From the NCBI RefSeq assembly GCF_008831545.1, contig NZ_CP044523.1, forward strand, positions 1,302,001 to 1,366,000: a stretch of DNA of 64,000 bases, in the 5' to 3' direction. Under the pieces are notes generated by a model. That model made no database searches. It was given only the letters and a program-made list of their open reading frames with translations, and was not told the DNA's origin. This stretch comes from Halorussus halophilus (GTDB lineage Archaea; Halobacteriota; Halobacteria; Halobacteriales; Haladaptataceae). The position numbers were made by a program, and so were the translations under genes. Shown here in pieces: positions 1 through 64,000 of this stretch. Position 1 is the first letter of the stretch. Each line of letters begins with the position of its first letter.

Positions 1-69
1 GGAAAAGTAGTTCGCCGAACCGTGAGTCTTGCAAATCGTATAAACCGCTCGGGTGACTACGCGGGGGTA

Positions 70-309
70 ATGGACGCTATCACGACGACCGACGGCGAGA
101 CGGTGTACGTCTCCCGTGACGAGGCACGGACCGGCTCGAAGGACCCGTTCTTCGTCGTCTACAGCGACGAAAGCGGCGAGACTCGGTACGGCTACTACTG
201 TGAGTTCTGCGAGCGAATCGACAACGCGATGGATTCGATGGGGCGAATCGAGTGTAACGTCTGTGGGAACATTCGGAAGCCGACCGAGTGGGACGCCGCC
301 CACGAGTAG
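70..309 (+). CDS. DUF5816-like small zinc-ribbon protein
   Basis: This is a 79-residue acidic protein with two CxxC pairs (C44/C47 and C62/C65) that could bind one zinc ion. The ending around RKPTEWDAAHE and the YGYYCEFC segment match what I remember of the Halobacteria-restricted DUF5816 family. That is a family match and gives no function. The reading frame is open from a GTG at 22, but I chose the ATG at 70 because a G-rich stretch precedes it and the family usually begins at this MDA-type start. No operon partner is visible because the window begins just upstream. Confidence 0.75.
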   Translation: MDAITTTDGETVYVSRDEARTGSKDPFFVVYSDESGETRYGYYCEFCERIDNAMDSMGRIECNVCGNIRKPTEWDAAHE

Positions 310-539
310 TGCGAGGCACGAGAGAAACGCGAAGCGTTACGAGCGGGCCTCGATGTGGAGCGACGAAGTCACGGAACGCGAGGCCGGAGTGAAATGGAGG
401 CCTCGATAACGCGAGCGGGGAGGCACGACCCGCGAGTAGCGAGGCGCGCGGAGCGACCCTCGAAGCGGAACGGCGGAACACACTCGACCAATCTACGTTG
501 GCCACTCCCCTTTTCCAACTCTCGGCCGAACCTCCGACG
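310..539. other. GC-rich spacer with short palindromes
   Basis: The stretch is rich in short inverted repeats, such as the AACGCGAAGCGTT palindrome near 325, and in repeated GCGAGG words. This composition is common in haloarchaeal intergenic DNA. Frames that stay open through it lack the acidic composition of real haloarchaeal proteins. I see no gene or clear promoter in it. Confidence 0.4.
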
Positions 540-1070
540 ATGGGAGATCCGAACGAACACGTCGTAGAGGAACTCGAATCGCACAGCGAGACGCTCGGGC
601 TTGACGATTTCGTCCGAATCGTCGAGAAACACCACCGAACGGACGGACCGGGCGTCGAACGAGAACTACTGGCCGACTACGTCGAGCAAGTGTACTTCGA
701 CGTTGACCTCTCGGCCGTCGAGGACCGACTGACCGACAGCGAGGAGTGGACCGCGGGGGACCAACTCTACGCGGTCGGCGAGAACCGAATCAGCGCCTAT
801 CCGGCGAGTTGGCACGAGAGTATTTCGGACTCCGGAGACGTGCGCAAAGTCATCGAAGTGATTCAGTCTAGCGTCACCGAACCGGAGGGTGACGCCCGCG
901 AGGCGGTCACTGACGAAGGAGTTCCAGAAGAGAAAGTCCTGCGAGTCGCCGAGACGGTCGCTGGAACGAGTCGCGAGGACGCTCGCGCCGGAATCGAAGA
1001 ACTTCGAAAGGACGGCGAAATCGAGGAGTTCGCATCACAACACCGGAACCCTCGACTACGCCTAGCGTAG
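540..1070 (+). CDS. Hypothetical acidic protein, possible winged-helix C-terminus
   Basis: This is a 176-residue protein of unknown function. The frame is open from 498, but the ATG at 540 (MGDPNEHVVEE) gives the first haloarchaeal-type acidic sequence, so I start there. The N-terminal half is predicted largely helical. The last 70 residues have a helix-rich pattern, with a segment reading as 'EEKVLRVAETVAGTS' followed by 'ARAGIEELRKDGEIEE', which resembles the helix-turn-helix plus wing of small winged-helix proteins. No catalytic motif or membrane segment is present. A role in DNA binding is inference only. Confidence 0.7.
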   Translation: MGDPNEHVVEELESHSETLGLDDFVRIVEKHHRTDGPGVERELLADYVEQVYFDVDLSAVEDRLTDSEEWTAGDQLYAVGENRISAYPASWHESISDSGDVRKVIEVIQSSVTEPEGDAREAVTDEGVPEEKVLRVAETVAGTSREDARAGIEELRKDGEIEEFASQHRNPRLRLA

Positions 1071-1080
1071 CCGCAAGAAA

Positions 1081-1088
1081 GTTTATTA
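1081..1088 (+). promoter_or_regulatory. TATA-like box for the 1114 gene
   Basis: GTTTATTA lies 26-33 nt before the ATG at 1114. This is the spacing expected for an archaeal TATA box driving a leaderless transcript. No Shine-Dalgarno sequence sits directly before the ATG. Confidence 0.5.
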
Positions 1089-1113
1089 CCGAATCCAACA
1101 TAGCCCCTAGTGG

Positions 1114-1434
1114 ATGGCCCCTGTTAACACACCGCCAGTCGAACAGGCCCGGTCTATTTTCAGCGACTTAGGATACACCGTGTCGGGCGACGGCGACGAA
1201 TTCCGGGCCGAACGGAAGTGGCGAGTCGTACGGGTGACGGCGGCGTCCGAATCTATCGAGACGCCAGATGACGGGGAGTTACGATGCTTCGTAACCTGGG
1301 AAGACTGCGCACCGAAGTTGCGACGACGGCTTCGACGGGCAGACCCGGACTACGAATGGGCAATCATCGAAATCCGGGACGGTGGCGACTACGAGGTGAC
1401 TCGCGCACCGCCTAGCGTTCAGCAAGCGGTATAG
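1114..1434 (+). CDS. DUF7116-like haloarchaeal protein
   Basis: This 106-residue protein begins MAPVNTPPVEQA and carries the motif FRAERKWRVV and the phrase DPDYEWAIIEI. I associate these with a small Halobacteria-only family annotated DUF7116. It has no membrane segment or cofactor motif. Alternating strands and a helix suggest a compact alpha/beta fold. Function is unknown. The upstream TATA-like box suggests a leaderless mRNA and its own promoter. Confidence 0.75.
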   Translation: MAPVNTPPVEQARSIFSDLGYTVSGDGDEFRAERKWRVVRVTAASESIETPDDGELRCFVTWEDCAPKLRRRLRRADPDYEWAIIEIRDGGDYEVTRAPPSVQQAV

Positions 1435-1570
1435 GTTCTCGAATCGATTTCTTGGCGTTCGTTTTCTTTGAGGACGTGTAGGGTTGGTGAGTTGGTGCTG
1501 TGTATGCTGTTCGTAGGAATATGAGTGCAAATCCAAAAAGTGTGCGCTAGAGAACTCAAAACACAGTGAA

Positions 1571-1751
1571 GCTAGCTATTCCCGATACCAAGGAGAAACC
1601 GCACCGCACAGCACCGCCTGAGCCACACGCCTCCCCACCCGACTGTGTTTCTCAGTACGGACGACGCGACGAGTCGCGTCGTCCGGGCCTGCGATACTCG
1701 TCCCTCGCGCGGATGGTCGCACCACGAGGGTGCGACCGCACGCGCCGATAG
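1571..1751 (-). repeat. Dispersed structured intergenic repeat, copy 1
   Basis: Read on the minus strand, this segment matches those at 6095-6260 and 61752-61941. The shared order is a GCGCG lead, a perfect hairpin (here GGTCGCACC with GGTGCGACC), CGCGAGGGACGAG, and a second hairpin (GGACGACGCGA with TCGCGTCGTCC). Then come GGGTGGGGAGGCGTGTGGCT, a GTGCTGTGCGGTGCGG run, and a terminal GGGAATAGCTAGC. The hairpin stems differ between copies while keeping their pairing. No transposase gene adjoins it. It fills most of the 341 bp gap 1435-1776, and the rest of that gap shows nothing recognisable. Confidence 0.75.
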
Positions 1752-1776
1752 TGAAAATTCAGTCTTCGAAACTGAC

Positions 1777-2967
1777 CTACTGTTCGCCCAGTTTCGCCGC
1801 CGTCGCGGCTAATCCGGCCTCCACGTCAACGTCCGCGCCCTGCGAGTCCAGCGCATCGCCGAGCGCGCCCATCAGGTACGAGACGTTGCCCGGCCGCGCG
1901 GAGTAGCCCATACAGCCGATGCGGAAGATGTCGCCGTCCAAGTCGCCCAGCCCGGTTGCGATTTCGAGGTCGTATTGGTCGATGAGGTAGTCCGTCACGT
2001 CGGTGTCGGTGACGCCCGCCGGGACTTTCACCGCGTTCAGACTCGGGAGCCAGAACTCCTCGGGTGCGTTCATCTCGCCGCCCATGGCTTCGACGCCCGC
2101 TTTGAGGGCACCTGCCATCTCGTGGTGGCGCTCCCAGCGGTTCTCGATGCCCTCCTCCGCAACGAGTCTGAGCGCTTCCCGAAGCGCGTAGACGTTCGTA
2201 ATCGGTGCCGTGTGGTGGTACGAGCGGTCGCTCCCCCAGTAGCCCTCCAGCAGGGAGAGGTCGAGGTACCACGAGCGGGCAGGTTCCTCGCGGGACAGTA
2301 CTTTGTCCATCACGCGGTCCGAAAGCGTGAGCGGACTCGCTCCCGGCGGGCACGACAGGCACTTCTGCGGGCCAGAGTACGCCACGTCGATGTCCCACTC
2401 GTCCACTTTCAGTTCGACGCCACCCAGTGAGGTCACGGTGTCGGCAATCACGAACGCGTCGTGGTCGTGCGCGATGCTGGTGAGTTCCGGGACCTGCGGT
2501 TGCAGGACCCCGGTACTCGTCTCGGCGTGGACGAAGCCGAACACGTCTGGCTGATGCTCGTCGAAGGCGTCCTGTACGTCCGCGGGGTCCAGCGGTTCGC
2601 CCCACGGTGCGTCCACGTGGACGACTTCGCCGCCCGCGCGGGTCGCCATCTGCTCCATTCGCCCGCCGAAGTAGCCATTCGTCGGCACGAGCATCGTGTC
2701 GCCCGGTTCGACTACGTTGCCGATTGCGGCCTCCATCGCGGCGGAGCCAGTTCCTGAGACGGGAATCGTCCACTGGTTGTCCGTGCGGAACGTGTACCGC
2801 AGGAGGTCCTGCACGTCGTTCATGATGTCGATGAACGAGGGGTCCAAGTGTCCGACCAGCGGCGTACTCATCGCGCGCAGCACGCGGGGGTGGACCTCGC
2901 TCGGTCCTGGTCCCATCAGCGTCCGGTCGGGCGGCGTCAACTCGCCAACGTCTGGTTTCTCCGGCAT
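1777..2967 (-). CDS. Class V PLP aminotransferase (alanine-glyoxylate/serine-pyruvate type)
   Basis: This is a 396-residue fold-type I PLP enzyme. The N-terminal LMGPGPSEVHPRVL is characteristic of the AGT/SPT subgroup. SGTGSAAMEA around residues 71-80 binds the cofactor phosphate, D176 in FVIADTVTSLGG contacts the pyridine nitrogen, and K202 in YSGPQKCLSCPPG should form the Schiff base. These enzymes move amino groups between alanine or serine and glyoxylate or pyruvate in the cytoplasm. The exact substrate cannot be read from sequence. I start at the ATG at 2967 (MPEKPDVGEL), because an upstream start would add five residues not typical of the family. It appears monocistronic. Confidence 0.92.
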   Translation of the reverse strand: MPEKPDVGELTPPDRTLMGPGPSEVHPRVLRAMSTPLVGHLDPSFIDIMNDVQDLLRYTFRTDNQWTIPVSGTGSAAMEAAIGNVVEPGDTMLVPTNGYFGGRMEQMATRAGGEVVHVDAPWGEPLDPADVQDAFDEHQPDVFGFVHAETSTGVLQPQVPELTSIAHDHDAFVIADTVTSLGGVELKVDEWDIDVAYSGPQKCLSCPPGASPLTLSDRVMDKVLSREEPARSWYLDLSLLEGYWGSDRSYHHTAPITNVYALREALRLVAEEGIENRWERHHEMAGALKAGVEAMGGEMNAPEEFWLPSLNAVKVPAGVTDTDVTDYLIDQYDLEIATGLGDLDGDIFRIGCMGYSARPGNVSYLMGALGDALDSQGADVDVEAGLAATAAKLGEQ

Positions 2968-3532
2968 GCGAATCGCTATCACCCGCGACGACTAAAAGAC
3001 TTCTACGAGCGAACGTGTTGCCGCGAGGTGACCCGCAATCGCTGTGAACGTCGATTATTCCTGCGTTGCCGCTTCTAGGGCTAAGCGTAACCCTGCGATT
3101 GCTGGCGTTTCGAGCCTCGACGACGCGGAAACACAGCGTTTCCAGCCGCGAACGATAGCGAACGGTCTGGGTAGTTTATCCGGGATATCGTCGTACGGTT
3201 GTGTGCCCAGATGGACGTGTCAGGGCAGCACGTCTGACGGGCGAGAGTTACAAAACGGCACAGCGGTTCGGTTCCGGAGACCGACGCGACGGTGGGACCG
3301 AGATACCGTGCGAGACGGGCCACTTGGGGGAGATGGCCGCGTTCTCGCTGCAGTTGCCGCCGGTCCCCGTCCGTTACTGCCGGTTGCGCGTTCACGACGA
3401 CGGCGGCCATCCTGGGGAGTATGGTCTGCCGTCCCGAGCCGTCACTTTTCGGAAGAACTCGTTTCGACCCGACTTGGAATTCGACCTGACTGGGAAGAGG
3501 CTTATATCGACTGAGCGCGAACTCACGACTCC
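2968..3532. other. Long intergenic region without a recognisable gene
   Basis: This 565 bp stretch contains frames open for 90-155 codons on the plus strand, but their translations are rich in Arg, Ser and Trp and poor in acidic residues, unlike genuine haloarchaeal proteins. The only feature I can support is a TATA-like CTTATATC at 3501-3508, about 25-32 nt before the ATG at 3533. Confidence 0.5.
3501..3508 (+). promoter_or_regulatory. TATA-like box for the 3533 gene
   Basis: CTTATATC sits at the distance from ATG 3533 expected for a promoter of a leaderless transcript. This supports the first rather than the second of the two tandem ATGs. Confidence 0.45.
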
Positions 3533-4474
3533 ATGATGGTCGGGCACGCGATGTTGGCGTTTGCCGTCGCAGCGACGCTTGGGACCCGATTGGGATACTC
3601 GAACGACCGAGCGCTCGCGCTCGGCGTCGTCGCCGGAGCGTTCGCGGCAGTGCCGGACGTGGACATGGTCTATGCGTTCGTCGGCGTCGCCAAGGTCGGA
3701 TTCGGCGGCGTCTGGCAGATGACGAACGCCTTCTGGGGGAGTTCGACCGTGGTCCACCGCGCAGTGACCCATTCGCTGGTCGTGGGCGCAATCGCCGCCG
3801 TCGCGTTCGCGTTCAGTCCTGTCGAGCGCGGCCGCCCGATTGCCGCCATTCTCCTCGCCTCCCTGGTCGCCGTGGCGTTCTTCGAGAGCGGTCTGCTCGG
3901 CGCGACGGTGATGTTCGCGTTCGTCTTCGCGGGGGTCGTCGTCTCGCTTCTGGCCATCGAGTTCGCCGATGCCGGACCGCGTGCGATGCTCGCTACTGCG
4001 CTCGTCGGCCTGCTCTCACACCCGTTCGGCGACCTCTTTACGGGCACGCCACCGCAGTTTTTCTATCCATTCGAGTGGGCGCTGTTCGCCGACCGACTCG
4101 CTCTGCTCGCCGACCCGACACTGAACTTGCTGGCGATTTTCCTGTTAGAACTGTCCACGATTTGGCTGGCAGGCTCCGTCTACCTCCGACTGACAGACCA
4201 GCGACTCGCGACCCACGTCGATACCCGCGCCGCCGGAGGAGTCGCCTACGCCATCGCGGCAGTCGTCCTGCCCGCGCCGACGCTCGACGTGTCGTACCAC
4301 TTCGTCTTTTCAGTGCTTGCAGTCGGCGTCGTCGGCGTCGCCCCTCGGTTCCATCCCGCCGCGAGACCGGTTCTTTCCGCCGATTGGAACGACGCGCTCA
4401 CGTGGTCGCTGACCGGCTTGGCGGCGGTGAGTTTCGCCACGGTGGCGTACACTGCTGTCTATCTACTGATGTGA
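3533..4474 (+). CDS. Membrane-bound metal-dependent hydrolase-like protein (YdjM/DUF457 family)
   Basis: This is a 313-residue protein with about eight hydrophobic segments. The N-terminal VGHAMLAFAVA, the PDVDMVYAF segment near residue 43 and HRAVTHSLVVG near residue 80 form the His/Asp pattern of the YdjM (LexA-binding, membrane-bound 'hydrolase') family. A later HPFGDLFTGTPP segment continues that pattern. The enzymatic activity of this family has not been clearly established, so the name reflects family only. A second, shorter member lies at 37297. The next gene starts 86 bp downstream, and both encode membrane proteins. Confidence 0.8.
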   Translation: MMVGHAMLAFAVAATLGTRLGYSNDRALALGVVAGAFAAVPDVDMVYAFVGVAKVGFGGVWQMTNAFWGSSTVVHRAVTHSLVVGAIAAVAFAFSPVERGRPIAAILLASLVAVAFFESGLLGATVMFAFVFAGVVVSLLAIEFADAGPRAMLATALVGLLSHPFGDLFTGTPPQFFYPFEWALFADRLALLADPTLNLLAIFLLELSTIWLAGSVYLRLTDQRLATHVDTRAAGGVAYAIAAVVLPAPTLDVSYHFVFSVLAVGVVGVAPRFHPAARPVLSADWNDALTWSLTGLAAVSFATVAYTAVYLLM

Positions 4475-4560
4475 ATGTGGTCGCGTGAACTACCTGTCCG
4501 TCGAATAGTTCGTGGAATCGTAGCCTAAACTTTCTTACAGTGGGGTGCGTACGGCCGACT

Positions 4561-5172
4561 ATGGCACGTCGAAGGGGGACGCTCGACCGAGTCGTCGAAG
4601 ACGAGCGCGTCAACGCAGCCATCTCGTGGTTGCTCGTTTGGTTCCTCGCTGCAGTCGCCGTCGAGAGTCTGTTCGACGGCGACCTGCTGTGGGCTGGATT
4701 CGCGGCGTTCGTGGCCGCACTGGCGGTCGTCCCCGCCGTTTCGCACCGCGATACCTCGGTCATGCTTCCGTGGGAAGTGTTACTGCTCGCCTGCTTGCCC
4801 ATCCTTGGGAGGGCACTGGCGACGATGGTTCTCACCTCGCGGGTGGCGACCTACTTCGCAGTGGCGGCGCTGGCGCTCATCGTCGCTGTCGAACTGCACG
4901 TGTTCACGCCCGTCCAGATGACTCACTGGTTCGCGGTGCTGTTCGTCGTCATCGCTACGATTGCCACAGCGGGCGTCTGGGCAGTACTCCAGTGGCTTTC
5001 GGACATCTATCTCGGCACGAACTTCATCCAGAGCGAGGTGCGACTGATGTGGGACTTCGTCGCCGCCACGGCAGTCGGGTTGCTGGCAGGCGTCGTCTTC
5101 GAACTGTACTTCCGGCGGTTCGCGCGCGTTAGCGAGCGACTGCCGGGCGACATCGGGGACGACGTGCTATGA
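4561..5172 (+). CDS. Multi-pass membrane protein, distant YjdF/DUF2238-like
   Basis: This is a 203-residue protein with about six membrane spans. I start at ATG 4561 (MARRRGTLDRVVEDERVN), which follows the G-rich GTGGGGTGCG. The C-terminal half has WAVLQWLSDIYLGTNF followed by RLMWDFVAATAVGLLAG. This resembles the acid-containing helix pattern of the YjdF-like protein encoded next and suggests the two are diverged paralogs. The gene overlaps the next one by 4 bp (ATGA), so the two are probably translationally coupled. Function is unknown. Confidence 0.75.
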   Translation: MARRRGTLDRVVEDERVNAAISWLLVWFLAAVAVESLFDGDLLWAGFAAFVAALAVVPAVSHRDTSVMLPWEVLLLACLPILGRALATMVLTSRVATYFAVAALALIVAVELHVFTPVQMTHWFAVLFVVIATIATAGVWAVLQWLSDIYLGTNFIQSEVRLMWDFVAATAVGLLAGVVFELYFRRFARVSERLPGDIGDDVL

Positions 5173-5819
5173 AGATTCGGGAGCAGTTACACGTCTCCGA
5201 ACACCGCCAAGAGCAACTCACGCGTGCGATGGAGTTGAGCCTCGTCGGCATCTTCTTCATCGGACTCGACAGAGGGAACGTCGGCATCGTGGTCAACTCC
5301 GGCATCGCGTTCCTCATCACGTTCCTGCCAGCAATCTTGGAGCGCGACTACGAGATTCCGATGGACGCCGGACTCTCGCTGTGGATTACGGCGGCGGTGT
5401 TCCTCCACGCAGTCGGGACGCTCGGGCCGTACAGCGACCAGACGTTCTGGTGGTGGGACCACATGACCCACATGCTGTCGTCCTCGCTGGTCGCGGCAAT
5501 CGGCTACGCGACGACGAGGGCCATCGACCGCCACACCGAGGACATCTACCTGCCGCCGAACTTCATGTTCGTGTTCATCCTGCTGTTCACCATCGCGTTC
5601 GGCGTCATCTGGGAGGTCATCGAGTTCGCGCTCGGGGGCCTCTCCACAGTCGTCGGCACGAGTGTCCTCACGCAGTTCGGACTGGAAGACACGATGAAGG
5701 ACCTGCTGTTCGACACGCTCGGCGGCGTCGTCGTCGCGACGTGGGGCGCGGCGTACCTCTCGGACGTGGTCGGCGCGCTCACTAGTCGGCTGGATGGCCG
5801 AAGCCGGAAAGCCGATTGA
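5169..5819 (+). CDS. YjdF-like (DUF2238-type) membrane protein
   Basis: This is a 216-residue protein with a soluble basic N-terminus and six hydrophobic segments. The signature is WWWDHMTHMLSSSL near residues 97-110, FGVIWEVIEFALGG near residues 140-153 and DTMKDLLFDTLGG near residue 175. The spaced Asp, His and Glu residues in membrane helices match the DUF2238/YjdF family and could form a metal or proton site. No function has been assigned to the family that I know of. It starts within the stop codon of the preceding membrane protein, so the two probably act together. Confidence 0.78.
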   Translation: MKIREQLHVSEHRQEQLTRAMELSLVGIFFIGLDRGNVGIVVNSGIAFLITFLPAILERDYEIPMDAGLSLWITAAVFLHAVGTLGPYSDQTFWWWDHMTHMLSSSLVAAIGYATTRAIDRHTEDIYLPPNFMFVFILLFTIAFGVIWEVIEFALGGLSTVVGTSVLTQFGLEDTMKDLLFDTLGGVVVATWGAAYLSDVVGALTSRLDGRSRKAD

Positions 5820-5848
5820 GCTACCCCCAAATTCACCCCGGCGAGTGG

Positions 5849-5855
5849 CTTTAAG
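5849..5855 (+). promoter_or_regulatory. TATA-like box for dodecin
   Basis: CTTTAAG lies 28-34 nt before the dodecin ATG at 5883, consistent with a leaderless promoter. Confidence 0.45.
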
Positions 5856-5882
5856 CCGCTGTGCGACCAATCGAGAGATGCG

Positions 5883-6083
5883 ATGGTATTCAAGAAGATT
5901 ACCCTCATCGGAACGAGTAGCGAGAGCTTCGACGCGGCGGCGGACGACGCCATCGACCGGGCGGAGAAGACGCTGAACAACGTCAAGTGGATCGAAGTGG
6001 ACGAACTCGGCGTCGAAATCGCAAGCGTCGAAGGCAGAGAGTATCAAGCCGAGGTGACGGTGGCGTTCGAGTTAGAGGAGTAG
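5883..6083 (+). CDS. Dodecin, flavin-binding protein
   Basis: This 66-residue protein is the full length of a dodecin. It begins [19 protein letters not shown], contains the flavin-contacting tryptophan in [15 protein letters not shown] near residue 36, and ends with the strand [13 protein letters not shown]. Dodecins assemble into hollow dodecamers that, in halophilic archaea, store riboflavin or lumichrome and protect the cell from flavin photochemistry. The gene stands alone with its own TATA-like box. Identification is very secure. Confidence 0.96.
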
Positions 6084-6094
6084 AACTAGGAACT

Positions 6095-6260
6095 CCGGCG
6101 CGTGCGGCCGAATCCACTCGGGGATTCGGCCACTTCGCGCGAGGGACGAGCATCACAGGCCGAAGCGTAGCGAAGGCCGAGCAGTGCAGTTGGCTGGGGA
6201 GGCGTGTGGCCGTCGCGGTGCCGTGGCGGTGCGGTTTCCTCGGTTTCGGGAGTAGCTAGC
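6095..6260 (+). repeat. Dispersed structured intergenic repeat, copy 2
   Basis: This is the plus-strand copy of the element also found at 1571-1751 (inverted) and 61752-61941. The first hairpin here is GGCCGAATCC paired with GGATTCGGCC, followed by CGCGAGGGACGAG. The second hairpin is imperfect (GGCCGAAGCGTAGCGAAGGCC). Then come GGCTGGGGAGGCGTGTGGC, a GGTGCCGTGGCGGTGCGG run and the terminal GGGAGTAGCTAGC. It occupies the first half of the 303 bp gap 6084-6386. The second half (6261-6386) shows nothing recognisable. Confidence 0.75.
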
Positions 6261-6386
6261 GAATGCACCGTTCGAGAAGTCACAGTAACTTCTGTAGACC
6301 TACTTCTGCGGGCCAATCGGTCACTACGTCACAGAAATTCCCAGTAGCAAACGGGAGAGGATACGACGAAAAGCCACTATCTACAC

Positions 6387-6752
6387 TTAGGTCCGGAAAC
6401 TCTCGCCACAGCCACACTCACTCACGACGTTGGGGTTCTCGACGTTGAAGCCCGCGCCTTGTAGGCCAGTCTCGAAGTCCACGATGCTCCCTTCGATGTA
6501 GTTCATGCTCGCGGGGTCCACGAACACGCGAAGCCCGTGATGTTCGTAGACCGTGTCGTCCTCTTCCGGTTCGTCGTCGAATCGCATGCCGTAGGAGAGA
6601 CCGGCACAGCCTCCCTGCTGGACGAACAGTCGCAGTCCCGATTTGTCGGTGTCCATCCCTTCCTCGTCGAGGAGGCCGAGCGCGCGCTCGGCGGCGTCCT
6701 CGGTCACCTCGATTTGTGGGGTGGCGTCGCCAGACGCGCTATCAGTACTCAT
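6387..6752 (-). CDS. IscA/HesB-type iron-sulfur cluster carrier
   Basis: This 121-residue protein is the size of an A-type Fe-S carrier. The three invariant cysteines are C49 in QQGGCAGLSYG and C113/C115 in ECGCGESF. Such proteins accept clusters from a scaffold and pass them to apo-enzymes in the cytoplasm. The frame extends upstream to 6947, but that part is basic and non-haloarchaeal, so I use the ATG at 6752 (MSTDSASGD). No other isc or suf gene is adjacent. In this window the likely clients are the Fe-S subunits of succinate dehydrogenase and the molybdenum hydroxylase. Confidence 0.93.
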   Translation of the reverse strand: MSTDSASGDATPQIEVTEDAAERALGLLDEEGMDTDKSGLRLFVQQGGCAGLSYGMRFDDEPEEDDTVYEHHGLRVFVDPASMNYIEGSIVDFETGLQGAGFNVENPNVVSECGCGESFRT

Positions 6753-6889
6753 AGGAGTTCCTTTCGTCGGGAGGATGTTAACTGTGACGCCGGGCGAGAG
6801 GGAGTGGCACTGTCTGGAAAGTCCTTGAGTACGACGAGTCACGAAAGTCACTCCGACGATGACCGCCCAGAAAGCCCTCGCACGCTCGC

Positions 6890-6917
6890 GGCCCCTTTCA
6901 TTCCCACCCTTTGGTTG
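6890..6917 (+). repeat. Short intergenic repeat GGCCCCTTTCA(T/G)TCCCACCCT, copy 1
   Basis: This 21-base block plus a following GGTTG recurs at 62080-62107. The reverse complement, a GGGTGGGANTGAAAGGGGCC string, is of a type I associate with haloarchaeal intergenic repeats. It lies between the Fe-S carrier gene and the KaiC-like gene. Confidence 0.5.
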
Positions 6918-7033
6918 ATAGCCGAGCGTTTTTGGTGGAGGTGGCACCGGGCGGTATCGGTGGAAATTGACACCGAGCGTTATGGGTTTATTGTCTGCTG
7001 TCGTCCAAGGCAGTCAGGTCCGGTTTCGTTCGC

Positions 7034-8467
7034 TCAGTCCGACTCCTCTCGGATTCGCGGTGTCCCGGTCAGCACGCCTTGGAGGTTCTCCATCGGCTTG
7101 CCGACCTTCACGCCGTTTTCGGTAATGTGGAACTCCCGGAGCATGCGCTCGTAGTCACTGGTGCGCTTTTTCAGCACGCCGATGGCCTTCCGAATCTCGC
7201 CGCGCAGTTCGAGATGTTGGAGCAGGACGACGTTGTCCGCGAGGTAGCTTAGCCCCTCGCCGGTCGCCTGCACGTCGCCAGTCATCGAGTCGTGTTCGGA
7301 GATGATGATGACCGTGACGCCCATGTTCTGGAGGAAGCGAGTGAGTGCCTGAATCGTCTCCACGAGGTTCTGCCGGTCGTCCCGGAGTGAGACGTTGAAG
7401 CCGTCGATGCCGTCTATCATCACGATGTCGGTGTCGTTCTCCGTGACTTCCTTGCGAACCATGTCGGCGAACTCCACCGCCGAGCGTTTGACCGGTTCTA
7501 TCTCTTCTAAGTGGAGCGCACCCTGTTCGACCATCTTCCCGACCGGGACGTTGATGCCCGCGTTGCGCTCGCGGAACGTCTCGGTCGATTCTTCGAACAT
7601 GTAGATGACCGACCGCTCGCCGCGTCCGGCGGCCTCCTTCATGAACTGCGTGCCGAGGGTCGTCTTGCCGACGCCGGTCGGTCCGGCGACGACAGTGACC
7701 GCACCGCGCTCGATGCCGCCGCTGAGCAGTTTGTCGAGTTGCGGAATCCCCGACGAAATCGCTTCGGTATCGAAATCGCGCTCGTGAACTTCCGGTTCGA
7801 GTGCGGGGAACACCTCGAATCCGTCGTCGGAGATCCGCATCCCGTGGGTCCCGTCGCGGGCACCCGCCACGGCAGACTTGGGGACTTCGAGCGTCCGTTT
7901 GCGCGCACTCTCGTGGAGTTCGATGGTGCCATCAGAAAGCGGCGCGAGGTCGGTGTCGTGTTCGGCCGAGCGGTAGCTAAACAGGCTCGTCGTGCCCTCA
8001 CGGCGGAGATGACGCGCGAGGCCGATGGCCTCCTCTCGGAACCGTTCGTCGGTCGAAAAGAGGTCCCGGAGTCGCGTGACGGGGTCTACGACGACGCGGT
8101 CGGGGTCGAGGTCCGAGAGTTTCTCGGAGAGTTCTCCGACCAGTTCGGCGTCGTCTACGGCGGGGGAGAACGATTCGACGCGTCCGTCGATTTCGGGCGC
8201 GTCGTGGCGCATGTCGAAGAACTCGATGCCGTCGGTGTCGATGTCGACCGCGGCGGCTTTCTGTTCGAGTTCTTCCTTCGTCTCTTTGAGGTGAACGCAG
8301 AGCGCAGTCTCGTCGTTTTCGACGCCAGTGGCGAGGAACTGCAAGCCCAGCAACGTCTTGCCCGCTCCGGCGTCGCCCCGGAGCAGATACGTCTTCTTCG
8401 ATACGAGGCCGCCGTTCAGGACGATATCCAAGCCCCGAACGCCGGTCGAGGTCCGTTCGTCGGACAT
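7034..8467 (-). CDS. Two-domain KaiC-like RecA-superfamily ATPase
   Basis: This is a 477-residue protein with two tandem KaiC-type ATPase modules. The first has Walker A GDAGAGKT at residues 31-38 and a Walker B around RVVVDPVTRL. The second has Walker A GPTGVGKT near residue 270 and Walker B DIVMIDGIDG near residue 365. Archaeal KaiC-like proteins are ATP-driven signalling or regulatory proteins, and none of the other clock genes (kaiA, kaiB) is present here. The translation start is the ATG at 8467 (MSDERTSTG). The frame upstream of it is not haloarchaeal in composition. It is convergent to nothing obvious and is probably monocistronic. Confidence 0.9.
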   Translation of the reverse strand: MSDERTSTGVRGLDIVLNGGLVSKKTYLLRGDAGAGKTLLGLQFLATGVENDETALCVHLKETKEELEQKAAAVDIDTDGIEFFDMRHDAPEIDGRVESFSPAVDDAELVGELSEKLSDLDPDRVVVDPVTRLRDLFSTDERFREEAIGLARHLRREGTTSLFSYRSAEHDTDLAPLSDGTIELHESARKRTLEVPKSAVAGARDGTHGMRISDDGFEVFPALEPEVHERDFDTEAISSGIPQLDKLLSGGIERGAVTVVAGPTGVGKTTLGTQFMKEAAGRGERSVIYMFEESTETFRERNAGINVPVGKMVEQGALHLEEIEPVKRSAVEFADMVRKEVTENDTDIVMIDGIDGFNVSLRDDRQNLVETIQALTRFLQNMGVTVIIISEHDSMTGDVQATGEGLSYLADNVVLLQHLELRGEIRKAIGVLKKRTSDYERMLREFHITENGVKVGKPMENLQGVLTGTPRIREESD

Positions 8468-8561
8468 GTTCCAAGCATGATTATGCTTCCCGGAAAATCG
8501 TTTTGGCTCTCGGTCGATAGTCAGACGCACGTTCAAACCGTCAGACGTACTTTTAGTTCTC

Positions 8562-9836
8562 TCAGTCCTCGAACCGCTTGCGAACGCTCTCGGCGTGGCC
8601 TTCCAGGCCTTCGGCCTCCGCGAGCGTGGTGACTGTGTCGCTCAGTTCCGACAGCGCGTCCTCGTCCAGTCGCTGGACGGTCGTGGAGCGCAGGAAGGTA
8701 TCGACCGAGAGGCCGCCTGTAATCTTCGCCAGTCCGTTCGTCGGCAGGACGTGGTTCGTCCCGCTGGCGTAGTCGCCCGCGGCGACCGGAGTGTAGGGAC
8801 CGAGGAAGACGCTCCCCGCGCTATCGACTCTGTCCAGCACGGAATCGGGGTTCTCGGTCTGAATCGAGAGGTGTTCGGCGGCGTACTCCTCGGCGAACAG
8901 AATCGCCTCGCTGGGCGAGCGCGAGTAGAAGACGCCGCTTGCGTCGTTGTCCAGCGCCTCTTCGATGACTTCGGCTCGTTCGCGCGACTCGATTTGTGAC
9001 TCGATTGCTTCGAGGATTTCTTCGGCAACCTCCTCGCTGTCGGCGACTGCCGCAACTGCCGCGTTCGGGTCGTGTTCTGCCTGCGCAAGCAGGTCGGCGG
9101 CGACGAATTTGGGGTTCGCGGTCTCGTCGGCGAGTACGAGCAACTCGCTCGGTCCCGCGAGGAAGTCGATTGCCACGTCGCCCTGCACCTCGGCCTTCGC
9201 CGCAGTGACCCACTTGTTGCCCGGCCCGACGATTTTCTGCACGCGGTCTACCTGTTCGGTGCCGTAGGCCAGCGCAGACACTGCCTGCGCGCCGCCGACG
9301 CTGTACACCTTGTCCGCGCCAGTGGCGTGAATCGCGGCGAGCGTGACGGGGTTGATTTCGTCCGCCGGGGGAGTCGCCACGGCGACCTGCTCGACGCCTG
9401 CGACCTTCGCGGGCACGACGCCCATGATGGCGCTGGATGGGTAGGCCGCCGCGCCGCCGGGGACGTAGACGCCGACGCGCTCGATTGGTCGGAACCGGCG
9501 GCCGAGTTCTCGGCCTTCGGAGAACTCCTCGGTCCAGTCGTCGGGCATCTGGGCTTCGTGGAACTCCCGGACGTTCTCCGCAGCAGTCTCGATTGCCTCG
9601 CGCGTTTCGTCGTCCAACTCTTCGTAGGCGCGCTCTGCGGCGTCAGAGATTTCGAGATTCCCGACAGAAACGCCGTCGAACTCCTTGCAGAACTCTCGGA
9701 CGGCTACGTCGCCCTCTTGGCGTACCTTCGAGACGATTTCGGCCACGTCCTCGCGGACGCCCTCGATTCCGGCGTCGCGGTCGAACAGCGACCGCCGCCG
9801 GTCTGGCCCGAGGTCTGCGGTGGCTTGCACGTTCAT
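8562..9836 (-). CDS. hisD: Histidinol dehydrogenase
   Basis: This 424-residue protein is the full length of HisD, which oxidises L-histidinol to histidine in two NAD-dependent steps, the last steps of histidine synthesis. Visible signatures are VPGGAAAYPSSAIMG near residue 130, the NAD-binding FLAGPSELLVLADE, the zinc-site segment LAQAEHDP near residue 255, and TNHVLPTNGLAK near residue 365. Other his genes are not adjacent, which is usual in haloarchaea where the pathway is scattered. Start at ATG 9836. Confidence 0.95.
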   Translation of the reverse strand: MNVQATADLGPDRRRSLFDRDAGIEGVREDVAEIVSKVRQEGDVAVREFCKEFDGVSVGNLEISDAAERAYEELDDETREAIETAAENVREFHEAQMPDDWTEEFSEGRELGRRFRPIERVGVYVPGGAAAYPSSAIMGVVPAKVAGVEQVAVATPPADEINPVTLAAIHATGADKVYSVGGAQAVSALAYGTEQVDRVQKIVGPGNKWVTAAKAEVQGDVAIDFLAGPSELLVLADETANPKFVAADLLAQAEHDPNAAVAAVADSEEVAEEILEAIESQIESRERAEVIEEALDNDASGVFYSRSPSEAILFAEEYAAEHLSIQTENPDSVLDRVDSAGSVFLGPYTPVAAGDYASGTNHVLPTNGLAKITGGLSVDTFLRSTTVQRLDEDALSELSDTVTTLAEAEGLEGHAESVRKRFED

Positions 9837-9960
9837 GGAGGACCGTTCGGAGTGCGGGCGAAAAACGGTTTCCTTCGGCGGTCCGTATCGAAGTCACTTC
9901 TCACTGAGTGGAATCAGAGCGGTCCGTTCCTGATTCGCCTCCGAAACTGAGTGGTGTCCG

Positions 9961-10332
9961 TTACTCCAAAATTTCCGTACACTCGGCGACGAATGCGTTA
10001 AGCTCGTTCGTCACGGTCGTACTAACCGTGACGAGCGTCCCTGATTGGGGACTGTGTGGGAAGTGCAGTCCCGTTCGGTCCTGCCAGCAGTGAACTGTAC
10101 ATTGGAGTCCGGTGTCGAGTCCGAGTCGTTCACGTGCCTGTTGAATATCCTCGCGCTCCCGGAGGTACTCTATCAGGCCCTCTGCCTGTACACTCGAAAT
10201 GTTTTCTTGGGCATCGTCCCGAAGGTAGATGACACGTTTTGTCTCTGCATCGTAGAAGACGATACTTCGAAGCGCGCTACCGACTCTCTCCTGTAAGTGC
10301 GAACGCAATCGGTGGTGTGCACTACGGTCCAT
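9961..10332 (-). CDS. DUF7522-like haloarchaeal small protein
   Basis: This 123-residue protein has the segment VFYDAETKRVIYLRDDAQE near residues 25-43 and then a helical stretch EGLIEYLREREDIQQARERLG. It resembles a small conserved Halobacteria family (annotated DUF7522, as far as I recall). The layout, a short sensor-like beta region followed by a helix, is often found near regulators, but function is unknown. A TATA-like TTTTAAG (minus strand, 10357-10363) lies about 25 nt upstream of the ATG, pointing to a leaderless transcript. Confidence 0.7.
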   Translation of the reverse strand: MDRSAHHRLRSHLQERVGSALRSIVFYDAETKRVIYLRDDAQENISSVQAEGLIEYLREREDIQQARERLGLDTGLQCTVHCWQDRTGLHFPHSPQSGTLVTVSTTVTNELNAFVAECTEILE

Positions 10333-10436
10333 GTCCTGACCGGTTATTTTAAGGCACTTAAAAGTACGGGGGCGAACAGTTCGCTCCCGACTGTACCGAC
10401 TGTATTCGTCCTAGCAGGGGTTGTGAGAGTGCGGGT

Positions 10437-11930
10437 TTAACAGCTATCCACGATTTCGTAGTACCCCTCCGAAGTCTCCTTCAGCGTCGTCGTCTCGTAG
10501 GTGTTGTACAGTCCCATGTTCTCGTCCGAACCTTCAGCATACGCGTAACTGCCGTCGGTGTACGCGCGTCCCTGCTGAACGTGCGTGTAGTTGTCCGTCG
10601 TGCCACAGTAGCCTTCGAAGCTTCCGCCGCCGACCGAAATCGCTACTGAATCAGTATCTGTCGCGCCCGCGTCGTCGGTCACGGACACCGTCGCGGTGTA
10701 GTCGCCCGAGGAACTGTAACTGTGACTCACAGTCTGTCCAGTCGCAGTCGCGCCATCGCCGAAGTCCCACTCGTAGGAGGCAATCGAGCCATCTGAATCA
10801 GACGACCCCGAAGCGTCGAACGAGACCGTTTCGTCTACTGCGGGGTCTGTCGGTGACGCACTTGCGGAGGCAGTCGGCGCGGTGTTGCCATCACCGTCGT
10901 CACCGCCGCCGTCACCGGGACCCCCGTCGCGGGTGTATCGCGCGAAGAAGTCCCAGATGAGTTGGCTGGCATCGGGACCGCCCGGCGCGGTGTACGAACC
11001 ACCGGAAGTACCGCCGGACCACGCGTGGCCCATACTATCGACTGTGTACTTCTCGACCCAGACGTTGCCCGAATCGTCGGCGTACTCGTAGTGGGTGTAG
11101 CTGAGACTGTCGCCCGACCCCGTATTCTGGCTCTCCGCCGTGTAGTCGATGTTGTCGTCGTCCGCGTCGTCCAGCGCGAGGTCGTTCGTCACGGTCGCTT
11201 GCTCGGCCGCTTCGTCGCCGTTGCAGGGGTAGACCGTGTAGTCGCTGGTGCCGTGGAAGACGACGGTCGGAATCGGTCTCGTGATGCCGAACTGCTCCAT
11301 CCGGTCGTAGGCGTGCTGTCCCTCCGATTCGGGGGTCGGCGACCCACTGCAATCGCTCATCGCCATCGACCCCTCCGACTGGGACTCCGCCACGTCGTAC
11401 ATGAATCCAGAGTGGATGCCGCTCGCCGCGAACACGTCGGCGTACTCCACGACGAGGTTCGGGACGAATCCCGCGCCAGCGGAGAACCCGGCCGCGTACA
11501 CTCGCTGGTCGTCGATGGCGTGGTCGCCTTTTACTTGGTCCACCATGCCTTTGATGAGCGCGGCCTCGCCGTTGCCACGGGTCGTGTTCGCGTCGTTGAA
11601 CCACTGCCAGCACTCGTTGTAGTTCGCACTCGTCGTCTGGTCGGGGTAGATGACGACGAACGTCTCGGCTTCCGCGACGGCGTTCATCCCCGTCTCGTCC
11701 TTGAACGAGTCGGGACTCTGGGTACAGCCGTGGAGCATGACGACGAGCGGCACGTCCGTCGAACCGTCCGCGCCCGTCGGCACGTACTTCTTGTAGGTCC
11801 GACCGTCGTACGTTTCGCTGGTGTAGCTTCCGGCGGCGGCACTGCCGACGCTGGTAAGCTTCCCCACTCCGCCAAGTCCGAACGCGCCCGCGCCGACGCC
11901 TTTCAGCACGTCGCGTCTGTTCGGTCGCAC
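10437..11930 (-). CDS. Tat-exported PHA-depolymerase-type esterase with PKD domain
   Basis: This is a 497-residue secreted esterase. The N-terminal MRPNRRDVLKGVGAG is a Tat signal (RR, then a hydrophobic stretch). The catalytic domain (about 35-310) belongs to the short-chain-length PHA depolymerase/feruloyl esterase group. It has the oxyanion segment MLHGCTQSPDSF, nucleophile box AGFSAGAGF, Asp in FHGTSDYTVYP and His in MGHAWSGG. A linker rich in Gly and Asp leads to a PKD domain (about 340-430). A C-terminal module with YTHVQQGRAYTDGSYAYA follows, a type seen at the end of bacterial depolymerases and probably a surface-binding domain. The start is a GTG at 11930, 2 bp after the stop of the paralogous upstream gene. 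The natural substrate (polyester or ester-linked sugar) is uncertain. Confidence 0.88.
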   Translation of the reverse strand: MRPNRRDVLKGVGAGAFGLGGVGKLTSVGSAAAGSYTSETYDGRTYKKYVPTGADGSTDVPLVVMLHGCTQSPDSFKDETGMNAVAEAETFVVIYPDQTTSANYNECWQWFNDANTTRGNGEAALIKGMVDQVKGDHAIDDQRVYAAGFSAGAGFVPNLVVEYADVFAASGIHSGFMYDVAESQSEGSMAMSDCSGSPTPESEGQHAYDRMEQFGITRPIPTVVFHGTSDYTVYPCNGDEAAEQATVTNDLALDDADDDNIDYTAESQNTGSGDSLSYTHYEYADDSGNVWVEKYTVDSMGHAWSGGTSGGSYTAPGGPDASQLIWDFFARYTRDGGPGDGGGDDGDGNTAPTASASASPTDPAVDETVSFDASGSSDSDGSIASYEWDFGDGATATGQTVSHSYSSSGDYTATVSVTDDAGATDTDSVAISVGGGSFEGYCGTTDNYTHVQQGRAYTDGSYAYAEGSDENMGLYNTYETTTLKETSEGYYEIVDSC

Positions 11931-11932
11931 GG

Positions 11933-12925
11933 TTATTCACCCCGCGTGAACTGCGAGCAGAAGTCCCACACTATCTGGCTGGCGTCCGGGCCGCCCGGCG
12001 CGGTGTACTCGCCGCCCGATTTCCCGCCGGACCACGCGTGGTCCATGCCGTCAACCATCCACTTCTCGACGACCGATTCGCCTGCTTCGTCGTGATACTC
12101 GTAGGTCGTGTAACTGTGACTCGCCGCTTGACCGCTCGACACCACGTCCGCATCGTAGTCGAGTCCGTCGTCGTCCGAATCGTCGGCCGCGAGGTCGTTG
12201 GTCTGGGTCGCCTGCTCGGCGGCTTGGTGCCCGTTGATGGGATACACCGTCGTGTCGTCGGTGCCGTGGAAGACGATGGTCGGAATCTCGCTCGTGATGC
12301 CGTACGACTCCATAGCGTCGTAGGCCTGCGTGCCCTGACTTTGGGGGTCCGGGCCGCCGTAGGTCATCGCGTACGTGCCGCCAGACGAACTCTCTGCGGC
12401 GTCGTACTCCAACCCGGAGTGGACGCCACCGGCGGCGTAGATATCGGCGTACTCCGCGAGCATATTCGGGACCATCGCCGCGCCTGCCGAGAGACCTGCG
12501 ACGTAGACCCGCTCTGGATCGCAGTTCTCCGCGTCGATGGTCTCCTGTGTCATCCCCGCGATGACTGCCGCTTCCCCGTTGCCGCGAGTCGTGTTCGAGT
12601 CGTAGAACCAGTTCCAACACTCGTAGGAGTTTCGCGCGTTGTACTGGTCCGGATAGATGACGACGAATCCTTCTTGGTCCGCGATAGCGTTCATCTGGGT
12701 CTCTTCGCGGAACTGGTCGCCGTTTTGGCCGCATCCGTGGAGCATCACCATCAGCGGTGCGCCGTCGCCGACGCCATCGGGAACGTACTTCCAGTAATCG
12801 AAGCCGCTGTAGTAGTGGTTGGTGTAGGACCCCGACGCCGCGGCAGTGCCGACGCTGCCGAGAAGTGTCGCCCCACAGACTGTGCTACCGGCCGTCTTGA
12901 GGAGTGTGCGTCTTTCGCAGTTCAT
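11933..12925 (-). CDS. Tat-exported PHA-depolymerase-type esterase, short form
   Basis: This is a 330-residue paralog of the next gene but with only the catalytic domain. A Tat signal, MNCERRTLLKTAGST, is followed directly by the domain. MLHGCGQNGDQF provides the oxyanion hole, AGLSAGAAM the nucleophilic serine, FHGTDDTTVYP the aspartate and MDHAWSGG the histidine. It is expected to act outside the cell on short-chain polyhydroxyalkanoate or similar esters. I use ATG 12925, because the five upstream codons (MVWHV) do not fit a signal peptide. An AT-rich stretch containing TTTTACATATT on the minus strand near 12975-12990 may be the operon promoter. Confidence 0.9.
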   Translation of the reverse strand: MNCERRTLLKTAGSTVCGATLLGSVGTAAASGSYTNHYYSGFDYWKYVPDGVGDGAPLMVMLHGCGQNGDQFREETQMNAIADQEGFVVIYPDQYNARNSYECWNWFYDSNTTRGNGEAAVIAGMTQETIDAENCDPERVYVAGLSAGAAMVPNMLAEYADIYAAGGVHSGLEYDAAESSSGGTYAMTYGGPDPQSQGTQAYDAMESYGITSEIPTIVFHGTDDTTVYPINGHQAAEQATQTNDLAADDSDDDGLDYDADVVSSGQAASHSYTTYEYHDEAGESVVEKWMVDGMDHAWSGGKSGGEYTAPGGPDASQIVWDFCSQFTRGE

Positions 12926-13099
12926 GACGTGCCATACCATACCACTACGCAGGACAAAATCTAATCACGGGTTAATATGTAAAATTTACCAACGGAGGGA
13001 CGAGGATACTCTCGCGAGGACCCGACGCGTATTTTCACACGCTCTACATGAATCTGCTACGGGGAGGTTATTACTGGGTCGCCTTCGAACCGTCCGACC

Positions 13100-13615
13100 A
13101 TGACCGACCACGAAATAACGCTGACCGTCGATGGAACCACAGAGGAGTTGACGGTCGAATCCCGGACCCTGCTCGTCCACGCGCTCCGGGACGAACTCGG
13201 CTACACCGGTCCCAACGTCGGGTGCGAGACCAGCAAGTGCGGGGCCTGCACCGTACGTCTCGACGGCGATGCAGTCAAGTCCTGCACCGTCCTCGCCGTG
13301 CAGGCGGACGGGAGCGAAGTCACGACAGCAGGCGGACTCGCGGACGGCACCGACCTCCATCCGATTCAGACGGCGTTCCACGAGGAACACGGACTACAGT
13401 GTGGCTACTGCACGCCCGGCATGGTGATGACTGCCTCCGAACTTCTCGAAAACGACCCTGACCCCGACCGCGAGGCGATTCGCACTGGACTCAAGGGGAA
13501 CGTCTGTCGATGCACTGGCTACCAGAACATCGTAGACGCGATAGAGACGGCCGCTGACGACCTCGCGGAGTCGGGGACGACTACCCAGCAAACATGCGGA
13601 GGCGACCAGTCGTGA
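13100..13615 (+). CDS. Molybdenum hydroxylase small (2Fe-2S) subunit
   Basis: This is a 171-residue two-domain Fe-S subunit of the CoxS/CutS type. The plant-ferredoxin-like N-terminus binds one 2Fe-2S cluster through C42, C47, C50 and C62 (GCETSKCGACTV). The helical C-terminal domain binds the second through QCGYCTPGM and CRCTGYQN. It passes electrons from the molybdenum site to FAD. It is the first gene of a three-gene operon and its stop codon overlaps the GTG start of the next gene. There is an acidic tail after residue 155. Confidence 0.95.
   Translation: MTDHEITLTVDGTTEELTVESRTLLVHALRDELGYTGPNVGCETSKCGACTVRLDGDAVKSCTVLAVQADGSEVTTAGGLADGTDLHPIQTAFHEEHGLQCGYCTPGMVMTASELLENDPDPDREAIRTGLKGNVCRCTGYQNIVDAIETAADDLAESGTTTQQTCGGDQS
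13598..13602 (+). promoter_or_regulatory. Shine-Dalgarno GGAGG deciding the 13612 start
   Basis: GGAGG ends 9 nt before the GTG at 13612. It lies downstream of the alternative in-frame ATG at 13594, so it favours the GTG as the true start of the FAD subunit. Confidence 0.6.
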
Positions 13616-14541
13616 TTCCGCCGGAGTTCGACTACTGTCGCGCGAGCAGTGTCGAGGATGCACTCGAACTGCTGGAAGTACACGCCGACGCGGACCCGGT
13701 CGTTCTCGCGGGTGGCCACGGCCTGCTCCCCGACATGAAGACGGGCGAGACGAGTCCAGGCGTTCTCATCGACGTCAGCGAAATCGATGGGCTTCGCGGC
13801 GTCGAGGGAGGAGACTCGAACCGCCCGTTCTCGATAGGCGCGCTCACGACCCACGCGACGCTCGCGGAGTCTGACGCGCTCTGGGAGCACGCGCCAGTCC
13901 TCGCGGAAGCCGCGAAGAACGTCGGCGACCTGCAGGTCCGCAACCGCGGAACCATCGGCGGGAATTTGGTAGAGGCTGACCCGGCCGCGGACCTCCCTGC
14001 CGCGGCAGTCGCCGCAGATGCGACCCTCGCGCTCCGCGACGACGACGGCGAGCGGACTGTGTCCGCCGACGAATTCTTCGGCGAGGACGGCACTACTTCG
14101 CTCGGCAACCGGGAACTGCTGACCGAGATTCGGATACCTAATTCGGAGCGGACCCACGGCGCGTACGCGAAGAAGACGCACCCCGCGACTGGCTACGCGC
14201 TGGTCGGGGTCGCCGTCTCGCTCACAGTCGAGGACGGAACCGTGACCCGCGCGCGCCTCGCGGCCAGCGGCGTGGCCGAGTCGCCGGTTAGACTGACTGT
14301 CGTCGAAGACGCTCTCGTCGGCAGTGAAGCGACTCAGCAAGGACTCTCCGCGGCCGCGGAGAACGCATCCGCGACACTCGACCCGTCCGACGCCCGCTCG
14401 GACCCGACGGCTTCCGGCGAGTTCAGGATTCATTTGCTCGAACCCTACGCCGAGCGCGCGCTGACGACTGCGTTGGACCGTACGATTGGCGACGGTGAGA
14501 CTGCTGACGGGACCGACGCAGAGGTGACCACCGATGAGTGA
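13612..14541 (+). CDS. Molybdenum hydroxylase medium (FAD-binding) subunit
   Basis: This is a 309-residue CoxM-like subunit. It has the two FAD contact loops of the family, LAGGHGLLPDMK near residue 34 and NRGTIGGNL near residue 112. A CoxM-type C-terminal domain with KKTHPATGYALVGVAV follows. It relays electrons from the 2Fe-2S subunit to the acceptor. I choose the GTG at 13612, which overlaps the previous stop as GTGA and has a GGAGG 9 nt upstream. An ATG at 13594 is also possible. The last 8 bp overlap the large-subunit gene. Confidence 0.93.
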   Translation: MIPPEFDYCRASSVEDALELLEVHADADPVVLAGGHGLLPDMKTGETSPGVLIDVSEIDGLRGVEGGDSNRPFSIGALTTHATLAESDALWEHAPVLAEAAKNVGDLQVRNRGTIGGNLVEADPAADLPAAAVAADATLALRDDDGERTVSADEFFGEDGTTSLGNRELLTEIRIPNSERTHGAYAKKTHPATGYALVGVAVSLTVEDGTVTRARLAASGVAESPVRLTVVEDALVGSEATQQGLSAAAENASATLDPSDARSDPTASGEFRIHLLEPYAERALTTALDRTIGDGETADGTDAEVTTDE

Positions 14542-16888
14542 GACGGCACAGAAGTCCGATGCACGATCTGCACCCGGGGACTCCGAGCAAGACGACAGCG
14601 AGGACGAACTCGTCGGCGAAGGCATGTCGCGCCGGGAGGACGCCCCGCTCCTCCGAGGCGAAGCGACGTACACCGACGACGCGAGCGCGCCAGACATGGT
14701 CCACCTCGCGTTCGTCAGGAGCGAGCAGGCCCACGCTCGCGTCACGAACATCGACACGAGCGCGGCGACCGACCGCGAAGGCGTCCTCGCCGCGTTCACG
14801 TGGGACGACGTGGCCGACTCCGACGCGCCGGGTCTCCTCCCGCTCAGTGCCGACCGACTCGACTGCGACCCGGATGCACATCCGATGCTCGCCCGCGAAA
14901 GGGTGCGCTATCAGGGCCAACCCGTCGTCGCAGTCGTCGCGGAGGACCGGTATCTCGCCGCGGACGCGACGAAAGCGGTCGAAGTCGAGTACGAACCACT
15001 CGACGCTGTCGTTGACCCCATCGACGCAACCGACGACGACGCACCCACCATCTTCGAGTCGGCCCCGAACAACGTCGCGGTGACGGGGGAGTTAGGCGAC
15101 GAAGAAGCAACCGACGAGGCGTTCGCGGCCGCCGACCGAGTCGTCGAACTGGACTTGGAGAACAATCGGCTCATGCCGTCCGCGATGGAACCGCGGGCCG
15201 CTCTCGCAGAGTGGGACGCTGGCGACGAGCAGTTGCGCGTCGAGATGACGAGTCAGAACCCCCACGGTGCGCGCGGGAACCTGTCCCACGTCCTCGGACT
15301 CCCCGAGAAAGAGATTCGAGTCGTCGTGCCCCGCGTCGGCGGCGGGTTCGGCCACAAGAACACGCCGTATCCCGGCGAAGCCGTGACTGGTTGGGCCGCC
15401 CGGCAACTCGGCCGTCCGGTCAAGTGGACCGCCACGCGGCGGGGCAACTACCTCGCTGGCAACCACGGTCGGGACCACCGAACACACGCAGAGATGGCCG
15501 TTGACGACGACGGAACGATTCGCGGCATTCGCGTCGAGACGCACGCCAACACCGGTGGCTACGGACTGAGTGTCGGCCCGCTGATGGCGAGCGGCTACGG
15601 CAGTCTGCTGGCCAGTCAGTACGACGTGCCCGCCATCTTCTGTCGCTCGCACGCGGTGTTCACGAACACGGCACCGGTCCACTCCTACCGCGGGGCCGGA
15701 CGACCAGAGTCGATTTACGTCCCGGAGCGACTGATGGACCTCGCCGGGCAGGAACTCGGCCTCGACGCCGCGGAGATTCGTCGCCGAAATTTCCTGGACT
15801 CCGAGACGTTCCCCCACGAGACCGCGGTCGGCGCGACCTACGACAGCGGCGACTACGAACTCGCACTGGACGAGACACTCGACGCCGTCGAGTACGGGGA
15901 ACGCGGCACGAAGTCACGCTCCGAAGACGGCCGTTACCGAGGCGTCGGCGTCGCCTGCTACGTCGATTCCACTGGGTTCGGTTTCGAGAGCGCGGTCGTC
16001 CGCGTCCACCGGGACGGCGGCGTCGTAGTCTACGTCGGCACCCACTCCCACGGGCAGGGCCACGCGACGACCTACGCGCAACTCGTCGCCGACACGCTCG
16101 GCGTCGCCTACGACGACGTGACGGTGGTCGAAGGAGACACCGAGAAGATACCGCAGGGAACCGGAACGTTCGGGAGTCGAAGCACCATCGTCGGCGGGAA
16201 CGCAGTCACCGAGAGCGCCCGAAAAATCCGCGAGAAGGCCTGTCGCGTCGCTGGTCATCTGCTCGACGCCGACCCGGAACTGGTGACCGTCGAAGCGGGC
16301 GAGTTCCGGACGCCGACCGGCAAGACTTGTTCGCTCGCGGACGTGGCCGGGGCGGCGTACGGACCGGGGCTCCCCGAGAGAATCGACCCCGGACTGGAGG
16401 CGACGACGTTCTACGAACCCGAGGCGACCTCCTACGCCTTCGGAACGCACGCCGTGGCAGTCGCCGTGGACCCCGAGACGGGCGAGATAGACATCGAGCG
16501 GTACGTCGCGGTGGACGACTGTGGCGAGCAAATCAACCCGACCATCGTCGAGGGGCAGGTCCACGGCGGGGTCGCCCAAGGCCTCGGACAGGCCCGCTAC
16601 GAGCAGACCGTCTACGACGAGGAGGGAACCCTGAAAACCGACACGATGCAGGCGTACGCCGTCCCGCGGGCGTTCCAGGTACCGGAGATGGAGACCAGAG
16701 AGACGGTGACGCCATCACCGACGAACGACCTCGGGGTGAAGGGCGTCGGTGAAGCGGGGACGACTGCCGCGCCCCCTGCGCTCGTGAACGCTGTCGTGGA
16801 CGCCCTCTCGCCGCTCGGTGTCGAACACCTCGACATGCCGCTGACCGACGAGACGGTGTGGCGGGCGATTCGCGATGCCGAGGAGTAG
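14534..16888 (+). CDS. Molybdenum hydroxylase large (Mo-cofactor) subunit, CoxL form II-like
   Basis: This is a 784-residue xanthine-oxidase-family large subunit. Mo-cytosine-dinucleotide binding is indicated by GGGFGHKN near residue 270, QGHATTYAQL and the C-terminal GVKGVGEAGTTAAPP, which contains the catalytic glutamate. The active-site loop reads SYRGAGR, the pattern of form II ('putative') CO dehydrogenases. True CO oxidisers (form I) have AYXCSFR with the Cu-binding cysteine, so this enzyme more likely hydroxylates an aldehyde, purine or N-heterocycle. An acidic 40-residue N-terminal extension precedes the domain. No coxG, coxD, coxE or MCD-synthesis gene adjoins it. Confidence 0.92.
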   Translation: MSETAQKSDARSAPGDSEQDDSEDELVGEGMSRREDAPLLRGEATYTDDASAPDMVHLAFVRSEQAHARVTNIDTSAATDREGVLAAFTWDDVADSDAPGLLPLSADRLDCDPDAHPMLARERVRYQGQPVVAVVAEDRYLAADATKAVEVEYEPLDAVVDPIDATDDDAPTIFESAPNNVAVTGELGDEEATDEAFAAADRVVELDLENNRLMPSAMEPRAALAEWDAGDEQLRVEMTSQNPHGARGNLSHVLGLPEKEIRVVVPRVGGGFGHKNTPYPGEAVTGWAARQLGRPVKWTATRRGNYLAGNHGRDHRTHAEMAVDDDGTIRGIRVETHANTGGYGLSVGPLMASGYGSLLASQYDVPAIFCRSHAVFTNTAPVHSYRGAGRPESIYVPERLMDLAGQELGLDAAEIRRRNFLDSETFPHETAVGATYDSGDYELALDETLDAVEYGERGTKSRSEDGRYRGVGVACYVDSTGFGFESAVVRVHRDGGVVVYVGTHSHGQGHATTYAQLVADTLGVAYDDVTVVEGDTEKIPQGTGTFGSRSTIVGGNAVTESARKIREKACRVAGHLLDADPELVTVEAGEFRTPTGKTCSLADVAGAAYGPGLPERIDPGLEATTFYEPEATSYAFGTHAVAVAVDPETGEIDIERYVAVDDCGEQINPTIVEGQVHGGVAQGLGQARYEQTVYDEEGTLKTDTMQAYAVPRAFQVPEMETRETVTPSPTNDLGVKGVGEAGTTAAPPALVNAVVDALSPLGVEHLDMPLTDETVWRAIRDAEE

Positions 16889-16942
16889 TCAGAAACGCCC
16901 GACATCATCGGATTTATTCACCCCTCACGGGAACTGACTGTC

Positions 16943-18565
16943 GTGGCGTCTGACTCTGCGGTGTCGGAAGACGAGATGCAGTCTGAGAGCGATACGTCTC
17001 TCTCGTCCGAGGGCGGCGACGCCGTGCAATCCGAAACTGACGCCGTCGAAGCACGTCTCGAAGACGCCCTCGAACGAGTCGCCCACGGCGCGACCGTCTC
17101 GGTCCCGAGCATCCTCCTTCAGCGCGGGCTGACACTCGCCTTCACTGCCGTCCTCACGAACGGGTTCGCGCCGAGCGCCTACGGGTTGTTCGCGCTCGCG
17201 CGGCGACTCCAACGGTTCCCGCTCTGGGTCACACTCGGCTTCCGGAGCGGACTGAGTCGGTTTTTGCCGAACGCCGAGTCGGACGCCGAGCGCAACGCGC
17301 TGGCGACGTTCGCGAGTCTGCTCCTCGTCGGCGTCGCCAGCCTGTTCGGCATCGCGCTCTTTACGGCGGCCCCGCTGGTGACCAGCGTTACCGACAAGGG
17401 GGCACAGTTCCGCCTCTTCTTGCGCATCTTCGCTGTCGGGCTTCCCGCCGCAGTGTGGCTGTTCACGGTCACGGAGATTTTTCGCGGTCTCGAAGCAGTC
17501 GGCCCGCTCAATCTCACGCTCCGGGTCGGCTTTCCGGTCGCGCAACTACTCGTCGGCGTCGTCGGCACCGTCGTCTTCCACGACCTCGCGCTCGTCGCGG
17601 CGAGCGTGCTGGTTTCGATGGGCCTCGTCGGCGTCGCGGCGGCAATCTGGTTGGTCCGGGAACGGGGCTTTCGGCCGCGACTTCGTGGCCCGGACGCGTC
17701 GAAGCTCCGGAAGAAGTATCTCCGATTCACCCTCCCGCTTTTCCTCGGCGGCTTCGCGACGACGACCCAACGGCTGGGGTTCTACCCGCTCATCGCGCTG
17801 TTCCTCTCGGACGTTGCCGGGGGCGTCTTCGCCATCGGCGTCCTGCTCGGGACGCTCGTCCGACTCCCGCTGATGGGCATCAACCAGTTCATCCCGCCAG
17901 TCGCGGCGGCGCTCAACGAGGAGAACCGCGACGAAGCACTGCGGCGTCTGTACCACGTAACGAGCAGGCTCGTCTTGGTCGGCGTCACCGCGCTGGCGAT
18001 TCCGGTCGTTGTCTTCCGACAGACCGTGATGGGGTTGTTCGGCCCGACATTCGTCCAGTACGCACCGCTCCTGCCCGGATTCGTCGTCGCACAGTTCGCG
18101 GCCTGTGCGGCGGGGAGCGTCGGTATCCTGCTGACGATGACCGACAACCAGCGCGCGCTCCTCGTCGTCAACGTGGCCATCACGGCGTTTCTGACCGTAA
18201 CCGCGATTCCGCTGACGCTGAACTTCGGACTGCCCGGACTCGTCGCCAGCTATCTGCTGATGCTCACGGTGAACAACGGACTCGAAGTCGCGGTGCTGTA
18301 CTACCTCGAAGGGCTACAGCCGTTCACGAAACTGCACGCGAAACCGTTGCTGGCGGCAGTTCCGTCCTCGTTGGTCGCGCTCGGCGTTCGGGTATTCTTG
18401 TCGGGCGTTCTCGCGCTCGTCGTGGGGACCATCGTTGGACTGGTTGTGTATGCTGGTTGCCTGCGCTTGCTCGGCTTTACTCGGGTCGAACGTCGTCTGG
18501 TGACGACGCTCGTCGGACGGTATCGGGAGGTCGTCTCCGGCAAGTGGCGCGCGCTGGGCCAGTAG
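16943..18565 (+). CDS. Oligosaccharide flippase-like (MATE/Wzx-type) transporter
   Basis: This is a 540-residue protein with an acidic, Ser-rich soluble head of about 50 residues followed by about 14 hydrophobic segments. It has the arrangement of polysaccharide-biosynthesis flippases (RfbX/Wzx in the MOP superfamily). Internal hallmarks are the amphipathic LSRFLPNAESDAERN near residue 110 and long paired helices. It should move lipid-linked glycans across the membrane. It is isolated from the sugar locus, while a second flippase at 57592 lies within it. The start is a GTG at 16943 and alternative starts within the acidic head are possible. Confidence 0.82.
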   Translation: MASDSAVSEDEMQSESDTSLSSEGGDAVQSETDAVEARLEDALERVAHGATVSVPSILLQRGLTLAFTAVLTNGFAPSAYGLFALARRLQRFPLWVTLGFRSGLSRFLPNAESDAERNALATFASLLLVGVASLFGIALFTAAPLVTSVTDKGAQFRLFLRIFAVGLPAAVWLFTVTEIFRGLEAVGPLNLTLRVGFPVAQLLVGVVGTVVFHDLALVAASVLVSMGLVGVAAAIWLVRERGFRPRLRGPDASKLRKKYLRFTLPLFLGGFATTTQRLGFYPLIALFLSDVAGGVFAIGVLLGTLVRLPLMGINQFIPPVAAALNEENRDEALRRLYHVTSRLVLVGVTALAIPVVVFRQTVMGLFGPTFVQYAPLLPGFVVAQFAACAAGSVGILLTMTDNQRALLVVNVAITAFLTVTAIPLTLNFGLPGLVASYLLMLTVNNGLEVAVLYYLEGLQPFTKLHAKPLLAAVPSSLVALGVRVFLSGVLALVVGTIVGLVVYAGCLRLLGFTRVERRLVTTLVGRYREVVSGKWRALGQ

Positions 18566-18715
18566 CCGAGAACGGAAAACTATCGAAGTCAGAGACGAAA
18601 CGGAGCGGAAACAAAATGAAATAGCGCAATCCCGAATATATTCTTTCGGAAGTGGAAACAGTAGAGCTCGCCTCACCAATCTAAATATTGTTTACTGAAA
18701 AATATCATCGGTGGC

Positions 18716-20930
<2,215 letters not shown>

Positions 20931-21007
20931 TCGCTCCGCTTCTCTCGGCCTTTCTTCGTTCCTGTTCTCTCTTCGCTCGTTCGTGCTTCGAGTTCGTTTT
21001 CCCCCGC

Positions 21008-22717
21008 TTACAGCGTGTTCCGACCCGCGGGTCGCATCGCAGTCGTCCCCGCCGCCGAACCCTGCGTCGGGAACAGTAACGTAATCGTCGTCCCCTCCGA
21101 CTCCGAAGCAGTGACCGAAATCTCGCCGCCGGTCGTCGAAACCGTCCAGTAGGTGAGCCAGAGTCCGAGGCCACTGCTGTGTTGGAGCGGCGTCTCCGTG
21201 CGACTCTTCAGGACGTCTTGTTCCATCTCGGGGAGTCCAGCCCCGTCGTCGCTCACCCGAATCTGAGTCTGTCGTTCTTCTGTCGTCACCGTGACTTCGA
21301 CCGACAAGTCCGCGGTATCGTTGTGTTCGAAGGCGTTCTCCAGCAGGTTCCTGAGTGCGATGGTCAGCGCCTGCTTCGAGACGGCTGTGACGGTCACGTC
21401 GTCCGGGCAATCGACCGCCACTGGTACTTCCGGATACTCTTCGCGAAACTCCGACGCGAGCGAGGCGAGCGTCGCGCAGACGTCTACTGCTTCGCCGTCT
21501 CCTTGAGCCGTCTGCTCGATGTCTACCATCTGGTGGGCCTTCTCGCTCACTGCGACGAGACCGTCGGACTTTCTGCGAATCACCTCGGCGAGTTCTTGCT
21601 GTTCGTCGGTGGAGGCGCGCTCTCTCAGTAGGTCTGCGTAGCCCGAGACGACGTTCATGTCGTTGCGCAGGTTGTGCCGGAGGACGCGGTTCGCGACCTC
21701 CAAGCGCTGTTCGTACGCCTCTCGGTCGGTCACGTCTCTGAGGACGATTGCCGACCCGGCGTGTAGCCCCGACTCGAAGGAGAGTTCGGACACGTAGAGT
21801 TCGTACACTCGTCGGGTCCCATCGATGATACTGGTCGTCGTCCCGTGGAGGTTCTGTAGGTCAGTTGTTCCGAGAACAGACGAAACCGGTGTCTCGCCTG
21901 CGCGGTCGATGTCGTATATTTGGCGAGCGACGTGGTTGCTATCGACGATTCGGCCGTCTCCATCGACGACTAGAAGGCCGTCGCCGGTCAGTTCGATAGC
22001 GCGCTGGTGGGCGACCGGCGTCCGTTCGAGCAAGTCGAAGTGGAAGAGAGCAAGTCCGTAGGTGACGCCGGTGAAGGTGAAGACGAACGGCGTGAAGTCG
22101 AGACCGGGGACCGGACTCGATTTCAGGGTGAACAGGTTATGAGAGACGAACGCTGGCACTGCACCGATGAGGAGCAACGCCGACTGTCGGCGATAAATCT
22201 GGGAGGACTTGAAGTAGACCGACAGAATCGTCCAGAGGCCGAGGGCGACGACGGCGTACGCGAACGCGATGTGGACGAAGTAGCCCGTAGCGAATTCGAG
22301 GTCGAGAGCGGGGGAGACGGTTCGGGGGTAGAGCGTCGCACGAGTCCAGACGAGGTGGTGAATCGGGTTCGTCAGCGCGAGGCAGGTAAATGCGGCCCAC
22401 TCGCCGACTAACAACGCCTTGACTCTCCGAGTCAATAGCTCCTGTTTGCCAGCGTACTGGTACGCGAAGAATAGGAACAACGGTGGGACGCCCCCGCTGG
22501 TCGCGAGTGCCAGTCGTTGCCACGAGATTTGTTCTGGCTTCGTCGTGAACCCCAGTTGGACGCCGTAAATAGCAGTCCAGAACGCGATGACGAGCATCAG
22601 TGCCGCGAACGACTCGATTCCGTCCCGGCGTCGGTGCCACCCGACACCCACCACGGCGACGATGATTACGGCGGCCGCGAAGGCTAGCAAAGAAAGCGCG
22701 GGTGGGTTCCACGGCAT
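21008..22717 (-). CDS. Membrane histidine kinase with 7TM N-terminus and PAS domain
   Basis: This is a 569-residue sensor kinase. Residues 1-215 form about seven membrane helices of the 'histidine kinase N-terminal 7TM' type. A PAS domain follows (about 225-340). The phospho-acceptor helix has the haloarchaeal H-box RVLRHNLRNDMNVVSGYADLL near residue 355. The HATPase domain has the N-box LRNLLENAFEHND, G1 DDGAGLPEME and G2 GLGLWLTYW. No response regulator is adjacent, so its partner must lie elsewhere. The ligand or signal is unknown. Confidence 0.92.
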   Translation of the reverse strand: MPWNPPALSLLAFAAAVIIVAVVGVGWHRRRDGIESFAALMLVIAFWTAIYGVQLGFTTKPEQISWQRLALATSGGVPPLFLFFAYQYAGKQELLTRRVKALLVGEWAAFTCLALTNPIHHLVWTRATLYPRTVSPALDLEFATGYFVHIAFAYAVVALGLWTILSVYFKSSQIYRRQSALLLIGAVPAFVSHNLFTLKSSPVPGLDFTPFVFTFTGVTYGLALFHFDLLERTPVAHQRAIELTGDGLLVVDGDGRIVDSNHVARQIYDIDRAGETPVSSVLGTTDLQNLHGTTTSIIDGTRRVYELYVSELSFESGLHAGSAIVLRDVTDREAYEQRLEVANRVLRHNLRNDMNVVSGYADLLRERASTDEQQELAEVIRRKSDGLVAVSEKAHQMVDIEQTAQGDGEAVDVCATLASLASEFREEYPEVPVAVDCPDDVTVTAVSKQALTIALRNLLENAFEHNDTADLSVEVTVTTEERQTQIRVSDDGAGLPEMEQDVLKSRTETPLQHSSGLGLWLTYWTVSTTGGEISVTASESEGTTITLLFPTQGSAAGTTAMRPAGRNTL

Positions 22718-23233
22718 TATTTTTTACACTTCCAATCCACCCAGTTAACAATATTTACATCGAGTTGATGTTTATGTAGTTTCTTTGCTTCGAGTCCGAC
22801 CGACACGAGTCGTATTTCCGCTACTCGTCGATGGGACCCGCGGGCTACAGAAGGTACTCTGTGGGCGTTGGAAATGTCGCCCGGAACACTAACCTCCAGC
22901 ATCATCCCGAGGCTGCGTGCCGCGTCTGCTGGCAAACCCTCGTGCCGGGCGGGGGCTGGGTAACAGCCCCAAGTGGCGAGTCGGCGAAGCCGACGAGCCT
23001 GTGCGTGGTGCGAAGCACCACGACTTTCTGTCACCTTTGGGCGTGACGAACCACTACAATGTCGCGTACCTGGGTTCTCCGCGCGGTCATCGCTCCCGAA
23101 GCGGGACTACTCGGGCGGGGACTTGTGGCACGCGTCTGACCCTAGGGAACCCCCATGGATAAGCCTTGCCAGACACCGAGCCTAATCGTTTAGGTAGTGG
23201 TCTTTTTGGGGCGGAGATAGCAGTACGAAGTGC
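22718..23233. other. 516 bp hairpin-rich intergenic region
   Basis: No convincing protein-coding frame is present. The plus strand contains a series of strong hairpins. GGGGCTG-GGTAA-CAGCCCC is at about 22954-22972 and GTCGGC-GAA-GCCGAC at about 22979-22993. CGTGGTGC-GAA-GCACCACG is at about 23004-23022, and CCCG-AAG-CGGG at about 23097-23107. CCTAA-TCGT-TTAGG at about 23183-23196 is followed by GGTCTTTTT, like a terminator. It could encode an unrecognised structured RNA, or be degenerate repeat DNA. I could not match it to haloarchaeal SRP RNA or RNase P RNA by their hallmark sequences. Confidence 0.4.
23183..23208 (+). terminator. Hairpin plus T-run
   Basis: CCTAA-TCGT-TTAGG is followed within 10 nt by TTTTT. 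If the upstream hairpin-rich region is transcribed on the plus strand, this could end that transcript before the DUF7344-like gene at 23234. Confidence 0.35.
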
Positions 23234-23608
23234 ATGATGGATGCGGATTCCCCGGACGCGTCCGAAGGCTACGTGGGTACGGAGAGGGACATCTCACCGA
23301 CGCTCGACGCGACGCTCGACTTGCTGTCGAACCGTCGCCGTCGGTACGTCCTCTACTACCTCCGGAAACAGGGTGGTACGGTCTCGCTCGCCGAACTGGC
23401 CGAGCGAATTACAGAGTGGGACGACAGCGAGACCCAATCGACGGAGAAGGTCGTCGCCGACCTCTACCACAGCCACCTCCCACGGATGGACGACGCTGGC
23501 GTCGTCTCGTTCGACGAACGTTCGAACGCGGTGACGCTCACCGAGGACCGACAGTCACCGCTGTCGGAGTATCTCGACCTCGCTGCCCGCGAGGAGAATC
23601 TCGTCTAA
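23234..23608 (+). CDS. DUF7344-type winged-helix transcription regulator
   Basis: This is a 124-residue protein with the haloarchaeal DUF7344 winged-helix layout. LSNRRRRYVLYYLRKQGG forms the first helix, VSLAELAERITEW the second, and TEKVVADLYHSHLPRMDDAGVVSFDE the recognition helix and wing. These are single-domain DNA-binding proteins found in many copies per genome. The target cannot be predicted. Two tandem ATGs are available at 23234 and 23237. A longer relative with two membrane spans is at 46942. Confidence 0.88.
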   Translation: MMDADSPDASEGYVGTERDISPTLDATLDLLSNRRRRYVLYYLRKQGGTVSLAELAERITEWDDSETQSTEKVVADLYHSHLPRMDDAGVVSFDERSNAVTLTEDRQSPLSEYLDLAAREENLV

Positions 23609-23780
23609 CACCGTTCCACTCGTCCGGTCGCTGCGACGAATCGCTTCGGCCCTCCGAAACACTGTCATCCACTTCTCTGTTTCGAGTAGGTTCGAAGTCG
23701 TCCGACTATTCGCCCGACAGTTGGAAATTTTCACGAAATTCTAGAAGAATCGAATATGTATCGGCGAGCGGCTTGTATCC

Positions 23781-23788
23781 TTTATATT
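23781..23788 (+). promoter_or_regulatory. TATA-like box for the haloperoxidase gene
   Basis: TTTATATT sits 26-33 nt before ATG 23814, a leaderless promoter arrangement that supports the chosen start. Confidence 0.55.
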
Positions 23789-23813
23789 CTTGTTCGTCGC
23801 TCTTCCCGCGACT

Positions 23814-25505
23814 ATGGGAAACGAACCGAACGACCGAGCGAGAGACGACCCGTCGAAACGAGAATCCGCAGTGTCGCGCCGAGGCTTCGTAGGTAGCATG
23901 GGAGTTTTGGCCACTGGATTGCCTGCCGATAGAGCGCACGCTCGCGAGGAGTCTGAGAGCAATTCGGACGACGGAGATGCAGAATACGAGGAAGACGGGA
24001 GAGTTCGGGCCGCCTATCGCATGCGGAAGTACGTCGCGAAAGCACAACTTTACGACGGTTCACAGCCAGCGTACGAAACCAACGGGGACCGCGAGCGGTA
24101 CGAAGACCAAATAGCGACGTTTTCGAAGGGACTTCCGCACGACGACACTGGAGAGGTCTCATCCGACGCGTATCAGGCGCTCGACCACGCGCTCGAGACT
24201 GGCGACCCCGACGACTTCGAGGCTGTGCCACTCGGCGACGGGACCCGGCAGCTGAAAGATCCACAGGCCGCGTTCGGGTTCGAACTCGTCGGTTGCGACC
24301 CACACGACACGGCGGTGCCGCCACCACCGGCGTTCGAGAGCGAGGCGGCCGCCGCCGAGATGGCAGGTCTGTACTGGCGCACCCACTGCTTGGACGTGCC
24401 CTTCTCGGAGTACGGCGAGAGCGACCGTGTCGCGGACGCGGCGGCCGACCTCCAGAAGTTTTCGGGGCGTGACCCGTCGGCGGAGACGCTGTTCGCCGAC
24501 GTCGCGGGCGACCGACCCGGGCCACGAATCTCGCAGTTCCTCTGGCAGACGTACGCCCGCGGTGCCTTGCAGGTGGACCAGCGACTCCGGACCGGAGAAC
24601 CGGGCATCTTCTACGTGACCGACTACGACGAGTGGCTCGCCAGTCAGCGCGGGGCCGCTCCGAGTACGACACAGTACTTCGACGACACGGAGCGGTACGT
24701 CCGGAGCGGTCGAGACCTCGCAGAGTTCGTCCACGAAGACGTGCCGATACAGCCGTTCGACAGCGCAGTGTTGTTCTTGCTCGGGAGAGAAGCGCCGGTC
24801 AACCCCACGCTACCGTTCGAGGGCGCGCCGCTCGACCCTTCGATTCCCTACGAGACGGGCGGCCCCTCGGTTCCGTTCGTCAACTTCGGGTTCTTCGACG
24901 CGATGGACGCCGTCGTCAGTTGTCTCGACTGTGCGCTGAGTGCCGCGTGGTTCCACAAGTGGCTCCTGCACCGCAGACTTCGCCCGGAGAAGTACGGCGG
25001 ACGCATACACAACCAGTTGACCGACGAGGCAGATTACCCGATTCCCGACGAACTACTCGATTCACCGGTTCTCGACCGCATCTACGACCGTCACGACTCC
25101 TACCTCTTGCCGCAGGTGTATCCCGAGGGCGCACCGCTCCACCCCGCGTACCCGTCGGGACACGCCGCCGTCGCGGGAGCGTGCGCCACGGTCATCAAGG
25201 CGTACTTCGACGAGTCGTTCGTCTTCGACGACCCCGTTCGGGCCAGTGCCGACGGGACGCAACTGAGACGCGACGTAGAACAGGACCTCACGCTTCGAGA
25301 CGAAGTCGATAAACTCGCGGCCAACGTGGCGTACGGCCGGGTTTGGGCGACGGTTCACTACGCCAGCGACGCCCGAGCGGGACTCCGTCTCGGCGAACAG
25401 GTAGCGCTCGACCTACTCTGGGGACGCAAGCACACGTCGCACCTCGCCGACCAGTTCGACGGCTGGCAACTGACGACGTTCGACGGCGAGCAGATTACGG
25501 TCTGA
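23814..25505 (+). CDS. Tat-exported vanadium-dependent haloperoxidase/PAP2-family protein
   Basis: This is a 563-residue protein with a Tat signal (SRRGFVGSMGVLA near residues 20-32). The family's vanadate/phosphate-binding motifs are in order: KWLLHRRLRPEKYGG (Lys and Arg) near residue 385, AYPSGHAAVAGA near residue 447, and GRVWATVHYASD (Arg and His) near residue 510. This is the vanadium chloroperoxidase/bromoperoxidase subgroup, which shares its fold with PAP2 phosphatases. It should act outside the cell, either oxidising halide with hydrogen peroxide or as an acid phosphatase. The glycine usual before the third-motif histidine is replaced. ATG 23814 is supported by the TATA box. The upstream frame adds a non-Tat sequence. 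Confidence 0.85.
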   Translation: MGNEPNDRARDDPSKRESAVSRRGFVGSMGVLATGLPADRAHAREESESNSDDGDAEYEEDGRVRAAYRMRKYVAKAQLYDGSQPAYETNGDRERYEDQIATFSKGLPHDDTGEVSSDAYQALDHALETGDPDDFEAVPLGDGTRQLKDPQAAFGFELVGCDPHDTAVPPPPAFESEAAAAEMAGLYWRTHCLDVPFSEYGESDRVADAAADLQKFSGRDPSAETLFADVAGDRPGPRISQFLWQTYARGALQVDQRLRTGEPGIFYVTDYDEWLASQRGAAPSTTQYFDDTERYVRSGRDLAEFVHEDVPIQPFDSAVLFLLGREAPVNPTLPFEGAPLDPSIPYETGGPSVPFVNFGFFDAMDAVVSCLDCALSAAWFHKWLLHRRLRPEKYGGRIHNQLTDEADYPIPDELLDSPVLDRIYDRHDSYLLPQVYPEGAPLHPAYPSGHAAVAGACATVIKAYFDESFVFDDPVRASADGTQLRRDVEQDLTLRDEVDKLAANVAYGRVWATVHYASDARAGLRLGEQVALDLLWGRKHTSHLADQFDGWQLTTFDGEQITV

Positions 25506-25560
25506 GCGGACGAGAACCGTGAGTCTTTCCCTCTCTCGGCTCTCACCGTCACTAATCAGC

Positions 25561-26157
25561 ATGCGCGAGGAAGCCCACTCAGTCTTACGAGAAGACCCCG
25601 TGATGGCCGAACTACTCGACCGCTACGACCCCTACTCGGAACGAAACTGGAACGAGTTCGAACGCCTCTGCGTGTCCATCATCAACCAACAACTCTCGAC
25701 AGCCAGTGCGGCGGCCGTGAGGGAACGAGTGTTCGACCTCCTCGACGGCGACGTGACGCCCGAGGCAATTCTGGCGGCGGACGACGAAGCACTCGGTGAT
25801 GCCGGTCTCTCAGGGATGAAAATCGAGTACATGCGGAACGCCGCACGTGCGTTCCAGACCGACGACTACACGAAAGCAGGATTGGCCGACCACTCCGACG
25901 AGGAAGTAATCGAACTACTCACCGAAATCAAAGGAATCGGCGAGTGGACTGCCAACATGTATCTGCTCTTCGTCTTGGAGCGCGAAGACGTGCTTCCGCT
26001 CGGCGACCTCGCGGTTCGCAAGGGTATCGAGCAACTGTACGGGACAGATTCCGGGGAACTGACTCGCGCAGAGATGCGCGAAATCGCCGAACACTGGCGA
26101 CCCTATCGGTCTGTGGCGACGAAGTACATCTGGGCGAGTTACGAGTCCGAAGACTGA
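25561..26157 (+). CDS. DNA-3-methyladenine glycosylase, HhH-GPD (AlkA-like)
   Basis: This is a 198-residue base-excision glycosylase. The helix-hairpin-helix LTEIKGIGEWTANMYLLF (about residues 120-137) is followed by the catalytic Asp in PLGDLAVRKG near residue 150. NEFERLCVSIINQQLS near residue 32 is the substrate-pocket helix typical of AlkA-type enzymes. It should remove alkylated purines from DNA. I start at ATG 25561 (MREEAHSVL), because the in-frame upstream segment is Ser/Leu-rich and not conserved in type. Confidence 0.9.
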   Translation: MREEAHSVLREDPVMAELLDRYDPYSERNWNEFERLCVSIINQQLSTASAAAVRERVFDLLDGDVTPEAILAADDEALGDAGLSGMKIEYMRNAARAFQTDDYTKAGLADHSDEEVIELLTEIKGIGEWTANMYLLFVLEREDVLPLGDLAVRKGIEQLYGTDSGELTRAEMREIAEHWRPYRSVATKYIWASYESED

Positions 26158-26186
26158 GAGTTATGCCGTGTCGTCCGTGACGCTCG

Positions 26187-27557
26187 TTACTTCGATTCTT
26201 CCTCTTCTTCCTCTTCTAACGTCTCTTCTTTGTCGCTGTACTCTTCCTCGGTGCGGCGGCGCACGTCCACTTGGTAGTGTTTCAGGATGTCGCGGCCGAG
26301 CAGGACCGGATAGTCCATGTGACTGCGGTCTTCGATGCTCGCGGTGACGGTGTGACGGTTCCCGCCGACGCCGACCACCACGTCCACGACCGGCCGGGAC
26401 TTGCTCCCCTTCCGACTGCCGGACTTGACGCGGGTCAGACTCTTGATGGGGCCCGCGCCGATTTTCGCCGCGAGTTTCGTGTCGATGCTCGTCCGGGTCG
26501 CGCCCGTGTCGGACTTCGCCGTCGCCATCTCCGAGCCACTGGTCCCGCTGACCAGCACCTCTTCGGTGTAGCCGATGACGATTGGTTCGCTGGAGGGTGC
26601 GTCCTTCGGCATCGGTTTGCAGGCGGGCACGGAGTCGTCCAGCGACGCCGAGAGGTCTTCGACTTTCGCTTCGTCCACTGAGCCGCCAGCCTCCTCGATG
26701 GCGAGTTGCGCGATGTACGGGGCGGCACTCCGTCCCGTCGCCTTGAACAGTCCCTTGAATCCTGCAGTAGGGTTCACTTCGAGGACGTACCAACCGTCGT
26801 GGCCTTCGATGAGGTCCACGCCCGCGTAGTCGAGTCCGATGGTGTTGGCCGCGTCGCGTGCAATGTCGGCGACGTCTCTCGGAATCTTGTCGGTCATGTC
26901 CTCTACGTCCCCGCCGAGCGCAACGTTCGTCCGCCAGTCGTTCTCGGGGGCGTAGCGGTTCATCGCGCCGACGATGCGGTCGCCGACGACGTAGACGCGC
27001 AGGTCCCGGTGTGCGGTGTCGTCGCGCTCGATGAGTTCCTGCAAGAAGGCCATCCGGTCGCCGACGCGCGGATTGACCAGTTCGTCAGCACCGACCTTCC
27101 ACGTGCCGCCGCCGTGAGTGCCGATAGCAGTCTTGTAGACGGCTTCCTCGCCGAACTTGTCGCGGCCGTCGTTCAGTCGGTCGTTCGACAGCGCGAGCAG
27201 TGCGTCGGGCACGGGAATCCCGTCCTCGGCGAGCGCAGTCGCCGTCGAGAACTTGTGGATAGCCGTCATCACGGAACTCGGACTGTTCAACACTGGGAGC
27301 ACTTCGTCGTAGATTTTGGCGAGACCGAGCGACTCTGAGGGCTGTTCAGTGTTCGACAAGAGCAGACGATTGGCGACGAGGTCCACGTCGGGTTCTAGTT
27401 CGACGGTTCCGTCTTCGATGTTGACGGCCGTATTCTCTTCCCGAAGCCAGTGAGGTTCGTGTCCGAGGTCCTCTATCGCGTTGAGAATGGCTTTCGTTTC
27501 CTTGCTGTTGTGGAGACTCAGTACACCGATGCGCACACCAGAACCGTCGTCGCTCAT
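26187..27557 (-). CDS. RimK-type ATP-grasp glutamate ligase fused to RimB-like retropepsin domain
   Basis: This is a 456-residue two-part protein. Residues about 1-290 are a RimK-family ligase: an N-terminal domain (IGVLSLHNSKETKAI), then ATP-grasp with FGEEAVYKTAIGTHGGGTWK and GLDYAGVDLIEGHDGWYVLEVNPTAGFKGL. These enzymes add glutamate to proteins or cofactors. Residues about 330-430 are a retropepsin-like domain of the 'ATP-dependent zinc protease' (RimB) family, with SDTGATRTSI and the closing PVLLGRDIL. In bacteria these activities come from separate genes. The C-terminus is a run of glutamates. The start is ATG 27557. It is divergent from an aspartoacylase-family gene. Confidence 0.88.
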   Translation of the reverse strand: MSDDGSGVRIGVLSLHNSKETKAILNAIEDLGHEPHWLREENTAVNIEDGTVELEPDVDLVANRLLLSNTEQPSESLGLAKIYDEVLPVLNSPSSVMTAIHKFSTATALAEDGIPVPDALLALSNDRLNDGRDKFGEEAVYKTAIGTHGGGTWKVGADELVNPRVGDRMAFLQELIERDDTAHRDLRVYVVGDRIVGAMNRYAPENDWRTNVALGGDVEDMTDKIPRDVADIARDAANTIGLDYAGVDLIEGHDGWYVLEVNPTAGFKGLFKATGRSAAPYIAQLAIEEAGGSVDEAKVEDLSASLDDSVPACKPMPKDAPSSEPIVIGYTEEVLVSGTSGSEMATAKSDTGATRTSIDTKLAAKIGAGPIKSLTRVKSGSRKGSKSRPVVDVVVGVGGNRHTVTASIEDRSHMDYPVLLGRDILKHYQVDVRRRTEEEYSDKEETLEEEEEEESK

Positions 27558-27729
27558 ATACAACGAATATTGTTTCCGCTCCCATAAAAAGGGTCCACTG
27601 ATGGTTCCGCGCTGAGCGGGGCGGCCCCGAGAAGCGTAATCGACGTTACTCTAGGTGAGTCGCTGCTTACTCCCTTCGTCGGAGAATCACCGCAGAGCGA
27701 CCCGTCCGCCGAAACCCAACTGCCGCGCA

Positions 27730-27737
27730 TTTATATA
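27730..27737 (+). promoter_or_regulatory. TATA box for the 27760 gene
   Basis: TTTATATA lies 23-30 nt before ATG 27760, so the transcript is probably leaderless. This decides the start, because the frame is open 35 codons further upstream. Confidence 0.6.
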
Positions 27738-27759
27738 CCCCGCCGCCCGAGGGGAACGT

Positions 27760-28836
27760 ATGGCCGGGTCGGACGCTGAGGCGTTCACGTACAACGGCGG
27801 CATCGTCGAACCGGGCGAGACCCAGAACATCCGCTACGGTATCAGCGAGACGTATCTGGGCGACCCAGTTCGCATCCCCGTCACCATCGTCAACGGCGCG
27901 GAACCGGGTCCGACGGTGTTCCTCTCCGCGGCGGCCCACGGCGACGAACTGAACGGCATCGAAGTCGTCAGAGAAGTCGCCCACGAGTGGAACCACGACG
28001 ACCTCTGTGGAACCTTAGTCTGCATGCCGGTGCTGAACGTCCCTGGATTTCTGGCCCAAGAACGCTACCTCCCCATCTACGACCGCGACCTGAACCGGTC
28101 GTTCCCCGGACGCGCGGGTTCGACCAGCGCCAAGCGCATGGCCCACCAGATATTCCGCAACTTCATCGCACCGTGTGACCTCGGACTGGACTTTCACACT
28201 TCGACGCGCGGCCGGACGAACATGCTCCACGTTCGTGGGGACACCTCCGACCCCGAAGTCTCTCGACTCGCCAAGGCATTCGGGTCGAACGTCATCATCT
28301 CCTCGTCGGGACCATCGGGAACCTTGCGTCGAGAAGCCAGCGATTACGGCGTCCCGACGATTACCATCGAGATGGGCGAAGCCCATCGCTTCCAGCGACA
28401 GTTCATCGACCGCGGCTTGGAGGGCGTCAAGAGCGTTCTCGCAGAGTACGGTGTCCACCGAACGAACGCGGTTCGTTGGCCGGGCTGGCGCACCATCATC
28501 GACGAGGACATGGAGAAGACGTGGCTCCGGGCGGACACCGGTGGACTGGTCGAGATGCACTACGACCGAGGCTCGCTCGTCTACGAGGGAGACACAATCT
28601 GTACCATCACGAACCCGTTCAAGACCGACAGCGACAGCGTGGAAGCACCCTTCACTGGACTTCTCGTCGGGGTGCTTGAGAACCCGGTCGTCTATCCGGG
28701 GAATCCACTCTGTCACATGGTCGAACTGGAGGCGGACACGCGGCGCGCACTCAAACGTGACCGGGCACAGAGCGACGACCCGAACGGGGACGCGGCACCG
28801 CCACCGGAGCATACGTTGCCGCCCGAGAGTCGGTGA
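27760..28836 (+). CDS. Succinylglutamate desuccinylase/aspartoacylase-family deacylase
   Basis: This is a 358-residue M14-like zinc enzyme. Zinc ligands are in AAAHGDELNG (His and Glu, near residue 53) and GLDFHTSTRGR (His, near residue 145). RDLNRSFPG carries the substrate-binding Asn-Arg pair. TIEMGE near residue 205 has the catalytic glutamate. Members remove acyl groups from N-acyl amino acids. It is divergent from the RimK-RimB fusion gene. A deacylase of this family near rimK is also known in bacteria, so the two may share a glutamate-related substrate. The tail after residue 325 is disordered. Confidence 0.88.
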   Translation: MAGSDAEAFTYNGGIVEPGETQNIRYGISETYLGDPVRIPVTIVNGAEPGPTVFLSAAAHGDELNGIEVVREVAHEWNHDDLCGTLVCMPVLNVPGFLAQERYLPIYDRDLNRSFPGRAGSTSAKRMAHQIFRNFIAPCDLGLDFHTSTRGRTNMLHVRGDTSDPEVSRLAKAFGSNVIISSSGPSGTLRREASDYGVPTITIEMGEAHRFQRQFIDRGLEGVKSVLAEYGVHRTNAVRWPGWRTIIDEDMEKTWLRADTGGLVEMHYDRGSLVYEGDTICTITNPFKTDSDSVEAPFTGLLVGVLENPVVYPGNPLCHMVELEADTRRALKRDRAQSDDPNGDAAPPPEHTLPPESR

Positions 28837-28853
28837 CGATTGAAAATATCTAG

Positions 28854-28858
28854 TTTTT
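28854..28858 (+). terminator. T-run after the deacylase gene
   Basis: TTTTT, 18 nt after the stop codon, is a typical archaeal oligo-T terminator and separates this gene from the sdh operon. Confidence 0.4.
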
Positions 28859-28985
28859 CTACTTCCCGACTCTTTCTCCGTCGGAACCGGCGTCGTCTCT
28901 CACTGCGTTGACTTCATCGAGCGAACAGACGGACAGAGGTAGAAACTTCTATTTGCCCCGAGTCCAACCCTCCGAACGGACAAGT

Positions 28986-29378
28986 ATGAGTCAATCGTAT
29001 AATCGAGGCCTCATCGAAGATTTCGGCCGCTGGCGGGAGTTTACGGCCGGAATGTGGGCCTGGATACTTCACAAGTTCACCGGGTGGGTACTCATCGGCT
29101 ACCTGTTCACTCATATCGCCGTACTGAGTACCGCTATGTCCGGGTCTGACGCGTACACGACGACGATTCAGGGGCTCGAAAGCCTGCTCGTCGTCCGCGT
29201 CATGGAGGTCGGACTGCTGGCCGTCGCCGTCTTCCACATTCTGAACGGCGTCCGCCTGCTGTTCGTAGACCTCGGCCTCGGACTGGAATCGCAAGACAAG
29301 AGCTTCTACGCGTCGCTCGTCGTCACCGCACTCATCGTGCTGGCGAGTATTCCGACGTTCATCGAGGGGGCCTTCTAA
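28986..29378 (+). CDS. sdhC: Succinate dehydrogenase cytochrome b556 subunit
   Basis: This is a 130-residue membrane anchor with three transmembrane segments. [19 protein letters not shown] near residues 27-45 contains conserved histidines that could ligate haem b, and [11 protein letters not shown] near residue 88 is the second typical segment. It binds quinone and anchors SdhAB to the cytoplasmic membrane. ATG 28986 (MSQSYNRGL) begins the conserved part, and 1 bp separates its stop from sdhD. Confidence 0.93.
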
Positions 29379-29379
29379 A

Positions 29380-29748
29380 ATGGCAGAGCGCTACTCCTCG
29401 TTCAGCAGCGGGAGTCTCCCGTGGCTGCTCCAGCGCGTGACGGCGGCGTTCCTCGTCGCAGTGCTGGCGTTCCACTTCTTCCTGCTGCACTTCTACCACC
29501 ACGCCTACGAGGTCACGTTCGCCGGAACGACGGCCCGCATGGAGCAGTGGGGCTACCTCCTCACAATGATACTGTTCCTGTTGACCGCAACGTTCCACGG
29601 TGTCAACGGCGTCTACGCCGCACTGTTGAATCAGGGCCTCACCGGGAGCACGAAGCGCGCAGTGCAACTCGTCCTCGGAATCGCGGGCCTCGCGCTGGCG
29701 TTCCAAGGCGTCCGACTCGCGCTGGTCATGTCGGGAGTGATAGCATGA
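29380..29748 (+). CDS. sdhD: Succinate dehydrogenase membrane anchor subunit
   Basis: This is a 122-residue second membrane anchor with three spans. SSGSLPWLLQRVTAAFLVAVLAFH near its N-terminus and FHGVNGVYAAL near residue 70 mirror the SdhC pattern. It works with SdhC in quinone binding. It overlaps sdhB by 4 bp (ATGA). Confidence 0.93.
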   Translation: MAERYSSFSSGSLPWLLQRVTAAFLVAVLAFHFFLLHFYHHAYEVTFAGTTARMEQWGYLLTMILFLLTATFHGVNGVYAALLNQGLTGSTKRAVQLVLGIAGLALAFQGVRLALVMSGVIA

Positions 29749-30644
29749 GTACGCAAATCGAAGAATCAGAGACCGAAGCACAGGAGCAAGAGGCCGAAGC
29801 GGAAGAGGCCGAACTACCGGCCGAACAAGAACCGCAGACGCCGGGCGACCGACGTCGCGCCGAGAAGCGTGAGCGCCGCGAGCAGGAGACTGCCTCGGAA
29901 CCGGTCGCAGAGACCGACGACACCTTCAAGATGAAGGTGTTCCGCTACGACCCCGAAGTCGAGGGGAAGATGGAACCGCGCTTCGACGACTTCTACGTCC
30001 CCAAGAAGAAGGGGATGACCGTCCTCGACGCGCTCATCTACGCTCGCGACCGTTTCGACACGACGCTCACCTTCCGCCACTCGTGCCGACAGGCCGTCTG
30101 TGGCTCCGACGCGCTGTTCATCAACGGTCGCCAGCGACTCGGCTGTCAGACTCAGATTTCGGACCTCGACACGCCGGTTCGCATCGAACCGTTGCCCCAT
30201 CAGGACGTCGTCAAGGACCTGGTCGTGGACATGGAACACTTCTACGACCAGATGGAGGCGGTCGAGCCGTTCTTCCAACCCGACGAGACGCCGGGCGACG
30301 AACTCGAAGAGCAACGACAGAGCCGCGAGAACCGCGAGAAAGTGAAGATGTCCACGCGCTGCATCTGGTGTGGCGCGTGTATGTCCTCGTGTAACGTCGC
30401 GGCGGGCGACAACCAGTATCTCGGTCCGGCGGCCATCAACAAGGCGTATCGGTTCGCCATGGACGAGCGCGAAGGCGAGAACATGAAGGAACATCGCCTG
30501 AACGTGATGGACCAAGAACACGGCGTCTGGCGCTGCCAGACCCAGTTCTCCTGTACGAACGTCTGTCCGAAAGATATCCCGCTGACCGAACACATCCAGG
30601 AACTCAAGCGGGAAGCAGTGAAGCAAAACCTCAAATTCTGGTAA
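29745..30644 (+). CDS. sdhB: Succinate dehydrogenase iron-sulfur subunit
   Basis: This is a 299-residue Fe-S subunit of respiratory complex II. After a 60-residue charged extension, MKVFRYDPEVEGK begins the conserved domain. CRQAVCGSDALFINGRQRLGC binds the 2Fe-2S cluster. CIWCGACMSSCNVA and CTNVCPKD bind the 4Fe-4S and 3Fe-4S clusters. The extension, rich in Glu/Ala then Arg/Glu, is longer than in bacterial SdhB. ATG 29745 overlaps the sdhD stop, so translation is coupled. Confidence 0.96.
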   Translation: MSTQIEESETEAQEQEAEAEEAELPAEQEPQTPGDRRRAEKRERREQETASEPVAETDDTFKMKVFRYDPEVEGKMEPRFDDFYVPKKKGMTVLDALIYARDRFDTTLTFRHSCRQAVCGSDALFINGRQRLGCQTQISDLDTPVRIEPLPHQDVVKDLVVDMEHFYDQMEAVEPFFQPDETPGDELEEQRQSRENREKVKMSTRCIWCGACMSSCNVAAGDNQYLGPAAINKAYRFAMDEREGENMKEHRLNVMDQEHGVWRCQTQFSCTNVCPKDIPLTEHIQELKREAVKQNLKFW

Positions 30645-30659
30645 TCCTAAGCCTCAATC

Positions 30660-32495
30660 ATGCACGAACACGACGTACTCGTCGTCGGTGCTGGCGGCGC
30701 GGGACTTCGGGCGGCCATCGCCGCTCACGAGGAGGGCGCAGACGTAGCCCTCGTCACGAAGCTCCACCCCGTGCGAAGCCACACCGGCGCGGCAGAAGGC
30801 GGTATCAACGCGGCACTCCGCGACGGCGACGACTGGGAACTGCACGCCTACGACACGATGAAGGGGTCGGACTACCTCGGCGACGCCCCCGCAATCGAGA
30901 CGCTGGCACAGGACAGTCCCAAAGAGACGGTGCAACTCGAACACTGGGGGATGCCGTTCTCCCGCGAAGACGACGGACGCGTCTCTCAGCGACCGTTCGG
31001 CGGCCTCTCGTTCCCAAGAACCACGTACGCCGGAGCAGAGACGGGACACCACCTGCTCCACACGATGTACGAACAGGTCGTCAAGCGCGGCATCAAGGTG
31101 TACGACGAGTGGTACGTGAGCCGACTCGCCGTCACCGACCACGACGACCCCGAGGAGCGAGAGTGTCACGGTGTCGTCGGCTACGACATCAAGACCGGCC
31201 AGATTCAGGGCTTCAAGGCCCGGAACGGCGTCATCCTCGCGACCGGTGGTCTCGGTCAGGTGTACGACCACACGACGAACGCCGTCGCCAACACAGGCGA
31301 CGGAGCCGCGATGGCATATCGTGCGGGCGTCCCACTGGAGGACATGGAGTTCATCCAGTTCCACCCGACGACGCTCCCCTCCACGGGTGTCCTCATCTCC
31401 GAAGGCGTCCGTGGCGAAGGTGGCATCCTCTACAACAACGAGGGCGAGCGGTTCATGTTCGAGTACGGCTACGCGAACAACGACGGCGAACTCGCCTCTC
31501 GTGACGTGGTCGCCCGCGCGGAACTCACCGAGGTCAACAACGGTCGTGGCGTCGAGGACGAGTACGTCCACCTCGACATGCGCCACCTCGGCGAAGAGCG
31601 CATCACCGACCGCCTCGAAAACATCCTCCACCTCGCACGCGACTTCGAAGGTGTGGACGCGCTCGAAGAGCCGATGCCGGTCAAGCCCGGCCAGCACTAC
31701 GCGATGGGTGGCGTCGAAACCGACGAGAACGGCGAGACCTGTATCTCCGGACTCTACGCCGCGGGCGAGTGTGCCTGCGTCTCGGTCCACGGGTCGAACC
31801 GCCTCGGCGGCAACGCGCTGCCGGAACTCATCGTCTTCGGTGCGCGCGCCGGACGCCACGCCGCGGGCACAGACCTCGGTGAAGCCGAGATTTCGACCGG
31901 CGAGACCGAGGAGACGGAGTTCGAAGACGGTCTCGACACGCCAGTCGAACCCGGTGCAGTGGCGACGAGCGACGAGGACGCGGTTGCCGACGGTGGGACC
32001 GCTATCACCAGTCCCGACGAGACCGTTCGCCACGCCGTCGAGAACGAGCGAACGCGCGTGGACCACCTCCTGGAAAAGGACGAGGGCGTCCAGCAGGCCG
32101 AACTCCGCGAGAAGCTCCAGAAGTCGATGACGGAGAACGTCAACGTCTTCCGGAACGAAGAGGGCCTGAAACAGGCGCTCGAAGACATCCGCGAAGTCCG
32201 CGAACGCTACGAGGACGTGTACGTCAACGACCCGTCTCGCACCTTCAACACGGACCTCATCCACACCATCGAGATGCAGAACCTGCTCGACCTCGCCGAA
32301 TCCATCACGCTCGGTGCGCTCGCGCGCGACGAGTTCCGCGGCGCACACTGGCGACAGGAGCACCAAGAGCGCAAAGACGACGAGTGGCTCAAGCACACGC
32401 TGCTGTCGTGGAACGAGGGCACGCCGAAGCTCTGGTACAAGCCGACCATCTTGGACGGCGAAAAAGAGTACGAGCCGAAAGAACGTAGCTACTAA
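30660..32495 (+). CDS. sdhA: Succinate dehydrogenase flavoprotein subunit
   Basis: This 611-residue flavoprotein oxidises succinate to fumarate in the TCA cycle. The FAD Rossmann motif VVGAGGAGLRAAI is at residues 8-20. The histidine in VRSHTGAAEGGINAA should carry the covalent FAD. The substrate site includes HPTTLPSTGVL near residue 240 and HYAMGGVETDENGET near residue 345. An acidic insertion lies around residues 405-450. It is the last gene of sdhCDBA, and a T6 run follows the stop. Confidence 0.97.
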   Translation: MHEHDVLVVGAGGAGLRAAIAAHEEGADVALVTKLHPVRSHTGAAEGGINAALRDGDDWELHAYDTMKGSDYLGDAPAIETLAQDSPKETVQLEHWGMPFSREDDGRVSQRPFGGLSFPRTTYAGAETGHHLLHTMYEQVVKRGIKVYDEWYVSRLAVTDHDDPEERECHGVVGYDIKTGQIQGFKARNGVILATGGLGQVYDHTTNAVANTGDGAAMAYRAGVPLEDMEFIQFHPTTLPSTGVLISEGVRGEGGILYNNEGERFMFEYGYANNDGELASRDVVARAELTEVNNGRGVEDEYVHLDMRHLGEERITDRLENILHLARDFEGVDALEEPMPVKPGQHYAMGGVETDENGETCISGLYAAGECACVSVHGSNRLGGNALPELIVFGARAGRHAAGTDLGEAEISTGETEETEFEDGLDTPVEPGAVATSDEDAVADGGTAITSPDETVRHAVENERTRVDHLLEKDEGVQQAELREKLQKSMTENVNVFRNEEGLKQALEDIREVRERYEDVYVNDPSRTFNTDLIHTIEMQNLLDLAESITLGALARDEFRGAHWRQEHQERKDDEWLKHTLLSWNEGTPKLWYKPTILDGEKEYEPKERSY

Positions 32496-32507
32496 CGACC
32501 GACGACC

Positions 32508-32513
32508 TTTTTT
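32508..32513 (+). terminator. T-run after sdhA
   Basis: TTTTTT 13 nt after the sdhA stop is the probable terminator of the sdh operon. The following 32514-32716 is GC-rich and holds two short palindromes (GGCGCGCTTCGCGCGCC and ACGGCCGCAGGCCGT) and a CAGCACAGCTACAGCACGG run. Confidence 0.5.
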
Positions 32514-32716
32514 CTCGTCGGGTGACGACGGCGCGCTTCGCGCGCCTTGCCACCACTCTTTGCTCACGGCCGCAGGCCGTCTACTCGCGTCTGCGCCGTG
32601 CTGGTGCGTCTACCGCAGCCGCCGACCGTGCCACAGCACAGCTACAGCACGGCTACAGCACAGCACGACTCCGCCCCGCACCGCCAGCGCGCCGCAGGAG
32701 CGCGATTGTGGCGATT

Positions 32717-32917
32717 CTACCCTGCCAGCCCCAGCATCTTCAGCAGGTCCACGCTGTAGCCGAGGTAGCTGACGACTTTGAATCCGAGGTAGACGCCGAC
32801 GATGCCCATCACGCCGGGGAGTTCCGGCGGGACCGGCGCGGGCAGTTGGAGCAACTCGAACAGTGCCCCAGTGACGAATCCCGTCAGGAGCGCGAGTATC
32901 GTGATTGTCGTGTTCAT
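32717..32917 (-). CDS. XapX domain (DUF1427) small membrane protein
   Basis: This is a 66-residue protein with two hydrophobic helices joined by LQLPAPVPPELPGVMGIVG, the XapX/DUF1427 signature. The family is small and of unknown function, and the E. coli namesake lies near xanthosine genes. I begin at ATG 32917 (MNTTITILALL). It is convergent with the sdh operon. Confidence 0.85.
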   Translation of the reverse strand: MNTTITILALLTGFVTGALFELLQLPAPVPPELPGVMGIVGVYLGFKVVSYLGYSVDLLKMLGLAG

Positions 32918-33283
32918 GTAGCCGTCTGCTGACCCAGACGACAAAAACAGTTTGCTATCCAGCGGAATCAGAAACTGATATAAAAATGTTTTGACTGTTT
33001 CACTAGATTCTATCGGGCTGTAGAGCCGCTATCAACCCCGATATTTGGGGAAACCCTGATCTATCGGTCGATTCGTCCCGTCCAGGGTGGTCGTAGCTTC
33101 CTCACGGCCACGACCGCACTGGACGACTGAAATACACGTTTCCGCAGTCGCATTTCCAACACATTCCAACTCGGGCAGGTGCCCGATGCGGCCCACGTTC
33201 CCCAACGTGGGACCGCGTTAGATGACGCAGTGCAGTTTCCCGTGCTGAATCGGCTCAGCGGGAGTCCGTCCGGCGTTCGCCGG
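32918..33283. other. 366 bp spacer with hairpins, no gene
   Basis: The first 90 bp are AT-rich, with ATATAAAAATG near 32978 as a possible promoter element. Downstream, CCCCGATATTTGGGG (near 33037) and CCCACGTT-CCCC-AACGTGGG (about 33192-33211) form hairpins. I found no acidic reading frame. It might be the remnant of a mobile element, but nothing identifies one. Confidence 0.35.
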
Positions 33284-33460
33284 TTATCGCCACTGCGAGA
33301 GGGTGTGTGACTCGTCGTACGGCATGGACATCCATGCCTCTTCGTTCGACACGTCCGCGATGACGGTCGTCTGTCCATCCTGGCTGTCGTCGATAGCCAG
33401 CATAACTTCGCCGTCTTCGAACGATTCGTCCAGGTCGTCAGTGGGGATGGTCCAACTCAA
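33284..33460 (-). CDS. DUF7556-like small acidic protein
   Basis: This is a 58-residue acidic protein starting at a TTG: MSWTIPTDDLDESFED, then EVMLAIDDSQDGQ, TTVIADVSNEEAWMSM and a DESHTLSQWR ending. The VMLAID ... VIADVSNEEAW pattern matches a tiny Halobacteria family I know as DUF7556. GGTGA, 7 nt upstream of the TTG, is a plausible Shine-Dalgarno sequence. The in-frame stop just upstream leaves no earlier start. Function is unknown. Confidence 0.65.
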   Translation of the reverse strand: MSWTIPTDDLDESFEDGEVMLAIDDSQDGQTTVIADVSNEEAWMSMPYDESHTLSQWR

Positions 33461-33585
33461 GGTAGGTCACCGTCTCTGCGTGATTCTTTCTTGCCCCGAC
33501 TACCCCTTTAGTATGCGCCACTTTCCCGACCGTAACAGACCGTTACGCCCGTGAAATCGATAGTGGAACGATGTGAAACGATTAC

Positions 33586-35832
33586 TCAAGCCGCCCGACG
33601 AGCCAACAGAGCGGCCGCGAGCAGGGCGACTACTGCAATTACCGGGGTGAAGCCCGGAATCGTTCCACTGTTCTCGTTTCCGTCGCCGGACGAGGTGTCG
33701 GTCGCGGCGTTCGCGTCTTGCTGTCCGACGTTCACCGTCAGTTCCTTGGTGACGCTCGCCCCGTACTCGTCAGTCACCACGACTGTAACCGTCTTGGTAC
33801 CGGGCGTGCCGAAACTGTGCTCGACAGAGGTACCTGTCACTTCGCCGTCGCCGAACTGCCACGTTACGGTCACGTCACCGACTTCGTCCGTCACGTCCGC
33901 CGTGAAGGTCGCGGCTTTGCCGACCGACACGTCCTTCGGTGCGTCGATGCTCGCAGTCGGTTCGTCGTTGACTATCACCGTCGCCGTCGCGGAGTCGCGC
34001 AGTCCCGCGGCGTCGGTGACGGTCAGAGTCACGTTCGTCTCGCCGAGGTCCGAGAACGTGGCGCTCGCCGTCTCGCCGCTCTGGGTCGCACCCGCGATGG
34101 ACCACTCGTAGCTTTCGAGGGTTCCGTTCTCGGCGCTTGACCCGCTCGCGTCGAGCGTAATCTCCTCGCCGACCAGCACGGATTGTGGTCCCGCGATGTT
34201 CGCTTCCGGCGCGGCGACGGCCGTCACCGCGAGCGTACCGGTCCCCATCACATCTGCCGAAAGCGTCGCAGTGCCGTTGGTCTCGGAGACGAGCGTCGTG
34301 TTTCGAAGCACCCAGCCGTCGTCGGTGCGCTGTGCGACGCGCAGGTCCGACAGTTCGGCGTCGAGTGCCTCGGTCGGCACCGAGAACTCGACAGTCGCCG
34401 AACCGTTTTCGAGCGCGTCGGGGCCACCGAGCGTCACCGCGTAGACGGGTCGGCCGGGCGGAGAGAGCGCGGAGACGTCCGCTTCTTCTGCAACGGTCAG
34501 CACGCCCGAGACGTTCGCGTCCGAGAGCGTGACCGAGCGGACGGGAGAACCTTCGAGCACCACCGTCGAACCGCTCGCGTTCGGTGCACTGTCTTCGATT
34601 GCAGCGACCGCAGGACCGCCGATGCGGACGAGCCACCCGTCGCGGTTGTCTCCGTAGCTGGTCGTCTCACCGACCGCGAGGTAGCCGCCACCGTTGCCGT
34701 GGATGACCGGCCAGAACTTGTCCCACGAACGCTGACCGTACGAGCGCTCCCACTGCTTCTTGCCGTCGGCGTCCACTTTCAGCATCCAGCCGTCCGCACC
34801 GTTCTGGCTCAACTTGTTCTTCGCGCCCGAGAGGACGAAGCCACCGTCGTCGTCGGCCAGCACGCCGTAGAAGGCGTCGTCTCGCGGGGTGCCGAAGGTC
34901 CGCTCCCACTCGACGGTACCGTCGCCCGCGATTTTCAGGGCCCACGCGTCCTGTTGGTCGTCGCCGTTGTCGATGCTCCGTCCGGCGAGGACGAACCCAC
35001 CGTCGGCTTTCGTTGCGTCGTGAATCCGGTTGAGTTCGGCACCGCCGTAGGTGCGCTCCCATTCGAGTTCGCCCTCGCTATCGGTCTTCATGACCCACGC
35101 GTCGGAGGGGTCGGTGCCGTCGCCGCGAATCGTCCCGGTCAACAGCAGTTTGCCGGAGTTCGTGACGAACAGCGAGTTGATGTACTCGTCGGCGCTCGAC
35201 CGAGGCGTGTCGTACTGCTCGCTCCAGACTTCCTCGCCGTTCCGGTCGAGTTCCATCAGCCACGCCTCGGTGTCGCCGTCTTTCTGCCAGCCACCGACGT
35301 AGATGGCGTTGCCCGACTGTTCGAGCGTCCAGAAGGCGTCCGGTCCGTCGTCGCCGTAGGTGCGTTCCCACTGGACCTCGCCGCTCTCGTCTATCTTCAG
35401 GACCCAGCCGTCCGAGTTCTCGCGACTGCCTTCACTCTCGAACCCAGAGAGGAGGTAGCCGCCATCGGTTGCCTGCACGTCGAACAGTCGGTCGGTCCCG
35501 GAACCGCCGTAGGTGCGCTCCCACTCCGTCCGACCGCTCTCGTCCACGAGCGCGACGTAGCCGTCGTGTCTGCCGTCGCTCGTGGACGCGTCGGTCCATC
35601 CGACGACGAGGTAACCGCCATCGACGCGGATACCTTTCGTCAGTTTGTCGTCGCCCTGTCCGCCGACTGCCACGCTCCACCGCTCGGTTAAGTCGGGCAT
35701 GTCGGCGGCGTTCGCCGACGTACTCGTCACGTTCGTGTCCACGCTCGTCGTGTCGGTTGCGGCTACCGACCCACTGATCGGTGCGCCGACGACGAGTAGC
35801 GTCAGTAGGACGCTAACGAGCGCGCGTCTCAT
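33586..35832 (-). CDS. Secreted beta-propeller/PKD surface protein with PGF-CTERM anchor
   Basis: This is a 748-residue exported protein. MRRALVSVLLTLLVVGAPISG is a Sec signal peptide. Residues about 45-400 hold at least six blades, each ending in a variant of WERTYGG after DGWVLKIDESGE-type strands, so a six- or seven-bladed propeller is expected. A carbohydrate- or adhesin-like region and two PKD-type domains (about 540-710) follow. The C-terminus, a Ser/Asp/Gly linker then GTIPGFTPVIAVV and two arginines, is the PGF-CTERM signal for archaeosortase and lipid attachment. The start is ATG 35832. It marks the left edge of the surface locus and has a TAACAAAG motif 140 bp upstream. Confidence 0.85.
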   Translation of the reverse strand: MRRALVSVLLTLLVVGAPISGSVAATDTTSVDTNVTSTSANAADMPDLTERWSVAVGGQGDDKLTKGIRVDGGYLVVGWTDASTSDGRHDGYVALVDESGRTEWERTYGGSGTDRLFDVQATDGGYLLSGFESEGSRENSDGWVLKIDESGEVQWERTYGDDGPDAFWTLEQSGNAIYVGGWQKDGDTEAWLMELDRNGEEVWSEQYDTPRSSADEYINSLFVTNSGKLLLTGTIRGDGTDPSDAWVMKTDSEGELEWERTYGGAELNRIHDATKADGGFVLAGRSIDNGDDQQDAWALKIAGDGTVEWERTFGTPRDDAFYGVLADDDGGFVLSGAKNKLSQNGADGWMLKVDADGKKQWERSYGQRSWDKFWPVIHGNGGGYLAVGETTSYGDNRDGWLVRIGGPAVAAIEDSAPNASGSTVVLEGSPVRSVTLSDANVSGVLTVAEEADVSALSPPGRPVYAVTLGGPDALENGSATVEFSVPTEALDAELSDLRVAQRTDDGWVLRNTTLVSETNGTATLSADVMGTGTLAVTAVAAPEANIAGPQSVLVGEEITLDASGSSAENGTLESYEWSIAGATQSGETASATFSDLGETNVTLTVTDAAGLRDSATATVIVNDEPTASIDAPKDVSVGKAATFTADVTDEVGDVTVTWQFGDGEVTGTSVEHSFGTPGTKTVTVVVTDEYGASVTKELTVNVGQQDANAATDTSSGDGNENSGTIPGFTPVIAVVALLAAALLARRAA

Positions 35833-35974
35833 TGTCGATTCCCCCGTTCGTGTATCCCAGTCTGTAATTCCATGGTAACTTGCCGTTGTTCGGTAGTATT
35901 CCGACGTTAGCTCGTCGTCCGCTTCGCCTAGCGCCACGAACCGGACGTTACTCTCGATATATCCGTTTTCAGGG

Positions 35975-35988
35975 CTTTGTTATACGCC
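35975..35988 (-). promoter_or_regulatory. TAACAAAG motif, site A
   Basis: GGCGTATAACAAAG on the minus strand is identical over 14 bases to the sites at 47796 and 55743. It points toward the propeller/PKD gene (ATG 35832). Confidence 0.6.
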
Positions 35989-36130
35989 GATTGAATCGGG
36001 AGTAGGGCCGCTCTGAACCGCTGTTCGCTCGAAAGCATCGACCGACGCGGTACTCGTTTCAGTCAGCTGGAATTCGCCGGACGACACCGAACCTGCACGA
36101 GTAACGACTGACTACTGACCGACAGCCAGG

Positions 36131-36141
36131 GGATAACAAAG
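36131..36141 (+). promoter_or_regulatory. TAACAAAG motif, site B
   Basis: GGATAACAAAG precedes the DUF1616 gene at 36257. An ATG at 36168, in a small frame ending in the ATGA of 36257, begins 27 nt after it. Confidence 0.55.
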
Positions 36142-36256
36142 TGGCAACGACTCGATAGCGATTCGTAATGAGTTCTCGAAGCGGTGGCCAGCCCGACCGA
36201 CAGCCCGTCTGCCGGTTCTCCGGCCGACGAGACGTACACCGGACACCACACCAACT

Positions 36257-37294
36257 ATGAGTCACGAAACGGCAGACGACACGCTGTTAGAGCGTTTGAC
36301 TCGCCCGACGGTTCCGCTCGACCTGCTCGTAGTCGTCGGCTACGTGGTCGTCGCGGCAGTCGTCGTCTTCCAGTCGGGCGTCTACGGCACGCCACTCGCA
36401 GTCGCACTTGGCGTCCCGCTGTTACTGTTCGCGCCCGGCTACGCGCTTGTGTCGCTCCTCTTCCCGGGGGCGACGCCAGACGACGCGAGGAGAATGGGCA
36501 CAGGAGACTCGTCGTTCGGCGAGTCGGTCGCTCGCGCCCGAGAACACGGCATCAGCGGCACCGAACGCCTCGCACTGGGGCTCGGGGTGAGTCTCGCGCT
36601 CCTGCCGCCGCTCGGTATCGCACTGGCTGTCTCTCCGTGGGGAATCGGCCCGGCGTCGGTCCTCGGCAGCGTAGTCGCAATCGCGCTCGGTTGCTCGGTC
36701 GGTGCGGCGATTCGTCGCTTCAACCGTCCTACAGACCGGCGGTTCAGCGTTCCCGTCCGCCGATGGCTCACGGAAGCACGTGCGGGCCTCCGGAGCGGTC
36801 CGACCGACACCGCACTTAACGTCGGACTGGCAATCGCCGTCGTCCTCGCCGTCGCGGCAATCGGCTACGCGGTCGCCGCACCCGGTCCCGGCCAGCGCTC
36901 GACCGGTATCTCGCTGCTCACGCAGAACGAGACGGGCGAGTTCGTCGCCGAAGACTACCCCTCGCAGTTCACGCGCGGCGAGAGCAAGCCGATCGTCGTC
37001 GAACTCCAGAACCACGAGGGTCGCCAGACGAGTTACACCGTCGTGGTGGAACTCCAACGCGTCCGGAAGAACGCCGACCAGAGCGCCAGAGTCGTCCAAG
37101 AGAGGCAACTCGCTCGGTTCACTCCCACAGTCGAAGCTGGCGAGGAGTGGCGGACGCGCCACGACGTGACGCCGACGATGACCGGCGAGAACCTGCGACT
37201 GACCTACCTCCTCTACACGGGTGACCCGCCGAAAGACCCGACCACCGAGAACGCCGACGAACACGTCCACGTCTGGGTGAACGTCTCCGCCTGA
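36257..37294 (+). CDS. DUF1616 membrane protein
   Basis: This is a 345-residue protein with four membrane segments between residues 20 and 145, including YGTPLAVALGVPLLLFAPGYALVSLLFPG, a hallmark of DUF1616. A fifth segment lies near residue 195, followed by an outside-facing beta domain (about 220-345) with YTVVVELQRV and LRLTYLLYTGDPP. DUF1616 proteins are common in archaeal surface-glycan loci, but their role is not established. The 2 bp gap to the next gene makes an operon certain. Confidence 0.88.
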   Translation: MSHETADDTLLERLTRPTVPLDLLVVVGYVVVAAVVVFQSGVYGTPLAVALGVPLLLFAPGYALVSLLFPGATPDDARRMGTGDSSFGESVARAREHGISGTERLALGLGVSLALLPPLGIALAVSPWGIGPASVLGSVVAIALGCSVGAAIRRFNRPTDRRFSVPVRRWLTEARAGLRSGPTDTALNVGLAIAVVLAVAAIGYAVAAPGPGQRSTGISLLTQNETGEFVAEDYPSQFTRGESKPIVVELQNHEGRQTSYTVVVELQRVRKNADQSARVVQERQLARFTPTVEAGEEWRTRHDVTPTMTGENLRLTYLLYTGDPPKDPTTENADEHVHVWVNVSA

Positions 37295-37296
37295 CG

Positions 37297-37905
37297 ATGT
37301 GGCCGTGGGAACATCTCGCCGTCGGCTACCTCTGTTACTCGCTGTTCGCTCGGGTCAGATACGGGCGCGCGCCACGCGCAGTTCCGGTCGTTGCGCTCGC
37401 AGTCGGTACGCAGTTCCCCGACCTCGTGGACAAGCCACTGGCGTGGACCTTCGGCGTGCTTCCCAGCGGGCACTCGCTGGCACACTCTGCGCTCGTCGCG
37501 GTTCCGCTCGCGTTGCTCGCGGTGACACTCGGTCGGCGAGCGGCCGCCAGAAACCCGACCAGCGACTTTCGCGGGGCCGGAACCGCGTTCGCCGTCGGCT
37601 ACCTCTCGCACCTGCCGGGTGACGTGTTCTACCCAGTCATCGTCGGCGGCAAGCCGAACGTCGGGTTTCTGCTCTGGCCGCTCGTGCCAGCCGCTGAGTC
37701 GCCGACGAGCGTGGGCTTCCTCGAAATCGTTCGACTGCTGTTTGCCCGGTTCGTCGGCGAACTGTTCTCGGGCGCGTTCTCGACCTACCTCGCGCTCGAA
37801 CTCGGCCTGTTGCTCTGCGTGTTCGCACTCTGGCTCGCCGACGGGGTGCCACCGTTCGGTGCGCTGGTTAGTCGGCGAGAACGCCGCAGGGAAGAGACTA
37901 CTTAG
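37297..37905 (+). CDS. Membrane-bound metal-dependent hydrolase-like protein (YdjM/DUF457 family)
   Basis: This is a 202-residue membrane protein with WEHLAVGYLCYSL at its start, QFPDLVDKPLAW near residue 44, and SGHSLAHSALV near residue 64. That is the His/Asp pattern of the YdjM family, also seen in the longer protein at 3533. A further SHLPGDVFYP segment (near residue 107) carries His and Asp. It follows DUF1616 after 2 bp and ends about 50 bp before the lipoprotein gene. Activity is unproven in the family. Confidence 0.83.
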   Translation: MWPWEHLAVGYLCYSLFARVRYGRAPRAVPVVALAVGTQFPDLVDKPLAWTFGVLPSGHSLAHSALVAVPLALLAVTLGRRAAARNPTSDFRGAGTAFAVGYLSHLPGDVFYPVIVGGKPNVGFLLWPLVPAAESPTSVGFLEIVRLLFARFVGELFSGAFSTYLALELGLLLCVFALWLADGVPPFGALVSRRERRREETT

Positions 37906-37920
37906 CGGCTCTCAGGTCGC

Positions 37921-37931
37921 GCATAACAATG
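37921..37931 (+). promoter_or_regulatory. TAACAAAG-like motif, site C
   Basis: GCATAACAATG (one mismatch to the core) ends 25 nt before the GTG start of the lipoprotein gene at 37956, the position of a TATA box in a leaderless promoter. Confidence 0.5.
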
Positions 37932-37955
37932 AAATGACGACCCCACTTTCCTGAC

Positions 37956-39416
37956 GTGTCTAGCGACGCCGACCCCACGACGAGACGTAGCTATCTCCGC
38001 CTCGTCGGGACCGCGACGCTCGCAGCACTCGCGGGCTGTGGCGACCGAGGGCCGAGCGAGGAGACCGAGACGGAGAGGAGAGAGACGACTGCCGACTCAG
38101 AAACCGAAACGACCGACGACACTCAGACGGAGTCGCCCGGCGACACTTCCACCGAGACGCCGCCCGACTCGGTGACCGAGGAGTCGGAGAAGAGTATCGA
38201 GGAGCTCCGAACCCAGTACGACACAGTCGTCAACGTCCGCGACGCCGGGGCGGACGCGTCCGGCGAACGGGTAGTAAATCCGGTTCTCGACGACAACCTC
38301 GACGACGACACACTGTTGTACTTCCCACCGGGTCGCTACCGACTCGAACCGTGGCAGGTCATCGACTACCGTAACCTCGGCGTGGTCGGAAAAGACGCCA
38401 CCCTCGTCCCGCCCGAGGGCGAACAGGGCTACTGGCTGATGTGCGACGAACTCAGGCAGTTCCACTTCCAAGGGTTCGAACTCGACACGCGTGCGCGAGG
38501 GGTCGCCCCCGCAAACTTCCTCACCGTCACTGGCGGGACGAACGTCGTGCGGGACGTGAGCCTGCGCGGCCATCGCCGGATTCCCAGAGGCGGCTTCGAA
38601 ATTTCGGTCGGCGACCCGAACGCCGAACTCCTGTTCGACCGCGTCTCGCTCCCCGACGGTTCGACCGCGGGCAACGCCATCTACACCTTCCCATCGAGCG
38701 TCGGCAAACTGACGCTCAGAGACTGCTACGTCGAACACTGGGCGGAAGGGTTGTACGCATCGCCACACTCCGGGCCGCTGTCCGTCCTCGGTGGCTACTA
38801 CGGCAACAACGGCATCGACCAAGTGCGAGTCGGCGGTGGACCGTCGGGCGCGCTCGTCCGTGGTGTCACGGTCCGCGTTGACCAGCCCAAACAACCGAGT
38901 CAGAAGCCCAACATGCGCGGCATCTGGATGGAGGAGGGTGCGACCGCCCGCATCGAGAACTGCGACGTCGCCATCACGAACCTGACCGGCACGTACAGCT
39001 CCGGCGGAATCGTCGTCGGACGACAGGCTGGCGCGGCGACCATCCGCAACACCCGAATCCGCGTGGACGAGGACGTTCCTGCCATCAACCTCCGGAATCC
39101 GGTCGAGGGCGCACAGGGGTCCTCGATGCCGAGCATGGGACGACTCCCGACCGACCGGCGAGTGACCTGCGAGGACGTCCGAATCGAGGGCGACGCAGCA
39201 GCTGGTCCCGCAATTTTGACGACTCGGCGTGACGACTGTCTCTTCGACCGCCTCTGTCTCCACCAGCCCAACGGGAAACGGGACGGCATCGCCATCATGC
39301 ACGCCGACGGCTGTACAGTTCGAGATTCGACGATTGCAGTGGGCGGGCGCGCGATTACGACCGAAGGTGCGCGCGTACGGCAGTTGCGCGTTCGTCGGCA
39401 GGGGTCCTGTTCGTAG
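37956..39416 (+). CDS. Tat lipoprotein with right-handed beta-helix domain
   Basis: This is a 486-residue surface protein. TTRRSYLRLVGTATLAALAGC is a Tat signal ending in a lipobox (LAGC), so it should be lipid-anchored. A Glu/Thr-rich linker covers residues about 30-85. The remainder has repeating short strands (RDVSLRGHRR, LTLRDCYVEHW, ARIENCDVAI, ATIRNTRIRV) typical of pectate-lyase-like beta-helices. The segment from EGLYASPHSG to IENCDVAI matches the protein at 44421 in order and spacing, so they are paralogs. No catalytic residues can be assigned, so it could bind or cleave polysaccharide. The start is GTG. Confidence 0.8.
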   Translation: MSSDADPTTRRSYLRLVGTATLAALAGCGDRGPSEETETERRETTADSETETTDDTQTESPGDTSTETPPDSVTEESEKSIEELRTQYDTVVNVRDAGADASGERVVNPVLDDNLDDDTLLYFPPGRYRLEPWQVIDYRNLGVVGKDATLVPPEGEQGYWLMCDELRQFHFQGFELDTRARGVAPANFLTVTGGTNVVRDVSLRGHRRIPRGGFEISVGDPNAELLFDRVSLPDGSTAGNAIYTFPSSVGKLTLRDCYVEHWAEGLYASPHSGPLSVLGGYYGNNGIDQVRVGGGPSGALVRGVTVRVDQPKQPSQKPNMRGIWMEEGATARIENCDVAITNLTGTYSSGGIVVGRQAGAATIRNTRIRVDEDVPAINLRNPVEGAQGSSMPSMGRLPTDRRVTCEDVRIEGDAAAGPAILTTRRDDCLFDRLCLHQPNGKRDGIAIMHADGCTVRDSTIAVGGRAITTEGARVRQLRVRRQGSCS

Positions 39417-39502
39417 TTTCGGTCGGATATCGCGAATCGCGACTGTGGACCGTGGACTGATAAGACGAGCGACAGAAGAAGCTGACAGCGACGCGCCGAC
39501 CC

Positions 39503-41152
39503 TCAGATGTAACCCAAGTCGCTCAGTCGCTCCTCGACCGAGCCGTCGTCGTCGCTGGTGTCAGTTTCGGTGCCGTAGGGCACGTCGCCGTAGTCGGCAA
39601 TCGAGACGCTCTCCTTGAGAAGTCCCTCCGGCACCGTACCAGTCATGCGCGCGGGCACGTCGAGTCCGGCGGCGGCCATGGCGATTGGCGACACGTCGGT
39701 CAGCGAGAGGGCTTCGGGGTTTCGTCCCGAGAACGCCGGACCCGCGCCGACGAACGCGCCGTGGAGTTTGTGGTCGTGGTCCCGAATCGGCGCGAACCGC
39801 TGGCCGACCAGACTCGGACTGAGGACGTGGTTCATGTCCTTCGGCATGAAGAGTACGTCGCAGGCTCGCTCCGTGAAAGGACCGTCGTACACCGCTTCGC
39901 GCTTGCAGACCCAGTCGAAGGCCGGTTCGCCGTCGGGCGTTCGGACCGCCGAAAGCGTCTCGATGAGGTCTTCGCGCACGGTCTCGTACTCCTCGGGAGC
40001 GACGATGCCGTGTGGTTCCCGCCCTTCGAGATTGACTCGGACGCCGAGTTCGGCGGTGCGTCCGTACGCTTTCGAGTTCTCCCAGTCCACGCCGTCGCTG
40101 GCGGCCGAGAGTGCGGCGTCCGGAAGCACGCTGGTCAGGAAGTCGTCCACGCCGACGCGACAGGCGAGTGCGTAGGCGTCGCCGGGCGTGACGCCGACGC
40201 GACCGAGTGCAGACGTGGCTGCCGAGACTGCCCGGCCGGTCATCGTGGCTCCGGCCTCGGTCGTTCCGCCGTTACCTCCCGCCTCCGCTTCGCCCGTGAG
40301 TACCGCCTTCTCGCTCCCCAAACTGGGTTTGTTGGCCTCAGTCGTCGTCTCCACGAAGCCTGCCTGTCGGAGAATCTCGTTCAGGTAGACGGTGTAGCCA
40401 TCGACCGGCCCGATGCCGTGGTCCGAACAGACGACGACGTTCGTGTCGTCGCCAGCTATCTCCATCACTCTCCCCAACACCTCGTCGGCGCGCTCGTACA
40501 CCTGGCGGAACTCGTTTGCTTCGTCGAAGTTGTGGAACACCGCGTCGGTCTTCTGTATCTGGACGAACGCGACCGTCCAGTCGTGGGTTTCGAGCAGGTG
40601 TTCTGCGGCCTTGCCGCGAATCTCCACGAGGTCGAGGTAGCCCGCCAGTTTCTCGGCCTTGTCGTCGCTGGTCTCTCCTCGCGAGTAGATGGTGTACTCC
40701 TCGCCGATGGCTTCGGAAATCTCGTCTCGGATCTCCTCGGGGTAGCCCGCGTCGTCCTCGTGGGCGAGATACCCCGGCACGAGGACACCTTCGACAGGCT
40801 CGGCAGGATGTGTCACTGGCACGTTCAGCGTGACGGTCGGTTCGCCGCGCGCCGCAAGGTAGTTCCAGATGGCTGGCGAGCGGACTCGATTTCTGGTGAC
40901 GAGTTCGTCTTGGTCCGGGTAGTCGTCGTCGTTGTGGAAGAAGCCGTAGACGCCGTGGTGGCTCGGGTCGGTCCCGGTGTACATCGACGGCCACGCGCTA
41001 CCGGTCCACGGCGGAAACGTCGATTCGAGTGGGGCCTCGACCCCCTCGTCGCGGAGCGCCGAGAAGTTGGGTAGCGAGTCGGCGAACTCGTCTAGGTACT
41101 TGAAGTCTAACGCGTCGAATCCGACGATGACTGTGGCGTTTTCGTTGGTCAT
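39503..41152 (-). CDS. Alkaline-phosphatase-superfamily phosphohydrolase, paralog 1
   Basis: This is a 549-residue member of the nucleotide pyrophosphatase/phosphodiesterase branch. VIVGFDALDFKYL supplies the first metal aspartate. STFPPWTGSAWPSMYTG (about residues 45-60) holds the nucleophilic threonine region. The IQKTDAVFHNF and VVCSDHGIGPVDGY segments give the Asp/His metal ligands. It lacks a signal peptide, so it is probably cytoplasmic. Two relatives lie at 42531 and 59140. In a glycan locus the likely substrates are nucleotide-sugars or phosphodiester-linked sugars, which is inference. Confidence 0.88.
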   Translation of the reverse strand: MTNENATVIVGFDALDFKYLDEFADSLPNFSALRDEGVEAPLESTFPPWTGSAWPSMYTGTDPSHHGVYGFFHNDDDYPDQDELVTRNRVRSPAIWNYLAARGEPTVTLNVPVTHPAEPVEGVLVPGYLAHEDDAGYPEEIRDEISEAIGEEYTIYSRGETSDDKAEKLAGYLDLVEIRGKAAEHLLETHDWTVAFVQIQKTDAVFHNFDEANEFRQVYERADEVLGRVMEIAGDDTNVVVCSDHGIGPVDGYTVYLNEILRQAGFVETTTEANKPSLGSEKAVLTGEAEAGGNGGTTEAGATMTGRAVSAATSALGRVGVTPGDAYALACRVGVDDFLTSVLPDAALSAASDGVDWENSKAYGRTAELGVRVNLEGREPHGIVAPEEYETVREDLIETLSAVRTPDGEPAFDWVCKREAVYDGPFTERACDVLFMPKDMNHVLSPSLVGQRFAPIRDHDHKLHGAFVGAGPAFSGRNPEALSLTDVSPIAMAAAGLDVPARMTGTVPEGLLKESVSIADYGDVPYGTETDTSDDDGSVEERLSDLGYI

Positions 41153-41508
41153 TGGAACTCAGAGATGTCGAACCGATGGTTCGACCGGGTTGCTGGTCAG
41201 GGTAACTACACCCTGCGCGTCCATTGTTTCCGGGTGCCTACTCGCCGGACAAAGAGCGTCTACCGTCGTCGAGTCGCGCCGCGAACGGCGCGACTCGGCC
41301 GTCAGGGGGTGCCTGAATCGACGAAAATCGCGAGAAACTCCGAACCGCGCGAAAAGCAGAGTTGTCGGGCGCGAACGCGGCCGACGACGAAACGCGAACG
41401 AAGATAAAACGCGAACGAGGACAATACGCGAACGCAAACGAGGACGACCGAGTGTAGGGAGCGCGGGCGACTGCGTGCAGTCGCTCGCAATCGACCGTCG
41501 CAACCTCG
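41153..41508. other. 356 bp spacer with short tandem repeats
   Basis: No gene is visible. A+G-rich tandem units occur at 41389-41445. Two 17 bp units (GAAACGCGAACGAAGAT and AAAACGCGAACGAGGAC) are followed by a third with a 6 bp insertion. No TAACAAAG motif was found upstream of the 39503-41152 gene. Confidence 0.45.
41389..41445 (+). repeat. Tandem repeat, about 17 bp unit, three copies
   Basis: The unit AAACGCGAACGARGAY occurs three times in direct orientation, the last with CAAACG inserted. It is non-coding and lies between two minus-strand genes. Confidence 0.55.
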
Positions 41509-42528
41509 TTACTTGAACCGCTTGTAGACGCTCGACAGCGCGTTCGTCACACGCGTTCCGCGCCCCATGCTGTAGTACGACCGCAATTCCGGCCCGAACT
41601 TCGCTTTGTACTCACAGAGTCGGCGCTCGTTCGCGCCGACGAGGTCGTACGTCTCGACGCCGCGGTCCATCGCGTCCGTCATGATTTTCCAGTCCACGAG
41701 GTCGTTGACCGGGAGTTCGTGGCGGTGTTTCGCACCGCCCTGCCAGCGGTAGATGGTGTCGCCGAACTCTAGGGCGACCATCCCGCCAGCGATTTCGCCG
41801 TCGGCTTCGAGCGCGTAGGGCCGAACCGCGCCGTCCGGGAGGTGTTCGTAGAGGTCCGTGACGAACGCCGGAGTGACCCCGTAGTCTTTGTCCTGCTCGT
41901 CGTGGCGCGACTGCACCTGCGAGATGATGGCCTCGATTTCGTCCGTGCCGCCTTCGTAGACGCGGAAGTCTCCCTCCGTGCGGATGTTCCCGCGCGCGTC
42001 GCTGGAGAACGCCATCAGCACGTCCTCCTCGCCAGGGGTCAAATCGACCGCGTAGGTGTGTCGGACTTGGATGTCGAAGTCGTTCCACTCGAACGGTCGT
42101 ACGTCGCGGAACGACGCGTCGGGGCGAATCTGGGTGTACTTCGGGCCGAGTTCGCGGTCTATCCAGTCGAGACAGCCCTCGACGAATCGCCACGCGCGAC
42201 GCTCGGCCTTCCGGTGTTTGAGCTTCTCGCAGTTGACCATCGCCGGGCCGAGATACGACACCCACAGTTCAGGCGCGGGGGAGAACGCCATCGTCATCCC
42301 GCCCTTTCGCTTCTCGAAGACGGGGAAGATGCCGACCGGTTCCTGTCCCTTGTAGCCGATGAGCGGATGTAGTTTGGCGTCTGCGTGTTCGGCCTGTACC
42401 GCGAGCGACTCGCGGTAGTGGAAGACGTTCGTGTGCGGGGACTTCTCCACAAGGTCGTCCCACTTTTCTAAGTCGTCTTGGTCTGCGCGTGCGATACTGA
42501 GTCCTTTCTTTTCGATGGTAACGCTCAT
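41509..42528 (-). CDS. FemAB/BioF2-like GNAT-fold transferase, paralog 1
   Basis: This is a 339-residue protein with two GNAT-like lobes. Its signature is YRWQGGAKHRHELPVNDLVDW near residue 265, then DLVGANERRLCEYKAKFGPE near residue 300. Both recur in the protein at 54152 (WQGGTKGIYDGTSVNGL and MGANTERLCSYKAKFSAE). In bacteria this family (FemAB/FemX, CelD/BioF2 types) transfers aminoacyl or acyl groups to cell-wall precursors. Archaea lack peptidoglycan, so here the acceptor is probably the surface glycan or its lipid-linked precursor. The ATG begins 2 bp after the upstream gene's stop. Confidence 0.83.
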   Translation of the reverse strand: MSVTIEKKGLSIARADQDDLEKWDDLVEKSPHTNVFHYRESLAVQAEHADAKLHPLIGYKGQEPVGIFPVFEKRKGGMTMAFSPAPELWVSYLGPAMVNCEKLKHRKAERRAWRFVEGCLDWIDRELGPKYTQIRPDASFRDVRPFEWNDFDIQVRHTYAVDLTPGEEDVLMAFSSDARGNIRTEGDFRVYEGGTDEIEAIISQVQSRHDEQDKDYGVTPAFVTDLYEHLPDGAVRPYALEADGEIAGGMVALEFGDTIYRWQGGAKHRHELPVNDLVDWKIMTDAMDRGVETYDLVGANERRLCEYKAKFGPELRSYYSMGRGTRVTNALSSVYKRFK

Positions 42529-42530
42529 TG

Positions 42531-44171
42531 TTATTCGAGATATCCGAGGTCCGCGAGGCGTGCTTCGACGTCGCCGTCGTCCGTTGCTACTCGTGCGTCG
42601 GCGTCGAATCCGGGGTAGGCTTCCCGCCCGGTTTCGGCGACGGCGGGCAGTACTGACCCGTCCATCCGGTCGCCCGCGGGGAGACCGAACGTCGCCAGTA
42701 TCGTCGGCGTCACGTCGAAGAGGTGGGCCGAAGCGAGTTCGGCGTCGGCATCGACGCCAGCGCCCGAGAGCGCGACCACCCCTTCCAACTTGTGGTTGTA
42801 GGGTTCACTCGGCGGGCCGAACTGCCCGTCGCCGACGCGCGTCGAGAGGAACTGGTCGTAGTCGGCGGGAATCGTCACCACGTCGGGAGCCTCATCGACG
42901 TACGGCCCGGAGAAAATCTCCTCGCGGCGGACGACTCGGTCGAACACCGGTCTCCCGTCAGGCGTCTCCACTTCGGAAAGATGTCCGATCAGGTCGTCCC
43001 TGACTCGTTCGTACTTCGATTCGGGAACGACGCCGTTCGGCTCCCGGCCCTGCAAATTGACGCGCACCCCGAGTTCGATTCGGTCGCGCATGTAGGCCGC
43101 CGAGTTCGGGAAATCGACTTGCTCGGTCGCCGCGCGAATCGCATCAGTCGGCACTCGCTCGGCCACGTAGTCGGCGAGTCCGACCGTGTCGAGTGCGGCC
43201 GCGATGCGCTGGCTCGTCAGGCCGACCTTCGCACCGGCGGCGAGTCCGCGCTCCAGCGCGGATGGTTTCCTCGCGCCCGTGTCGTCTACCTCGCCGGTCT
43301 TTCCCTCCTGCAACTGGTTGTTGGCGATGGTAGACCACGTCGGCATCCCCTCGCCGCCCTGCTTGGTCTGGACGAAGCCTTTCTTGCGGAGGAACTCGTT
43401 GACCCGGAACTCGTGGCCGGTGTACTCGCCCATGCCGTGGTCGCTGGCGACTACGATGGTGTCGGGGTCGCACTCCTCGATTATCTTCCCGATTTGCTCG
43501 TCCACTGCTTCGTAGACGCCCCGGACCTTCTCGTCGTCGCCGGGGAACTCGTGGAAGACGGTGTCGGTCTGCTGGAACTGGACGAAGCCGAAGTCCGGGT
43601 CGTGCTTCGCGGCGAGGTAGCGGAACGCCTCCCCGCGCATGCGTGAGAGTCGCCGATACCACTCGACTTTCTCGTCGCCGGTCGCGTCGCGGGGTGCGTA
43701 CACCCGATACTCGCCGATTTCCGCTCGAATCTCGGCCAGTACGCCGTCTGGATGACAGTCGGGATTCTCGGGTGCGGTGTATCCGGGCACGAGTGCGCCG
43801 TCGAACTCGCGGGGCGGGTGTGTCACCGGCACGTTCACGACGACGCTCGAATAGCCGTGGTGGTCGAGCAGTTCCCAGAGCGTTCGCTCTCGGACGTGCG
43901 TGTCGTTCACGACGTCCCACTCGTAGCCGTCGAAGCGCAGAAACCCGAATACGCCGTGCTTACCGGGATTGACGCCGGTGTACAGCGACGGCCACGCGCT
44001 CGGCGTCCACGGCGGCGTCTGTGACTCTAGCGGGCCGTTGGTCCCCTCCTCGAACACCGACTGGAGGTTGGGGAGCCCGCCCGACTCGAACAACGGGTCG
44101 AGGACCGGGAGACAGCCAGCGTCGAGACCGACCAACAACGTCTGCATACTCGTCTGCGCGCGGTCAGCCAT
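42531..44171 (-). CDS. Alkaline-phosphatase-superfamily phosphohydrolase, paralog 2
   Basis: This 546-residue paralog has the same motif order as the 39503 gene: LLVGLDAGCLP, QTPPWTPSAWPSLYTG, FVQFQQTDTVFHEF and VVASDHGMGEYTGH. It forms an operon with the FemAB-like gene 2 bp downstream. The frame is open to 44210, but the first codons there (MHNKG) coincide with the TAACAAAG motif. I therefore start at ATG 44171 (MADRAQTS), 27 nt downstream of it. A third ATG at 44147 (MQTLLVGLDAG) begins exactly at the domain. Substrate unknown. Confidence 0.86.
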   Translation of the reverse strand: MADRAQTSMQTLLVGLDAGCLPVLDPLFESGGLPNLQSVFEEGTNGPLESQTPPWTPSAWPSLYTGVNPGKHGVFGFLRFDGYEWDVVNDTHVRERTLWELLDHHGYSSVVVNVPVTHPPREFDGALVPGYTAPENPDCHPDGVLAEIRAEIGEYRVYAPRDATGDEKVEWYRRLSRMRGEAFRYLAAKHDPDFGFVQFQQTDTVFHEFPGDDEKVRGVYEAVDEQIGKIIEECDPDTIVVASDHGMGEYTGHEFRVNEFLRKKGFVQTKQGGEGMPTWSTIANNQLQEGKTGEVDDTGARKPSALERGLAAGAKVGLTSQRIAAALDTVGLADYVAERVPTDAIRAATEQVDFPNSAAYMRDRIELGVRVNLQGREPNGVVPESKYERVRDDLIGHLSEVETPDGRPVFDRVVRREEIFSGPYVDEAPDVVTIPADYDQFLSTRVGDGQFGPPSEPYNHKLEGVVALSGAGVDADAELASAHLFDVTPTILATFGLPAGDRMDGSVLPAVAETGREAYPGFDADARVATDDGDVEARLADLGYLE

Positions 44172-44197
44172 GTGTTGGAATTCACCGTCTGACAGTC

Positions 44198-44210
44198 CTT
44201 TGTTATGCAC
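44198..44210 (-). promoter_or_regulatory. TAACAAAG motif, site D
   Basis: GTGCATAACAAAG on the minus strand ends 27 nt before ATG 44171 of the second phosphohydrolase gene. A weaker relative (CACATAACAGAC) lies about 50 bp further upstream at 44250. Confidence 0.6.
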
Positions 44211-44365
44211 CGTTTGTCACCCGTCAGACGCCTCCTACCGGGGTATTGGTCTGTTATGTGCCGATTACCGAACGTTTGGTCGAGCGTACTCTCGGTTTCG
44301 TACTCTCCCGCTCGGCGCGTGACAAACCGTGATGGTTTAGCCAGCACACTTAAATCACAAACCTA

Positions 44366-44414
44366 GCATTGAACCAAAATCATAGCCTTTATCAATAGGT
44401 AAGCTCGCATTGAA
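44366..44414 (+). promoter_or_regulatory. Paired GCATTGAA boxes upstream of the 44421 gene
   Basis: GCATTGAA occurs at 44366-44373 and 44407-44414, 41 bp apart. The same pair with the same 41 bp spacing, and the shared GGTAAGCTCGCATTGA, precedes the gene at 46271. It may be an operator or promoter inherited by duplication. Confidence 0.5.
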
Positions 44415-44420
44415 CAGTAC

Positions 44421-45947
44421 ATGGCACGCGACGATACGGCACGCGAGAACGAGAGCGAATCATCCCTTCTCGACCGACGGTCGTACCTCAAGCTGGCGGG
44501 TGCGGCGGCGGCGTCGGTCGCAGCGGCAGGCGTATCGAGTAACTCGGCGAAGGCGGCGTCCTACGAGACCATCGAGGTTTCGGCAGGCTCGACCGAGCGC
44601 ATCGAAGTCGGTCCCGGCGAGACCTTCGAGAACAAACTCATCGACATCTCCGCCGACGGCGCGCACTTCCGACTGCTCACGCAGGGAAGCGACTGGACGA
44701 TTCGAAACGTCGGCGTCAAGGGGACGAACGACGACCAGGACGGCACCAAAGCGACGATGTACCTCCGCTGCACCGACGGCGGAACGGCCGTCGCCGAGAA
44801 CGTCTACATGGGCGACGGGTCGGAAGACCGCGTCGGTCACGCTGCCGTCTCCGACTGGGAGAACTCCGGCACCGTGAAGATTCGTAACTTCCACGTCGCT
44901 GGATGGGCCGCCGACGGGATGTACATGTCCCACGCGGGCGTCTCCGAGTCCCACGGGATGGGTGAGACACAGATAGAGAGTTCCTACCTGAAGAACAACA
45001 ACATCGAGAACTGCCGACTCGGCACGCCTGGCAGTTACATTAAGGATAGTGTCATCCACGTCGAGGGCGAGAGCGCGGTCAGTTCGAACGAGTCGGGCCA
45101 GAAGAACCCCCGCGGTCTCTGGTTCAAAGAGCAGTCCGGCATGAAGGCCGTCAACTGTGACATCAAGGTCAACGGCTCGGCCGCAGTCATGGCCTCCGAC
45201 AACGGTTCGGGAACGGTGAAAGACTGCCGCATCGACGGCGACATCAGTAGCTCCGTCGAGCAGGTGAACGTCTCGGGAAGTCCCGACGTGAGCGCGCCGA
45301 AGGGCGTCCCGATGACCGCCGAAGAGGCCGCTTCGGGTAAGGGTGGCACCTCGGGAAAAGATAGATCGTCGAGTGGCGAAAGCGACTCGACGGACACCAC
45401 GACCGGTGACGCCGAGCAAGGCAAGGTCTTCCAGTTGATCGCCGACGAGGACGGCGTCGCCGACGAGTACCAGTTCACGGTCGATGGGTCGGTTTCGCCT
45501 CAGACAGACCCGAGCGCCAACATGGCCGAAGAAAGCGATTCCGTCGAGAAGAACGACGACGGGACGGTCACCGTCTCAGGTAGTGCGATGGGCGGGTTCG
45601 GCGACTCGTTCCTCGTGACGGGTGACTTCGTCTCGTTCGACCTGAACGAGGACAAGTGGACGCTCCGCTACGACGGCGAGGAAGTCTCCGTCTCGGACCT
45701 CGTCCTCCCGAACCTCCTGGTCATCGACGGAAGCACGCCGAACTCTCCGAGTAGCTACGAGTTCTCGGTCAGCGGCGAGGCCAACAAGAGCGCGGCACAC
45801 GGCTCGGTGAACGCGAACGACTCGGCAAAAGACGGGTCGATTGCAGGGCAAGTCTACGCCGGAACGGACGCCTACCGTTTCTCCGGTGAGATTACGGCCT
45901 TCAGTCTCGACGGTCCGGCGAACGTCCGAGTCGAGGACAACGCCTAA
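44421..45947 (+). CDS. Tat-exported beta-helix surface protein with C-terminal repeats
   Basis: This is a 508-residue exported protein. LLDRRSYLKLAGAAAASVAAAG is a Tat signal without a lipobox cysteine, so it should be released or surface-bound. Residues about 45-290 are a beta-helix paralogous to the lipoprotein at 37956 (shared spacing from the GMYMSHAG to the VNCDIKV segments). A Ser/Gly/Asp linker (about 295-335) leads to two related modules, YQFTVDGSVS... and YEFSVSGEAN..., joined by VLPNLLVIDGSTPN. The function may be binding or processing the surface polysaccharide. No active site can be named. Confidence 0.8.
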   Translation: MARDDTARENESESSLLDRRSYLKLAGAAAASVAAAGVSSNSAKAASYETIEVSAGSTERIEVGPGETFENKLIDISADGAHFRLLTQGSDWTIRNVGVKGTNDDQDGTKATMYLRCTDGGTAVAENVYMGDGSEDRVGHAAVSDWENSGTVKIRNFHVAGWAADGMYMSHAGVSESHGMGETQIESSYLKNNNIENCRLGTPGSYIKDSVIHVEGESAVSSNESGQKNPRGLWFKEQSGMKAVNCDIKVNGSAAVMASDNGSGTVKDCRIDGDISSSVEQVNVSGSPDVSAPKGVPMTAEEAASGKGGTSGKDRSSSGESDSTDTTTGDAEQGKVFQLIADEDGVADEYQFTVDGSVSPQTDPSANMAEESDSVEKNDDGTVTVSGSAMGGFGDSFLVTGDFVSFDLNEDKWTLRYDGEEVSVSDLVLPNLLVIDGSTPNSPSSYEFSVSGEANKSAAHGSVNANDSAKDGSIAGQVYAGTDAYRFSGEITAFSLDGPANVRVEDNA

Positions 45948-46270
45948 CGAAACCGCTGGCGCGACCCTCCACCCGGTCGCAAGTTCGACACGCCAGTTTT
46001 GGCGCGCCGAGACCATCGACGTGCGGTCACAGTTCGGTAGTGACATCTTTCAAGTCATTGTGAGATACCCGGTCTGACGCCGGGAAAGCTCGCCTTACCA
46101 GTCTATTTTTCGACGTAATGTACATATAGTTCGCCGTGGATACTCGTGATTACAGGTCGGTGTTTGGGTGTGTGAAACAATGCCAAGACAAGATGGGGCT
46201 TAAATTGTTAAGCATACATTGAAACGAAATCGGAGCACTTTTCAAGTGGTAAGCTCGCATTGACTATTGC
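45948..46270. other. 323 bp spacer
   Basis: It contains CCCGGTC-TGA-CGCCGGG (about 46069-46085) followed by CTATTTTTCG near 46103, a possible terminator of the beta-helix gene. ACATATAG lies near 46130. The 3' 70 bp is the duplicated promoter region with CATTGAA boxes. No gene is visible. Confidence 0.4.
46217..46263 (+). promoter_or_regulatory. Paired CATTGAA boxes upstream of the 46271 gene
   Basis: CATTGAA at 46217-46223 and CATTGA at 46258-46263 repeat the 41 bp spacing seen at 44366-44414, within a stretch matching that promoter up to the start codon. Confidence 0.45.
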
Positions 46271-46456
46271 ATGGCACGCGACGATACGGCACGCGAACAC
46301 GATTCCATACTCGACCGAGGATCGTCCGGCGCGTCCGCTGGCACGGCGCAGGACCCGTCGAACGTCGTCCACGCGGGACGAGACTACACCGTCCGCACTA
46401 TCGGAGGCGAGGGGATGTTCCTGACCATCGTGGAGGGCCGCGATGTCTCGCAGTAA
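46271..46456 (+). CDS. Small protein sharing the duplicated 5' end of the 44421 gene
   Basis: This is a 61-residue protein whose first nine codons (MARDDTARE) and upstream region repeat those of the Tat beta-helix gene at 44421. After that the sequence differs. HAGRDYTVRTIGGEGMFLTIVEGRDVS could be a short beta domain. It could be a small gene that captured a duplicated promoter, or the remnant of a second beta-helix gene. It overlaps the next gene by 14 bp. Confidence 0.5.
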   Translation: MARDDTAREHDSILDRGSSGASAGTAQDPSNVVHAGRDYTVRTIGGEGMFLTIVEGRDVSQ

Positions 46457-46670
46457 CGTCTACTCAGAGGGCGAGCGCTGGCAGTCCGCACCGCGGGACC
46501 CCGAACCGGAAGACCTCGGCTACGACATCGCCGACTGGGAGGTCATCCGCGCGCGGAAGGACGACGACGGTCACCTGATGTTCCTCCCCGAAGACGAGGA
46601 GACGCTTCGGGAAGAGGCGTTCATCGTCGCCGAGTCGGGTGCCGTCTGCAACGTCGAGGAACGACTATAG
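46443..46670 (+). CDS. Small acidic hypothetical protein
   Basis: This 75-residue acidic protein starts within the end of the preceding gene. YDIADWEVIRARKDDDGHLMFL and EEAFIVAESGAVCNVEERL give strand-helix-strand character and haloarchaeal composition. No family is recognised. Overlap with the previous gene suggests co-translation. Confidence 0.6.
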   Translation: MSRSNVYSEGERWQSAPRDPEPEDLGYDIADWEVIRARKDDDGHLMFLPEDEETLREEAFIVAESGAVCNVEERL

Positions 46671-46747
46671 CTGCTCGCTTCGGCCCTCCCTGCTGGGACG
46701 GCCGGTCCACTCACCCGAACCGACACAGCCCTCAATCGACCAGTCCA

Positions 46748-46827
46748 CCAACGGTGCGACCTTTCAACGACACAGCCCTCCACCGCACAACTCTCCAACG
46801 GCGCAACCTTCGACGACACGCTCCTCC
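46748..46827 (+). repeat. Imperfect direct repeat of about 33 bp
   Basis: CCAACGGTGCGACCTTTCAA at 46748 and CCAACGGCGCAACCTTCGA at 46795 begin two copies that continue into CGACACRSYCCTCC. The period is 47 bp. Both lie in the gap between the small-protein pair and the convergent regulator gene. Confidence 0.45.
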
Positions 46828-46941
46828 AACGAGTTCGAGAAGTTCGTCGATGCTTTTCTTCGACTCCCTTCGGCGCGCACACTCGTCAGTAGCCGAAATG
46901 CTGTCGAAAAATGGCGACTCGAATCCCGTGTCTCGAACGAG

Positions 46942-47502
46942 TCAGTGTTCTTGGCGCTCGACGCGTCGGAGTTCCGGCGGCGTGCCGACCTCGCCGCCGC
47001 GTCGGTACTTCACGTAGTGAACCACCGCCGACGCCCCGAACACCACCAAAATAATCGTCGCGAGCACCAGTCCCGGCAACAGGCCGAACGGCGGGACGTT
47101 CAACCAGACCGCCGCGACCAGCAACGCGCTCGCGCCCGCGAGCGCGAGGTAGTATCTGTCCCACGGGAACTCGTCGCGGGACACGTCGCCGAGATAGATG
47201 TCCAAGTCTGCGGCTCTGTCTCCGAGACGGACGACGCCGTCGTCTCGGTCGTACTCTACGATGTTCGCTTCGTCGAGTTTCGGGAGGTGCGTCTGATACA
47301 GCGAGATGTACACTCGCTTGCGTTGCTCGGTCGAGAGGGCCGCGGGAGTCGTTTCGTTCTCCCACGCAGCGACCTGTTCTGTGAGGTCTGACAGCTCTGC
47401 TCGTCCGCCCTCTCGCCGGAGGTAGTACAGTGCGTAACGACGGCGTGGACTCTTCAGGACTTCGAACACCTCGTCCTGCGTGAGTTGTTCACCGCGTTGC
47501 AT
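46942..47502 (-). CDS. DUF7344-type winged-helix regulator with two membrane spans
   Basis: This is a 186-residue protein. The N-terminal 100 residues are a DUF7344 winged helix: LKSPRRRYALYYLRREGG, ELSDLTEQVAAWE, then RKRVYISLYQTHLPKLDEANIVEYD. Two transmembrane helices follow (about 115-165: YYLALAGASALLVAAVWL and LLPGLVLATIILVVFGASAVV). It is thus a membrane-tethered candidate transcription regulator and the only regulator inside the surface locus. A TAACAAAG motif (minus strand, 47618-47629) lies 116 bp upstream. The start is ATG 47502. Confidence 0.85.
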   Translation of the reverse strand: MQRGEQLTQDEVFEVLKSPRRRYALYYLRREGGRAELSDLTEQVAAWENETTPAALSTEQRKRVYISLYQTHLPKLDEANIVEYDRDDGVVRLGDRAADLDIYLGDVSRDEFPWDRYYLALAGASALLVAAVWLNVPPFGLLPGLVLATIILVVFGASAVVHYVKYRRGGEVGTPPELRRVERQEH

Positions 47503-47617
47503 GCTCCCCAGCCCATCGGCAGGTCGTCGGAGGCGATACACGTTCTGTGCCGGAGCCGGGTGGCACGGGTATCCGAGGGTAAGACCGCCGCATACGCTGG
47601 ATATTGCCGTGTCGGCA

Positions 47618-47629
47618 CTTTGTTACCAC
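47618..47629 (-). promoter_or_regulatory. TAACAAAG motif, site J
   Basis: GTGGTAACAAAG on the minus strand points toward the winged-helix regulator gene at 46942-47502. It is the most divergent member of the set. Confidence 0.4.
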
Positions 47630-47795
47630 GGTGCTGTTCACGGGTAATCCGGTCGTACAGCGCGACCGATTTCGGGAACGGTTCGCTTATCGCCAAATTT
47701 CTGAGAGGCACTGCGTCGTTACCACTCCCCGCGAACTATCGCCCCGTATCTTGCGGTATATCGGCCGATAGGACCCCTCTACTCCCTGACCAAGT

Positions 47796-47809
47796 GGCGT
47801 ATAACAAAG
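47796..47809 (+). promoter_or_regulatory. TAACAAAG motif, site F
   Basis: GGCGTATAACAAAG, followed by GCCG, is identical over at least 17 bases to the site at 55743. It is the candidate promoter element of the amino-sugar operon. Confidence 0.65.
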
Positions 47810-47934
47810 GCCGAACGAGGGCATGGTCACGATAACGTCCGGTCGCTCGCGATTCGACCGGGCAATCGACTACGTATGACACAGATTCGAACTGTCAATT
47901 CGACTTTCCAGTGGGGAGTGCGGGGTGGCCGACC

Positions 47935-48543
47935 GTGAGCCGTTCGAGCAACCCACCCGCCACAGACGCCCTCCTCGGCGAGAACTGTACGATAGCACCA
48001 GACGCGACCGTGGGCCACGTCCACCGCGACGGGGCCGCACCGCCTGCAATCGGCGACCGCGCGACGATTCGCTCGGGCACCATCGTCTACGCCGACACCG
48101 AAATCGGCGACGACTTCACGACAGGTCACGGTGTCCTCGTGCGCGAAGACACCACAATCGGCGACGGCGTGGTTCTGGGCACGAACACCGTCGTCGATGG
48201 CACGACGACCATCGGGTCGCACTGTAGCCTCCAGACGGGCGTCTACGTCCCGACGGACACCACTATCGGCAACGAGGTGTTCATCGGGCCGAACGCGGTG
48301 CTGACGAACGACCCGTACCCGATTCGCCAAGACGTAGAGCTAGAGGGACCGACGCTCGAAGACCACGTCTCCATCGGCGCGAACGCGACAATTCTGCCCG
48401 GCGTAACCGTCGGCGAAGGCGCGTTCGTCGCCGCTGGCGCGGTCGTCACGCAGGACGTACCGCCGCGGACGTTGGCACTCGGTGCGCCCGCGAAGTTCCG
48501 CGACCTGCCCGAGGAACTCGACGGAGGGAACCAGATAGCATGA
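47935..48543 (+). CDS. Left-handed beta-helix acyltransferase (WbpD-like)
   Basis: This is a 202-residue hexapeptide-repeat acyltransferase. Repeats run from GENCTIAPDATVG through IGDGVVLGTNTVVDG and the catalytic-type H in IGSHCSLQ to VTVGEGAFVAAGAVVTQDVPPRTLALGAPAKF. Position and family fit WbpD, which acetylates the 3-amino group of UDP-GlcNAc(3NH2)A from acetyl-CoA. The start is a GTG at 47935. It overlaps the aminotransferase gene as ATGA. Confidence 0.88.
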   Translation: MSRSSNPPATDALLGENCTIAPDATVGHVHRDGAAPPAIGDRATIRSGTIVYADTEIGDDFTTGHGVLVREDTTIGDGVVLGTNTVVDGTTTIGSHCSLQTGVYVPTDTTIGNEVFIGPNAVLTNDPYPIRQDVELEGPTLEDHVSIGANATILPGVTVGEGAFVAAGAVVTQDVPPRTLALGAPAKFRDLPEELDGGNQIA

Positions 48544-49631
48544 GCGACATTCCTATCGCGGACCCGCAGATGGGCGAGCGAGAAATCGAGCGCGTCGTCG
48601 AGACGCTCGAATCGGGGATGCTCGCAGACGGTCCCGAGGTTCGAAAATTCGAAGACGAGTTCGCCGACTTCTGCGGTGCAGCGTACGGCGTCGCGACGAG
48701 CAACGGAACGACCGCGCTCCACGCCGCGTTCGAGGCGCTCGACATCGGCGAGGGCGACAAAGTCGTGACGACGCCGTTCTCGTTCGTCGCGAGCGCGAAC
48801 ACGGTTCGAATCGCTGGCGCGGAACCAGTGTTCGCCGACATCGACCCCGACACCTACAACCTCGACCCAACCGCGGTCGAGGAGGCGATTCGGAAACACG
48901 ACGACGTGTCGGCGATTCTCGCCGTGCATCTCTACGGACTCCCCGCAGAGATGGACCGACTCCGGGAAATCGCCGACCGCCACGGCCTCGCGTTGGTCGA
49001 AGACGCCGCCCAAGCCCACGGTGCTGAGTTCCAAGGCGACCGAGTCGGGTCGCTCGGTGACGCGGCCTGCTTCTCGTTCTACCCCACGAAGAACATGACC
49101 ACGGGCGAGGGCGGCATCGTCACGACGAACCGCGAAGACGTGGCCAAGCGCGCCGCGAGCTACGTCAACCACGGTCGCACCGAAGACGGCGGCTACGACC
49201 ACGTGCGCGTCGGGAACAACTACCGACTCACTTCGATGGCCGCCGCCATCGGCCGCGTCCAGTTAGAGCGGCTTCCGGACTACAACGCGGCGCGCCGCCA
49301 GAACGCCGCCTACCTCACGGACGCGCTGTCGGAGTCCGGCGTCGTCACGCCGACAGAACCCGACGGTTACCGGCACGTCTACCACCAGTACACGATTCGG
49401 GCCGACGACCGGGACGAACTCAAGGAGTTCTTCGCCGAGCGCGGTGTCGGGGCGGGCGTCTACTACCCGACGCCAATTCACCAGCAACCGGCCTACGACG
49501 ACGTGACCCACGCCGCACCGGTCACCGAGCGGGCCGCCAAGCAGGCGCTCTCGCTGCCGGTTCACCCGAACGTCACGGAAGACGACCTCCGAACGATTAC
49601 GAACGCGATTTCAGCATACGAATCAGAATGA
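48540..49631 (+). CDS. DegT/DnrJ/EryC1/StrS sugar aminotransferase (WbpE-like)
   Basis: This 363-residue PLP enzyme transfers an amino group to a keto-sugar nucleotide. GVATSNGTTALHAAF near residue 57, LVEDAAQAHGAEF (Asp for PLP) near residue 152 and SFYPTKNMTTGEGG (Schiff-base Lys) near residue 180 are the family motifs. Next to a Gfo/Idh oxidoreductase it should act at C3, as WbpE does. It overlaps both neighbours by 4 bp. Confidence 0.93.
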   Translation: MSDIPIADPQMGEREIERVVETLESGMLADGPEVRKFEDEFADFCGAAYGVATSNGTTALHAAFEALDIGEGDKVVTTPFSFVASANTVRIAGAEPVFADIDPDTYNLDPTAVEEAIRKHDDVSAILAVHLYGLPAEMDRLREIADRHGLALVEDAAQAHGAEFQGDRVGSLGDAACFSFYPTKNMTTGEGGIVTTNREDVAKRAASYVNHGRTEDGGYDHVRVGNNYRLTSMAAAIGRVQLERLPDYNAARRQNAAYLTDALSESGVVTPTEPDGYRHVYHQYTIRADDRDELKEFFAERGVGAGVYYPTPIHQQPAYDDVTHAAPVTERAAKQALSLPVHPNVTEDDLRTITNAISAYESE

Positions 49632-50692
49632 GCCACAGTCTCTCCCACCAAGTAAACGCCGCCGTCATCGGCGTCGGAAGTATGGGGCGTCACCACGCCC
49701 GCGTGTACAGCGAACTGCCCCGAGTGAACCTCGTCGGCGTCTTCGACGTGGACGAGGAGGCCGCCGAAGAAGTCGCCGACGACCACGGGACGGTCGCACT
49801 TGACTTAGACGCCCTCCTCGAAGCGACGGACGTCGCCTCCATCGCGGTCCCGACGCCGTTCCACGCCGAGATGGCCGAGAAGTGCATCGACGCGGGCGTC
49901 CACGTCCTCGTCGAGAAGCCGCTCGTAGACGACCCGGAGGTCGGCCGCGAACTGCTCGACAAAGCTGAGAAAGCGGGTGTCACCGTCCAAGTCGGCCACG
50001 TCGAGCGGTTCAACCCCGCGATTCGCGCGCTCGCCGACGTGGTGTCGGACCTCGACATCATCGCCATCGACGCGCGCCGACTCGGCCCGCCTCCGGAGGG
50101 TCGCGAACTGGACCAAAGCGCGGTGCTGGACCTGATGATTCACGACATCGACGTGGTCCTGTCGCTGATGGGTGAAGAACCCGTCTCGGTCACGGCCGCC
50201 GGTGTCAAGGCCAACCAGCACGCGACGGCGACGCTCGGCTTCGGTGACGGAACGGTCGCCACGCTGACCGCGAGCAGGGTGACCCAACAACGCGTACGCG
50301 AACTCTCGATTACTGCCGAGGACTGCCGCGTGAACGTCGATTACATCGACCGCTCGGTCGAGATCCACCGCCACTCGCTGCCCTCCTACATCGAGGACAA
50401 CGGCGACCTGCGCTACCGCCACGAGAGCATCGTAGAGCGGCCCACAGTCGAGACTGGCGAACCGCTGAAGAACGAACTCTCGTCGTTCGTCGTCGCGGCC
50501 ACCAAAGGTTCGGAGCCGGTCGTCTCGGGCGAGGACGGGCTCCGAGTGCTGGAAGTCGCGCGCGAAATCGACCGCGTGGCCAACGAACACGTCGCTGACT
50601 GCGTCGATTCGGTGGAGTCCGAGGAGGCCGAACGTCACACCGATTCCGAAGAGAGTGACCAGCGACCCGATTCCGAGGTGAGCGCCCAGTGA
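49628..50692 (+). CDS. Gfo/Idh/MocA sugar oxidoreductase (WbpB-like)
   Basis: This is a 354-residue NAD-dependent oxidoreductase. The Rossmann motif is VIGVGSMGRHHARVY (about 12-26) and the catalytic Lys is in VLVEKPLVDDPE near residue 97. HDIDVVLSLMG near residue 173 is the second conserved segment. In the Wbp pathway it oxidises C3 of UDP-GlcNAcA before transamination. A Glu/Ser/Asp-rich tail follows residue 325. It overlaps the next gene as GTGA. Confidence 0.9.
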   Translation: MSHSLSHQVNAAVIGVGSMGRHHARVYSELPRVNLVGVFDVDEEAAEEVADDHGTVALDLDALLEATDVASIAVPTPFHAEMAEKCIDAGVHVLVEKPLVDDPEVGRELLDKAEKAGVTVQVGHVERFNPAIRALADVVSDLDIIAIDARRLGPPPEGRELDQSAVLDLMIHDIDVVLSLMGEEPVSVTAAGVKANQHATATLGFGDGTVATLTASRVTQQRVRELSITAEDCRVNVDYIDRSVEIHRHSLPSYIEDNGDLRYRHESIVERPTVETGEPLKNELSSFVVAATKGSEPVVSGEDGLRVLEVAREIDRVANEHVADCVDSVESEEAERHTDSEESDQRPDSEVSAQ

Positions 50693-52050
50693 ACGTCCGG
50701 GAGACGCTCAAACTCTACGGCAACGACGCCCACGACGCCGACCAGCGCGCGGCGTTCCGCGCCGGACAGATTCCGGTCGCCGTCTACGGTCTCGGCAAGA
50801 TGGGTCTCCCGCTGGCCGCGGTGTACGCCGAGACCTGTGGCAACGTCGTCGGCGCGGACGTAGACGCCGAGGTAGTCCATACCATCAACGAAGGCGACTG
50901 TCACGTCAAGCGCGAACCTGGACTCGACGAACTCGTCGCCGAGACCGTCGAATCGGGTGCGCTGCGTGCGACAGATTCACCCCGGACCGCCGCCGAAACG
51001 TCGGCGATTCACGTCGTCATCGTGCCGACACCGATTACCGACGACGACGGCGCGGACCTCTCGATTCTGGAGTCAGTCGTGCGCGACATCGGCACCGGTC
51101 TCGACAGGGGCGACCTCGTGATCATCGAGTGTACCGTGCCGCCGCGAACCTGCGCGGACAGGGTCCAGCCGCTGCTCGAACACGAGGCGGGCCACGACGA
51201 GTTCGGACTGGCGTTCTGCCCGGAACGAACCTCCAGCGGGCGCGCGCTCGAAGACATTCGGGGCGCGTACCCGAAGGTCGTCGGCGGCGTCGATTCGGAG
51301 AGTACACGCGCCGCGAAGTTGGTCTACGACCACATCACCGATAACGAAGTGATGACGGTCTCGGACGCGACGACCGCTGAGGCCGTGAAGGTGTTCGAAG
51401 GTCTCTACCGGGACGTGAACATCGCCTTGGCGAACGAACTGGCGACGATGGCAGACGGGATGGCAATCGACGTGAACGAGGCCATCGAGACGGCCAACAC
51501 CCAACCGTTCTGTGACATCCACAAGCCGGGTCCGGGCGTCGGGGGGCACTGCATTCCCTACTATCCGTACTTCGTCATCGGTCAGTTCGGTGTCGAGACG
51601 CCGCTGTTACGCACCGCACGCGAAGTCAACGACTCGATGCCGGAGTTCACGGTCGAGACGCTGGTCCGGGAACTCGACGCTGAAGGCGTCTCGCCGAACG
51701 ACGCGACGGTTGCAGTACTCGGCCTGACCTACCGGCCGGGCGTCGAAGAGACTCGCGCCTCGCCCTCGATTGCGATTACGGAGTACCTCTCGGAACTCGG
51801 CGCGGAGGTGTTGGGCGTGGACCCGATGCTCGACAGCGCCGAGGAGTTCGCCTGCCGCCAGATTGCCCAAGAAGAACTGACCGACTACGACCTCGACGCC
51901 GTGGTTCTGGTGACGCCCCACGAGGATTTCGAGTCCATCGACTGGAACGCCTTCGACCCGCTGGTCGTCGTGGACGGCCGCGGAGCGCTCGACCTCGGGG
52001 ACACCGACCATCGCGTCTACACCATCGGGAGCGGACTACAGCATGAGTGA
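50689..52050 (+). CDS. UDP-sugar 6-dehydrogenase (WbpA/UDP-GlcNAc dehydrogenase-like)
   Basis: This is a 453-residue UDP-glucose/GDP-mannose dehydrogenase family member. NAD binding is by VAVYGLGKMGLPLAAVYAE near residue 30, and GLAFCPERTSSGRAL is near residue 175. The active-site cysteine is in GPGVGGHCIPYYPYF near residue 285. It oxidises C6 of a UDP-N-acetylhexosamine to a uronic acid, making UDP-GlcNAcA or UDP-ManNAcA. Its place in the operon favours the WbpA role. It starts with GTG and overlaps the next gene by 8 bp. Confidence 0.92.
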   Translation: MNVRETLKLYGNDAHDADQRAAFRAGQIPVAVYGLGKMGLPLAAVYAETCGNVVGADVDAEVVHTINEGDCHVKREPGLDELVAETVESGALRATDSPRTAAETSAIHVVIVPTPITDDDGADLSILESVVRDIGTGLDRGDLVIIECTVPPRTCADRVQPLLEHEAGHDEFGLAFCPERTSSGRALEDIRGAYPKVVGGVDSESTRAAKLVYDHITDNEVMTVSDATTAEAVKVFEGLYRDVNIALANELATMADGMAIDVNEAIETANTQPFCDIHKPGPGVGGHCIPYYPYFVIGQFGVETPLLRTAREVNDSMPEFTVETLVRELDAEGVSPNDATVAVLGLTYRPGVEETRASPSIAITEYLSELGAEVLGVDPMLDSAEEFACRQIAQEELTDYDLDAVVLVTPHEDFESIDWNAFDPLVVVDGRGALDLGDTDHRVYTIGSGLQHE

Positions 52051-53155
52051 CTACGACACAGACGAAGCGACGAAGCGAGACGAGAACGACTCGAAGAAAA
52101 TCCTGACCGTCGTCGGTGCGCGCCCGCAGTTCATCAAGGCCGCGCCGGTTTCGCGCGAGGTCCGCAAGCGCCACGAGGAGGTGTTGGTCCACACGGGCCA
52201 GCACTACGACGAGGAGATGTCCGACGTGTTCTTCGAGGAGTTAGGCATTCCAGAGCCGGACCACAATTTGGGAGTCGGCTCCGACGACCACGGTGCACAG
52301 ACCGCCCGCATGCTGGTCGGTCTGGAAGAGTTGATTCTCGACGAAGACCCCGACGCGGTGCTGGTCTACGGCGACACCAACTCGACGCTCGCGGCTGCAA
52401 TCGCGGCCTCGAAGTTGGACACCGCGCTGGCCCACGTCGAGGCCGGTCTGCGGAGCTACAACCGCGAGATGCCCGAGGAAACCAATCGAGTGCTGACCGA
52501 CCACGCCTCGGACCTGCTGTTCGCGCCCTCCACGCGAGCAGTGGAGAATCTGGCCGCGGAAGGTATCGAACAAGGTGTCCACGACACCGGCGACGTAATG
52601 TGTGACGCCGTGCTGTTGGCGCGCGAGCAGGCCGCCGACCACTCGACAGTGCTGGACGAGGTGGGCGTCGAAGAAGGCGAGTTCGTCCTCGCCACGGTCC
52701 ACCGCGCGGCCAACACCGACGACCCCGAGCGACTCGCGTCGATTCTGGACGCGTTGGCCGACGACCCCCGAGAGGTCGTCTTGCCAGCACATCCTCGGAC
52801 AGTAAGTCGGATGGAAGAGTACGGTCTCTACGAAGAGGCCAAAGAACGACTCACTCTCACAGACCCGGTCGGCTACCTCGACTTCGTGCGCCTGCAGGAC
52901 GCCGCGGAAGTCGTCGCTACCGACTCGGGCGGTGTCCAGAAGGAGGCTTTCTTCCTCGACACGCCTTGCGTGACGATGCGCGAAGAGACCGAGTGGCGCG
53001 AGACGGTCGAAGCAGGCTGGAACCGCTTGGTCGGCGCAGACGGCGAGGCGATACGGCGCGCACTCTCAACCGCCGAGGCTCCCGCCGAGAAGCCGACGCC
53101 CTACGGCGACGGCACTGCCGCGGCGAACATCGCGGGCTTGCTCGACGATGTCTGA
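52043..53155 (+). CDS. UDP-GlcNAc 2-epimerase family protein (WecB/WbpI-like)
   Basis: This is a 370-residue non-hydrolysing 2-epimerase. VVGARPQFIKAAP near residue 18, HTGQHYDEEMSDVFF, YGDTNSTLAA, the catalytic-type HVEAGLRSYNREMPEE and ATDSGGVQKEAFFLDTPC cover the whole domain. In the proposed pathway it acts last (WbpI role), converting UDP-GlcNAc3NAcA to UDP-ManNAc3NAcA. WecB-type epimerisation of UDP-GlcNAc is the alternative. It overlaps the neighbouring genes by 8 bp each. Confidence 0.92.
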   Translation: MSDYDTDEATKRDENDSKKILTVVGARPQFIKAAPVSREVRKRHEEVLVHTGQHYDEEMSDVFFEELGIPEPDHNLGVGSDDHGAQTARMLVGLEELILDEDPDAVLVYGDTNSTLAAAIAASKLDTALAHVEAGLRSYNREMPEETNRVLTDHASDLLFAPSTRAVENLAAEGIEQGVHDTGDVMCDAVLLAREQAADHSTVLDEVGVEEGEFVLATVHRAANTDDPERLASILDALADDPREVVLPAHPRTVSRMEEYGLYEEAKERLTLTDPVGYLDFVRLQDAAEVVATDSGGVQKEAFFLDTPCVTMREETEWRETVEAGWNRLVGADGEAIRRALSTAEAPAEKPTPYGDGTAAANIAGLLDDV

Positions 53156-54155
53156 GTTCGAGTCCGCCCAAGCGGACGCCAAGGCCGCGCTCGATACCGA
53201 AGACGCGGAGTTCGCGGTACTCCTTACTCACGACGTTGACCGGCCGTACAAGACCGGGCAATCGCTGTACTACGCGCTCGCCGAGCGCGACCCGCGACAC
53301 CTGAAGGCGCTCCTCCCCGGTCAGAACCCGTGGTGGACCTTCGAGGACATCATGCAGTTGGAGGACGACCTCGGCGTTCGCTCGGCGTTCTACTTCCTGC
53401 GCGAACAGCACATCCTCGAACGGTCTCCGACGGACTGGCTCGACCCCTTCTACTGGGTGGAGTCGATGGGTCGCTACGAAGTCGAACGGACGGAACTAAC
53501 CGAACTGCTCGCTCGCCTCGACGGCGGGGACTGGGAGGTCGGACTTCACGGTTCGTACGATTCGTTTTCGGACCCCAATCGACTCTTCATGGAGAAGACG
53601 ACGCTCGAAGCCGCGCTCGGAAGTGAGGTGACGGGCGGTCGTCACCACCACTTGCGCCACGAACCGATGACGTGGGAGTACCACCGCGAGATGGGTCTGA
53701 AGTACGACGCAAGTCCGGGTTCGAGTAGCGAGTACGGCTTCGACCGTTATCACCCGTTTCGCCCCTTCGGCGACGAGTTCGTCGTCTTCCCGCTGACGCT
53801 GATGGAAATCGCGCTTCCAGACCCCGGCGAGCAGTTCGACGAAGCGTGGCGCGAGTGCGAACGACTGCTCGAAGAGGCCAGAGAGAACGGTGCCGTAATG
53901 TCAGTTCTGTGGCATCCGCGACTGTTCAACGACGACGACTTCCCGGGCTACCGGGAGTTGTACCGCAGACTCGTCGAGCGTGCGGTCGAGATGGGTGCGT
54001 GGGTCGGTCCGCCCGCCGACTTCTACGAGCGAATGGACCACCCCGACGGAGCTGGTGTGTCAGCACCTGACGCTGCCGACAAGCGGTCCCTACGCGCCGC
54101 GAAAGCGGAGAATAACAAAGTGCAAACCGACGCTACCACGGATTCAACAGGATGA
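53148..54155 (+). CDS. Polysaccharide deacetylase-like protein
   Basis: This 335-residue protein resembles the NodB/DUF7033-type deacetylases. LLTHDVDRPYK near residue 25 carries the metal Asp pair, GLHGSYDSF near residue 132 a histidine, and VTGGRHHHLRHEP near residue 160 a His cluster. The last conserved block is MSVLWHPRLFND. It probably removes N-acetyl groups from the glycan or its precursor, so it could expose free amines. No signal peptide is present, so it acts in the cytoplasm unless exported otherwise. The tail after residue 300 is disordered. It overlaps the next gene as ATGA. Confidence 0.78.
   Translation: MSEFESAQADAKAALDTEDAEFAVLLTHDVDRPYKTGQSLYYALAERDPRHLKALLPGQNPWWTFEDIMQLEDDLGVRSAFYFLREQHILERSPTDWLDPFYWVESMGRYEVERTELTELLARLDGGDWEVGLHGSYDSFSDPNRLFMEKTTLEAALGSEVTGGRHHHLRHEPMTWEYHREMGLKYDASPGSSSEYGFDRYHPFRPFGDEFVVFPLTLMEIALPDPGEQFDEAWRECERLLEEARENGAVMSVLWHPRLFNDDDFPGYRELYRRLVERAVEMGAWVGPPADFYERMDHPDGAGVSAPDAADKRSLRAAKAENNKVQTDATTDSTG
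54111..54120 (+). promoter_or_regulatory. TAACAAAG motif, site H
   Basis: AATAACAAAG lies inside the 3' end of the deacetylase gene, 32 nt before the ATG of the FemAB-like gene at 54152. It could be an internal promoter of the operon. Confidence 0.45.
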
Positions 54156-55240
54156 GAGTCGAGCAACTCGAACTGTCGGAGTGGGAGTCTGCACTGCCGA
54201 GTGACGGCTTCGAAGTGTTTCATCTGCCCGAGGCACTCGAAGTGCTAGACCGACACGTCGATGCAGAGATGAAGCTGTTCGGAGGATTCAAAGGAGAACA
54301 ACCGATCGCGCTGTTGCCGCTGTTCGTCCAGCGGCGCTCGGCGGCGATGGCGGTCACGTCGCCGCCGCCGGGGTACAACATCCCGCGCCTCGGTCCTATC
54401 ATGATGCCAACCAGTCCGAAGCGCCGCAAGCAGGAGAAAGTCAACCGCGAGTTCACCCAGAAAGTCTTAGACCAGATCGGCCCGGACATCGGACTCGAAC
54501 GGCGACTCGCGGACGTCGGCGTCCAGTCGCCGTTCGCCGACAAGGTGCTTGACCGGTTGGACGTGAACTCTCGGCTGATGCTGGTTCGCATCATCTGCAA
54601 CACCGACTACGGCGACCCCCGGCCGTTCGTCTGGAGCGACATCGACGTGGTACCGAGGTTCACCTACTTCGTGGACCTCTCTGGCGGCGACACCGACGCC
54701 ATCAAGCAGTCGTTCAGCAAGAGCCTCCGCCGGGACATCCGGGACGCCGAGGACCTCGACGTGACTATCGAGCGCGAGGGGTTGGATGGTGCCCGCGATA
54801 TCTATCAAGCGACCAAGCAGCGCTACGACGAGCAGGACGAACCGTTCGACCCGACGTGGGCGTACGTCCGGGACCTCTTCGAGTCGCTCGGCGAGCGAGC
54901 GCGGGCCTACGTCGCCCGCGACCCGGATGGTGAGTATCTCACTGGTATCACGACGCTCTACTCCAACGACACCGCCTACTTCTGGCAGGGCGGCACCAAG
55001 GGCATCTACGACGGGACCTCCGTGAATGGACTCGTTCACTGGCGACTGATGGAGGACATCGTAGAGGGCCCGCCTGTCGAGTCGGTGACGAAGTACGACC
55101 TCATGGGTGCGAACACCGAGCGACTCTGTAGCTACAAGGCGAAGTTCAGCGCGGAACTCGTTCCGTACTACCTCGTCGAGTCTGGCGGCACGGCGATGGA
55201 CGCCGCCAAGCACGCGTATCGGCTCACCCAACAGGGGTAG
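54152..55240 (+). CDS. FemAB/BioF2-like GNAT-fold transferase, paralog 2
   Basis: This is a 362-residue transferase with the same signatures as the protein at 41509: AYFWQGGTKGIYDGTSVNGLVHW near residue 270 and DLMGANTERLCSYKAKFSAEL near residue 310. The N-terminal lobe has SPPPGYNIPRLGPIMM, replacing the shorter SPAPELWVSYLGPAM of the paralog. It follows the deacetylase by overlap, so a deacetylate-then-acylate pair is plausible. The donor (acyl-CoA or aminoacyl-tRNA) cannot be told. Confidence 0.83.
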   Translation: MRVEQLELSEWESALPSDGFEVFHLPEALEVLDRHVDAEMKLFGGFKGEQPIALLPLFVQRRSAAMAVTSPPPGYNIPRLGPIMMPTSPKRRKQEKVNREFTQKVLDQIGPDIGLERRLADVGVQSPFADKVLDRLDVNSRLMLVRIICNTDYGDPRPFVWSDIDVVPRFTYFVDLSGGDTDAIKQSFSKSLRRDIRDAEDLDVTIEREGLDGARDIYQATKQRYDEQDEPFDPTWAYVRDLFESLGERARAYVARDPDGEYLTGITTLYSNDTAYFWQGGTKGIYDGTSVNGLVHWRLMEDIVEGPPVESVTKYDLMGANTERLCSYKAKFSAELVPYYLVESGGTAMDAAKHAYRLTQQG

Positions 55241-55362
55241 AGCGGTTCACTCAGCAGAATAGTGGTGGCCGCTCCGCTACTGAAGTGCTATGTTTCGGGG
55301 GAGATTCGAAACGGAGAGCCGAGCAATCAACGAGGCCGCTACGGGACCGAGTACCGCGCCCG

Positions 55363-55527
55363 CTACGCCATCGCGGCGAGTTCTACGTTGTCGTCGGACT
55401 GAATCCACGCGCTGTTGTTCTGCGTGTCGTAGATGACGACCGCTCCTTGCTCGTCGCTGAACGAGGCGTACCGTTCGTCGGTGGGGAACTTCTGCATTCG
55501 GTCACTGTTTTCGTATTTCGTGGTCAT
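55363..55527 (-). CDS. DUF7331-like small protein
   Basis: This is a 54-residue protein. After MTTKYENSDRMQKFPTDE, the core YASFSDEQGAVVIYDTQNNSAWIQSDDNVEL ends in AAMA. The VVIYDTQNxxAWIQSD block matches the tiny Halobacteria family I know as DUF7331. Function is unknown. It lies antisense in the gap between the amino-sugar operon and the next one. Confidence 0.68.
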   Translation of the reverse strand: MTTKYENSDRMQKFPTDERYASFSDEQGAVVIYDTQNNSAWIQSDDNVELAAMA

Positions 55528-55742
55528 TGGTCTCGCCCACTTGGGGGGAAGCGGGTTTCTATCGGTAACTTACTACCGGACACTGATAAGCCTTCCCACA
55601 CCGGAGAGATTCGTCGCTCTCACTCTCCCCTCACGGACTCTGCATCTATCGTTTCGCGTATCTACACCCACTCGCTGGCACGCTTGCAACAGTTGTCGCC
55701 TCCCCCTGCAACGGTTCTCCCGGACCCTACCCGCTCGCAGGC

Positions 55743-55756
55743 GGCGTATAACAAAG
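55743..55756 (+). promoter_or_regulatory. TAACAAAG motif, site E
   Basis: GGCGTATAACAAAG, followed by GCCG, ends 35 nt before ATG 55791 of the membrane protein gene. Confidence 0.65.
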
Positions 55757-55790
55757 GCCGAATCTGGGGTACGAGACCAGTAACGTCCCT

Positions 55791-57587
55791 ATGACTACGG
55801 ACACGCACGTCTTCGAGAGAGGGGAGAAGGCCGCACTCCTCGTCGGGTTCGTTTCGCTCGCCGCCGCGGTGGTACTCGCACGCGGGTCGCCACCGGAGGG
55901 CTACGAGTTGTCGATTTACGGCGCGACGCCGCTCGCCTTTTGGGTCGGCGCAGGAGCCGCGCTGCTGGTGTCGGTCGTCGTCTCGCTCACCGGGAGCGGA
56001 CGCGCCCGAAAGCTGGGGCTGTTCCTCGGCGGGACCGCGATGCTCGCCGTCGCCTCGCTTCCCGTAATTCGCTCGTACTACTTCTTCGGCGCGGGCGACT
56101 CGCTGACCCACCTCGGGTGGGCGAAAGATATCGCCGCAGGTCGGCTCTCGGTCCTCGACCTGCTCTACCCCGGCACGCACACCGTCGCGGTGTTCCTCGC
56201 GGATTTGACCGGGATGGAACTGCACCGCGCACTGTTGGTGATGGTGATGGTGTTCACCGCAGTGTTCTTGCTGTTCCTCCCGCTGGCGACGTGGACGATT
56301 ACCCGCGACCGCCGCGCGACGACGCTCGCGGCGTTCAGCGGGTTCCTCTTCCTGCCGATAAACAACATCAGCGTCTTCGAGATGGCTCATCCGACTTCCC
56401 AAGCCATCCTCTTCCTGCCGTTCGTCCTCTACCTGCTCGCGAGATACGTCGTCGATACAGGCCGCGACGAGTTGCCGGTCGGGACGCCCGAGGGCGCACT
56501 GCTCGCGCTAGCGTCCGTGGCTATCGTCCTCGTCCACCCTCAGCAGGCCGCGAACGTCCTGCTCGTCTTCGGGGCAGTTCTCCTGCTCCAAATCGCCGCC
56601 AGATGGCTCGGGACCGCCGAGCGCGACCACCGGCTGCTCGCACTCCAGACGCTGTTCATCGGCGTCGTGTTCGCGCTGTGGGCACCGCGGCACGAGCGCA
56701 CCTCGGGCGCGACGAGCGCGCTGGTGAACATGATACTGGAAGGGCCGAACGCCGCCAGCGACATCGGCGCACAAGCGGTGTCACTCTCAGCCATCGGTGG
56801 CAGTCTGGGGCTGATTTTCGCCAAACTGTTCCTCGTCAGTGTCGTCTTCTGTGCGCTCGCGGCACTGCTCGTGGTGGTCAGCGCACGTGGCCGCATCGAG
56901 GACCCCGACACGGCGGCGTTCGCGCGCTACTTCGGCCTCGGACTGGTGCCACTGCTCGGCCTGTTCAGTGCCTACCTGATAGTGAGCTACGAGCAACTGC
57001 ACTTCCGGCAACTCGGTTTCGTCATGGTGCTGGTGACGATTCTCGGCGCGGTGGCACTCGCCCGCGGGATGGACACTCTCGGTCGGCGCGCCTCGTCGGG
57101 GACTGTTCACGCAGTCGTCGGGGTGGTCGTCGCCGTTCTGCTCGTCGCCTCGATACCGACAGTGTACGAGTCGCCGTACATGTACCAAGGGTCGAGCCAC
57201 GTCACGGCCGCACAACTGAACGGCTACGACACTGCCTTCGACCACACCGGCCAGCTTCGCATCCTCGGCCTCCGTGGGTCAGGCGAACGCTACGCCGACG
57301 CCGTCTTCGGCTACGAGAAGAGTCGCACGGCACCAGCAACTGCACCGAGTCTCTACACGTCGAACCAGAGTCTGACGGCCGAGAACTTCACCGCTGACAG
57401 AGTACGAGACGCCTACGGCGGTCGGTATCTAGCGTACACCGACGCGGCAAGACAGGAGGAGGTACGCGTCTACAAGGAGCTACGGTTCCCCGAATCCGGC
57501 TTCCGGTCGCTCGACTCGACCCCCGGACTGAACCGCGTCCAAGCGAACGGGGGCTTCCAACTGTACCGCATCAACGGCACGAGGTAA
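55791..57587 (+). CDS. Large polytopic membrane protein, possible GT-C glycosyltransferase or polymerase
   Basis: This is a 598-residue protein with 11-13 hydrophobic segments to about residue 450 and a soluble C-terminus with N-glycosylation sequons (NQS, NFT, NGT). YYFFGAGDSLTHLGWAKDIAAG near residue 103 has an acidic loop between helices. This is the place of the catalytic Asp in GT-C enzymes, and LLYPGTHTVAVF follows. It could be a lipid-sugar-dependent glycosyltransferase or the polymerase of this locus. That is inference from topology only. A flippase gene starts 4 bp downstream. Confidence 0.78.
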   Translation: MTTDTHVFERGEKAALLVGFVSLAAAVVLARGSPPEGYELSIYGATPLAFWVGAGAALLVSVVVSLTGSGRARKLGLFLGGTAMLAVASLPVIRSYYFFGAGDSLTHLGWAKDIAAGRLSVLDLLYPGTHTVAVFLADLTGMELHRALLVMVMVFTAVFLLFLPLATWTITRDRRATTLAAFSGFLFLPINNISVFEMAHPTSQAILFLPFVLYLLARYVVDTGRDELPVGTPEGALLALASVAIVLVHPQQAANVLLVFGAVLLLQIAARWLGTAERDHRLLALQTLFIGVVFALWAPRHERTSGATSALVNMILEGPNAASDIGAQAVSLSAIGGSLGLIFAKLFLVSVVFCALAALLVVVSARGRIEDPDTAAFARYFGLGLVPLLGLFSAYLIVSYEQLHFRQLGFVMVLVTILGAVALARGMDTLGRRASSGTVHAVVGVVVAVLLVASIPTVYESPYMYQGSSHVTAAQLNGYDTAFDHTGQLRILGLRGSGERYADAVFGYEKSRTAPATAPSLYTSNQSLTAENFTADRVRDAYGGRYLAYTDAARQEEVRVYKELRFPESGFRSLDSTPGLNRVQANGGFQLYRINGTR

Positions 57588-57591
57588 CTAC

Positions 57592-59058
57592 ATGGACCTG
57601 AAGAAAATCTCGAAGGGCCTCAAAGCGACCGTCGGCGCGCGCACGCTCCACATGGCGGCCAGCGGGTTGCTGACGTTCGTCCTCGCTCGGTTTCTGCTCG
57701 GCCAGACCGAGTACGGTCTGCTCGGCTCTGCACTGGCGGTGCTGGGCGTCGCCCAACTGTTCGGCGACCTCGGCGTCGGCAAGTCCGCCGCGAAGTTCGT
57801 CACCGAGTACAAGGAGAAAGACCCGGGACAAGTGCCCCACATCTTGCGCGCGGCAATCGGCTTCCGACTCGCCGCTGCCGCGCTCGTCGGCGGCGCGTTC
57901 GTCCTGTTCGGCGGCCCAATCGCGCGCCTCGTGGGGCAGTCCGACATCGCGCCACTGCTGGCGCTCGGTGCCGGCTACGTCGCGGTCCACTCGCTGTTCA
58001 CGTTCTCGATGGTCCTCTTCCAGGGCTACAACCGAGTCGATTACAGCGCGCTCATTCGGGCCGTCGGAACGGTGGGCAGACTCCTGCTCGCCGTCGTCGG
58101 AGTCGTCCTGCTCGGTGGTGCAGTGGGCGCGCTCGCGGGCTACATCGTCGGATACGGTGTCGGCGCACTCGTCGGTCTCTACCTGCTGTACCGACACTGC
58201 TACCGCGAAACCGAACCTGCCGAATCGATGGAGGACGGACTCGCACGCAGGGTCATCCGGTACAGCGTGCCGCTGACCGCGACTCGGGGGGCGAACGTCC
58301 TCGACAAGCGCGTGGACGTGATTCTCGTCGGCTACTTCATGAACCCGGTCGCAGTGGGGTACTACTACCTCGCCAAGCAGATCGTCGGGTTCATCCAGAC
58401 GCCCGCGGCCGCGATGGGGTTCAGCATCTCGCCAACCTACGGCGAGGAGAAGGCCGCTGGCGACACCTCGCGGGCGGCTAGCCTCTACGAGACGACGCTT
58501 CGCCACACCTTGCTCCTCTACGTGCCCGCCGCGGCCGGGATGGTGCTGGTGGCAGAACCCGCGCTCCGACTCGTCTTCGGGCCCGAGTGGGCACCGGCGG
58601 CCCCCGTCCTGCAAGTGTTCTCGGCGTACGTCGTCCTCCAGGCAGTCTCGTACATCACGAGCGACGCGCTGGACTTCCTCGGCCGAGCGACCGAACGTGC
58701 CTACGCGAAAGGGATTACGTCGGTCGCCAACTTCCTGCTCAACCTGCTGTTGATTCCGACCTTCGGCGTGGCGGGCGCGGCGGCCGCGACGGTCGTCACG
58801 TTCGCGGGCTACACCGGCGTGAATCTCTGGGTCATCCACAGTGAACTTTCGCTCCCGCTCGGTCGCATCCTCCGGCACCTCGCCGCAGTCGTGACAGTGA
58901 CGGCCGCGATGTCGGCCGCGGTGTGGATGGCACTCTCCGCGACCCCCGGGGCGATTGCGGTCGTCGTCGCCATCCCACTCGGTATCGCCGTGTGGGCTGG
59001 CCTCTCGATTCTCGGTGGCCTGCTCGACCCGAAGCGCGTCACCGCGTTCTTGGCGTGA
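57592..59058 (+). CDS. Oligosaccharide flippase (Wzx/MATE-like)
   Basis: This is a 488-residue MOP-superfamily transporter with about 14 spans. KATVGARTLHMAASGLLTFVLARFL near its start, FGDLGVGKSAAKFV near residue 64 and VLDKRVDVILVGYFMNPVAVGYYYLAKQI near residue 235 are typical of Wzx-type flippases. It should move the lipid-linked repeat unit to the outer face. It is co-transcribed with the preceding membrane protein. Confidence 0.88.
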   Translation: MDLKKISKGLKATVGARTLHMAASGLLTFVLARFLLGQTEYGLLGSALAVLGVAQLFGDLGVGKSAAKFVTEYKEKDPGQVPHILRAAIGFRLAAAALVGGAFVLFGGPIARLVGQSDIAPLLALGAGYVAVHSLFTFSMVLFQGYNRVDYSALIRAVGTVGRLLLAVVGVVLLGGAVGALAGYIVGYGVGALVGLYLLYRHCYRETEPAESMEDGLARRVIRYSVPLTATRGANVLDKRVDVILVGYFMNPVAVGYYYLAKQIVGFIQTPAAAMGFSISPTYGEEKAAGDTSRAASLYETTLRHTLLLYVPAAAGMVLVAEPALRLVFGPEWAPAAPVLQVFSAYVVLQAVSYITSDALDFLGRATERAYAKGITSVANFLLNLLLIPTFGVAGAAAATVVTFAGYTGVNLWVIHSELSLPLGRILRHLAAVVTVTAAMSAAVWMALSATPGAIAVVVAIPLGIAVWAGLSILGGLLDPKRVTAFLA

Positions 59059-59108
59059 AGTTCAACCCTTTATTCCGCCAGAAGGCTCGGCCTACACCTG
59101 CGAAAACG

Positions 59109-59121
59109 GGCCATAACAAAG
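59109..59121 (+). promoter_or_regulatory. TAACAAAG motif, site G
   Basis: GGCCATAACAAAG lies 19 nt before the GTG at 59140 and 61 nt before the ATG at 59182 of the third phosphohydrolase gene. Confidence 0.6.
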
Positions 59122-59139
59122 GGATTTAGCGCCCTTTCA

Positions 59140-60765
59140 GTGGACAACGACGGGCGGCGTTCGCTGCTCGTTCTACTATCCATGACGAAGAAACCTACCG
59201 ACGCGAACCGGGCGTTCGTTCTGGGACTCGACGGTGTACCGTGGTATCTCATCGAGGGGTGGGTCGAAGACGGGGAACTCCCGAACTTCGCGCGCCTCGT
59301 CGATGAGGGCGCGGCCGGACCGCTCGAAAGCACGATGCCCCCGACGACGGCGCTCGCGTGGCCCTCCATCGCCACCGGAACGTGGGCCGACAAGCACGGC
59401 GTCTACTCCTTCCGAGGCGTGCAGTCAGACTACACCCACAAGATGAGCACCAGCAACGACGTCGCTCGCCCGGAACTCTGGGACATGCTCGGTCCGTCCG
59501 TGGTCGCCAACGTGCCGATGACTTACCCGGCCGACGATATCGACGGGAAACTCGTGACGGGGATGATGACCCCTGAAATCGGCGAGGGGTTCACGCATCC
59601 ACCTGAGCTACAGGACGAAATTCTCGAACGGATTCCGAACTACCAAATCGGCCTCTCGTGGGAGCAGTACCACGACAAGGAAGCGGAGTTCGTGGACGAC
59701 CTCGCGGAACTGGTCACGTCCAGACGGAAACTCCTGCGACAACTGATGGAGACCGACGACTGGCGACTCTTCTTCTTCGTGTTCACCGCGCCGGACAGAC
59801 TCCAGCACCTCATCTGGGACATGGACGTACTGCTCGGCCACTACCGCGAGATTGACGACGCGCTCGGCGAGGTACTCGACTACGTGGAGGAGAAGGACGC
59901 GAACCTCTTCGTCGTCTCCGACCACGGGTTCGGCCCGGTCGATACCTACGTCCACGTCAACACTTTCCTGGAACGCGAAGGCTACCTCACGCGGAAAGGC
60001 GGCTCCGGTCGCGGCACGCTCCAGAAACTCGGTCTCGACAAGGACCGCGTCCGAAACGTCATCAACGGCATCGGCATCGACGAGAAGACGCTGTACAATC
60101 ACCTCCCGGACTCGTTGGTCGAGTCCGTCGCCTCGCAGGTGCCGGGCACCCACGAACTGTTCGACGTGGACTTCTCGGAGACGGTGGCGTTCACCCACGG
60201 CGCGGGCAACCTCTACATCAACCACGACGGGAAGTTCGACAACGGCGTCGTCTCGGCTTCGGAAGTTCCCGAAGTGAAGGCCGAGATACGCGCTCGCCTC
60301 GAAGGCCTCACCGACCCGCAGACCGGCGAGGCGATACTGAACGTCTACGACGGCGACGACCTCTTCGAGACCGACCCCAAGTCGCCGGACCTCGTGGTAC
60401 GGGCCGAACACGGCTACCTCACCGCGAACTCGCTCACCCACAAGGTGTTCCGCGACAGCACCATGGACGCGACGCACCGAAGTGAGGGGGTGTTCCTCGC
60501 GTGGGGACCGTCCATCGACGCCGGAAGCACGCCGGAAGACGCCAACGTCACCGACGTGGCACCGACAGTTCTCCACAGCGTCGGCGAAGCAGTTCCGAAC
60601 GGTGCCGACGGCCGGGTCCTCTCGGAAGTGTTCGACCCTAACTCCAGAGCGGCCAAGCGTGCCGTCTCGCGGCGCGACTACGCCGACTCGGGTCCACGTG
60701 ACGCCGTCGAGGCCGACTTCGAGGACGTGGAAGCTCGACTGCAGGGTCTCGGCTACATGGATTAG
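59140..60765 (+). CDS. Alkaline-phosphatase-superfamily phosphohydrolase, paralog 3
   Basis: This is a member of the same family as the genes at 39503 and 42531. Motifs are FVLGLDGVPWYL, TMPPTTALAWPSIATG, FTAPDRLQHLIWDMD and VVSDHGFGPVDTYVH, with an EHGYLTANSL block near the end. The C-terminal EARLQGLGYMD echoes EERLSDLGYI and EARLADLGYL of the other two, so all three end in the same short tail. The start is either GTG 59140 (541 residues) or ATG 59182 (MTKKPTDANRAF, 527 residues). The latter matches the paralogs better. Confidence 0.87.
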   Translation: MDNDGRRSLLVLLSMTKKPTDANRAFVLGLDGVPWYLIEGWVEDGELPNFARLVDEGAAGPLESTMPPTTALAWPSIATGTWADKHGVYSFRGVQSDYTHKMSTSNDVARPELWDMLGPSVVANVPMTYPADDIDGKLVTGMMTPEIGEGFTHPPELQDEILERIPNYQIGLSWEQYHDKEAEFVDDLAELVTSRRKLLRQLMETDDWRLFFFVFTAPDRLQHLIWDMDVLLGHYREIDDALGEVLDYVEEKDANLFVVSDHGFGPVDTYVHVNTFLEREGYLTRKGGSGRGTLQKLGLDKDRVRNVINGIGIDEKTLYNHLPDSLVESVASQVPGTHELFDVDFSETVAFTHGAGNLYINHDGKFDNGVVSASEVPEVKAEIRARLEGLTDPQTGEAILNVYDGDDLFETDPKSPDLVVRAEHGYLTANSLTHKVFRDSTMDATHRSEGVFLAWGPSIDAGSTPEDANVTDVAPTVLHSVGEAVPNGADGRVLSEVFDPNSRAAKRAVSRRDYADSGPRDAVEADFEDVEARLQGLGYMD

Positions 60766-60770
60766 TGGGG

Positions 60771-61712
60771 ATGCTAGCCACCAATGTCGAACACGAAATC
60801 GCTGGTCGAACCGTCCTGATAACCGGCGGCGCGGGATTCATAGGGAGCCACCTCGCGGCCGCGCTCGTCGGCGACAACGAGGTGCGCGTACTGGACGACC
60901 TCTCGGGGGGCGCGCGCGAGTTCGTCCCCGATGGCGCGGAACTCTACGAGGGCGACGTGCGCGACCCCCAAGCAGTCGCCGAAGCCATGCGAGGAGCGGA
61001 CCTCGTCTTCCACGAGGCGGCGCTGGTCTCCGTCGAGGAGTCGGTGACCGACCCCGAGCGGAGCCACCAGACGAACGCCACAGCGGCACTGACGGTTCTC
61101 GAACAGGCCCGCGAGGAAGACGCGCGCGTCGTGTTGGCGTCCTCGGCGGCCATCTACGGCCACCCCGAATCGGTGCCCGTCGAAGAGGGCGACCCCAAGA
61201 CCCCTAGCTCGCCGTACGGCATCGACAAGCTCTCGCTGGACCACTACGCACGCGCCTACCACGACCTCTACGGTCTGGAGACGGTCCCCTTGAGATACTT
61301 CAACGTCTACGGCCCGCGCCAGAATCCGGAGTACAGCGCGGTCGTGTCGGTCTTCTTCCGGCAGGCCCGCGACGGTGGACCAGTCACCGTCCAAGGCGAC
61401 GGCGAGCAGACCCGCGACTTCGTACACGTCAGCGACGTGGTCCGGGCGAACCTGCGCGCCGCCACGACCGACAACATCGGGGAACCGTTCAACGTCGCCA
61501 CTGGTCGGAGCGTAACGGTTCGGGAACTAGCGGAGACGATTGTGGACGTGACTGGCTCGGACGCCGACATTACGCACGTCGAAGAGCGTCCGGGCGACAT
61601 TCGACACAGCGAAGCCGACATCTCGAAGGCGCAAGAGGGACTGGGCTACGAGCCGACGGTTTCGCTGGAAGAGGGGTTGCGGGAACTGGCTGAGATGGAC
61701 GAGTCGCGTTGA
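60771..61712 (+). CDS. NAD-dependent sugar epimerase/dehydratase (GalE-like)
   Basis: This is a 313-residue extended short-chain dehydrogenase. VLITGGAGFIGSHLAAAL (NAD binding, near residue 14), the SSAAIYGHPESVP serine, YGIDKLSLDHYAR (YxxxK) and LRYFNVYGPRQNPEYSAVVSVF are present. These fit UDP-glucose/UDP-GlcNAc 4-epimerases (GalE/WbpP type). It presumably supplies a second sugar of the glycan. I use ATG 60771; a GTG at 60765 overlaps the previous stop. It is the last gene of the locus. Confidence 0.88.
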   Translation: MLATNVEHEIAGRTVLITGGAGFIGSHLAAALVGDNEVRVLDDLSGGAREFVPDGAELYEGDVRDPQAVAEAMRGADLVFHEAALVSVEESVTDPERSHQTNATAALTVLEQAREEDARVVLASSAAIYGHPESVPVEEGDPKTPSSPYGIDKLSLDHYARAYHDLYGLETVPLRYFNVYGPRQNPEYSAVVSVFFRQARDGGPVTVQGDGEQTRDFVHVSDVVRANLRAATTDNIGEPFNVATGRSVTVRELAETIVDVTGSDADITHVEERPGDIRHSEADISKAQEGLGYEPTVSLEEGLRELAEMDESR

Positions 61713-61751
61713 GCTTGTGATTTGATTTCTGGTTTTCTCGAATCTTCGCTA

Positions 61752-61941
61752 GACGGTGGCGCGCGCTGGTGCGACTCCGAAGGGGTCGCACCAACCTCGT
61801 GCGAGGGATGAGGACCGTAGCTCGGACGACGCGCTCCGTCGCGTCGTCCGGAATCGAGGACCACAATCGGCTGGGGAGGTATGTGGCTCGTGCAGTGCAG
61901 TGCTGTGCAGTGCGGACTTCTCGGCTTCAGGAGTAGCTAGC
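61752..61941 (+). repeat. Dispersed structured intergenic repeat, copy 3
   Basis: The order matches the other two copies. The first hairpin here is TGGTGCGAC with GTCGCACCA, followed by a CGTGCGAGGGATGAG lead. The second is GGACGACGCG with CGCGTCGTCC. Then come GGCTGGGGAGGTATGTGGCT, a GCAGTGCTGTGCAGTGCGG run and the terminal AGGAGTAGCTAGC. Confidence 0.75.
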
Positions 61942-62079
61942 GTCCCTGCCACTTCTGCAACAGCTAGGACAATCGCAGTTTCTCGTTCGAAAGCCCCCGG
62001 ACGCTAAACTCCCGCGGCTCGGTGCGGTCCTCGGACTTCGTCCTGCGGTCCTTCTCTCGCCGGGGTTCGTTTAGCGACC

Positions 62080-62107
62080 GGCCCCTTTCAGTCCCACCCT
62101 GTCGGTT
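62080..62107 (+). repeat. Short intergenic repeat GGCCCCTTTCA(T/G)TCCCACCCT, copy 2
   Basis: It matches 6890-6917 at all but a few bases, including the GGTTG that follows. Both copies are in the same window orientation. Confidence 0.5.
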
Positions 62108-62266
62108 GGTTCACCAGCAATAGTCCGTGGGTCGATTCACCGACAACAGCCCGTCGGCTGTCCTTCAATCACGAACTCACAACCCATCAAGAACAGCCCC
62201 ACAAGAGACCCCAAAGCCCAAACGAGAGAACTCACATTCCCCGTGCGATTCACTCTCGTTTCTAGG

Positions 62267-63133
62267 TCACTTTTCGTTGATAGACTCGCTGGCGATGTTC
62301 CGCCCGCGAGTCTTCAAACTCACTTCGCGCCGCTTGCGCACTTCCTCAAGTACGTCTAACTCGATGAGTCGCTCGAAAATCTCTTCCACTCGGTCCACGT
62401 CCATGCCGAGGAAGTCCGGGATTTCGAACGACGAGACGCCCGAGTAGAGCGCCATCAGCACTTCTTTTTCGGTCTCTTCCAACTCGACCCCGCCCTCGTT
62501 TTTGCGTTCGCCCTTCCGGAGTAGCGACTCCAGTAGCGAGCATCGGCGGGTCTTACCCGAGATGTACGTCTGGACGCTCGTCTCGCCCTGCGTGTGTTCG
62601 ACTTCCAGCACCGTTCGCTGTTCGCCCTGCACCGTCCGGGTGGCCCGTTCGACCGAGCCGATGTCGTCCAACTCGATGCCGACGAAGGTGCCGCTGGCGA
62701 TGGCGACGTTTATCATGCCCTCGTCTATCTTCAGGCGGGCTTTCTCCCAGTCGGTGCTCTGGACCACGCCACCCTCCACTGCGGGGTGCTTGGTCAGCAG
62801 CATCTTCTGGTTGAGCAGTGCGCCGTACACGTCCGTCTCGAACTCGTCGATGTTGCTGCCAGCCGACAATAGGACGACGTCTTTTCCGAACTCCACGCTG
62901 AGGTAGTCCGAAACACTGGCGACCGCTTGGTTCACGTCGTAGCGGCCCTTCAGCGCGCTCACTTTCTGCAGCGGGATGGTCCGCTTCCCGTCGTTGCCCG
63001 CCAACACCAGTCGCTTGTTCGAGAGGAGGACGCGGCCGCTCGTCCAGTCGGGGTCGTTCAGTTTCCGTCCGTTCTTGACGACCTGCAGGAACTTCCCCTG
63101 TGTGTCGGTTATCTTGTATTCTCCTTCACTCAT
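62267..63133 (-). CDS. Archaeal taxis protein CheF
   Basis: This is a 288-residue protein of the archaeal CheF (DUF439) family, which links the chemotaxis system (CheY) to the archaellum motor. KITDTQGKFLQVVKNGRKLNDPDW at the start, NKRLVLAGNDGKRTIPL near residue 38 and the C-terminal winged-helix-like EKEVLMALYSGVSSFEIPDFLGMD near residue 225 are the recognisable blocks. It lies 92 bp downstream of a receptor gene in the same direction. Confidence 0.92.
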   Translation of the reverse strand: MSEGEYKITDTQGKFLQVVKNGRKLNDPDWTSGRVLLSNKRLVLAGNDGKRTIPLQKVSALKGRYDVNQAVASVSDYLSVEFGKDVVLLSAGSNIDEFETDVYGALLNQKMLLTKHPAVEGGVVQSTDWEKARLKIDEGMINVAIASGTFVGIELDDIGSVERATRTVQGEQRTVLEVEHTQGETSVQTYISGKTRRCSLLESLLRKGERKNEGGVELEETEKEVLMALYSGVSSFEIPDFLGMDVDRVEEIFERLIELDVLEEVRKRREVSLKTRGRNIASESINEK

Positions 63134-63225
63134 GCGTTGTGTTCGTCGCTCTCGGTCGCTCGACGGTAGCGACGGCGTCGAATTCGTCTTGTAGATACGC
63201 TCATGTCAGGGACCAGTCGAACGTG

Positions 63226-64000
63226 CTACGCGTTCCGCATCTCGTCCACGCGGTTGGCCAACTCGCCGATTGCGTCCGTCTGCTCGCGAGTCGCGTCCAC
63301 GATGTCTTCGGTCGCGGTCTCGACCTCGCGGGTCTGGTCGCGCACGTCCTCGACGGTCGCCATCACTTGCTCGACGTTCGAAGCCTGTTCGTCGTTGGCC
63401 TGTGCGACTTCGGTCACGCCGGTCGCGGCCTCCTCGACCGCGTCGGCGATCTCCTCCAGCGCGACGAGGGCGTCTTCGATCTCTTCGCCCGCGTGCTTGA
63501 CCTGCTCGTTGGACTCTTCGACTGCGACGACCGTCTCGTTGGCCTGCGACTGGATGTCTTCGATGCGCGTAGCGATTTCTTCGGTGTGTTCGCGGGTCTC
63601 GTTGGCCAACTGCTTGACCTCGTCCGCGACGACTTCGAAGCCACTGCCCGCCTCGCCAGCGCGCGCGGCCTCGATGTTGGCGTTCAGCGCGAGTAGGTTC
63701 GTCTGGTCTGCGACTTCCGCGATGACCTCGACCACTTCCTCGATTTCGTTCATCTGCGATTCGAGTTCGGTGACGGTACCGACGAGGTCTTCGCTCATCT
63801 CGATGACTTCGTCGGTGGCCTCGCGGGCACCTTCGCTGGAGTCGAGACCGCTGTCTGCTGACGCCTTCGCCTGTTCTGCGGCGGAGGCGACTTGGTCGGA
63901 ACTCGCCGCGACCTCCTGCATGCTCGCAGAGAAGTTCTCCATCTGCGTCGCGACTTGCGAAAGCTGGTCGGTCTGTTCGTCAACGCGCTCTTCGATGATG
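63226..64000 (-). CDS. Methyl-accepting chemotaxis protein, C-terminal part (runs off window)
   Basis: Only the last 257 codons are in the window, because the frame is open through position 64000. They form the long helical hairpin of the signalling domain. The tip is IAEVADQTNLLALNANIEAARAGEAGSGFEVVADEVKQLA, with heptad repeats on both sides containing Gln/Glu pairs that could be methylated. There are no membrane segments in the visible part, so whether it is a soluble or membrane transducer cannot be said. It probably shares a transcript with cheF. Confidence 0.93.
   Translation of the reverse strand, partial: IIEERVDEQTDQLSQVATQMENFSASMQEVAASSDQVASAAEQAKASADSGLDSSEGAREATDEVIEMSEDLVGTVTELESQMNEIEEVVEVIAEVADQTNLLALNANIEAARAGEAGSGFEVVADEVKQLANETREHTEEIATRIEDIQSQANETVVAVEESNEQVKHAGEEIEDALVALEEIADAVEEAATGVTEVAQANDEQASNVEQVMATVEDVRDQTREVETATEDIVDATREQTDAIGELANRVDEMRNA

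Follow-up and report, generated by a model that had tools for sequence, protein, structure and literature searches.

A RimK-family ligase fused to a RimB-like retropepsin is widely conserved in Halobacteria and usually ends in glutamate

What might a single protein do that joins a RimK-family ATP-grasp ligase to a RimB-like retropepsin, carries a run of encoded glutamates near its C-terminus and lies beside a divergent aspartoacylase-family gene? We met this arrangement in a 64,000-nucleotide stretch of the genome of the haloarchaeon Halorussus halophilus (NZ_CP044523.1, positions 1,302,001 to 1,366,000), which we call the window and to which all coordinates refer. The reading frame of the fusion, named K-B after its ligase (K) and retropepsin (B) domains, is open over 26187-27563 on the minus strand with TTG as the first in-frame start; we took the start at the ATG at 27557 (coding 26190-27557) in agreement with orthologs, which gives a protein of 456 aa. 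The locus comprises the following features:

26187..27557 (stop included), minus strand: K-B fusion gene, RimK-family ligase / RimB-like retropepsin; 456 aa, ATG at 27557
26718..27530, minus strand: ATP-grasp ligase (K) domain, aa 10-280; profile matches and fold
26250..26582, minus strand: RimB-like retropepsin (B) domain, aa 326-436; profile match, modelled fold and charge
26502..26510, minus strand: predicted catalytic Asp-Thr-Gly, aa 350-352; D[TS]G in all aligned orthologs
26190..26249, minus strand: disordered acidic tail, aa 437-456; pLDDT <50 at 439-450
26196..26216, minus strand: seven consecutive Glu codons, aa 448-454, then Ser-Lys-stop; orthologs end in Glu instead
27558..27759, no strand: divergent intergenic region between K-B and AspA, 202 bp; arrangement kept in most haloarchaeal families
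27760..28836, plus strand: AspA/AstE-family zinc hydrolase, 358 aa, divergent partner; PF24827 match and zinc-site motifs

A first-pass annotation of the sequence had described the protein as a RimK ligase fused to a RimB-like protease domain, and profile and structure comparisons bear out this architecture. The K domain matches PF08443 (RimK) over aa 101-282 (E 1.8e-23, 83.5 bits, cut-off 21) and scores 154.1 bits against TIGR00768, above the cut-off of 143.4. Both motifs quoted for the protease, SDTGATRTSI and PVLLGRDIL, are present, and the suggested domain search of the C-terminal region against the RimB family gave a match to PF05618 at aa 371-435 (E 5.4e-9, 36.5 bits, cut-off 27) that covers only positions 67-132 of the 138 in the profile. 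An AlphaFold model of the fusion (pLDDT 85.9 overall) consists of two confident domains and a disordered tail. The closest folds to the whole model are LysX/ArgX and RimK, with LysX/ArgX bound to LysW best by E-value (5k2m; 3vpb ranks fourth). The C-terminal domain modelled alone (pLDDT 82) ranks RloA2 (9g59), Lpg0085 (2pma) and RloA (9g58) first, followed by the HIV and Ddi1 proteases, and its Foldseek probability of 1.00 against 9g59, 2pma and the HIV and Ddi1 proteases identifies a retropepsin fold. Across 52 aligned orthologs, the ligase residues D248, E260, N262, R64 and R187 and the protease residues D350-x-G352 are invariant. The idea that the protease aspartate is lost in some lineages was rejected, since the residues there are DSG, still a valid motif; K-B proteins with DSG replacing DTG occur at L041, L117 and L119, where AspA was not found nearby.

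The B domain is also distinctive in its charge: across 109 aa its net charge is +5, and +6 for the flap region, whereas the rest of the protein is acidic (K domain, -0.09 per residue). Its closest solved structures are the Pseudomonas RloA/RimB retropepsins, which are alike in D[TS]G and in a basic substrate channel and in which Lys and Arg hold poly-Glu (PMC12239564), so that a basic B domain is as expected for a poly-Glu channel. The likeness has limits in that RloA is secreted, and the GWREWV-type segment at the start of RimB is missing from the B domain of K-B.

The ligase is more distant from its bacterial namesake. The first-pass annotation had invoked the RimK/RimB pair that acts on ribosomal protein S6, and S6 was rejected as the target in the window's genome because a search there did not find bS6 (PF01250) even at E<=10, with matches in control bacteria. 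Against the PRK10446 model of S6--L-glutamate ligase, the K domain scores 69.2 bits, far below the cut-off of 331; its best equivalog scores are those of MptN (132 bits, cut-off 350) and LysX (118 bits, cut-off 275.6). In a tree whose long branches leave the deeper placement unsure, the haloarchaeal K domains form their own clade (support 99/99) and do not group with RimK proper, which forms a separate clade of bacterial and Methanosarcina sequences (100/99); a LysX/ArgX-like clade and a third haloarchaeal group also stand apart. At the position of Arg8, with which Pseudomonas RimK contacts glutamate, the K domains show no conservation, a point against the self-glutamylation proposed below. 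The window's genome encodes one more RimK-family protein, its third (L160, G000:C1:105737-106297), which stays below every equivalog cut-off; relatives of it were found on checking four other haloarchaeal genomes.

These relationships could suggest a small-molecule substrate, such as cofactor F420, a pterin or some other metabolite, to which the ligase would attach an amino acid in the manner of MptN/CofF, with the protease-like domain serving only to regulate the ligase and AspA removing the group. Such a role would fit the position of the K domain outside RimK proper and the MptN and LysX scores, both far over that of the S6-ligase model; all three scores, however, lie far under their cut-offs, it is not obvious what a retropepsin of the RimB type, with its D[TS]G conserved and its channel basic, would do to a small molecule, and the conserved C-terminal Glu described below would be left unexplained. 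We regard this reading as quite unlikely.

The fusion is nearly universal in its class: a search for PF05618 was positive in 350 of the 391 Halobacteria genomes, the positives span 79 of 86 genera, Haloferax among them, and nearly all haloarchaeal copies sampled lie within K-B (the copy at L103 is frameshifted). In the rest of the phylum outside Halobacteria, searched with Methanosarcina acetivorans as positive control, PF05618 is mainly a stand-alone protein of Methanosarcina-type genomes (family f13), and its full-length form sits there in a row of genes B-K-AspA that recurs in Salinivibrio and Acaryochloris, which agrees with the annotated claim that this neighbourhood also exists in bacteria. 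Such RimB-RimK-AspA operons contain the same three protein families as the haloarchaeal module, but encode them in three individual genes that run in one direction as B, K, AspA, whereas in haloarchaea K and B are fused, AspA is divergent and the K domains belong to a different clade. A second, divergent stand-alone PF05618 protein of about 180-200 aa (profile positions 25-138), without a RimK-like neighbour, is carried by f13 and by further families within the phylum (L140-L151), and genome G427 has a second RimB-RimK pair (L133) with no AspA gene after it.

The view that RimK and RimB are separate in bacteria needs correction, as RimB-RimK hybrids with the order B-K are already published for bacteria, and we also saw them, B before K, in Thioclava and Aureibacter; directly after the Aureibacter gene lie three small DUF1843 ORFs and then a radical SAM gene (L155:6556-7269). 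The hybrid DP2392 of Desulfotalea psychrophila, like K-B, combines a RimB-like retropepsin and a RimK-family ligase in one chain; its poly-Glu protease activity has been demonstrated and its host has rpsF, and archaea are not mentioned in that study (Little et al. 2025, PMC11957791). Haloarchaea have the reverse order, K before B, and the two bacterial hybrids compared have no conserved C-terminal Glu, unlike K-B. Since the domain order is reversed and the K clade is separate, these comparisons point to an independent fusion. K-B is thus a real, widely conserved and unusual variant of known RimK/RimB systems, and what is new is its near-universality in Halobacteria, the gain and loss of AspA along with it, and its conserved C-terminal Glu. 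A search of the literature on haloarchaeal RimK/RimB returned no paper and no reported function for the fusion gene; if RimK-linked retropepsin operons were mentioned before, it was most probably by Iyer et al. in 2009.

The divergent neighbour, annotated as an aspartoacylase-family gene, is indeed a member of AstE_AspA (PF24827; E 4.8e-49, 166.9 bits, cut-off 25) and has the motifs HGDE...DFHT...EMGEAHRF in common with the bacterial operon members. Its identification as the ectoine enzyme DoeB was rejected (96.7 bits vs a cut-off of 402.7). Of 74 loci, 61 have AspA divergent from K-B, and 46 have the two genes no more than 500 bp apart; in family f4, the two genes are separated by about 3 kb. 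In a sample of 47 genomes picked by presence or absence of PF05618, a close AspA (at least 59% identity) accompanied the fusion in 27 of 27 genomes, and 17 of the 20 genomes lacking the fusion held only a distant homolog (31-36%), while in the remaining three (G110, G168 and G184; L188, L189 and L190) a close intact AspA adjoins a decayed K-B remnant. With 33-65 aa aligned, these remnants were read as recent losses; in genus g29, K-B and close AspA are both missing from five of five sampled genomes (G050, G079, G089, G140, G145), a lineage-wide loss. Because AspA is gained and lost together with K-B, the link between them appears to be functional, not merely positional, and AspA is a conserved partner in haloarchaea, Methanosarcina-type genomes and bacteria alike. 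On the other side of K-B lies a convergent HhH-GPD DNA glycosylase gene (25519-26157, plus strand) that is often nearby in other haloarchaea.

The tail, described at first as seven glutamates broken once, is an uninterrupted run in the window's copy (aa 448-454) with Ser-Lys after it and a further EE two residues upstream. Part of the expectation that orthologs share a poly-Glu tail had to be given up: in 96 distinct orthologs, the longest run of Glu within the final 35 residues spans 1 to 7 and does not exceed 3 in half of them, the window's E7 being the extreme, so that run length was rejected as a conserved feature. The part that stood is a C-terminal Glu, found in 90 of the 96 (78 end in -EE, 11 in -LE, 1 in -VE) and in 58 of 59 members of a genus-spread subset, though not in the window's own copy; the six exceptions are this protein, three Haladaptatus orthologs that end Glu-Gly after runs of 5-6 Glu, and two more without a Glu end. 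Tail length after the GRD motif ranges from 11 to 33 aa, and pairwise identity falls from 0.88 at position -1 and 0.74 at -2 to 0.14 at -3, a collapse that is not explained by common descent alone, bearing in mind that the 96 orthologs are not independent and were partly picked by PF05618 score. The conserved feature of the tail is its last residue (Glu or Glu-Glu) after a hypervariable linker and not the E7 run, which goes beyond the first-pass annotation. In a second K-B group, about 50% identical (L078, L102, L103, L131, L091, L130, L021, L024, L030, L032), the short tails are still Glu-ended with one exception that ends in Ala; several members come with an AspA gene of their own next to them, and haloarchaeal plasmids carry further copies of this kind.

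Could the acidic tail be a halophilic surface adaptation only, its terminal Glu a matter of chance or inheritance? Haloarchaeal proteins are acidic and about 13% of them end in Glu, but Glu-Glu closes 78 of 96 orthologs against 1.8% of acidic predicted proteins (24 of 1,352) in 1.54 Mb of another haloarchaeal genome, G007, and the drop at position -3 is likewise not what this explanation predicts. Neither do partner and neighbour families of the same genomes have such an end: among 453 acidic ORFs from the K-B loci, 80 have a terminal Glu (Glu-Glu in 8), as do 6 of 61 AspA orthologs (Glu-Glu in 1) and 9 of 52 HhH glycosylase orthologs (Glu-Glu in none), and no other gene family recovered from the neighbourhoods exceeded 6% for Glu-Glu. 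We consider adaptation alone very improbable. The window's Glu run itself lies beyond chance, given that only 1 of the 1,567 genes predicted in those 1.54 Mb of G007 has at least 6 consecutive Glu in its last 35 residues; the fusion ortholog of that genome has six. We also rejected the terminal GAG-GAG as a Shine-Dalgarno sequence of a downstream gene, because a co-directional start follows within 30 nt in at most 18 of the 96 cases, and these few ORFs are mostly basic and look spurious.

The proposed resemblance of the tail to a RimK acceptor or product gains strength from the ortholog ends. One ortholog (L090) ends exactly in GDSEE, the end of S6 in E. coli (DNADE in P. fluorescens; PMC11957791), and no such Glu end was found on bacterial or Methanosarcina RimK or RimBK. 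P. fluorescens RimB requires about six contiguous Glu for cutting (PMC11957791), and so, speculatively, a cut inside the E7 of the window's own protein could expose a Glu end.

We tentatively propose that K-B is a core haloarchaeal poly-glutamate writer/eraser with its own S6-like acceptor at the C-terminus. In its full form, which we hold with somewhat more reserve, the proposal is that of a single-chain, self-priming poly-alpha-glutamate enzyme whose chain is grown on its own encoded Glu-Glu C-terminus and trimmed by its own retropepsin; such an enzyme would be shared by an archaeal class in which the S6 substrate is missing, and a dedicated AspA-type hydrolase would be inherited along with it. 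The ATP-grasp domain would use ATP to ligate glutamates singly to a C-terminal glutamate, with the enzyme's own flexible C-terminus, in the same chain or between subunits, as the favoured acceptor; the basic retropepsin domain would, as a dimer, trim the poly-glutamate chains; and the AspA-like zinc hydrolase would act on the same product, for example by stripping terminal residues from released glutamate peptides. We infer glutamate as the added residue, the tail as acceptor and the role of AspA, and likewise any physiological purpose, which may be a regulated polyanion, a glutamate store or self-regulation. RimK and LysX/ArgX modify the C-termini of carriers, and self-glutamylation with self-trimming is favoured here because bS6 was not found, the end of the fusion is S6-like and the B domain is basic. 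Bacterial RimB stimulates RimK (PMC11957791), which would give a reason for fusing both. Against a self-acceptor stand the Ser-Lys end of the window's protein, which would first need a cut inside E7, the score of the K domain far under the S6-ligase model (69 of 331 bits) and the Glu-Gly ends of the three Haladaptatus orthologs; the conserved Glu might serve in docking or autoinhibition instead.

The main rival, somewhat less likely in our view, is glutamylation of another protein in trans, as by RimK on S6, in which case the protein's own Glu-Glu end would occupy the site of the ligase or the protease as a pseudo-substrate or for regulation. RpsF is the in-trans target of bacterial RimK/RimB (PMC11957791), and the B-K-AspA operons of Methanosarcina-type genomes indicate that the module can use other acceptors, which must exist there since it has no Glu tail. 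Other haloarchaeal proteins, 24 of them in the 1.54 Mb of G007, also have a Glu-Glu end, yet bS6 was not found in the window's genome, the gene families recovered from the neighbourhoods include no conserved Glu-ending partner, and a pseudo-substrate need not be exactly terminal. Least likely of all is that the terminal Glu serves as an amino-group carrier like LysW, on which an amino acid would be loaded, modified and then freed by AspA or the protease. LysX/ArgX, which load the C-terminal Glu of LysW, are the closest folds by E-value, and the partner of K-B is a deacylase-family enzyme. The LysW system, by contrast, has a separate carrier and no protease domain, K-B stays under the LysX cut-off (118 vs 275.6), a LysX/ArgX-like gene, with an argC-like gene next to it, already exists in the window's genome, the module comes without biosynthetic genes, and the RimB domain points to poly-Glu.

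About nine haloarchaeal genomes in ten carry the module. We know of no other RimK-family enzyme that carries its own substrate, so that K-B, if its tail is the acceptor, would be the first; this would explain the role of the system in cells without bS6 and predicts +129 Da steps on one known C-terminus. It would also link AspA-family hydrolases to poly-glutamate metabolism.
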